Counted from the stretch's first letter, positions 1 through 33,003 are shown. The stretch: 33,003 nucleotides of DNA from Candidatus Latescibacterota bacterium (GCA_022821275.1 JAJEDY010000027.1:1-33003), one strand, 5' to 3'. Translations and numbers: made by a program. Notes: generated by a model not told the origin, from the sequence alone.

Positions 1-989
1 CCGGCCTCACCCGAGATCAGAACCACACGCTGCTTGCCAGCCTGTACATCCTGCAACATCGCACTCAGTATCTTCATTTCAGATTCCCGCCCGACAAATT
101 GCGGGCGCACAACTTTTCTATGCACATCGCGAAGCTCATCACCCGGCGGTACAAACTCCGATGGTAAGGCACGCACCAGTTCCTCTGCCGACTGATAACG
201 ATCAACACGTTCCTTTGCCAGCAACCTCAGCACAACTTGTTGCATCTCTTTGGGAACAGCGATATTGACTTCGCCCATTGGTGGCGGTGACTCGCGAATA
301 TGCTTCATAATAACAGATACCGGATTTAGATCAGAAAAGGGTGGTGCGCCCGTGAGCATCTCGTATAAGATCACGCCCAATGAATACAAATCTGACCGAT
401 GATCCACCCACAACCCCTTACCCTGCTCTGGCGACATATATTCTGCCGTACCAATCGTCGCGCCCGTATGCGTAATGGAGACTCTATGCAGATGTTTGAT
501 TTTCGCCAGTCCCAGATCCAGGATCGTGGTCTCAATCCCCTCTTTTGTCTCCAAAACCATAATATTGGATGGCTTGAGATCGCGATGCACTGCACCCTGA
601 GCGTGGACATAAGCCAATCCCTCGGCAATTTGTTGTATCAGAGCAAAAAAGTGAGACGTCCGGAATTGCCCTAAACTTATACGATCGGCAATAATTTTTT
701 CCAACGTCTTTCCAGGAAAATATTCCATCGTAAAATAGGGCCGCTCTTCGGCAAAGCCCCAGGTGTATGTGCGTACCAGGCGCGGATGCTGAAATCTGCT
801 CAACACTTGAAATTCTCTGTGAAAACGGCGGCGCACAGCCTGCTCATCCATCATTTCATTCAAAATTTTGAGCGCGCACTCCCGGTCTTGCTCCAGGTCC
901 AAAACCCGATAGACCTCTCCCATGCCTCCGGTTCCCAGATGCGCCTGGATTTGGTATTTGTTATCGAGAATGGTGCCGATTTCAAACAT
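1..989 (-). CDS. Ser/Thr protein kinase fused to an ATPase domain (5' part only; runs off left edge)
   Basis: About 330 residues are readable from an ATG at 989. The kinase domain is complete. It has a glycine-rich loop GTGGMG (residues 19-24), the beta-3 lysine K41, a likely helix-C glutamate E59, the catalytic loop HRDLKPSN (135-142), a DLG in place of DFG at 158-160, SPE at 186-188 and the following DHRSDLYSLG segment. After residue 295 a new domain starts with FVGRE and reaches LISGEAG at the window edge. This is the usual opening of an AAA/STAND-type ATPase up to its P-loop. Kinase-ATPase fusions of this kind are signalling proteins, often with a long C-terminal TPR or sensor part, which cannot be seen here. 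A GGTGG lies 7 nt before the ATG. It is expected to be a cytoplasmic kinase; its substrates are unknown. Confidence 0.88.
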   Translation of the reverse strand, partial: MFEIGTILDNKYQIQAHLGTGGMGEVYRVLDLEQDRECALKILNEMMDEQAVRRRFHREFQVLSRFQHPRLVRTYTWGFAEERPYFTMEYFPGKTLEKIIADRISLGQFRTSHFFALIQQIAEGLAYVHAQGAVHRDLKPSNIMVLETKEGIETTILDLGLAKIKHLHRVSITHTGATIGTAEYMSPEQGKGLWVDHRSDLYSLGVILYEMLTGAPPFSDLNPVSVIMKHIRESPPPMGEVNIAVPKEMQQVVLRLLAKERVDRYQSAEELVRALPSEFVPPGDELRDVHRKVVRPQFVGRESEMKILSAMLQDVQAGKQRVVLISGEA

Positions 990-1014
990 AAAAGCAACCA
1001 CCGTCAGAAGCGGT

Positions 1015-1038
1015 AACTGGTCGTTTTTCAGACCAGTT
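1015..1038. repeat. Perfect 8-bp inverted repeat upstream of the kinase gene
   Basis: AACTGGTC at 1015-1022 and GACCAGTT at 1031-1038 are separated by 8 bases. It lies 26 nt before the kinase start, in what would be its leader or promoter. No T-run follows on either strand, so it is not a typical intrinsic terminator. It could be an operator or leader hairpin. Confidence 0.4.
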
Positions 1039-1039
1039 C

Positions 1040-1086
1040 ATCAGGATGTGCAAGATTCAAGGATGAAAAGGATGAAAAAGCAAAAA
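1040..1086. repeat. Intergenic dispersed-repeat-like sequence (AAGATTCAAGGATGAAAAGG type)
   Basis: This stretch contains short near-repeats of AGGATG (AGGATGTGCAAG, AAGGATGAAAAGGATGAAAA). Its look matches short spacer repeats that recur in many uncultured bacterial genomes. The stretch 990-1157 between kinase and TRAP permease otherwise holds only the 1015 inverted repeat. Copy number in this genome cannot be judged from one window. Confidence 0.35.
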
Positions 1087-1157
1087 CACTAACGCGAACC
1101 CCGGTCAAAGGTGCTTGTTTATCGCGTTCTGGATTCATTATCTATCTCCATTTAAAG

Positions 1158-3113
1158 CTATGTAGCGATGCGTTTTTGCACCAACATCAGAACGAGTAAA
1201 ATAGCGCCACCAATCGCGTGACCGACCAGATTCCAATTCTCGGCATTGTCGAAAACCTGCGCGATCTTCAAAAAAGAAACGATTTCCTGAAAAGGCCAAA
1301 GCAACAGCACCGCTGCCGATAGGAACAAAACGCGGTATAGCACACCCAGCGACACCATGTGAAACCCCTCAGAAGCCGCTGCAAAAGCCAGCAGCCCCAG
1401 AAGCATAGCGATCGCTGTCTCGATAACGCGCCAGGTCTCCCCCTCAAAAAGGATGGGCGTATAGCAAAAAAGCAGGGGAATAAAATAAATACCCTTGGCA
1501 ATGCGCCACGACTCAAAACCCGTACGCAGCGGACTTGCCCCCGCGATACCCGCAGCGGAATACGCGGCCAGACAAACCGGCGGCGTGACATTGGCATCCT
1601 GTGAATACCAGAAAATCAGCAAATGCGCCGCAATCAGACTCACCCCCAGACTGGTCAGCGCAGGCGCAGCCAGCACTGCCAGCACGATATAAGATGCCGT
1701 CACCGGCAGACCCATGCCCAAAATCAGAGACGCAATGGCAATGAGCACAACCGTAATAAGCACACTGCTTCCGGCAATCGCCGAAATGAGCAAAGAAAAT
1801 TTGATCCCAACGCCAACCATCAGCACCACACCCACAATAATACCAGCGCACAAAAGAATAATACCCGTGGTAATCATATTGTGAGCACCCAGCGCAAGTG
1901 CATCGACAATATCGCGGATATTCATACGCGTGTTCTTATTCAACCAACTCGCAACGACAATACTCGCAGTTCCCGTTGCCGCGGCAAATGTAGGTGTAAA
2001 ACCGTAGATCAGTGTACCCACCAGTACTACAATAGGAATCGCAAAATGCCAGCCTTCTCGGACCGTATCGCGGATATTTGGAAGTTCTGAGGCGGGTAAA
2101 GGCACAATCCCCCGTTTTCGCGCGCGAAAATGAATAAAAAAAGTAACACTGATAAAATAGATAAGCGCGGGAATAAAGGACACGGCTACAATAGTCAGAT
2201 AGGGAATCTGCGTCCACTGACTCATAATAAACGCGCCCGCACCCATAATCGGTGGCATAAGTTGACCGCCCGTGGATGCCGCCGCCTCGACCGCACCTGA
2301 AAACGTAGGCGAAAAACCCGTGCGTTTCATCATCGGAATAGTAAGCGAACCCGACCCCACCGTATTCGCCACGGCACTCCCCGAAATTGAGCCGAGCATG
2401 CCACTGGCAAAAACCGCCATCTTTGCGGGTCCGCCCACGGTGCGCCCCATCAACGCGAGCGACAGACGAATCATAAAATCGCCTGCACCTGACCGCAGAA
2501 GAAACGCGCCAAAAAGCACAAAAAGCGCGACAAAAGTAGATGAAATAGTCGCAATCGTCCCAAAAATACCATCGGGCGCAAAGTACATGCGGTAGAGCAA
2601 CCGCGGAAATGACACACCGGGAAACGCCCAGATACCCGAAAGATATCGCCCCCAAAAAAGCGCGTACGTGAGAAATACAAGCGCGAGCAGAGGAATAAAA
2701 AAACCGGTCGTACGACGCGTAATCTCGAGCAAAAGGAGAATCGCAAGACCCGCAAAAACGAGATCAGCCGTATTCGGAACTTCGTTGCGGGCGTGCAGCG
2801 CGTCCTCAAAAAACACCAGATAAAGGGCAACGACGAAAGAGAGAATAGCAAAAAAATAATCGAGAATCAGCGTGCGCGAGGCATAGCGCGCAGAGATGGG
2901 ATAAAGCAAATACCCGAGAAAAAGAATAAAGGCATAATGAGCGGCATTGCGCTGTAATTCGGGCAAAACACCCAGCGTATTGCTCCACAGGTGAAACAGA
3001 GACAGGCAAACCCCCACAACGACGACGAGCGCCTGATGCCTGCCTGTAAGCACGCGATGCGGCGCACTCACTTCGCCGCTCTGTTCAACTATAGTTCTAT
3101 GAGATTCTGGCAT
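1158..3113 (-). CDS. TRAP transporter fused permease (DctQM type, TAXI-associated)
   Basis: A 651-residue, almost wholly hydrophobic protein that fits the fused TRAP permease family, in which the small DctQ-like and large DctM-like subunits form one chain. The first ~110 residues carry the small-subunit-like helices. The rest is the DctM-like part, with glycine-rich helices such as SGMLGSISGSAVANTVG and AASTGGQLMPPIMGAGAF typical of the substrate and Na+ transport core, and later ILGMGLPVTASYIVLA. It forms an uptake system in the inner membrane with the binding protein encoded just upstream (3167-4213; 53 nt apart, same strand). No clear Shine-Dalgarno site precedes the ATG at 3113, and the spacer is occupied by a G-rich repeat. 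The substrate is likely an organic acid but cannot be read from sequence. Confidence 0.93.
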   Translation of the reverse strand: MPESHRTIVEQSGEVSAPHRVLTGRHQALVVVVGVCLSLFHLWSNTLGVLPELQRNAAHYAFILFLGYLLYPISARYASRTLILDYFFAILSFVVALYLVFFEDALHARNEVPNTADLVFAGLAILLLLEITRRTTGFFIPLLALVFLTYALFWGRYLSGIWAFPGVSFPRLLYRMYFAPDGIFGTIATISSTFVALFVLFGAFLLRSGAGDFMIRLSLALMGRTVGGPAKMAVFASGMLGSISGSAVANTVGSGSLTIPMMKRTGFSPTFSGAVEAAASTGGQLMPPIMGAGAFIMSQWTQIPYLTIVAVSFIPALIYFISVTFFIHFRARKRGIVPLPASELPNIRDTVREGWHFAIPIVVLVGTLIYGFTPTFAAATGTASIVVASWLNKNTRMNIRDIVDALALGAHNMITTGIILLCAGIIVGVVLMVGVGIKFSLLISAIAGSSVLITVVLIAIASLILGMGLPVTASYIVLAVLAAPALTSLGVSLIAAHLLIFWYSQDANVTPPVCLAAYSAAGIAGASPLRTGFESWRIAKGIYFIPLLFCYTPILFEGETWRVIETAIAMLLGLLAFAAASEGFHMVSLGVLYRVLFLSAAVLLLWPFQEIVSFLKIAQVFDNAENWNLVGHAIGGAILLVLMLVQKRIAT

Positions 3114-3119
3114 ATTGAA

Positions 3120-3182
3120 ATCGGGGACTGGAGAGTGGGGACTGGTGAGAAGCGGGGATCCAGCCCTTAGTCCCCAGCCTCT
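3120..3182. repeat. G-rich/C-rich imperfect inverted repeat in the TRAP operon spacer
   Basis: The plus strand reads a G-rich half (GGGGACTGGAGAGTGGGGAC from 3123) followed by a C-rich half (CCAGCCCTTAGTCCCCAGCC from 3160), so the two halves can pair. The element overlaps the last codons of the TAXI gene (its C-terminal EAGD and stop). A related C-rich array lies at 8060-8091, again just downstream of a minus-strand stop codon. Confidence 0.5.
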
Positions 3183-4213
3183 ATCCCTATCAGAGACGGC
3201 GAGATATCGATACCCTTCTCGCTATAGTAGCGCGCGGCACCCGCATGCAGGGGAACAGCCAGGCCCATCGTCGCTTTCTCGAGAGACATTGCGAGCGTGG
3301 CTTTGTGAATATTTTGAATCTCCGCTAAATTCTCATAAATCGTTTTTGTAATCTCATAGACCACATCCTCGGGCAAATCTGCTCTACACGCCAAAAAATT
3401 GGGTTGTGCAATCGTCTCAATCGCCTCGGACTGCCCCGGATACGTATTGGCCGGAATAACATACCGCGTCCACATGGGAAACGCATTTTGGATCGCCACG
3501 AGATGATCATCGCTAAAAGCAAGCACAGAGACCTCGTCCGCACCGAGTTGGGCAAAAGCCTGCGTCACAGCAGCCACGGGCGGACCAGCCGAAAGCGTCG
3601 CCCCAGCAATGCGACCGTCGATCATCGCCTGAGCAGACGGACCATAACCCAGATATTCAGACGTAAAATCTTCATCTGGAGAAATATTAAGCGCTGCGAG
3701 AATAGTTCGCGTCGCGCCTTCTGTACCACTGCCGCGTTTGCCAATGACGTATTTGCGGCCCAGCCCTCTCAAATCCTCAACAGTACCTGTTTTGGCATCG
3801 GATGCGAGAAGTAGAAAATGTTCAACATTCTCCCATAGCAGGGTAATAGACCGGAGATCTCTAATCGCTTGCCCCTGATAAGTCCTCTCTCCGCGATAAG
3901 CCATCGCACCGTACAAACCCAGCAAAATCGCCAGATGTGCCTCTCGATTGACCAGCATCTGAATATTCTCGGCCGACCCTGCAGAATTGATAGCTGCTAC
4001 CACAATCTTGGGCTGTAGCTTCTGTGTAATCGTCGTACTCAGCGCAACACCCACCGGATAATACGTCCCCCCGGGCGTAGCTGTTGCAATAATCAAATTC
4101 TGCGTCTGCATACCCTCCTGCGGTGCCCCGCAGGAAATACAAAATATAAAGGCGAGAAGCAACCACAGATGAACACGGATAAACACAGATGAAAGGGAAG
4201 ATATACGCGACAT
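3167..4213 (-). CDS. TAXI-family TRAP transporter solute-binding lipoprotein
   Basis: This 348-residue protein has a hydrophobic signal segment (residues ~16-27) followed by a cysteine at 28 (FCISCGAP), suggesting lipidation. The mature protein starts with the TAXI hallmark LIIATATPGGTYYPVGVALS. It continues with VVAAINSAGSAENIQMLVN, VIGKRGSGTEGATRTIL and a C-terminal ARYYSEKGI, all typical of the TAXI family of periplasmic substrate receptors. It would deliver its ligand to the fused permease encoded 53 nt downstream. A GAGG lies 8 nt before the ATG. Codons for about residues 8-17 coincide with an intergenic-type repeat (4161-4193), so the signal peptide looks unusually derived. Confidence 0.92.
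   Translation of the reverse strand: MSRISSLSSVFIRVHLWLLLAFIFCISCGAPQEGMQTQNLIIATATPGGTYYPVGVALSTTITQKLQPKIVVAAINSAGSAENIQMLVNREAHLAILLGLYGAMAYRGERTYQGQAIRDLRSITLLWENVEHFLLLASDAKTGTVEDLRGLGRKYVIGKRGSGTEGATRTILAALNISPDEDFTSEYLGYGPSAQAMIDGRIAGATLSAGPPVAAVTQAFAQLGADEVSVLAFSDDHLVAIQNAFPMWTRYVIPANTYPGQSEAIETIAQPNFLACRADLPEDVVYEITKTIYENLAEIQNIHKATLAMSLEKATMGLAVPLHAGAARYYSEKGIDISPSLIGIEAGD
4161..4193. repeat. Dispersed-type repeat AACCACAGATGAACACGGAT... inside the TAXI signal-peptide codons
   Basis: The plus strand reads ACCACAGATGAACACGGAT followed by AAACACAGATGAA, with an internal near-duplication (ACACGGAT/ACACAGAT/CCACAGAT). This sequence type is widely seen as an intergenic repeat in diverse bacterial genomes. 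Here it encodes SSVFIRVHLW of the TAXI preprotein on the minus strand. Confidence 0.5.
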
Positions 4214-4249
4214 GGAAAAACCTCAGAAAAAGTGAAGGATGACAGGCGT

Positions 4250-4322
4250 AACGAATCTACGAATTTACGAATCGAAGCTCATAGTAATTTTGGGTGGTTG
4301 GGCAGGATTCGTCTATTCGTCC
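4250..4322. repeat. ATTCGTAAATTCGTAGATTCG-type repeat in the divergent spacer
   Basis: CGAATCTACGAATTTACGAAT at 4252-4272 consists of tandem CGAATNTA-like units, and GATTCGTCTATTCGTCCT at about 4305-4322 is its inverted counterpart. It lies between the divergent TAXI and TPR genes (spacer 4214-4423). It resembles a known style of short interspersed repeat; its function is unknown. Confidence 0.4.
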
Positions 4323-4375
4323 TCTTATTTTATACCCCCCCACCTACATGCGTCAAGAGAAAATACCTTTGCACC

Positions 4376-4404
4376 TTGACAACCCCTGTTGTGATTTCTA
4401 TACT
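4376..4404 (+). promoter_or_regulatory. Strong sigma70-type promoter for the TPR-enolase cluster
   Basis: The -35 box TTGACA (4376-4381, perfect) and the -10 box TATACT (4399-4404) are separated by 17 bp. Transcription would start near 4411, only about 13 nt before the ATG at 4424, so the mRNA would begin at or within the Shine-Dalgarno GGAGGAG (4410-4416). Confidence 0.7.
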
Positions 4405-4423
4405 TCCGTGGAGGAGTTACCCC

Positions 4424-5407
4424 ATGGATAACACGCGCACCATTCTCTTTTGCATACTCGCATCCGCCCTGCTCTTGTCTGGCTGTGCAGAGTATCGGGC
4501 ATATCGCCATTTAGACCGCGCAGTCACTCTCGAGGCCAATGGCGATCGCGAAACAGCGCTGGCGATATTTCAGGCTGCAGTGGATATTGATCCCGAAGAC
4601 GCGGTTTTGCGGCGATGGTTGGGCAGGGCATATTTGAGGCGCAGCCAATACGACGCAGCGCGAGTCGAATTTGAAACTGCGCTCGGATTGGCCCCCAACT
4701 ATCTGGTCTTATACCGAGATCTCGCGGCCGTCAATGAAGCCCTGAAAATGCCAGAAGTTGCTATCACATGGCTGGAAAAAGCCATATCGCAGGTACCCGC
4801 GCATCGGGAATCTTACCGCGATCTCGTCAGCCTCTATCTCGCTCACGACCAGTTGAGCGAAGCGCAATCCCTTTTGGAAACAGTTGTCGAACAGTGGCCG
4901 AAAACCATGTGGGCACATTTTCAACTGGGCAGTCTTTACATGGTATTAAAATGGCCCGAGCGCGCCGAAGAGGCTTATGTACAGGCACTGAATATTGAAC
5001 CCAAAAACGACTATGAATTGGACATACAAGCACGCACACACGGCGAATTGGGCAATGTGTATTACGAACGCAAAAACTATGAGCGCGCCGAGGAATACTA
5101 CAAGAAAGCGCTGGAACTCAACCCCCTTGACGATAGCAGCCTGAATAATCTCGCCTGGATATACGCAATTCAGGGAATACACCTGCGCGAAGGCATTCGC
5201 CTGTCGCGGCGGTCTTTGCACCTGCGCCCACATACCCCTTCCTACATGGACACACTGGCCGAATTATATTATCAGATGGGCAATACCGAGCGTGCCATTT
5301 TCATCATCCGCCAGGCCATTGCATTGAATCCAGATAACCCGGAGATACGCGCCCATCTACATCGGCAACTCGCCAAATTTATTTCTGGCGGACGGGGAAA
5401 GGTATAG
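4424..5407 (+). CDS. TPR-repeat lipoprotein
   Basis: A 327-residue protein starting at the ATG at 4424, chosen because GGAGGAG precedes it by 7 nt and the N-terminus is then a proper lipoprotein signal (hydrophobic residues 7-18, LSGC with C21). The rest is a run of tetratricopeptide repeats, for example ALAIFQAAVDIDPEDAVLRR, AEEAYVQALNIEPKND, AEEYYKKALELNPLDDSSLN and AIFIIRQAIALNPDNPEIRA, giving roughly seven to eight units. TPR lipoproteins act as membrane-anchored protein scaffolds; the partner is unknown. It is the first gene of a plus-strand cluster, 34 nt before the cNMP-binding protein. The reading frame continues upstream to 4232, but that part crosses the promoter and is not coding. 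Confidence 0.9.
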   Translation: MDNTRTILFCILASALLLSGCAEYRAYRHLDRAVTLEANGDRETALAIFQAAVDIDPEDAVLRRWLGRAYLRRSQYDAARVEFETALGLAPNYLVLYRDLAAVNEALKMPEVAITWLEKAISQVPAHRESYRDLVSLYLAHDQLSEAQSLLETVVEQWPKTMWAHFQLGSLYMVLKWPERAEEAYVQALNIEPKNDYELDIQARTHGELGNVYYERKNYERAEEYYKKALELNPLDDSSLNNLAWIYAIQGIHLREGIRLSRRSLHLRPHTPSYMDTLAELYYQMGNTERAIFIIRQAIALNPDNPEIRAHLHRQLAKFISGGRGKV

Positions 5408-5441
5408 CGACCACCCAACACAAGGGACTGGATATTGACTT

Positions 5442-7267
<1,826 letters not shown>

Positions 7268-7280
7268 AAAGGCTCAAAAA

Positions 7281-8009
7281 GTGAATAACTCTTTGCTACA
7301 AATCGCATCGCCAATTTTACCCGAAGAGACCCGCACGCGCCTGAACGCAGTGTACGCACAGGTTCCCGCTGTATCGTGTTCGGGGTGCGATGCCCCGGGA
7401 AGCTGTTGCGAGCTAACAGATGCCGAATACAATGACGACTTTGCAACCATGTATCCGCTCTACGCCGTCGAATACGTCAATATCATAGATTATGTGCGCT
7501 CGCACTTTGCCCCCCAAAAACAGCGTGAATTGCTGAATACAGTCGAAGAGCGCCCGCGTCGTTGTCCGTTCTTGACACCTGAAGGCGGCTGCTCGATCCA
7601 CCCGGCGCGTCCCATGACCTGTCGCACCTACGGCATTTTAAACGAAGTCTCGCAGGTCAACGCCACCGCTGAATCCGCACGCGGCCAGGTGCCCTATCAA
7701 TGGATATCGTCCTTCTTATCCACAGAGCGATACACCGTATGTCCAAAAACAAAATTACAAGAAACCGACAAAGTCGATGCACACATGAAAGCAATGGTAT
7801 CTCTGGAATACGAGCGCGAGTTGATCTATCTGTCTGACACACTCAACTGGTTGGACGCCGACCGCCGAGAACTATTCCAACAAATAACAAAAAAAACCCA
7901 CCCCACGCGGTGGACGTGGGGTGGATTTAATGCACTCGCCCAAAAACCATTAAAATGGGTCAAACACCACTTTGCAAATCTCTGGAAAACATCTTTTTTA
8001 GGAGAGTAA
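7281..8009 (+). CDS. YkgJ-family cysteine-cluster protein
   Basis: The GTG at 7281, 13 nt after the enolase stop, is the best start; the frame is open further upstream but only inside enolase. The 242-residue protein has CSGCDAPGSCC (C33, C36, C42, C43) and then CPFLTPEGGCSIHPARPMTCRTYG (C95, C104, C114). This is the pattern of the YkgJ/zinc- or iron-binding cysteine-cluster family (PF03692 type), which is predicted to bind a metal or Fe-S cluster. Its function is unknown. The C-terminal ~80 residues lack family motifs, and a strong GC-rich hairpin lies within their codons (7898-7924). It probably belongs to the same transcript as enolase. Confidence 0.82.
   Translation: MNNSLLQIASPILPEETRTRLNAVYAQVPAVSCSGCDAPGSCCELTDAEYNDDFATMYPLYAVEYVNIIDYVRSHFAPQKQRELLNTVEERPRRCPFLTPEGGCSIHPARPMTCRTYGILNEVSQVNATAESARGQVPYQWISSFLSTERYTVCPKTKLQETDKVDAHMKAMVSLEYERELIYLSDTLNWLDADRRELFQQITKKTHPTRWTWGGFNALAQKPLKWVKHHFANLWKTSFLGE
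7898..7924. repeat. Perfect 10-bp GC-rich inverted repeat inside the YkgJ-like gene
   Basis: CCACCCCACG (7898-7907) and CGTGGGGTGG (7915-7924) are separated by 7 bases, preceded by a run of A and followed by ATTT. On the minus strand it reads as a hairpin followed by a T-run, like a terminator for minus-strand transcription arriving from the dehydrogenase gene. Confidence 0.55.
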
Positions 8010-8017
8010 ATATATGA

Positions 8018-8091
8018 GGTGAACCTAAGACGTGAGCCATAAGTACACCACCCAGTTCACCAGCCCCGAGTCTCCAGCCTCCAGCCCCCTA
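8018..8091. repeat. Spacer with C-rich repeat array and an inverted repeat
   Basis: The spacer between the convergent YkgJ-like and dehydrogenase genes holds CAGCCCCGAGTCTCCAGCCT with a further CCAGCCCCC (8062-8089), a tandem CCAGCC/CTCCAG array. It is related to the G-rich element at 3120-3182. GGTGAAC (8018-8024) and GTTCACC (8055-8061) form an inverted repeat. No gene is seen in the spacer. Confidence 0.4.
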
Positions 8092-9030
8092 ATACCCCTT
8101 CTCCTTATCCACCACATTCTGCAGTGCCTCACCCCTCACATACCTGTGCAAATTATCCACAAACCGCACCATAGCGCGCCTCCGAATATGTTGTGAAGAC
8201 CCCGCACTATGCGATGTCAAAATCACATTGGGTTCGGTCCACAGCGGACTATCTTCCGGACATGGTTCCGTATAAGTCACATCCAGCCCAATACCCGCCA
8301 GCTTGCCCGACCGCAGTGCCGCGACCATAGCCTCCTCATCCACCACCTTTCCCCGACTGACATTCACGAGCAAACTGCCCTCCATCAACCGATCAAACAT
8401 CTCACCAGAAAGCATCTTATGCGTCTCAGCCGTACTGGGGCAACACACCATAACCACATTGGACTGCGACATAAGTTCGGGTAAATAATCCATCTTTTCT
8501 AACTGATCCACAGAATCGGGACACGCCATATCCTCTGGATCGACCGCAATAACCCGAAACTCAAACGCTTTTGCGCGATCTGCAATCGCCTGTCCGATAC
8601 CGCCCAATCCAATAATACCCATCGTCATACCCGCCAGTTCCAAACACGGCACGCGCTCCCAGTGTTTGGTCTTCATAAATTCCAACTGCGTGTGAATCTG
8701 CCGCGTCAACGCCAGCAAAAGTGCAAACCCATGTTCTGCAATCTGAGGTCCGAACAATCCCCCGGCATTGGTCAAAACCATATCGCTATTCTTAAATTTT
8801 TCATACAACTGCCCTTCGGCCCCCGCATGGGGCTGCTGAACCCACTTCAACGCATCTGCGTGATCAAAATCGGATTCCGGAAGCCGACCAAAAAGCACTT
8901 CCACGCCCGACAAATAATCAGCCTGATTTTCCCCCTCTGGCAAAAAAATCACCTCAACCTCAGAAGGCGCACCCTCTAACAACGCCTCAACATCCTCTGA
9001 ATACCGACTGCTAATCAACGTGCGAACCAT
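8089..9030 (-). CDS. D-2-hydroxyacid dehydrogenase (NAD-dependent)
   Basis: A 313-residue member of the D-isomer-specific 2-hydroxyacid dehydrogenase family. It has the dinucleotide motif GLGGIG (residues 141-146, with the acidic residue of AVDPED after it) and the catalytic triad R226 (NVSRGKVVDE), E255 (LDVTYTEP) and H274 (LTSHSAG). It would reduce a 2-keto acid or oxidise a D-2-hydroxy acid in the cytoplasm; the substrate is unknown. An ATG also exists at 9036, but AGGAG ends only 2 nt before it. The ATG at 9030 has the normal 8-nt spacing and is preferred. It is separated from the ankyrin gene by a terminator, so it probably has its own promoter, which was not clearly found. Confidence 0.93.
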   Translation of the reverse strand: MVRTLISSRYSEDVEALLEGAPSEVEVIFLPEGENQADYLSGVEVLFGRLPESDFDHADALKWVQQPHAGAEGQLYEKFKNSDMVLTNAGGLFGPQIAEHGFALLLALTRQIHTQLEFMKTKHWERVPCLELAGMTMGIIGLGGIGQAIADRAKAFEFRVIAVDPEDMACPDSVDQLEKMDYLPELMSQSNVVMVCCPSTAETHKMLSGEMFDRLMEGSLLVNVSRGKVVDEEAMVAALRSGKLAGIGLDVTYTEPCPEDSPLWTEPNVILTSHSAGSSQHIRRRAMVRFVDNLHRYVRGEALQNVVDKEKGY

Positions 9031-9097
9031 GCTCATATCTCCTTTTGATCTTACTGTTGGCTAAATCAACCTCTGGTCTTTCTCATGGTACAAAAAG

Positions 9098-9131
9098 AAA
9101 ACGCCATCGCAAGCATTTCCGATGGCGTTTT
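9098..9131 (-). terminator. Intrinsic terminator of the ankyrin gene
   Basis: A perfect 12-bp stem, AAAACGCCATCG (9098-9109) with CGATGGCGTTTT (9120-9131), and a 10-nt loop. On the minus strand it is followed by TTTTCTTTTTG, a good U-tract, 16 nt after the ankyrin stop. Confidence 0.85.
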
Positions 9132-9146
9132 GAATGATATCCATTT

Positions 9147-10835
9147 TTATAGATATCGTTTAATGAGATCGGCAATATCCCCATACCTCTTTTTCTCTGC
9201 CCAGGCGAGTGGCGTTGCCCAATCAGCACCTGCAAGTGTGGGATCGGCACCGCGATCGAGATAGAGACGCGCGAGATCGTACTTGCCCCATCGCGCAGCC
9301 CAGCCAAGCGGTGAAGACTGCAAAAGATCATCAACCACATTGAGATCTGCACCATAGTCGAGCAAAATTGTCGCAAAAGCGACGCGCTCAGCTTCAGTCA
9401 TAATCACCTCTCCCCACACAACACCGCATGCCGCCATATGATGGGCAAGGCGATACCCAAAACGCCCGACCAGATTGGGACTGACGCCATGGTCGAGAAT
9501 CATGCGAAAAATCTCGGGATAAACCGTGCGGTCAAAATCTCGGAATTTGCGATGCGGGTGGGTGCGCCACAGGCGCACAGGTTGCTCGAGCAAGCCAAAC
9601 CAGCGACCATCATTTGCATCCCACTCGAGTTGGCGCAGACACATCCCCACAATATTGGGATCGCCCCCACAGCCCGCAGCCCACAAAAGTCTTTCCGCAA
9701 GCGAAGAATCATTGTGAAGCGCAACCGCAGCAGCAGAAGTTTCGCCCTCAAGCCCAGCAGTAATATGATCCAAAACCCCACCGTATCTAAACAGCAACCC
9801 CTTCATCTTATCGTCGCGATTATTGTACGCAGCCGCTATGGGATTGCCACTCGCGTAAATACTCGCATTGGGATCGGCACCGCGCTCGAGCAGAAGTTCG
9901 GCAATCTCATACTGCGAGTGACCCGCCGCATGAGCCAGCGGTTGACCCCATGAATAGGGTTTGGACTCATAGTGGTGGAGTTGATATCTGTCGTCGGGAT
10001 CGAGACCCAGATCCAGCAACAAGCGCACCATATCGATATTGTCATTTTGCACGGCAATCTGTAAAAGACCGTCTCGCTCGCTGTCATTGGACTGAAAGCG
10101 TTCGGGATGTTGTATCTTATACTCGCTAACAAAACCCAAATCCCCAAGCGCGATAGCAGACTCGAGCGATTGTTCGCAGCCAGCCTGAAGAAGAATACCC
10201 GCACAAATCAAACACCCCTCGTTGAGTGGCCTGTTGCGACCGCGAATATTGTGAACAGCACCATCCAGAGGCGATTGACCTTCGGGCGTGAGATGCGTGA
10301 TATCCGCACCGCGCTTGAGCAAATATTGAACACACTCATAATTTCCAAGAGATGCCGCAGTGTGAATCACACTCCCGCCATTGCGATGGCAGGCGTTGAT
10401 CAAATCGGGATTCCTATAGAGAAGTTCCACGGCCTCCATCATCCGCCCCTCATGAATAGCCTCAAAAAGCGCGTCATTCTCCTCCGTAATGGTAATATTC
10501 TCGCAAGCCGCGAGTTTGCGTTTCTCGTCTTCCTCTCGCAAAATCTGAACAATATCATCCAGACCGCGTTCATCTGCTATAGTAAGTGCATCCGTAGCAT
10601 CGCGATGGGGATAAATACCCGACGTGTGATCTGCACCTGCTTCCATAAGAACGCGAACCGCATCCGCGTGCTGATTCATAACCGCGTAGTGAATGGCGAG
10701 GTGCTCGTCATTTTCGGCCATATGAACATTGACCAGATCGGGTTGCACATCCAGAATATGGCGAATTTTGGCGACATCGCCCTCACTTGCCGCTTCGCAC
10801 AAGTCGGTGACTTGATACGTTCCATTTGTATCCAT
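9147..10835 (-). CDS. Large ankyrin-repeat protein
   Basis: A 562-residue protein with no signal peptide or membrane helix, built of ankyrin-type helix pairs. Recognisable units include LCEAASEGDVAKIRHIL, LAIHYAVMNQHADAVRVLM, VIHTAASLGNYECVQYLL, LLQIAVQNDNIDMVRLLLDL, PLAHAAGHSQYEIAELLL and PLGWAARWGKYDLARLYL, many ending in the GAD/RGADP turn. The middle (residues ~330-470) is more divergent. Ankyrin repeats mediate protein-protein contacts; no catalytic domain is present and the partner is unknown. AAAGGAA lies 7 nt before the ATG. A good promoter upstream and a terminator downstream make it a single-gene unit. Confidence 0.92.
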   Translation of the reverse strand: MDTNGTYQVTDLCEAASEGDVAKIRHILDVQPDLVNVHMAENDEHLAIHYAVMNQHADAVRVLMEAGADHTSGIYPHRDATDALTIADERGLDDIVQILREEDEKRKLAACENITITEENDALFEAIHEGRMMEAVELLYRNPDLINACHRNGGSVIHTAASLGNYECVQYLLKRGADITHLTPEGQSPLDGAVHNIRGRNRPLNEGCLICAGILLQAGCEQSLESAIALGDLGFVSEYKIQHPERFQSNDSERDGLLQIAVQNDNIDMVRLLLDLGLDPDDRYQLHHYESKPYSWGQPLAHAAGHSQYEIAELLLERGADPNASIYASGNPIAAAYNNRDDKMKGLLFRYGGVLDHITAGLEGETSAAAVALHNDSSLAERLLWAAGCGGDPNIVGMCLRQLEWDANDGRWFGLLEQPVRLWRTHPHRKFRDFDRTVYPEIFRMILDHGVSPNLVGRFGYRLAHHMAACGVVWGEVIMTEAERVAFATILLDYGADLNVVDDLLQSSPLGWAARWGKYDLARLYLDRGADPTLAGADWATPLAWAEKKRYGDIADLIKRYL

Positions 10836-10888
10836 AGTTGGTTCCTTTCCCGAATATCAGTACACAACATCTCCACGTCTTCTAATAA

Positions 10889-10917
10889 ATTATAGTGAAC
10901 ATTTGTATATCTATCAA
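10889..10917 (-). promoter_or_regulatory. Sigma70-type promoter of the ankyrin gene
   Basis: On the minus strand TTGATA (10917-10912) and TATAAT (10894-10889, perfect) are separated by exactly 17 bp. Transcription would begin near 10882, about 47 nt before the ankyrin ATG at 10835. Confidence 0.7.
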
Positions 10918-10931
10918 GGGAAATTTCTGAA

Positions 10932-11030
10932 TCACTGATCATAACGCTCCTGGTACATTTGGCGCAGACGCTTCACCAGAATTTCATTGCCCTCCAAATC
11001 ATGCGTGAAATCCATTAACTTTATTCGCAT
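10932..11030 (-). CDS. Possible small protein or gene remnant, 32 residues
   Basis: A short minus-strand frame from an ATG at 11030 encodes MRIKLMDFTHDLEGNEILVK and a further RLRQMYQERYDQ. Its composition is protein-like, charged and amphipathic, but there is no clear Shine-Dalgarno site. It sits between the Na/Pi-type gene (40 nt before) and the ankyrin promoter (15 nt after). It could be a degraded 3' piece of an older gene or a chance frame. The rest of the spacer 10836-11069 holds only the promoter. Confidence 0.25.
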   Translation of the reverse strand: MRIKLMDFTHDLEGNEILVKRLRQMYQERYDQ

Positions 11031-11069
11031 TACCCAATCGACAAATCAAAACGCGGGTGCTACAGCATC

Positions 11070-12635
11070 TTACAGGTCTGCAAAATTGACCAATTTGTCC
11101 TTGAGGCGCCGGGAATAGGTGACAAAATTGGAGAGCGTACCCGCATCGCGTCTATCCGGCTGCACCAACAGCGGCAGCAAGTCGCGGTTGATCTCATCCA
11201 GCACCTCCTGAAGCTCTTCGGCTCTTTTTTCAATCTTGCCCCTGGAATCCTCCTCAAGCGACTTGCGGATATCTTCGAACAAAGCCAATGTGTGACCGGA
11301 AAGTGTTCTGACCATCAATAAAATGTCGCTCTCCAACTCCACATAGTACATATTCAATACTTTCTTGGTATTGAAAATATCGTCTATTGAATCGTATATC
11401 GAAAAAAGATAATCGAACTGAGTATGCAACTTGAGCAGGTCCCGGGATTCGCGTTTTTGGGTAACAGATACGACTGCTTGGGAAAAATAGCTCACGTACT
11501 CCTTCTCCAAAAAGTTCACGTATTCCAGGCGCTTGGCAGACGCATCAAAGATACCGCGGTAATTAGACTCGATACTCAGCGTAACGAGATTGTAGCTTTC
11601 CTGCAAAAAGGAGAGGAGATCAACGAGATTTTGGCGCAGTTCGGATTTGACTTTCTTAAAAGCGATTTGCTCGTCAAACGCGGGAATGGCCAATCGCTCG
11701 AAATCCATCTCGTCCTCCCCCAAAAGCATATCGATCAGTCGCGTAAAAGGCGTGATCAAAAGAACAAAAATCAGACTGGTCACCACATTAAATACGAGGT
11801 GAATATTGGCCAATGCGATTGCGGGGTCGGTGGAAAATTCATTTAGTCTATCGCCAAAAAGCAAAAGGATAGGTAAAAAAAGCAGCACACCGCCCACATT
11901 AAAGAAAAAATGAGAAAGCGCGGTCTTCCTGGCGGCAAAGTCCATGTGTACCATCGCGAGCAATGCCGTTGCCGTAGTGCCGATATTCGCCCCAATAATA
12001 ATGGGCACCGCGTTTTCAAGGCCCAATAACCCCTGTTGTGTAAACACAATTGCCAGACCTGTCGTCACCGAACTCGATTGCACGGCAGCCGTAAACAGAC
12101 AGCCCACCAGAATCGCGAGCAGTGGGTTTTGAGGATTTATGAGATATTGGGTCAGCGTGGGATCATTCTGGAGAGGACCGAGTGAAGAAGAGATCAGATT
12201 GAGAGCAAAAAAGACAAAACCAAAATAAAAAATAGACTTGCCGAAAATAGCAACTCTCGACCGAACAAAGGAAAGGGCAAATCCCAGAATGATAAATACG
12301 GGCGCAAACGCCGTGAGCTTAAATGCGACCAGTTGAGCCGTAATCGTGGTGCCGATATTCGCCCCAAAGATAATACCAACGCTACTTTTGAACGAGAGCA
12401 CGCCCGCATTGACCAGACCCACAGCAATCACCGAGGTCGCAGAACTCGACTGAATCACAGCGGTTACGAGCGCGCCTATGAGCACACCTATAACTGGAAT
12501 TTTGGTCGCCCTGGCGAGAAATCTTCGGAATTTTTCGCCAGAAACCTGTTCGATCTCCGCTGAAAAATTCTCCAATCCAAAGATAAAGAGAATAATCGCC
12601 GTCAGCCCGGCCATAATAACAGGGAGATATTCCAT
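11070..12635 (-). CDS. Na+/phosphate cotransporter family protein with PhoU-like tail
   Basis: A 521-residue member of the Na/Pi-cotransporter II-related family. It shows the inverted repeat of transport motifs: QSSSATS (residues 62-68) with GANIGTT (91-97), and again QSSSVTT (186-192) with GANIGTT (215-221), among about eight to nine membrane segments up to residue ~320. The C-terminal ~190 residues are long charged helices of PhoU type. Members import phosphate with sodium, and some bacterial ones control intracellular phosphate or nucleotide signalling rather than bulk uptake. AAGGAGGAG directly precedes the ATG. The ABC exporter gene lies 29 nt upstream on the same strand, so co-transcription is possible. 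Confidence 0.93.
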   Translation of the reverse strand: MEYLPVIMAGLTAIILFIFGLENFSAEIEQVSGEKFRRFLARATKIPVIGVLIGALVTAVIQSSSATSVIAVGLVNAGVLSFKSSVGIIFGANIGTTITAQLVAFKLTAFAPVFIILGFALSFVRSRVAIFGKSIFYFGFVFFALNLISSSLGPLQNDPTLTQYLINPQNPLLAILVGCLFTAAVQSSSVTTGLAIVFTQQGLLGLENAVPIIIGANIGTTATALLAMVHMDFAARKTALSHFFFNVGGVLLFLPILLLFGDRLNEFSTDPAIALANIHLVFNVVTSLIFVLLITPFTRLIDMLLGEDEMDFERLAIPAFDEQIAFKKVKSELRQNLVDLLSFLQESYNLVTLSIESNYRGIFDASAKRLEYVNFLEKEYVSYFSQAVVSVTQKRESRDLLKLHTQFDYLFSIYDSIDDIFNTKKVLNMYYVELESDILLMVRTLSGHTLALFEDIRKSLEEDSRGKIEKRAEELQEVLDEINRDLLPLLVQPDRRDAGTLSNFVTYSRRLKDKLVNFADL

Positions 12636-12664
12636 TGCTCCTCCTTAGCTCTGAAATCAAACCC

Positions 12665-14518
12665 CTATACGTGTTCTACTATCATCTCGTCCGGCTCGTG
12701 CAAGCGCGGTTCTGGTGCAACCTCATCAGGTCTGTGTGTCTGGTGTACATACATGCGCCAGTACACACCTTTTTGTGCAACCAACTCATCGTGTGAGCCT
12801 TGTTCTACAACATGCCCTTCGCGCATGACGAGAATCTGGTGTGCATTTTCCGCTGTACGCACCCGGTTCGTAACAATGATTATGGTTTGCCTTTCAAATG
12901 CCTTCTCAATATTTTCAAAAAGCAGTTCCTCAGCTTCTTCAGAAAGTGCGGAAACCGAGTCATCAAAGACAAAAATAGCCGGATCGCCCAAAAGTGTGCG
13001 TGCTATGGAAATGCGTTGCACAACATCTTGAGACAGCGATTCTCCACCTTTTCCAATCTGTGTATCATACCCCTTTGGCAGTTCGAGAATCGCATCGTGA
13101 ATGCCTGCAACCTGTGCAGCGTGTTCAATAACAGACCGTTCGATGTCTGGATCTCCAAAAGCGATGTTTTGCGCCACAGTTCCAGAAAATATGCGTGCTT
13201 CCTGACTCGCCATGCCAATCTGTTCGCGCAGGTCTTGAAGATTGAGCGTGCGTATATCCAGTCCATCGATTAACACCCGGCCTTCGGTGGGATCGTAAAA
13301 GCGCGATAACAGATTCACCACAGCGGTCTTGCCGCATCCACTCGGCCCTAACACAGCAAGTGTCTGGCCTGCGGGTAAATGAAAATTCACATCTCGCAAT
13401 GCAACAGGCCCACCCTCTATGTAGCGCAGCGATACATTCTCAAATGCAATATCCCCCCGTAAAGTATCTACAACCACGCCTCCGCCATCGTCTGACAGAT
13501 CATTTTCCATGTCGAGCACTTCATAGATGCGCTCCAAAATGATGCGGGTTGTCTGAAGCTGAACATTGGTATTTGTCAACGCAGTAATAGGTCCAAATAG
13601 CAGGGCGGTCATCTGATAGACAGCGAGGACTTCGCCGAGTTTCATAGCCCCGTCCTGCAACTGCAAAAAGCCATACATCAGTATGCCAGTTGCACCCAAT
13701 CCACTTATAATCATCAGGGTAACGCTCAGGCCGGTATTCAAAGCATTTTGTCGAAAACCGATCTGTAAATTCTGCCGCAGCCGCTTGAAGAAGCGCGTTG
13801 ATTCTGCTGCTTCTTGGGCATAGTATTTGATTGTCGCAACATAAGTCAACTTTTCTTCGATCAGCGATTGCAGTTCTGCATTGGCATTTCTCATCGCTTC
13901 TGTATTTTTCCGCAGGGGTCTCATAAATAGTATTGCGCCAGTCGCATAAAAAGGCAACACACCCAGTGCCATAAGGGTCATTGTCGGACTGATTTTCCAG
14001 AGCAAAACAAGCCCCACAATAAGAGTTATAAACTGAGTCGCCACATTGACCGGCAGATTCACGGTATTGGTCTGTGCGCTATTGGCATCATCCATCACGC
14101 GCACCATCAACTGCCCGGTTGAATATTTGTCAAAATACGAGAGCGGCAGATTGCTGAGTTTTGTCTGTACCTGTGACCGCAATCGGAACAGAACACGCTG
14201 TCCTGCAGACGATGTTAAATATCCAGAAATGCCACCAAATCCAGCCGTTCCAAACCGCAGTGATAGGCTAATCGCCAGAAATATCCACAGCCCTTCAAAT
14301 TTGTCCTCAGTACTCACAGGCGGCGCGCTCTGCTCTGATTGCACAACTGCGACATTGCCTTTTCTTGCGACCTGGAGAACATCATCAACCAGCCACTTGC
14401 CCAACAAACTGAATCCATAAGGCGCTTGATTAGCCGTAACAGTCAGCAAGAATGCCAGCAGCAGTTTACCCCAATGTCTCAGTACGTATTCTTTATAGAA
14501 CCGTCTAATCAGTTTCAC
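12665..14518 (-). CDS. ABC exporter half-transporter, subunit B (degenerate nucleotide-binding domain)
   Basis: A 617-residue transmembrane-NBD fusion of the type I exporter fold, with six membrane helices up to residue ~330. Its NBD has an intact Walker A GPSGCGKT (~389) and Q-loop (MASQEARIFSGT). The signature is LSQDV instead of LSGGQ (~494). Walker B ends VFDDSVSALS, so Asp replaces the catalytic Glu and the D-loop Asp is Ser (~514-521). The switch histidine is Asn (IIIVTNRV, ~548). It starts with GTG, overlapping the stop of the partner gene by 4 nt (GTGA), with GGAGGAGGGG just upstream. It is expected to form a heterodimer with the 14515-16284 product. The N-terminal half carries a longer insert (~60-75) between helices 1 and 2. 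Confidence 0.93.
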   Translation of the reverse strand: MKLIRRFYKEYVLRHWGKLLLAFLLTVTANQAPYGFSLLGKWLVDDVLQVARKGNVAVVQSEQSAPPVSTEDKFEGLWIFLAISLSLRFGTAGFGGISGYLTSSAGQRVLFRLRSQVQTKLSNLPLSYFDKYSTGQLMVRVMDDANSAQTNTVNLPVNVATQFITLIVGLVLLWKISPTMTLMALGVLPFYATGAILFMRPLRKNTEAMRNANAELQSLIEEKLTYVATIKYYAQEAAESTRFFKRLRQNLQIGFRQNALNTGLSVTLMIISGLGATGILMYGFLQLQDGAMKLGEVLAVYQMTALLFGPITALTNTNVQLQTTRIILERIYEVLDMENDLSDDGGGVVVDTLRGDIAFENVSLRYIEGGPVALRDVNFHLPAGQTLAVLGPSGCGKTAVVNLLSRFYDPTEGRVLIDGLDIRTLNLQDLREQIGMASQEARIFSGTVAQNIAFGDPDIERSVIEHAAQVAGIHDAILELPKGYDTQIGKGGESLSQDVVQRISIARTLLGDPAIFVFDDSVSALSEEAEELLFENIEKAFERQTIIIVTNRVRTAENAHQILVMREGHVVEQGSHDELVAQKGVYWRMYVHQTHRPDEVAPEPRLHEPDEMIVEHV

Positions 14519-16284
14519 GTCCCCTCCTCCACCCCGTACTGTAGCTCAAAAAGATTGCGATAATGTCCACCTTCAATCGCCATTAATTCGTCATGTGTCC
14601 CAGACTCTACTATTTTTCCATTTTCAATTACGGCAATGATGTCGGTTTCACGAGCTACGCCCAGGCGACGCGCAACCGTCAGAATTGTCGTGTTGGGCAA
14701 ATGCTCAAAAACAGCATTTAACACCTCGGTGGCACTTTCCGGATCTAAAGCCGCTGTGGCCTCGTCGAGAATCAGTATTTTGGGTTTTACAACCAGTGCC
14801 CGAGCAATACCCAGCCGCTGTCTCTGTCCCGCAGATAGTCGAATCCCACCTGGCCCTACAGGTGTTTCTATCCCCTCACTGAGTTGTTCTACAAGGCCAT
14901 CCAACCCAACAACCTTCAACGCATCGTGCAATGACGCCTCGCTTGTATCCGCTTTTCCATAGGTCAGGTTGTCTCGAATCGTACCTCTAAAAATCCCTGT
15001 GGAATCGCGCACCATAGGCACCTGTTGTTGATAATGCACCACATCGTATTCGCGCACATCGCGTCCATTGATCAAAAGGTGTCCATCTTCAGGATCAATC
15101 ATTCTGCGGATTGCACCGAGCAAAGATGTTTTGCCCGCAGCAGGCGGTCCAACAAGCGTCAAATTCTCTCCCGGATCAATATCCAGATTCACACCGTCAA
15201 GCACGACCTCCCCCTCTTCGGGATCGCTGTATTTGTATCCATTCATTTTTATGTTTACGTCAGCCTCGTCTTTTAATTTCGCGCCCGATGTCTTTTCGAT
15301 CTCCGGTGATTGTCTAAATAGTTCATTCACGCGCCCAATATTTACAAGAGATTGAGCCGCAGCTTGAAGCATCTTCACAAAACGAACCACGGGCCCCATC
15401 AACTGATTCGAATAGGCCGCAAATGCAATTACATCACCATATTGGATCTCACCCTTTAAAAACAAATACACCGATGCTACATAGATACATGTTGCACCGG
15501 TGCCGTTGATAAATGTCGTTGCCTGTGTAAATCCCATATTATAGACAATACCGCGGAGTGCTGTATCGCGACTTGCCCGCAGCCGATCTCGAAAGTGCAA
15601 TGTGGATTCGTCTTCCTGAGCGTAACTCACCACGAGGTCATGGCTTGCCAGTCTTTCCTGGAGCATACTGCTGACGTGATCCATGTGTCCACGCAGTTGC
15701 ACATTGTTGGATTGTATTCGCCCGGTGAACAGCTTGTAATTCAGATAAAAGATGGGCACAAGTGCCAAAGAAACCAGTGTCAATTTGCCACTGATCTCGA
15801 TCATAACAGCAATTGCAAATATTGCAGTAATCGTATCAATCACCAGATTGACCAAATGCCCTGTCACCAGATTTTGAACCGCGCCGACATCGCCCATCAG
15901 CCTTTGCATCAGGGAACCCGTGGGTGTTTTGTCGTGAAAACGCAGAGGCAGATGCAACAAGTGCTGATAGAGATCATTGCGGATACTGGCAACGATACTC
16001 CTGCCTACAATCGCAATGGCACGCGCATTCATGTACGTCATCCCTGCTCGCAGCAGTGTGATACCGAACAACGCACCGATCAATAATGGCAGCAATCCAT
16101 ACTGCCCATCTGAAGCCACATCATTGACCAGCCAGCGCATCACCAGCGGTGGCAACAACCCTATCACGGTCAGTACGCCAGCGAGAAGCAGTGCCCAAAT
16201 AAATTTCCATTTAAACGGTTTGATATACGGCCATAAATCCCTGATGCTTTTGATCAAACCCTCTTGTTTATTCTTTTTTGCCAT
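14515..16284 (-). CDS. ABC exporter half-transporter, subunit A
   Basis: A 589-residue TMD-NBD fusion. After six membrane helices (residues ~25-310), the NBD shows Walker A GPPAAGKT (~378), the canonical signature LSAGQRQR (~482) and canonical Walker B LILDEATAALD (~500). The segment usually containing the Q-loop glutamine reads QQVPMVRDSTGIFRGTI, with Asp at the aligned position. The switch histidine is replaced by Arg (ILTVARRLGVA, ~535). It forms a likely heterodimer with the overlapping downstream gene, exporting drugs, lipids or peptides; the substrate is unknown. The CNNM/CBS gene lies 35 nt upstream on the same strand, so the three genes may form an operon. Confidence 0.94.
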   Translation of the reverse strand: MAKKNKQEGLIKSIRDLWPYIKPFKWKFIWALLLAGVLTVIGLLPPLVMRWLVNDVASDGQYGLLPLLIGALFGITLLRAGMTYMNARAIAIVGRSIVASIRNDLYQHLLHLPLRFHDKTPTGSLMQRLMGDVGAVQNLVTGHLVNLVIDTITAIFAIAVMIEISGKLTLVSLALVPIFYLNYKLFTGRIQSNNVQLRGHMDHVSSMLQERLASHDLVVSYAQEDESTLHFRDRLRASRDTALRGIVYNMGFTQATTFINGTGATCIYVASVYLFLKGEIQYGDVIAFAAYSNQLMGPVVRFVKMLQAAAQSLVNIGRVNELFRQSPEIEKTSGAKLKDEADVNIKMNGYKYSDPEEGEVVLDGVNLDIDPGENLTLVGPPAAGKTSLLGAIRRMIDPEDGHLLINGRDVREYDVVHYQQQVPMVRDSTGIFRGTIRDNLTYGKADTSEASLHDALKVVGLDGLVEQLSEGIETPVGPGGIRLSAGQRQRLGIARALVVKPKILILDEATAALDPESATEVLNAVFEHLPNTTILTVARRLGVARETDIIAVIENGKIVESGTHDELMAIEGGHYRNLFELQYGVEEGT

Positions 16285-16319
16285 ATCACTCTTTGAGAGC
16301 CTTCTGCTGAATTTCTGCT

Positions 16320-17369
16320 CTACCCTACGATCTTCTTTTGACGTGCTTGCATCAATTCATCCCGTCTTTGTTTCGCCAATTCCCTCATATTTTCAACTTC
16401 ATCAAATTCATCGACGATTTCCTGACCCAGCATTGCTTCCAGCACATCTTCCAGAGTCACCACGCCAGCTACACCACCAAATTCACCCAATACCACAAAC
16501 ATATGCTGCTTGCGTTCGAGAAACTGTCGAAGCAATTGATCCAGGGGCAGATCATCTGCTACAAAATGTACTGGATGTATCAGATCAATTAATTTCTTAT
16601 CAAATTCATCCTGTCCAATGGCATTCAAAATCTCTCGCCGGTGTGCAATGCCTACAATGTTCTCAGCATCTTTATCGTAAATGGGCACGCGACCATGTAC
16701 CCAATTTCCCGCTTCGTCTCGAATATCTCCCACGGTAAGCTGGCCGCTCTTTGAGAATATAACAATACGGGGCGTCATCACTTCTGCAACTTTTTTTGAT
16801 TTTAACGCGATGATATTTGTGATGGCATCCACTTCGTCTTTACCGAGCACACCTGTTTGTCCACTCAACCGTATCATAACCTGGAGTTCATCTTCTGATA
16901 TACGTTGCTCCTGATCGCGCTTCGCAATCAGTCTTGTAAGCTTGCGTGTAAACCAGACCAATGGCGACATCAATGTCACCAGCAATTGTAATGGTCTTGC
17001 AATAAATTTCGACAAGGGGCGGCTATAGACAACGCCCGCTGTCTTGGGAAACACTTCGGAAAACATTAAAATCAGCAGCGTAAATACAGCCGAAAAATAG
17101 ACAACATTCGATGGACTAAATACTTTTAGAGCTACAGCACCGGCTACTGCAGCACCTGCTGTATTGGCAATCGTATTGAGAGAAAGAATCGCTGCAATAG
17201 GGCGGTCAACCTCTTTGCGTAGCCCCTGTAAGATCCTGCCCGATGCACGTCCTTCCTGCGCCAGAGATTCGATATGGCTAATAGGTACAGAGTATAAAAT
17301 TGCCTCAAACAGTGAACACATCGCCGATGTGCCTACAACAACCATTACAATGATGATCAATTCAATCAT
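16320..17369 (-). CDS. CNNM (DUF21)-CBS-pair membrane protein, HlyC/CorC-like
   Basis: A 349-residue protein read from the ATG at 17369; the frame continues upstream to a TTG, but the ATG has GAGGGT before it and gives the usual N-terminus of the family. Residues 1-~140 are the CNNM/DUF21 membrane domain (SLFEAILYSVP, LNTIANTAGAAVAGAVA, LILMFSEVFPKTAGV). Residues ~185-310 are a CBS pair (KVAEVMTPR, GRVPIYDKDAENIVGI, HMFVVLGEFGGVAGVVTLED). The C-terminal CorC domain is missing, replaced by a charged tail. CNNM-CBS proteins are linked to Mg2+ and other divalent cation transport, with nucleotide sensing by the CBS domains. Confidence 0.91.
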   Translation of the reverse strand: MIELIIIVMVVVGTSAMCSLFEAILYSVPISHIESLAQEGRASGRILQGLRKEVDRPIAAILSLNTIANTAGAAVAGAVALKVFSPSNVVYFSAVFTLLILMFSEVFPKTAGVVYSRPLSKFIARPLQLLVTLMSPLVWFTRKLTRLIAKRDQEQRISEDELQVMIRLSGQTGVLGKDEVDAITNIIALKSKKVAEVMTPRIVIFSKSGQLTVGDIRDEAGNWVHGRVPIYDKDAENIVGIAHRREILNAIGQDEFDKKLIDLIHPVHFVADDLPLDQLLRQFLERKQHMFVVLGEFGGVAGVVTLEDVLEAMLGQEIVDEFDEVENMRELAKQRRDELMQARQKKIVG

Positions 17370-17470
17370 AGGACCCTCGTTATCTAATTTAATACCGTAT
17401 TCCAACCCAATCTCTACATCTGAACCTGGCGCAAGTTATCATTATCGCATAATGATTTCAACCTTTTTTC

Positions 17471-19843
17471 TTATTCATATCGCAATACATCGATGGGATT
17501 GGCACGCGCTGTTTTCCAGGTGAGGCATCCTGCTGTCAAAACAGCTATAACAAGCAGGACAGCTATACTCAAAAGAAACGGCCAAACCACGAGATCGATC
17601 TGATAGGCAAAATTCTGCAACCAATCCTCCATCAAAAAATATCCAACCGGACACGCAATCGTGCTGGCGAAGACAGCGAGCCAGGCAAAGTCTCGAATAA
17701 TTAGAACCATGAGATGGGATGCCGAAGCACCCAGCACCTTGCGAATACCAATTTCGCGGGTGCGCTGTTCAGCGGCAAAAGCCGCCAGACCTACCAGACC
17801 CAGACAGGCCAGTACAATGGCGACAACTGCGGACCGCGTAAAAATGCGCCCATGGCGTTGTTCTCGTCGGTATTTGGAATCGATATAATCATCGATAAAA
17901 AAGTACTCAAAAGGCCGCGTCGGGATAAAATGCGTCCAGGTCTCTTCAACAAAAGCCATCGTCTCCCGAACACGGTCGGGTCTAATCTTGAGATGTAAAT
18001 ACTTCAAACCCGCACCCGCCGCAGACAGAACCACAGGACCCAGAGGCTCTCTGAGATAACGCACGTGAAAATCTCCCATCACGCCAATAACCTGCGCGGG
18101 CCTCTCTCCAATCATCAGCGTATGCCCCAAAGGATTCGCCCAACCGAACCGCTTTACAGCAGTCTCATTTATCACCACCTGCATCGCGCCCGCGTTCTCT
18201 GTCGCCTGCTCGGCATAAGTCTGCGAAAAACTTCGACCCGCGAGCATCGGAATATTGTAACAGGTGAGAAAATTCTCATTTGCCCGAAAAACGCGCACTT
18301 CCACCTCTCGATCCGGCCTTTCAATATCCGACGCAAAACGCCGACTCGGCCAACTGTGTCCGGGCAGATCCAGACTCGTACCCGCAGCGACAATATGGGG
18401 ATGCTGAAGAAATCGCTGTTTGACCGCGTTATACTGACTATTTAAGTGGATTTGCTCCGCATCCGGACCAAAAATTTTGACCACGACAATCTGATCGCGA
18501 TCAAATCCCAAATATTTGCCATGAACCAGATCCATCTGCTGATACACCACGAGCGTAGATGCAATGAGAATAGCAGACACAGCAAATTGCACCACCACAA
18601 GTCCCTTGCGTAGCCAGAGATCCCTTGGAAGCCTGTTGCGCAACCCCTTCAGAACATCAACGGGCTGCTGCGCTGAAAGATAAAAAGCGGGATAACTTCC
18701 CGAAATCAGCGCAGTAATCAGCGCAATACACACAATCCACAAAACATGATCAGAAATATTAAAAACAAGCGGCTGCCCCATCAGACCTGAAAACTGGGGC
18801 AAAAGCAACACCGTCAAACCAAAAGACACGGGCAGCGCAACCCCGGTAAACAACACAGACTCGCACAAAAACTGCCCTACAATATGCTGCCGCCGTGCCC
18901 CCACAACCTTGCGCAGACCAATTTCGCGGGCGCGAATAGCCGACCGCGCAGTAGCCAGATTCATAAAATTGATACAGGCAATGAGCAAAATACCCAGACC
19001 CAGAACAGACAGGGGATAGAGATCGCGGACATCCCGATACGGCATCCCCCCATCCCCCGTAAAACCCTCCAGATCAATCCTGGAATACAGATGGATGCGC
19101 GGCAGAGCCTGGAGATGGAAAGTCGCCTCCGACTCAGAGGGAAAGCGAGTTGCAAGCGCGCGCTCGAGAGCCGCAACATCGGCATCGGGACGCAAACGGA
19201 TGTAAATCGGCGCAGCGCGTATAGCCCAGTTATCGGACGCAAAAAAAGTCACACTATCAAACTCCAACCGCGTATTGGTCGGGCGGTCTTTCATCACAGC
19301 AACAACCGTGAACACCTGCTGATAGGTCTCGCGCTGCACCTCAACGGTGCGACCGATGGGATCTGCATTACCGTAGAGTTTGCGGGCAACGCCCTGCGTT
19401 AAAACAACAGACGCATCTCGGCGTTTGAGCGCGGCAGCATCTCCCCGAATAATATCCAGACCAAAGAAATCCACAACATCTCCATCAACCGGACAAAGGC
19501 GCTGCTGAAACAATCGGTCCTCCACGCGAAACCAGGACGTAATGCGGCGGAACTGAACAACAGCCTCGACCTCGGGATATTCATCGCGCAAATGCACGGC
19601 AATCTCTGACGGAAGAGCGCCGCGCCATTCGACTTGCCCCCGCGCGTTTAGATCCCTCTTCATAATCCGATAAACCCGGTCAGCATGGGGGCGAAAGGCG
19701 TCGTAGCTCATCTCGTAGCGGATAGAAAGCATAATGAGCACAGCACACGTCAATCCGATGGCGAGACTACTCAGACTGATAAACGCATAGAACTTGTAAC
19801 GCATCGCGTTGCGAATCGCAACTGTCAGAAAATTGTAGAACAT
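17471..19843 (-). CDS. MacB/FtsX-type ABC transporter permease, long two-module form
   Basis: A 790-residue protein of the MacB-type (FtsX-like) permease family. It has an N-terminal helix (AFISLSSLAIGLTCAVLIML), a periplasmic MacB_PCD-like domain (~40-270) and a block of membrane helices (LSVLGLGILLIACINFMNLA, residues ~270-400). A second helix with an external domain follows at ~420-660, and three C-terminal helices end in ANPIDVLRYE. The motif ATARSAIRAREIGLRKVVGA and its second copy QRTREIGIRKVLGASASHL are family hallmarks. No ATPase gene is adjacent, so it must use a partner encoded elsewhere. Its start is 6 nt after the stop of the upstream aldo/keto-reductase-like gene. It is a paralogue of 26803-29250. 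Confidence 0.92.
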   Translation of the reverse strand: MFYNFLTVAIRNAMRYKFYAFISLSSLAIGLTCAVLIMLSIRYEMSYDAFRPHADRVYRIMKRDLNARGQVEWRGALPSEIAVHLRDEYPEVEAVVQFRRITSWFRVEDRLFQQRLCPVDGDVVDFFGLDIIRGDAAALKRRDASVVLTQGVARKLYGNADPIGRTVEVQRETYQQVFTVVAVMKDRPTNTRLEFDSVTFFASDNWAIRAAPIYIRLRPDADVAALERALATRFPSESEATFHLQALPRIHLYSRIDLEGFTGDGGMPYRDVRDLYPLSVLGLGILLIACINFMNLATARSAIRAREIGLRKVVGARRQHIVGQFLCESVLFTGVALPVSFGLTVLLLPQFSGLMGQPLVFNISDHVLWIVCIALITALISGSYPAFYLSAQQPVDVLKGLRNRLPRDLWLRKGLVVVQFAVSAILIASTLVVYQQMDLVHGKYLGFDRDQIVVVKIFGPDAEQIHLNSQYNAVKQRFLQHPHIVAAGTSLDLPGHSWPSRRFASDIERPDREVEVRVFRANENFLTCYNIPMLAGRSFSQTYAEQATENAGAMQVVINETAVKRFGWANPLGHTLMIGERPAQVIGVMGDFHVRYLREPLGPVVLSAAGAGLKYLHLKIRPDRVRETMAFVEETWTHFIPTRPFEYFFIDDYIDSKYRREQRHGRIFTRSAVVAIVLACLGLVGLAAFAAEQRTREIGIRKVLGASASHLMVLIIRDFAWLAVFASTIACPVGYFLMEDWLQNFAYQIDLVVWPFLLSIAVLLVIAVLTAGCLTWKTARANPIDVLRYE

Positions 19844-19849
19844 GGCGAC

Positions 19850-20698
19850 TTATGGAAAACGTCCCCCGTGTTGATAGACGCGGTCGCCGTGTGCCATAAG
19901 CATATCATGCTCTTCGGGCGCAGGCGCCCGCCAATCGTCCAACAATGAAAAATCGTGCTCAAGCTCTGCGTGGTCATTGGGCGCTGCAATGGCAATAGCG
20001 ACAGAAGGATGAGCCAGTGCAAAGCGGTACCATTCTCTCGCGGATGGCGGAATAAAATTGGGCGGATCATCCGGCGTAGGCTTCATCAAAGCACCCCAGC
20101 GCAGGCAGGTATAGACAACCACCGGAATACTGCGCGGATCGGTCAACGGAAACACATCCTCCTCTGCCCCCCGGTGAGCGGCATTATAGCGAAGCATAAG
20201 CATATCCAGAGGGCGGGACTCAACCTGTTCAGGTGCACGAAGATCGCCTACAGCAATGCGAGCCGCCATATTCCGCTGGTGGCTGGTCAGACCGAGAAAG
20301 CGCACCTTGCCCTGCTCGCGGGCGCGCGCCATAGCTTCATAAGCGCCCCCTTTGGACGCGATCTCATGCCATTCACCTTCGCTCTCTACATAGTAAAAAG
20401 TCACAACATCTATATAATCGGTATTCAGTTCTCTCAACGCATCGTCAAGCTCCCGCTCCGCACCTGAAGCTGTACGAGATTTAAGCTGCCATGCCAGCAC
20501 AATCTCCTCCCGCTCCACCCCCATACCCGCAACAGCGCTACTCAAACCATCGGGACGCCCACACCAATTGAGATAATTGACACCGCGCCCAACCGCATAA
20601 CGGACATCTGCAGGGGACAAATGCGTATTGCCCCTCGTAGCCAGCCCCAGGCGACAAAGAGGTGGGGTATTCTGGTCAAATTGAAAGGTACGTCGCAT
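19850..20698 (-). CDS. Aldo/keto-reductase-like protein lacking the usual catalytic tetrad
   Basis: A 282-residue TIM-barrel protein of the aldo/keto reductase superfamily. It is recognisable from CRLGLATRGNTHLSPADVRY, the beta-3/alpha-3 region ELDDALRELNTDYIDVVTFYY, and the motif EQGKVRFLGLTSHQRNMAA. However, the first catalytic segment (normally D-T-A-x-x-Y-G) reads GVNYLNWCGRPDG, with Asn at the Asp position and no Tyr. The usual A-T-K reads LAWQLK, and the usual I-H reads TFYYV, with no His. It may therefore bind substrate or cofactor without classical reductase chemistry. CGGAGAG lies 5 nt before the ATG, and a good promoter sits about 60 nt upstream. It is coupled to the following permease gene. 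Confidence 0.85.
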   Translation of the reverse strand: MRRTFQFDQNTPPLCRLGLATRGNTHLSPADVRYAVGRGVNYLNWCGRPDGLSSAVAGMGVEREEIVLAWQLKSRTASGAERELDDALRELNTDYIDVVTFYYVESEGEWHEIASKGGAYEAMARAREQGKVRFLGLTSHQRNMAARIAVGDLRAPEQVESRPLDMLMLRYNAAHRGAEEDVFPLTDPRSIPVVVYTCLRWGALMKPTPDDPPNFIPPSAREWYRFALAHPSVAIAIAAPNDHAELEHDFSLLDDWRAPAPEEHDMLMAHGDRVYQHGGRFP

Positions 20699-20751
20699 GG
20701 ATACTCTCCGAGAATATTTAACGCGATTTCACAAGCAACACACTGAACGTA

Positions 20752-20780
20752 TGGATAGTCAGAATTTGTCGAAGTGTCAA
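20752..20780 (-). promoter_or_regulatory. Promoter of the aldo/keto-reductase-like and permease genes
   Basis: On the minus strand TTGACA (20780-20775, perfect) and TATCCA (20757-20752) are separated by 17 bp, about 54 nt before the ATG at 20698. It lies back to back with the plus-strand promoter at 20805-20832. Confidence 0.55.
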
Positions 20781-20804
20781 GAGACAAACACAGAAAGCGA
20801 TGTG

Positions 20805-20832
20805 TTGACATCAGTCGTAAGTTAGCTATACT
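20805..20832 (+). promoter_or_regulatory. Promoter of the DUF4160-DUF2442-MFS operon
   Basis: TTGACA (20805-20810, perfect) and TATACT (20827-20832) are separated by 16 bp. Transcription would start near 20839, giving an AT-rich leader of about 39 nt to the ATG at 20878. Confidence 0.7.
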
Positions 20833-20877
20833 TGAGAAAGAATTATTTTTTTATTTTATTTTTACGAGCCATATTAT

Positions 20878-21138
20878 ATGCCAGAAATTTGTAGATTCTA
20901 TGGAATCAGAATTGAGATGTTCTTTCTCGATCACGGAATTCCACATTTTCATGTGCGCTACGGTGAATATACGGCAAAAATTGCCATTGAATCTCTGCAA
21001 ATCATTCGAGGTGTATTGCCCAGAAGAGCATATCGTCTTACCACAGAATGGGCGGTTCTCCATCGAGATGAACTCATGAGAAATTGGCAGCGCACGCAGG
21101 CAGGGCAGTCGGCATTTTCTATTGATCCGCTGACTTAA
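20878..21138 (+). CDS. DUF4160 family protein
   Basis: An 86-residue cytoplasmic protein. MPEICRFYGIRIEMFFLDHG, followed by IPHFHVRYGEYTAKIAIESL and later LTTEWAVLHRDELMRNWQRT, is the typical DUF4160 pattern, including the H-x-P-H-x-H-type segment (DHGIPHFHV). The biochemical role of this family is unknown. It is commonly found next to a DUF2442 gene, as here (11 nt apart), and such pairs have a toxin-antitoxin-like size and layout, but no activity is established from this sequence. No clear Shine-Dalgarno site precedes the ATG; the leader is AT-rich. Local AT content is higher than in neighbouring genes, suggesting an accessory origin. Confidence 0.88.
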   Translation: MPEICRFYGIRIEMFFLDHGIPHFHVRYGEYTAKIAIESLQIIRGVLPRRAYRLTTEWAVLHRDELMRNWQRTQAGQSAFSIDPLT

Positions 21139-21149
21139 AGGAGATGATC

Positions 21150-21464
21150 ATGTCTGATTTTGACGAAATCATTCGCGTCGGTCAAGAGATTCCCGAGGTC
21201 GCTTCTGTAAAAACGCAAATGCCTTATACACTAATTGTAACCTTTGGGGATGGCACTTGTCGGGAAACTCTATTAAATCCCGATGATATGGTCGGCCTCA
21301 TGGCCGCCTTAAAAGATCCAGATTACTTTGCTCGGGCATTTGTAGATACTCGCACCAAAACAGTTGCCTGGCCCAATGGGGTTGACCTGGATCCTTGTGT
21401 CCTTTATGAGCCATCCTTGCGTACAAAAGACCCACATTCAAGATTTAAAACGGAATCATATTGA
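21150..21464 (+). CDS. DUF2442 family protein
   Basis: A 104-residue protein starting at the ATG at 21150, which has AAAGGAG 6 nt upstream; an in-frame ATG at 21144 is too close to that site. The core VASVKTQMPYTLIVTFGDGT, followed by CRETLLNPDDMVGLMAALKD, and then the VAWPNGVDLDPCVLYE motif identify DUF2442, a small domain of unknown function that typically accompanies DUF4160. The C-terminal EPSLRTKDPHSRFKTESY tail is extra. The stop codon overlaps the TTG start of the MFS gene (TTGA), so the transporter is probably translationally coupled to it. Confidence 0.87.
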   Translation: MSDFDEIIRVGQEIPEVASVKTQMPYTLIVTFGDGTCRETLLNPDDMVGLMAALKDPDYFARAFVDTRTKTVAWPNGVDLDPCVLYEPSLRTKDPHSRFKTESY

Positions 21465-22696
21465 CAAAACACAATCCCTATGAAGCATTTCGCATCAGGG
21501 AATTTCGGTTATACGCGCTGGGCTGGTTTGCCGCACTGGTCGGTACGCAAATTCAGAGTGCAGCCATAGGATGGGAAATGTACGCGCGCACCGGGCAAGC
21601 ACTCGCGCTCGGCCTGGTGGGCCTGGCAATTGCATTGCCCACAATGATCCTCGCACTCCCCGCAGGATATCTCGCCGACCGCTTTAACCGACGCACGGTC
21701 ATGATGTTGAGCCTGACGGGCACGACATTAACCTCTCTGGGCCTTGCAGCAGTATCGTGGAAACAGGGACCAATTGCCCTGATGTACGCCATACTCGTAG
21801 CAGATGCCGCAATAACCGTACTCGGCGCACCAGCACGACGCGCAATAGTACCGCAACTGGTACCGCGCGGAATATTTCCCAATGCTGTAGCATGGAGTAT
21901 GAGCTTGATGCAAATGGCGTGGGTAGTGGGCCCCATGATCGGAGGCCTGATTGCCGCAGTTTATGTACCTGCGGCGTACCTGGCAAGTGCTGGATGTACA
22001 GGATGGTTTCTATTGGTCTTATCCCGATTGCGCGTACCGCCCGTAGAACGCGATAAAAATGCAGCGCGGGTTTCACCACTGCAAAATCTGATGGGTGGAC
22101 TGGTATTTTTGAAGAACAACCAATTGCTATTGTCACTCATGGCACTGGACATGTTTGCCGTGCTCCTGGGCGGAGCCGTGTATTTATTGCCGATATACGC
22201 GCAGGACATCTTAAATGTGGGATCCGAGGGATTCGGAATACTGCGCTCAGCACCTGCGGTGGGTGCCCTGATAATGGCACTCACACTGGCACACTTGCCC
22301 CCGATGAAAAAAGCCGGCAGAAATCTGCTCCTCACCGTAGCCGGATTTGGCATCGCAACCATAGTATTCGGCATATCGGAAAACTTCTGGTTATCATTTG
22401 CGATGCTCGTATTGACCGGGGCATTTGACAACGTCAGCATGGTCATTCGTCACACACTCGTACAGTTAATCACACCCGATGCAATGCGCGGCAGGGTATC
22501 GGCTGTAAACGGCGTATTTGTGAGCGCGTCAAATGAACTGGGCGGCCTTGAATCTGGAGGCGTAGCGGAATTGTACGGACCTGTATTCTCAGTGGTAAGC
22601 GGCGGCATCGGAACGCTATTGGTCACAGGCATAACCGCAATAGCTTCCCCGAGCTTGAGAAAAGTAGGCGCACTGGATGAAGTGGAAGAGGGATAG
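21461..22696 (+). CDS. Major facilitator superfamily exporter (DHA3/EntS-like)
   Basis: A 411-residue protein with about 12 membrane helices. It starts LYALGWFAALVGTQIQSAAI and carries the MFS motif A (GYLADRFNRRTVMM). A weaker equivalent occurs in the second half after VITPDAMRGRVSAVNGVF, the pattern of the MFS_3/EntS-like drug-metabolite exporters. The start is a TTG at 21461 that overlaps the DUF2442 stop codon by 4 nt; no other plausible start keeps the first helix. It would export a small molecule through the inner membrane; the substrate is unknown. It is convergent with the SpoIIE-type gene, 27 nt apart. Confidence 0.88.
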   Translation: MTKHNPYEAFRIREFRLYALGWFAALVGTQIQSAAIGWEMYARTGQALALGLVGLAIALPTMILALPAGYLADRFNRRTVMMLSLTGTTLTSLGLAAVSWKQGPIALMYAILVADAAITVLGAPARRAIVPQLVPRGIFPNAVAWSMSLMQMAWVVGPMIGGLIAAVYVPAAYLASAGCTGWFLLVLSRLRVPPVERDKNAARVSPLQNLMGGLVFLKNNQLLLSLMALDMFAVLLGGAVYLLPIYAQDILNVGSEGFGILRSAPAVGALIMALTLAHLPPMKKAGRNLLLTVAGFGIATIVFGISENFWLSFAMLVLTGAFDNVSMVIRHTLVQLITPDAMRGRVSAVNGVFVSASNELGGLESGGVAELYGPVFSVVSGGIGTLLVTGITAIASPSLRKVGALDEVEEG

Positions 22697-22723
22697 TGTA
22701 ATAGGAGGGAGACCTACTCATTA

Positions 22724-23662
22724 TCAATGCCGCTTGATAACAACGTAACTGATATCGTCATCGGGTGTATTGAACGCGATGAGGTCCTCTTTAATCGCGT
22801 AGAAAATTTCTTTGGCGGTCAGATCTCTGATCTCGTGAAGTTTTTGTTCGAGATAATGCGGCGCGTAAAACTCGCCATTGCAGTGGTGTTCAACCAGACC
22901 ATCGGTAAAAAGAATGAGAATATCGCCCGACCCCATTAAATCCCATTCATTAAGTTCGTACTCTTCCTTAAAACCGAGTACACTCTCATTGATATTGCGA
23001 TCGATATCGCGTCCCGAAGGAAGCGTGCCAATAGGCGGAGAGGCGATCATCCTATCTTCGGGCACATCGACAATACCTTTGTACTTGCGCGAATACACCA
23101 GCGGCATGGGATGCCCCGCCGACAAAAACTGAAAATGCCCTTCCTGAGATATCTCACCGTAAATCATCGTAATAAATTTGCTGAGACTCGACGAATTGTA
23201 AAACCGCGTATTGAGATTTTCAAACAACTTGGCCGTAATATTGCCGTAATAATCCATTTCGTAAATCGCACCCATCAAAAAAGCCTGATGGAGCATCGCG
23301 GCGAGAAGCGCGTCCGTGATCTGATGCCCCGAAACATCGGCCACAGCTACACCGGCCTTAAAGCGACACTCCTCCAGCTTTTTGACAACATAATCCTGCC
23401 CTCGGTCGCGGGCTTTTTTTATTCGAGCATCGAGATCATAGCGCTTCTTAAAATCGACATAGACAATATGATCGCCCCCCACAATGCCATTGAGCGGAAT
23501 GGTTTCTCCGTAAATATCAACACCGTCGAGCGCGGGTATTTCCCCCGGCAATGGTTTGACATAGCGGGCAATATCCTGGAAATTATTCAACTCCCCCATG
23601 AGCATCTTCATGGAGTTATTCACCTGCTGGAGACCCGTCTCACCTATCTCATCAAAAGCCAT
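22724..23662 (-). CDS. SpoIIE-type PP2C-like protein serine phosphatase
   Basis: A 312-residue protein with the SpoIIE/RsbU PP2C fold. The metal-binding signature residues are visible: GGD (62-64), VADVSGHQITDALLAAML (D109), SAGHPMPLVY, ILILFTDGLVEHH and the C-terminal DDDISYVVIKR. The N-terminal ~35 residues form a helix (MAFDEIGETGLQQVNNSMKM) with no sensor domain. Proteins of this type dephosphorylate anti-anti-sigma (STAS) proteins or similar partners; no such partner gene is in the window. GGGAGG lies 4 nt before the ATG. It follows the PcRGLX/YetA-like gene on the same strand by 65 nt. Confidence 0.92.
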   Translation of the reverse strand: MAFDEIGETGLQQVNNSMKMLMGELNNFQDIARYVKPLPGEIPALDGVDIYGETIPLNGIVGGDHIVYVDFKKRYDLDARIKKARDRGQDYVVKKLEECRFKAGVAVADVSGHQITDALLAAMLHQAFLMGAIYEMDYYGNITAKLFENLNTRFYNSSSLSKFITMIYGEISQEGHFQFLSAGHPMPLVYSRKYKGIVDVPEDRMIASPPIGTLPSGRDIDRNINESVLGFKEEYELNEWDLMGSGDILILFTDGLVEHHCNGEFYAPHYLEQKLHEIRDLTAKEIFYAIKEDLIAFNTPDDDISYVVIKRH

Positions 23663-23727
23663 TTATCCTCCCGAAAAATCTCAAGCCAAACACAACATTT
23701 CAAAAGTAACCATTTGTCGGTCTCAAA

Positions 23728-25944
23728 TCAAGTCAGGCAATTCTCATCCGATAGAATTTTATACGACGACATAAAAGGAACGTAAAAAGAAGCAAACGAT
23801 TTGGGACCTGAACCATCGAAAAGTACGGTATCACCAACGAGATCTTTGACAATGCGCTTGCCACTTCGACTGCCACCCGGACGCATGGATTTCATCATAC
23901 GCTCGGCCTGTTCCAAAAAGCGTTTATCACCCGAGTGCTCATAAGCATGACACAGCGCTTCCATCTCTCGAGGACCGCCCGCCCGCCGCTGGAGACTGGG
24001 CAATTCCTTGTAAAAAAATCGGCCATCGGGCATCACACAGTGATCGAGCAAATCGCCCATCTCCGCCACAATAAGTGGTGGAATACGACCATCTCCCGTC
24101 GCGGTATAATAGCGATGCAACGCATTGATCGCTATGGAAATCATAAAAGGGACGCGCACCAGCGTATGCGCGGTATAAGGCGCGAGAAAAGCACCCCACT
24201 TTTCTTTCCACGCGATAAATTGCTCGGCAATACTGCGACACGCATCGAGATATTTCTCTTCCTTTGTCTCAATGTACACAGCAATCAGACCGCGCATTGC
24301 CCAGCCAGTCTCCCGGGCTTGCTGCCCCCCGGCGCGCGCAAATTTGGGCGACTCGAGATGGCGGATCATATTATCCGCAATAGAAATGGCCTTTTCTCGC
24401 GCCTCCCGTTTACCGGTCATGTGATAATAATCCAGCAACCCCTCGGTCCACTCGTGCGAAGGCGTCACACCACCCGTCACATGCCCCGCCGTGTGAATGG
24501 GTTGCCCACCCATCTTCAGCGGATCGTCGCTATAATGACAAAAATCCACATCAATCCAGTGTTGGGCAGCCACACACGCAACATCTCTAAACCGGCGCTC
24601 GCCCGTCTTCGCATAGAGCAAAAACATCGCGTGTGGAAAATCGTATTCATTATTGGTCCACACCAATTCCCCTTTGCCGCGCCCCTGCTGCGTGTACCCG
24701 TGATCGGGACCATCGCCCCAGTGCATCATCCCAAGCCCCTGATTGCGCCCATCCGCCATATCGATAATACTGGCTTCAATATCCCAATTTTTATTTTCGG
24801 GAAAGAGATTCTCCCACACATTCGCTTCGCGATACCAGGACTCGGACAAAATGCCAATATCCGGATATTGAAATTGGAGCGATTGAACAACAACATCGTC
24901 CAGAGACACGGCAGAAGTGTGAAAATAAAATTGCATGCGATGAGTTTTGGCCACGCCTTGTAAAATTTTGACGGGATCCTCACTCGCGGGATAAATATCG
25001 AAATCAATGCCATCTTCGCCAACTGCAATCCCCTTGGGAAAATTTTGATGGGCATGAAAAGGCGTAATACAAACGCCCTTTTCAGCATCGCACCAGTCTG
25101 CCCAGAAATCCCCATAAAACGTCTCAAGCACGTGTTCAACAGACTGAAAAAGAATCGTCTCAGCATCCAGAAGACGCGCATTTGCCCCCTCTGTAAGATC
25201 GGTGCGATAATAACCCTCTCCAGTAGCGCAGCGCACATCGCCCGCACCCAATGCAGCGAACTTCAACGCAATCTCGGCCACATCAACACTCGCAACCTTC
25301 TCTCGATTGATAAACTGATAATCCAGGCGAACAAAAGGTTTTCCCGCCCATGCTTCGACAAGAATGCGCACATCGAACAATGCGCCCGCATCGCCAACGT
25401 GTTTACCCGCACATTCGACAAGACTCCGCACAGGCCCCGACTCCAGAATCGTAATCTGGTCAATATTGGCGAAATACAATCCACCTTCTGCATCAGTTAT
25501 ACCAAAAGAAGCATTTGCACCAAACCATTCAGCATCATTCACCCGAATCGCCTTGAACAGATCCGTCCCTATCCCAATATCAACGGCGAGAACACCCGTA
25601 TCAATGGTATAGAGATCTCCCCGTTGCGTCACCGTAGTCCTCTGATCAAGCACAGGCGTAGAAATACTGCCATCAGTCGCAAAAGTGAGATCGTGCGCGC
25701 GGTTGCCGGGAAGATCAGCCAGAAAATGCGCCATAAGCCACTTGATCGATCCATCGTCCCAGCGCGCTGTAACATCTGTCTGAACCGCTATATCTGTCCC
25801 ATCATTACAAATACCAAATTGCCCAGGATCAGTGAGTCTGCCCTGGGCAAATGGAATACCGAGCGAAACGGGTTCGCCAATACGGTCGTACATCGAAAGT
25901 TTATCAAAATGAATCGTGGACACAATCTCCCCCCTTGAGTTCAT
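23728..25944 (-). CDS. PcRGLX/YetA-like protein (RIFT barrel plus alpha/alpha-barrel)
   Basis: About 738 residues. The N-terminal ~300 residues (GEPVSLGIPFAQGRLTDPGQ, ARWDDGSIKWLMAHFLADLP, GPVRSLVECAGKH) match the RIFT-barrel part of the PcRGLX/YetA family, known from exo-rhamnogalacturonan lyases (PL26). The C-terminal half is an alpha/alpha-toroid with WTNNEYDFPHAMFLLYAKTG, HVTGGVTPSHEWTEGLLDYY and GGQQARETGWAMRGLIAVY. A carbohydrate-active role is likely, but no signal peptide is seen, so it would act in the cytoplasm. The ATG at 25944 lacks a ribosome-binding site. A GTG at 25923 is preceded by AGGGGGGAG and may be the true start. Confidence 0.85.
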   Translation of the reverse strand: MNSRGEIVSTIHFDKLSMYDRIGEPVSLGIPFAQGRLTDPGQFGICNDGTDIAVQTDVTARWDDGSIKWLMAHFLADLPGNRAHDLTFATDGSISTPVLDQRTTVTQRGDLYTIDTGVLAVDIGIGTDLFKAIRVNDAEWFGANASFGITDAEGGLYFANIDQITILESGPVRSLVECAGKHVGDAGALFDVRILVEAWAGKPFVRLDYQFINREKVASVDVAEIALKFAALGAGDVRCATGEGYYRTDLTEGANARLLDAETILFQSVEHVLETFYGDFWADWCDAEKGVCITPFHAHQNFPKGIAVGEDGIDFDIYPASEDPVKILQGVAKTHRMQFYFHTSAVSLDDVVVQSLQFQYPDIGILSESWYREANVWENLFPENKNWDIEASIIDMADGRNQGLGMMHWGDGPDHGYTQQGRGKGELVWTNNEYDFPHAMFLLYAKTGERRFRDVACVAAQHWIDVDFCHYSDDPLKMGGQPIHTAGHVTGGVTPSHEWTEGLLDYYHMTGKREAREKAISIADNMIRHLESPKFARAGGQQARETGWAMRGLIAVYIETKEEKYLDACRSIAEQFIAWKEKWGAFLAPYTAHTLVRVPFMISIAINALHRYYTATGDGRIPPLIVAEMGDLLDHCVMPDGRFFYKELPSLQRRAGGPREMEALCHAYEHSGDKRFLEQAERMMKSMRPGGSRSGKRIVKDLVGDTVLFDGSGPKSFASFYVPFMSSYKILSDENCLT

Positions 25945-25966
25945 CAAACCAACCGACTTTCCACCG

Positions 25967-25995
25967 AATATATTTCAAAGTGCCACCTCATGCAA
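25967..25995 (-). promoter_or_regulatory. Possible promoter of the PcRGLX/YetA-like gene
   Basis: On the minus strand TTGCAT (25995-25990, 3/6 match) and TATATT (25972-25967, 5/6 match) are spaced by 17 bp. Transcription would begin near 25960, which would leave a longer leader if the GTG at 25923 is the start. Confidence 0.35.
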
Positions 25996-26016
25996 CAACC
26001 CGATAACCTTGACAAC

Positions 26017-26044
26017 TTGACGCTATGTGGTTTTGTCTTATATT
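26017..26044 (+). promoter_or_regulatory. Promoter of the peroxiredoxin gene
   Basis: TTGACG (26017-26022) and TATATT (26039-26044) are spaced by 16 bp; TATTAT at 26041-26046 is an alternative -10 with 18 bp. The leader to the ATG at 26100 would be about 48 nt. Confidence 0.5.
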
Positions 26045-26099
26045 ATCGCCACGGATTTTCGTTTTATCTCCTCCACAATCCAATAGAAAGGATTATACT

Positions 26100-26732
26100 A
26101 TGTCATTGCAATTAGGCGATGTTGCCCCTGATTTTACAGCAGAAACCACGGAAGGCACCATCAATTTTCACGAATGGTTGGGCGATGGCTGGGGCATTCT
26201 GTTCTCCCATCCAGCCGACTTTACGCCGGTATGCACCACCGAATTGGGTGCCATGGCAAATATCAAGGAAGAATTTGACAAGCGCGGCGTCAAAGTTTTA
26301 GCCATCAGCGTCGATCCCCTCGAATCCCATGAAGGCTGGATTAGCGACATCAACGAAACGCAAAATGCAACCGTAAATTATCCGATGATCGCCGACCCCG
26401 ACCGCCAGGTAGCCGACCTCTACGAGATGATCCATCCCAATGCAGATAACACCCTGACCGTGCGATCGGTATTTGTAATTGGACCCGACAAGACAATCAA
26501 ACTGATGCTCACCTACCCGGCATCTACGGGCCGCAACTTCGACGAAATACTGCGCGTAGTCGATTCCTTGCAACTGACAGCCAAGCACAGTTTGGCCACG
26601 CCCGTGAACTGGCGACCCGGTGAAGACGTGATCATTTCGCCCACGGTTACAGACGAAGAAGCCGACGAGCGCTTCCCCGGATACACCGCTGTAAAACCCT
26701 ATTTGCGCGTCATACAGCAACCCGCTGAGTAA
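26100..26732 (+). CDS. 1-Cys peroxiredoxin (Prx6 type)
   Basis: A 210-residue protein from the ATG at 26100 (AGAAAGGAT upstream); the frame extends upstream to 26025 but that part covers the promoter. The Prx motif HPADFTPVCTTELG holds the peroxidatic C45 with the preceding Pro and Thr. R-containing TVRSVFVIGPDKTIKL and the long C-terminal arm (NWRPGEDVIISPTV, PGYTAVKPYLRV) mark the Prx6 class. C45 is the only cysteine, so it is a 1-Cys enzyme that needs an external reductant. It would reduce H2O2 and organic peroxides in the cytoplasm. It ends with a strong hairpin terminator; its last codons are duplicated at 29342-29362. Confidence 0.95.
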   Translation: MSLQLGDVAPDFTAETTEGTINFHEWLGDGWGILFSHPADFTPVCTTELGAMANIKEEFDKRGVKVLAISVDPLESHEGWISDINETQNATVNYPMIADPDRQVADLYEMIHPNADNTLTVRSVFVIGPDKTIKLMLTYPASTGRNFDEILRVVDSLQLTAKHSLATPVNWRPGEDVIISPTVTDEEADERFPGYTAVKPYLRVIQQPAE

Positions 26733-26786
26733 ACGACCATCCATAAAAAGCAAAAGGTCTGTGACAAATGTCACAGACCTTTTTTA
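26711..26786. repeat. Direct repeat copy A (peroxiredoxin 3' end plus terminator)
   Basis: The segment 26711-26786 aligns without gaps to 29341-29416, with a 23-nt identical start (ATACAGCAACCCGCTGAGTA from 26712) and an almost identical terminator hairpin. The two copies lie in the same orientation, 2630 bp apart, and flank the second permease gene. Confidence 0.75.
26752..26783. terminator. Bidirectional terminator between peroxiredoxin and permease
   Basis: A 14-bp perfect stem, AAAAGGTCTGTGAC with GTCACAGACCTTTT, and a 4-nt loop. It is followed by TTATTTT on the plus strand and by GCTTTTT on the minus strand. It can serve both convergent genes (ends at 26732 and 26803). Confidence 0.88.
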
Positions 26787-26802
26787 TTTTCATTATCCCA
26801 CC

Positions 26803-29250
26803 CTATTCATGCCGCAGAGCTTCCACCGGATTGGACACAGCCGCGCGAAGCGCGTGAAAACTCACAGTAAACAACGCAATCGCCAATGCGACCGCACCAC
26901 TCAAAACAAATATCCACCACGAAAGATCCGTGCGATATTCAAAGCCGTCCAGCCAACTTCGCATCGCAAAATACGCAACTGGCCAGGCAAACAAATTCGC
27001 AACCAAAACCATAATCGCAAATGTCCTGGAAATTAGCATCACAATATTTGACACACTCGCACCCAACACCTTTCGCACCCCAATCTCTTTCACACGCTGC
27101 TCAACCGTAAATGCCGCAAGGCCAAACAGACCCATACACGCGAGCAAAATCGCCATCCCCGAAGAGAGCAATGTAAGCGCTTGCGCCCGTTGTTCTGCAT
27201 AGTACATGAATTCAAATTGCTGATCCCACATCAGATAGTCAAAAGGCTGATCTGCAGGCGCGAAACGCTTCCAGGTCTCTTCAAAAAAGGCGAGCGTCTC
27301 TTCCATGCCTTCGGCTTTGACGCGCGCGCCCAGATTGTAAAATTGCTGGTGCCGAAGCGTCAGCGCGACAGGACCAATTTTTTCGTGCAACGGACTATAG
27401 TGAAAGTCCCGTACAACGCCAATCACCGTCCCCTTCCGATTTCTCACCCGATCAACCCACTCAAAAGACTTGCCAATAGGATCATCCCAACCGAGCCGAG
27501 CCACCGCCGTTTCATTAATAATAAATGCTTTCGACGTATCTGTGGGAAATGCAATCGGATCAAATTTTCGCCCTTCTACCAGCCCAATTTGAAACACATC
27601 GAGATAATCTTCATCGACCTCCAGAAGCGGCATGCGCCAGTCTGTGCCCTCGTGCCCCTCTGCCCGAATGGTTCGGGTAATACCCCCACCCCATCCAATC
27701 CACCAGCGATACGCCGTTACCTCAAGCACATTCGGATGGGCGCGAAAAGCCTCCTTCACCGTGGCATAACGGGCGGCGAGCTTTTGCTCCGGATCCGATT
27801 TTGTCTCCTGATCCAACACAAATATGGGTATGAGCACCATCTGCTCCATATTAAAACCCAGATTCTTGTTTTTCATATAATCGAGTTGCTGATAGATCAC
27901 CCCCGTACTCGCGATCAGAATAATTGAAATTGCAAACTGCACCACCACCAACCCCTTTCGAATCCACTGCCCCCGAGAACCTGTGCGAAACGCCCCTTTT
28001 AACGTCTCTGTGGGTTCATACGCCGAAAGAAAAAATGCGGGATAAACGCCAGCCAACAATCCGACGAATACGGCAATACCGAGCAAAGCAATAGCGAACA
28101 AAGGATCGCTCGACAAATTCAACTCAATCTGCTTAAAGAAAAAAGCATTAAACTCGGGAAGCACGAACTTAACAGCAACAAGCGCGAGAACAAGCGCGAC
28201 CAATGAAGTGAGAACAGACTCGCCCAAAAACTGACTCATCAGTTGTGAGCGATACGCTCCCGACACCTTTCGCAAGCCCACCTCGTGCGCCCTGCGAGCC
28301 GATTGCGCCGTCGTCAAATTTGTAAAATTGATACATCCAATCGCAAGCACCAGAACCGCAATAGCCCCAAATTGATAAACGCGATCTATATCGCCGTACC
28401 AATCCAGGTTGTAGTCCTGCCTCGAATAGAGATAAATGCGATTGAGAGGCTGGAGATGATACGCATTTGTGCGTGCGATCTCTGCACCCATATAGCGATC
28501 GATCAATTCGGGAAATTTTGCGGACAGCGCCTTTGGGTCCGCCCCTTCTCGTAGCAGAAAATACGTATTGACGGGACGCCAACCATCGGTTGGTATCCAA
28601 TCTTCCCAGGCGTATTTCGCGCCTGGGGACGTAAATCCGCCTGTTGAGAGATAATCGATTTCACCGTAGCCGAGTGTAGAATTGCGAGGCACATCTTTTA
28701 ATATTGCCGTGATGGTGCGCTCGCCTCCGTGGTGATTGCTCTCAGCGGTGATGGTCTTCCCAATCGGATCTTCGTCTCCAAATAACCGCTTTGCCGCCGA
28801 CTCTGTTATGGCAATAGCGTTCGGATTGGGAAATGCGGTTTCGAGATTGCCGCGCACAAATGGAAAATCGAAAATTTCAAACAACTCGGGATCGGCAACA
28901 CAGACACCCATCTCAAACTTTTTTTCATCCAAACGCACATCTACGGACGACCACGTTATTACGCGCACGGCTTTTTCCACCTCGGGAAAATCCCGCGCAA
29001 GTGCCCGCGCCAGCGCACCCGACGTAAATGGCAAATAATCCGATTGCCCCCCAGATCGGGTCTCCCGCATCACCCGATAGACCCGATCTCCTTTTGTATG
29101 CCAACTGTCAAAACTCAACTCATCCTGAATATAGAGCACGATCAAAAAACATGTGCCCAGACCAATGGCAAGCCCCAGAATATTGATCGCACTAAAGGTC
29201 TTTTGCCGATTGAGATTTCTCAGCGCTATAACCAGATAATTTCTAAACAC
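26803..29250 (-). CDS. MacB/FtsX-type ABC transporter permease, long two-module form (second copy)
   Basis: An 815-residue paralogue of the 17471-19843 permease with the same architecture. It has an N-terminal helix (FSAINILGLAIGLGTCFLIV), a periplasmic MacB_PCD-like domain, a membrane block starting ~290 (YQFGAIAVLVLAIGCINFTN), a second module from ~415 and C-terminal helices ending SNPVEALRHE. Shared motifs are SARRAHEVGLRKVSGAYRSQ, RKGLVVVQFAISIILIASTG and EIGVRKVLGASVSNI. The start is a GTG with GGGAGG 9 nt upstream. No ATPase gene is nearby. It is flanked by two copies of a ~75-bp direct repeat, which suggests that the region was rearranged. Confidence 0.92.
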   Translation of the reverse strand: MFRNYLVIALRNLNRQKTFSAINILGLAIGLGTCFLIVLYIQDELSFDSWHTKGDRVYRVMRETRSGGQSDYLPFTSGALARALARDFPEVEKAVRVITWSSVDVRLDEKKFEMGVCVADPELFEIFDFPFVRGNLETAFPNPNAIAITESAAKRLFGDEDPIGKTITAESNHHGGERTITAILKDVPRNSTLGYGEIDYLSTGGFTSPGAKYAWEDWIPTDGWRPVNTYFLLREGADPKALSAKFPELIDRYMGAEIARTNAYHLQPLNRIYLYSRQDYNLDWYGDIDRVYQFGAIAVLVLAIGCINFTNLTTAQSARRAHEVGLRKVSGAYRSQLMSQFLGESVLTSLVALVLALVAVKFVLPEFNAFFFKQIELNLSSDPLFAIALLGIAVFVGLLAGVYPAFFLSAYEPTETLKGAFRTGSRGQWIRKGLVVVQFAISIILIASTGVIYQQLDYMKNKNLGFNMEQMVLIPIFVLDQETKSDPEQKLAARYATVKEAFRAHPNVLEVTAYRWWIGWGGGITRTIRAEGHEGTDWRMPLLEVDEDYLDVFQIGLVEGRKFDPIAFPTDTSKAFIINETAVARLGWDDPIGKSFEWVDRVRNRKGTVIGVVRDFHYSPLHEKIGPVALTLRHQQFYNLGARVKAEGMEETLAFFEETWKRFAPADQPFDYLMWDQQFEFMYYAEQRAQALTLLSSGMAILLACMGLFGLAAFTVEQRVKEIGVRKVLGASVSNIVMLISRTFAIMVLVANLFAWPVAYFAMRSWLDGFEYRTDLSWWIFVLSGAVALAIALFTVSFHALRAAVSNPVEALRHE

Positions 29251-29298
29251 AACAACCCGCCTCCCTTAAAAATAGAATATTTCAAAAACCTTTATCCA

Positions 29299-29339
29299 TT
29301 GGACACACTCAGGTCGCAGATGGTTTCTCTTTTGGCGCA
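29299..29339. repeat. Direct repeat copy 1, left of the toxin-antitoxin-like module
   Basis: TTGGACACACTCAGG... with ATGGTTTCTCTTTTGGCGCA resembles 30684-30725 (TTAGACACACCTGGG... ATAGTTTCTCTTTTAGCCGCA). About 33 of 42 positions agree, with mostly transition differences. It abuts copy B of the terminator repeat. The spacer 29251-29426 holds only these repeats. Confidence 0.5.
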
Positions 29340-29340
29340 T

Positions 29341-29416
29341 AATACAGCAACCCGCTGAGTAAACCACTACCCATAAAAAACAAAAGGTCTGTGACATTGG
29401 TCACAGACCTTTTTAT
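29341..29416. repeat. Direct repeat copy B (ghost of peroxiredoxin 3' end plus terminator)
   Basis: A near copy of 26711-26786. It contains the codons for IQQPAE and the stop of peroxiredoxin, but no peroxiredoxin gene is attached. Confidence 0.75.
29382..29413 (-). terminator. Terminator of the PIN/HigA-like operon
   Basis: A 14-bp perfect stem (29382-29395 with 29400-29413) and the loop ATTG. On the minus strand it is followed by TTTTGTTTTTT, 14 nt after the HigA-like stop codon at 29427. Confidence 0.85.
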
Positions 29417-29426
29417 TGAGAACAGA

Positions 29427-29768
29427 TCAATCTGGCAACGGCTCAAGTTGTGCAATTTTCTCCGCTTTTTCGGTTCGCATCGCATGCCACAAATCCCAAT
29501 CTGATTGCAGATCAAGCCAAAAATCCGCTGACATGCCAAGCACTTGTGCCAGGCGCAATGCGATATCTGGTGTGACACATCTCTTGCCGTTTATAACTTT
29601 ATTCAAAAGCGGGAATGAGATGCCCAATTTCACTGCAAAGGCCGATTGACTGATTCCCAGAGGCTTGAGAAATTCTTCCAATAACATTTCGCCCGGGTGC
29701 GTTGGCGGTCGGTTGGTTGGAAGCCGTCGCTCTGTCAATTTAGTGATAGTCTGTAATTTCGATTTCAC
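29427..29768 (-). CDS. HigA-like antitoxin (XRE-family helix-turn-helix)
   Basis: A 113-residue protein matching the HigA antitoxin family. RPPTHPGEMLLEEFLKPLGI is followed by the helix-turn-helix SQSAFAVKLGISFPLLNKVI (residues ~40-60) with NGKR, then TPDIALRLAQVLGMSADFWL and LQSDWDLW. HigA proteins bind their own promoter and neutralise a partner toxin, normally the RelE-fold HigB. Here no HigB is present; the gene instead overlaps the PIN-domain gene by 4 nt (GTGA, a GTG start). The N-terminal ~22 residues before RPPTHPGE are longer than usual, so a later start cannot be excluded. A terminator follows directly. Confidence 0.9.
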   Translation of the reverse strand: MKSKLQTITKLTERRLPTNRPPTHPGEMLLEEFLKPLGISQSAFAVKLGISFPLLNKVINGKRCVTPDIALRLAQVLGMSADFWLDLQSDWDLWHAMRTEKAEKIAQLEPLPD

Positions 29769-30196
29769 AATAATTCGACCTCTTGCTCGCTACATATACC
29801 CCCGAAATCACGCAGATTAAATGTGAGCATCGCATCTATGCGAACGTTCTTATCTTCAAGGATTGCACGGATCACAAAATCTACGAGACTCATGGCATTG
29901 TGGGGCGGAGTGACCTGTGCGAAGGTATTCTCGTACGCATCCAGACGATACGGAGCATCGTCAAGCAAGACGGTATCAGGTAAGCGAATCAGGCTTTCAA
30001 AACGCGCAACCGTTTCTGGTCTTCGGACAAATCGCGTATTAATGGTTTCGTACAGGATTGGCCAAGGTATGACAATAGAAAAGACTTCCAGCCAATCTTG
30101 TTTTTCACAGGCATCGGCGTGATAACGGTCTCTCGGATTGAAAAGCGCGAAGAAGAATCCCGAATCCACCAAAAGCGTTTTAGAACCCACGATCAT
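29765..30196 (-). CDS. PIN-domain ribonuclease, probable toxin
   Basis: A 143-residue protein from the ATG at 30196, with GGAG 7 nt upstream; the open frame further upstream lies inside the preceding gene. The PIN fold is indicated by LLVDSGFFFALFNPRDRYHA with D11, ILYETINT with E50, SLVDFVIRAIL with D106 and AMLTFNLRDF with D130, a complete acidic set for metal binding. PIN-domain toxins such as VapC cut tRNA or rRNA, and their usual antitoxins are VapB-type. The pairing here with a HigA-like gene is unusual. The gene overlaps the upstream 106-aa gene by 17 nt and the HigA-like gene by 4 nt, so the three are tightly coupled. Confidence 0.85.
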   Translation of the reverse strand: MIVGSKTLLVDSGFFFALFNPRDRYHADACEKQDWLEVFSIVIPWPILYETINTRFVRRPETVARFESLIRLPDTVLLDDAPYRLDAYENTFAQVTPPHNAMSLVDFVIRAILEDKNVRIDAMLTFNLRDFGGICSEQEVELL

Positions 30197-30500
30197 CAAC
30201 GTACTCCGCGTATGTGCCATAACCCGACCAGGGCGCGCTTTTGCGTCTGCCAATGATGAAACGTCCTCTTGTCTCTCCTTCTTGCATACAAATGATATAT
30301 ATCCGCGAGCGTTTATTCAGCAAGACCGCCTCCTCTATCTCGGTCTTGAGGGATTCAAATAAGTCTCCATCATAGCAGAACGAAAAACACGCGACGCTAT
30401 TACCACACTCTTTTGCATCGTGATCGTCGAGCCAGGTGTACAGCCCTTCGTAATCACCTGTCACACCGAGATCGTAAGATATCCAAATAAAACTTTGCAT
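30180..30500 (-). CDS. Uncharacterised 106-residue protein, first gene of the PIN/HigA-like operon
   Basis: The family was not recognised. The protein is soluble and alpha/beta, starting MQSFIWISYDLGVTGDYEGL, with a later GETRGRFIIGRRKSAPWSGY. Aromatic and acidic residues are frequent, and the C-terminal half has a basic GRRKSAPW motif. Its start has AAGGAT about 5 nt upstream. Its 3' end overlaps the PIN gene by 17 nt, so co-translation is likely. Possible roles are a third toxin-antitoxin component, a chaperone or a passenger; nothing in the sequence decides this. A strong extended -10 promoter lies about 85 nt upstream. Confidence 0.75.
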   Translation of the reverse strand: MQSFIWISYDLGVTGDYEGLYTWLDDHDAKECGNSVACFSFCYDGDLFESLKTEIEEAVLLNKRSRIYIICMQEGETRGRFIIGRRKSAPWSGYGTYAEYVDDRGF

Positions 30501-30582
30501 ATCCTTATCCTTTCACTGGATTTTGCAAAATACCGTGACCGTATAAAAAATATTTTCAATACCGCGATTTCGGAACGAATTT

Positions 30583-30611
30583 ATCATACCATATTATATT
30601 TTAATTGTCAA
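30583..30611 (-). promoter_or_regulatory. Strong extended -10 promoter of the PIN/HigA-like operon
   Basis: On the minus strand TTGACA (30611-30606, perfect) and TATGAT (30588-30583), spaced by 17 bp, with TGG immediately before the -10 box. The spacer is very AT-rich. The leader to the ATG at 30500 is about 75 nt. In the spacer 30501-30787 this promoter and the repeat at 30684-30725 are the only features seen. Confidence 0.7.
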
Positions 30612-30683
30612 TCTATCGATGTCTATAATGCCAGCGCGACGGAACCTATTTTCTCTCGCAAACGAATTAAAAATTACAACTCG

Positions 30684-30725
30684 TTAGACACACCTGGGCT
30701 GCATATAGTTTCTCTTTTAGCCGCA
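30684..30725. repeat. Direct repeat copy 2, right of the toxin-antitoxin-like module
   Basis: The partner of 29299-29339, same orientation, 1385 bp apart. Together the two copies bracket exactly the three-gene module and its promoter and terminator. Confidence 0.5.
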
Positions 30726-30787
30726 ATAAATTATATTGGACGAGTTATATTTTCCATCCTCCCACGCATTCTCTGTCTGATCGCTAT

Positions 30788-31633
30788 ATGAAGACCATTA
30801 CCCGTACAATCCCCTATCTCATCATTCTCTCTGCCTCCTTGCCAGGATGCAAAGACAAACCCACTGCACCGCCGGAAGATCCAGAGCCGCCACCGCACGT
30901 TATATCCCAGACGCAAACAGGCATCCAGATCACAACCCATGTGGGCACGACGCACAGCCTCATCACAATACCCGAAGGACCGTTCGAAATGGGCACCAAC
31001 AACGGCATACGCAACGAAGGTCCAGAACACACCATCTACCTCAAAGCCTATTACATAGACCGCACAGAAGTCACCAATGCCCAATGGAACCCCTACGCCA
31101 TTGCCGAGCGTCAACTGCCCAACTTCGATCCACCCGAACATCCCGTTGTCAACATCGACTGGTTTCAAGCCGGCGAATACTGCGAATGGCTCGGCGGACG
31201 CTTGCCCACCGAAGCCGAATGGGAAAAAGCAGCGCGCGGAACAGATGGGCGCAGCTATCCCTGGGGCACTACCCCAGACCCCAACCGCGCCAACTACCTC
31301 AACAGCGGGGATCCCTTTGACAATGGCACAGCACCTGTTGCATATTATCGGGAAGGCAATAGCGACGGACGCAGCCCTTATGGCGTATTGGACATGGCTG
31401 GCAATGTTTGGGAGTGGACACAGGACGAATACGACAGCGCGTACTATCAACGCAGCCCACGCGATAACCCCGTCAACTACGAACTCAGAACCCACTTCTT
31501 ACACATCGAACGCGTTGTACGCGGTGGATCCTGGTTCAGCACAGCCTTCCTCATTCGCACAACAGCACGCGACGCTCGAACATCCAACCTTCAAACCGAT
31601 ACACTTGGATTTCGGTGTGTAGTAGATCGGTAA
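30788..31633 (+). CDS. SUMF1/FGE-fold lipoprotein (formylglycine-generating-enzyme-like)
   Basis: A 281-residue protein with a lipoprotein signal (LPGC, C21) and a Pro-rich linker, then a complete SUMF1 (FGE-sulfatase) domain: PEGPFEMGTNNGIRNEGPEH, YIDRTEVTNAQW, PVVNIDWFQAGEYCEWLGGR, LPTEAEWEKAARGTDGRSYP, YGVLDMAGNVWEWTQD, RVVRGGSWF and LGFRCV. True formylglycine-generating enzymes need two cysteines shortly after the RGGSW motif; here that stretch reads FSTAFLIRTTARDART without any. It is therefore more likely a binding or structural protein attached to a membrane. No clear Shine-Dalgarno site precedes the ATG at 30788. It has no obvious operon partner. Confidence 0.9.
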   Translation: MKTITRTIPYLIILSASLPGCKDKPTAPPEDPEPPPHVISQTQTGIQITTHVGTTHSLITIPEGPFEMGTNNGIRNEGPEHTIYLKAYYIDRTEVTNAQWNPYAIAERQLPNFDPPEHPVVNIDWFQAGEYCEWLGGRLPTEAEWEKAARGTDGRSYPWGTTPDPNRANYLNSGDPFDNGTAPVAYYREGNSDGRSPYGVLDMAGNVWEWTQDEYDSAYYQRSPRDNPVNYELRTHFLHIERVVRGGSWFSTAFLIRTTARDARTSNLQTDTLGFRCVVDR

Positions 31634-31717
31634 TTTTGAGTGGGGATAATATTGCGTTGCTTGTCGAAAGTGTTGGTGATGATACCATCTTTTTTATCTT
31701 TGTTCTGCCTTCGGCGA

Positions 31718-31749
31718 CTTCATTTTTTTGCGCGCCCAAAAAAATGAAG
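31718..31749. repeat. Perfect 12-bp inverted repeat in an intergenic repeat-like stretch
   Basis: CTTCATTTTTTT (31718-31729) and AAAAAAATGAAG (31738-31749) around GCGCGCCC. It is followed by A-rich GCAAAAAAAAGGGCGCCCCT and a G-rich run (31749-31780). The pattern resembles intergenic repeats seen in other bacterial genomes. The spacer 31634-31993 holds no convincing gene. Confidence 0.55.
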
Positions 31750-31872
31750 CAAAAAAAAGGGCGCCCCTGCGGGGGGCTTGCACAGCGCAAATCGCTTTGA
31801 TTGATTGCGTTTTGTGAGGGTGTGTTTTGTGATAGCTTATCTGAAGTACTGCGTAACATCAGTCATAAACAC

Positions 31873-31907
31873 AAAGGACACGCATTCATATCGAGTGCAC
31901 GTCCTTT
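31873..31907 (-). terminator. Possible terminator downstream of the transposase
   Basis: AAAGGACACGCA (31873-31884) and TGCACGTCCTTT (31896-31907) form a 12-bp stem with 2 mismatches and an 11-nt loop, 87 nt after the transposase stop. The minus-strand U-tract is weak (CCTTTGTGTTT). It could also be part of the left end of the insertion sequence. Confidence 0.4.
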
Positions 31908-31993
31908 TACCTTTTGACAAATATCAGCGACGCATTCCTTTCTAACCAATCTTTGGAATACCACCGAGTACCCCATACGCATCAATCTAAGAG

Positions 31994-33003
31994 TTACAAA
32001 GCGATCAAAAGTTGATAAGTATTTGGTATTTTCTTTTTTGTATTCATTCGGCATCCTTTTTCCAGACAGGTTTGAATGATCTTCAAGACTTCGATCAAAG
32101 TGATGGGATTCATAGGGGAAATGGCCGTAGCGATTAAGACCGCCTGCTTGCGCACGATCTGCGCGGCCTTGACCAAAGACTTATCTGGATATTTCCACAA
32201 CCGGGTCAATAAGACCCAATGCTTTATGATCATTCCGATAATTTTGGCATAGACCTCTGTCAGGATGCGCCATGGTTTTTGACTTCTGGATTTATCGACC
32301 TGTCCGTGCGATTTCCACAATTTGAAGAGCAACTCAATCTGCCAGCGTAGTCGGGCGAGGCCTTGTGCATCTTTTAAGGGTAATAGGTCTTTTGATGTAT
32401 TGGTTATCATAAGCGTCCAGTCACAAAGTGCCAATCGTGCTTTTGAGGGTTTTTGTCCTTTGCGTTTGGCCTGCCAAAGGAGCTTTCGGCGGCGTTCTTG
32501 TGCGACAGGTTCTGGCATACGCCATGCGATCAGGCGTGTTTTTATGCGCTTTGTTTGGCCTAAGAGAATGGGCATGTCTATTTCGTCTGTGTGCTGATTT
32601 TTCAACCACTTAGGCAGGTCTAAACGCGTGCCCTTACACGTGAAGAGATGCGTTTGGACTTGCATGCGAGACAGATAAAAGCCGCCATCTTTGTTGATCT
32701 GCTTGAGACAGTCCAAAGAGAAGTAGCCCAAGTCTGCCAGCCTGATAGCACCTTGTGTTATCGGCATTTTTTGCACGACACTGGCACGGTCATGCCTTTT
32801 GGCTGCTTGGAGAAAGGGGCCAAAAAGTGTGCCGTGCAGGTAATCTATCCGCACTTGCAAGCAGACAGCGGCTTCTCGTCCACCCCCAGGCCAGAGGTGA
32901 GCAAAGTCAGAGGGTAAACCGATGGTTGTGCTATCTTGCACATACACAGCAGAAAACCTTTTCAACAACGCGATAGCGACCGCTTCGCCACCGATGACCT
33001 GAG
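31994..33003 (-). mobile_element. IS4-type insertion sequence, transposase gene cut by the window edge
   Basis: The frame is open to the right edge (it reads VIGGEAVAIALLKRFSAVYV before the first listed start), so the N-terminus is outside. About 336 residues are visible. The DDE catalytic residues are seen as VYVQDSTTI (first Asp), IRLADLGYFS (second Asp) and RWQIELLFKLWKS (Glu), the last matching the R-(3)-E-(6)-K part of the IS4 YREK signature, with Ala at the Tyr position. The transposase ends intact at 31994 with CRMNTKKKIPNTYQLLIAL. The left terminal repeat cannot be fixed without the right one. An intact reading frame suggests a recent or active copy. Confidence 0.88.

Follow-up and report, generated by a model that had tools for sequence, protein, structure and literature searches.

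A Latescibacterota heterodimeric ABC exporter-fold protein that appears to have lost its consensus ATP site and is retained by selection

Can a heterodimeric ABC exporter lose its one consensus ATP site and still be kept by selection? The question is raised by two adjacent genes in a stretch of 33,003 nucleotides of DNA (GCA_022821275.1, JAJEDY010000027.1:1-33003; here called the window) from a Candidatus Latescibacterota bacterium, which is probably sponge-associated, to judge from the sponge-associated Latescibacterota described in the literature (PMC12993501). Heterodimers with one degenerate ATP site are known, and the functional origin of the degenerate pattern has been called enigmatic in a review (PMC7756269). 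What appears to be new here is that a natural pair has lost its former consensus site. The locus thus touches on the purpose of degenerate sites and on the need for hydrolysis in exporter-fold ABC proteins, and a natural heterodimer with no remaining consensus site, held under purifying selection, would offer a ready-made test of which functions depend on hydrolysis.

The two genes, termed A and B, are co-directional on the minus strand, their open reading frames overlap by 4 bp, and both products match PF00664 and PF00005 above the Pfam cut-off. The genes and their motifs are located as follows.

14515..16284, minus strand: subunit A half-transporter, 589 amino acids, ABC_membrane and ABC_tran domains
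15127..15150, minus strand: A Walker A, GPPAAGKT, Lys385 retained
14989..15021, minus strand: A Q-loop, VPMVRDSTGIF, Asp427 in place of Gln (codon 15004-15006)
14824..14838, minus strand: A signature, LSAGQ, residues 483-487, the signature of the ancestrally degenerate site
14743..14778, minus strand: A Walker B and D-loop, ILILDEATAALD (ILDEATAALD), Glu508 and Asp514 retained
14662..14676, minus strand: A switch, VARRL, Arg539 in place of His (codon 14668-14670)
12665..14518, minus strand: subunit B half-transporter, 617 amino acids, GTG start, ABC_membrane and ABC_tran domains
13325..13348, minus strand: B Walker A, GPSGCGKT, Lys397 retained
13187..13216, minus strand: B Q-loop, GMASQEARIF, Gln439 retained
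13022..13036, minus strand: B signature, LSQDV, residues 495-499, in place of LSGGQ
12941..12976, minus strand: B Walker B and D-loop, IFVFDDSVSALS (VFDDSVSALS), Asp520 inherited, D-loop Asp replaced by Ser526
12860..12874, minus strand: B switch, VTNRV, His replaced by Asn551

Every one of these residues is present in the DNA, and the motifs of both subunits keep the same register in alignments with P-gp/ABCB4 chains and with the exporter NBDs of the same genome and phylum. The motif alignments of A and B show no shifted His or Glu that could replace a missing switch or catalytic residue; in B the closest His is nine residues further downstream, where the consensus reads NAD. The substitutions that a preliminary description of this DNA had listed for B (Asp520, Ser526, Asn551 and LSQDV) and for the Q-loop and switch of A (Asp427 and Arg539) are thus borne out. 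Its statement that both the Walker B and the signature of A are canonical holds for the Walker B, with Glu508, but not strictly for the signature, as LSAGQ occupies an ancestrally degenerate position. The affected positions (Gln427, His539, Gly498, Asp526 and His551) are 96-100% conserved across 134 other exporter NBD rows, and the substitutions are therefore not put down to chance. Over the 36 columns conserved to at least 90% in a set of 70 non-redundant NBDs, A deviates at 8 and B at 6; the median is 1.

How unusual this is can be seen from other asymmetric pairs. A complete consensus site comprises Gln, Glu and His of one subunit together with LSGGQ and the D-loop Asp of the other, and it is kept at all 31 other pair loci examined, once with FSGGQ. 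This survey, which spans few phyla, covers 24 pairs of the phylum (22 genomes), four loci of the same genome (C24, C61, C77 and C53), E. coli mdlAB and the pairs of Latilactobacillus and Rhizobium. A/B has no such site. Only one of the subunits has Asp at the Walker B Glu position (Asp520 in B; A has Glu508), and each composite site contains at least one defective element, as originally claimed: Asp427 and Arg539 of A with LSQDV and Ser526 of B in one, and Asp520 and Asn551 of B in the other. No natural exporter with both sites degenerate was found in the open-access literature.

The placement of A and B was examined in two trees, one with a larger sequence set. Among exporters, A falls in an A-like clade (support 100/99) and B in a B-like clade (100/100) of the phylum's ordinary heterodimers, and these clades unite in a group that is itself supported (100/99). 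In these ordinary pairs (24 loci, 22 other genomes), the product of gene 1 has Gln, Glu and His with LSVGE, LSVGQ or LSLGE as its signature; that of gene 2 combines the Asp Walker B with LSGGQ and the D-loop Asp. The order A-then-B is also that of the phylum's ordinary pairs, and is reversed in E. coli mdlAB and in the Rhizobium and Latilactobacillus pairs. By tree placement and motif content, A and B are read as descendants of the phylum's ordinary asymmetric heterodimeric exporter. Asp520 of B and LSAGQ of A are likewise read as the inherited degenerate site, because the ordinary pairs of the clade show both an Asp Walker B and a non-LSGGQ signature.

Against this background five changes are derived: Gln to Asp and His to Arg in A, and LSGGQ to LSQDV, D-loop Asp to Ser and His to Asn in B. 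Four of the five lie in the former consensus site, which is formed by the Walker motifs of A with the signature and D-loop of B; the inherited degenerate site has kept Asp for Glu and has lost its switch His too (Asn551). A cis layout as the ancestral design is ruled out, since the ordinary pairs reveal which features were inherited. The layout does differ from that of TAP and TM287/288, as first proposed, but it is not simply degeneracy in cis: its novelty is that the former consensus site is gone. The stem branches are long (2.0 changes per site for A and 1.9 for B), whereas copies of A within the genus have end branches of at most 0.04, a pattern that we read as a burst of change followed by constraint.

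Of ten other congeneric genomes, three (G002, G005 and G010) proved to have orthologues of the pair; the contig of G010 stops at the start of B, leaving A out of view there. A scan of GTDB contigs returned records of these same congeneric genomes only, no close relatives of A or B turned up beyond the genus in genomes of the class or phylum, and there were no plasmid matches at E 1e-80. The dN/dS ratio ranges from 0.045 to 0.13 in A and from 0.07 to 0.10 in B, with the ordinary pair of the same genomes at 0.04-0.11; the TMDs lie at 0.03-0.09. Codons of the motifs vary synonymously while the residues stay unchanged (Arg539, for example, is CGT or CGG), and the substitutions are fixed across 3-4 congeneric genomes. 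Both subunits, TMDs included, are therefore judged from these ratios to be under strong purifying selection.

These data bear on two readings that would deprive the substitutions of interest. It is very improbable that A/B is decaying, with exporter function lost and the substitutions left as neutral relics. The long stem branches of both subunits and the many near-invariant columns from which A departs are what decay might produce, but the reading is largely refuted by the lack of any frameshift or stop in up to four genomes, by dN/dS of 0.05-0.13, the same as in the ordinary pair, and by altered residues that are constant among orthologues despite synonymous change; intact frames and dN/dS rule out a pseudogene. 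Still more remote is an assembly or sequencing artefact, or a misalignment of motifs. The related records are metagenome-assembled genomes, yet A and B keep the same residues across independent assemblies that are 96-98% identical and differ at synonymous sites, which refutes an artefact, and alignment with solved exporters places the motifs unambiguously, which disposes of misalignment. Fixed substitutions and dN/dS like that of an ordinary pair together make decay or sequencing error unlikely.

A and B are part of a larger unit that is present in some congeners and missing from others.

~10940..17445, no strand assigned: present/absent island of 6.5 kb with four genes (CNNM, A, B and Na/Pi)
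16320..17405, minus strand: CNNM and CBS domain protein, first island gene
11070..12635, minus strand: Na/Pi cotransporter family protein, last island gene

The island genes are separated by gaps of at most 35 bp or overlap. DNA comparison of congeners shows the island to be missing as a block in G001 (where ~9 bp stand in its place), G003, G006 and G007, while G004 has a Rieske, cytochrome b and multihaem cytochrome (bc-type) cluster (L113) at the same site. Up to four genomes carry the island, which is split between contigs in G010, and CNNM orthologues at 97-98% identity occur in island carriers only. Since it comes and goes as a block, the island amounts to an accessory unit of four genes that occupies a variable site. 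Its genes have a GC content of 0.445-0.483 versus 0.51-0.56 in the nearest flanking genes, and no direct repeats of at least 10 bases were found at its ends. The closest relatives of the Na/Pi protein (L136, L137, L138 and L139; 78-85% identity) are patchily distributed in other genera of the class, in a different neighbourhood with no ABC pair beside them; CNNM lies 1-5 kb from two of these relatives. A comparison of the window with G002 gives dS values of 0.04 (Na/Pi), 0.12 (B) and 0.16 (A) within the island, and of 0.26-0.30 in two genes beyond its Na/Pi end; the lower values in the island hint at its transfer or recombination within the genus. A reading of the locus as a defence system was dropped, as only generic ATPase-domain matches to PADLOC models were obtained.

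Some further features of the window and genome may be recorded here. About 70 bp before or at the start of a TPR gene (4250-4321, ACGAATCTACGAATTTACGAATC...) appear to be a dispersed repeat, which recurs at many places in congeneric genomes at 80-91% identity. FtsX/MacB-type permeases at 17471-19843 and 26803-29250 have no adjacent ATPase gene; the former matches the ADOP duplicated-permease family best, and short parts of it recur across congeneric genomes. Another exporter of the same genome (L084, G000:C16:4655-5425) has an in-frame TAG within its transmembrane domain.

What, then, might A/B do? Our leading explanation, held tentatively and at somewhat less than an even chance, is that an exporter-fold heterodimer has lost its sole catalytic site, binds ATP, hydrolyses little or none of it, and serves as a gated facilitator or as a regulator of a partner. 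On this view A/B, with the fold of a heterodimeric type IV ABC exporter, derives from the phylum's ordinary asymmetric exporter and has since lost the catalytic site. Both Walker A lysines are intact (K385 in A, K397 in B), which suggests that nucleotide is bound, and ATP could still draw the NBDs together. Productive hydrolysis would be very slow or absent, so that A/B would not pump uphill in the usual manner. Nucleotide binding might open and close a path across the membrane, giving a facilitator or valve of the TAP1 D674A kind; alternatively, A/B may set the conformation of a partner transporter of the island, Na/Pi or CNNM, to which its link is positional. In TAP1 D674A, ATPase activity is abolished with normal binding of nucleotide (ATP, ADP) and peptide, and the transporter becomes a nucleotide-gated, bidirectional passive facilitator (PMC4242082). 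Mutation of the consensus-site D-loop Asp in TM287/288 strongly reduces ATPase activity (PMC7544095).

The preliminary description had suggested slow, regulated or altered hydrolysis. Slow or regulated hydrolysis is possible, since Glu508 of A and both Walker A motifs are intact and would allow some turnover. Little or no productive hydrolysis, coupled to nucleotide gating, is nonetheless the stronger prediction, because Ser526 of B stands at the position of TAP1 Asp674. Asp498 of B and Arg539 of A belong to one site, where both would be expected to lie close to the gamma-phosphate, and the two residues might pair; a structure prediction of the B monomer made without an alignment reached a pLDDT of 36 and was not used.

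Whether A/B is still an active exporter, with slow hydrolysis either at the site of A (Walker A, Glu508) or at that of B (Asp520 together with LSAGQ of A), and with substitutions such as Arg539/Asp498 compensating for one another in low-turnover export, is doubtful, yet this is a serious rival, because several substitutions in an NBS, taken together, can bring back function that each abolishes on its own (PMC7544095, PMC6703430): an ABCB1 quadruple mutant retains low, drug-stimulated ATPase activity (PMC7544095), and severe changes in LptB cosuppress (PMC6703430). Also in favour of export are the retention of both Walker A lysines and, in A, of Glu508 and LSAGQ, the constraint on TMD and NBD alike, and the slow hydrolysis of sites with Asp for Glu (PMC7756269). 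The reading sits poorly with four altered elements in the former consensus site, including the D-loop position whose loss stops the ATPase of TAP, and none of the 31 other pairs has any such change on its consensus site. A non-transporting, SUR-like regulator is unlikely. Its NBDs would sense ATP/ADP and control the Na/Pi or CNNM protein of the island, or brake the ordinary exporter by subunit pairing; exporter-fold proteins that regulate ion channels have a precedent in SUR (PMC7756269), and the four genes, at most 35 bp apart or overlapping, are gained and lost together. The support is, however, one of co-location, and relatives of Na/Pi and CNNM occur together elsewhere with no ABC pair. 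We return to loss of catalysis with nucleotide gating. Put more generally, and again as a tentative view that falls short of an even chance, A/B would be a natural heterodimer devoid of a consensus ATP site and kept by selection, in which nucleotide binding alone gates a passive pathway or regulates an island transporter.

Among known systems, TM287/288, BmrCD, LmrCD, EfrCD, TmrAB and E. coli MdlAB likewise consist of two adjacent half-transporters, each a TMD with an NBD, and exporters of the TM287/288 type share the asymmetric NBDs with an inherited Asp Walker B in one subunit. The pairs of this type that were inspected, MdlAB included, keep the consensus site, whereas A/B has lost its Gln, His, signature glycines and D-loop Asp. 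Pdr5 and other fungal PDR pumps resemble A/B in that many motifs are altered at once (Walker A, Walker B, H-loop and signature), but in Pdr5 the changes are gathered in NBS1 (PMC7756269), while A/B is altered in the site that faces the inherited degenerate one and has kept Walker A. CFTR (ABCC7) and SUR1/2 (ABCC8/9) use the exporter fold as a gated channel or nucleotide sensor and not as a pump, which is akin to the role proposed here. They retain one consensus site within a single ABCC polypeptide with extra regulatory domains; in A/B these hallmarks (single chain, TMD0 or R domain) are absent, the half-transporters of 589 and 617 amino acids having zero extra Pfam domains. A further parallel is TAP. 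B resembles TAP1 in its Asp Walker B and altered switch His, and A resembles TAP2 in its Glu Walker B and altered signature. Wild-type TAP, unlike A/B, has an intact site II. In A/B the D-loop Asp has been lost from the subunit with the Asp Walker B (Ser526 of B, at the D674 position), as in TAP1 D674A; that mutant is an engineered single change, whereas the D-loop change of A/B is natural and is accompanied by changes in signature, switch and Q-loop. A/B may be the natural equivalent of that engineered facilitator, TAP1 D674A.
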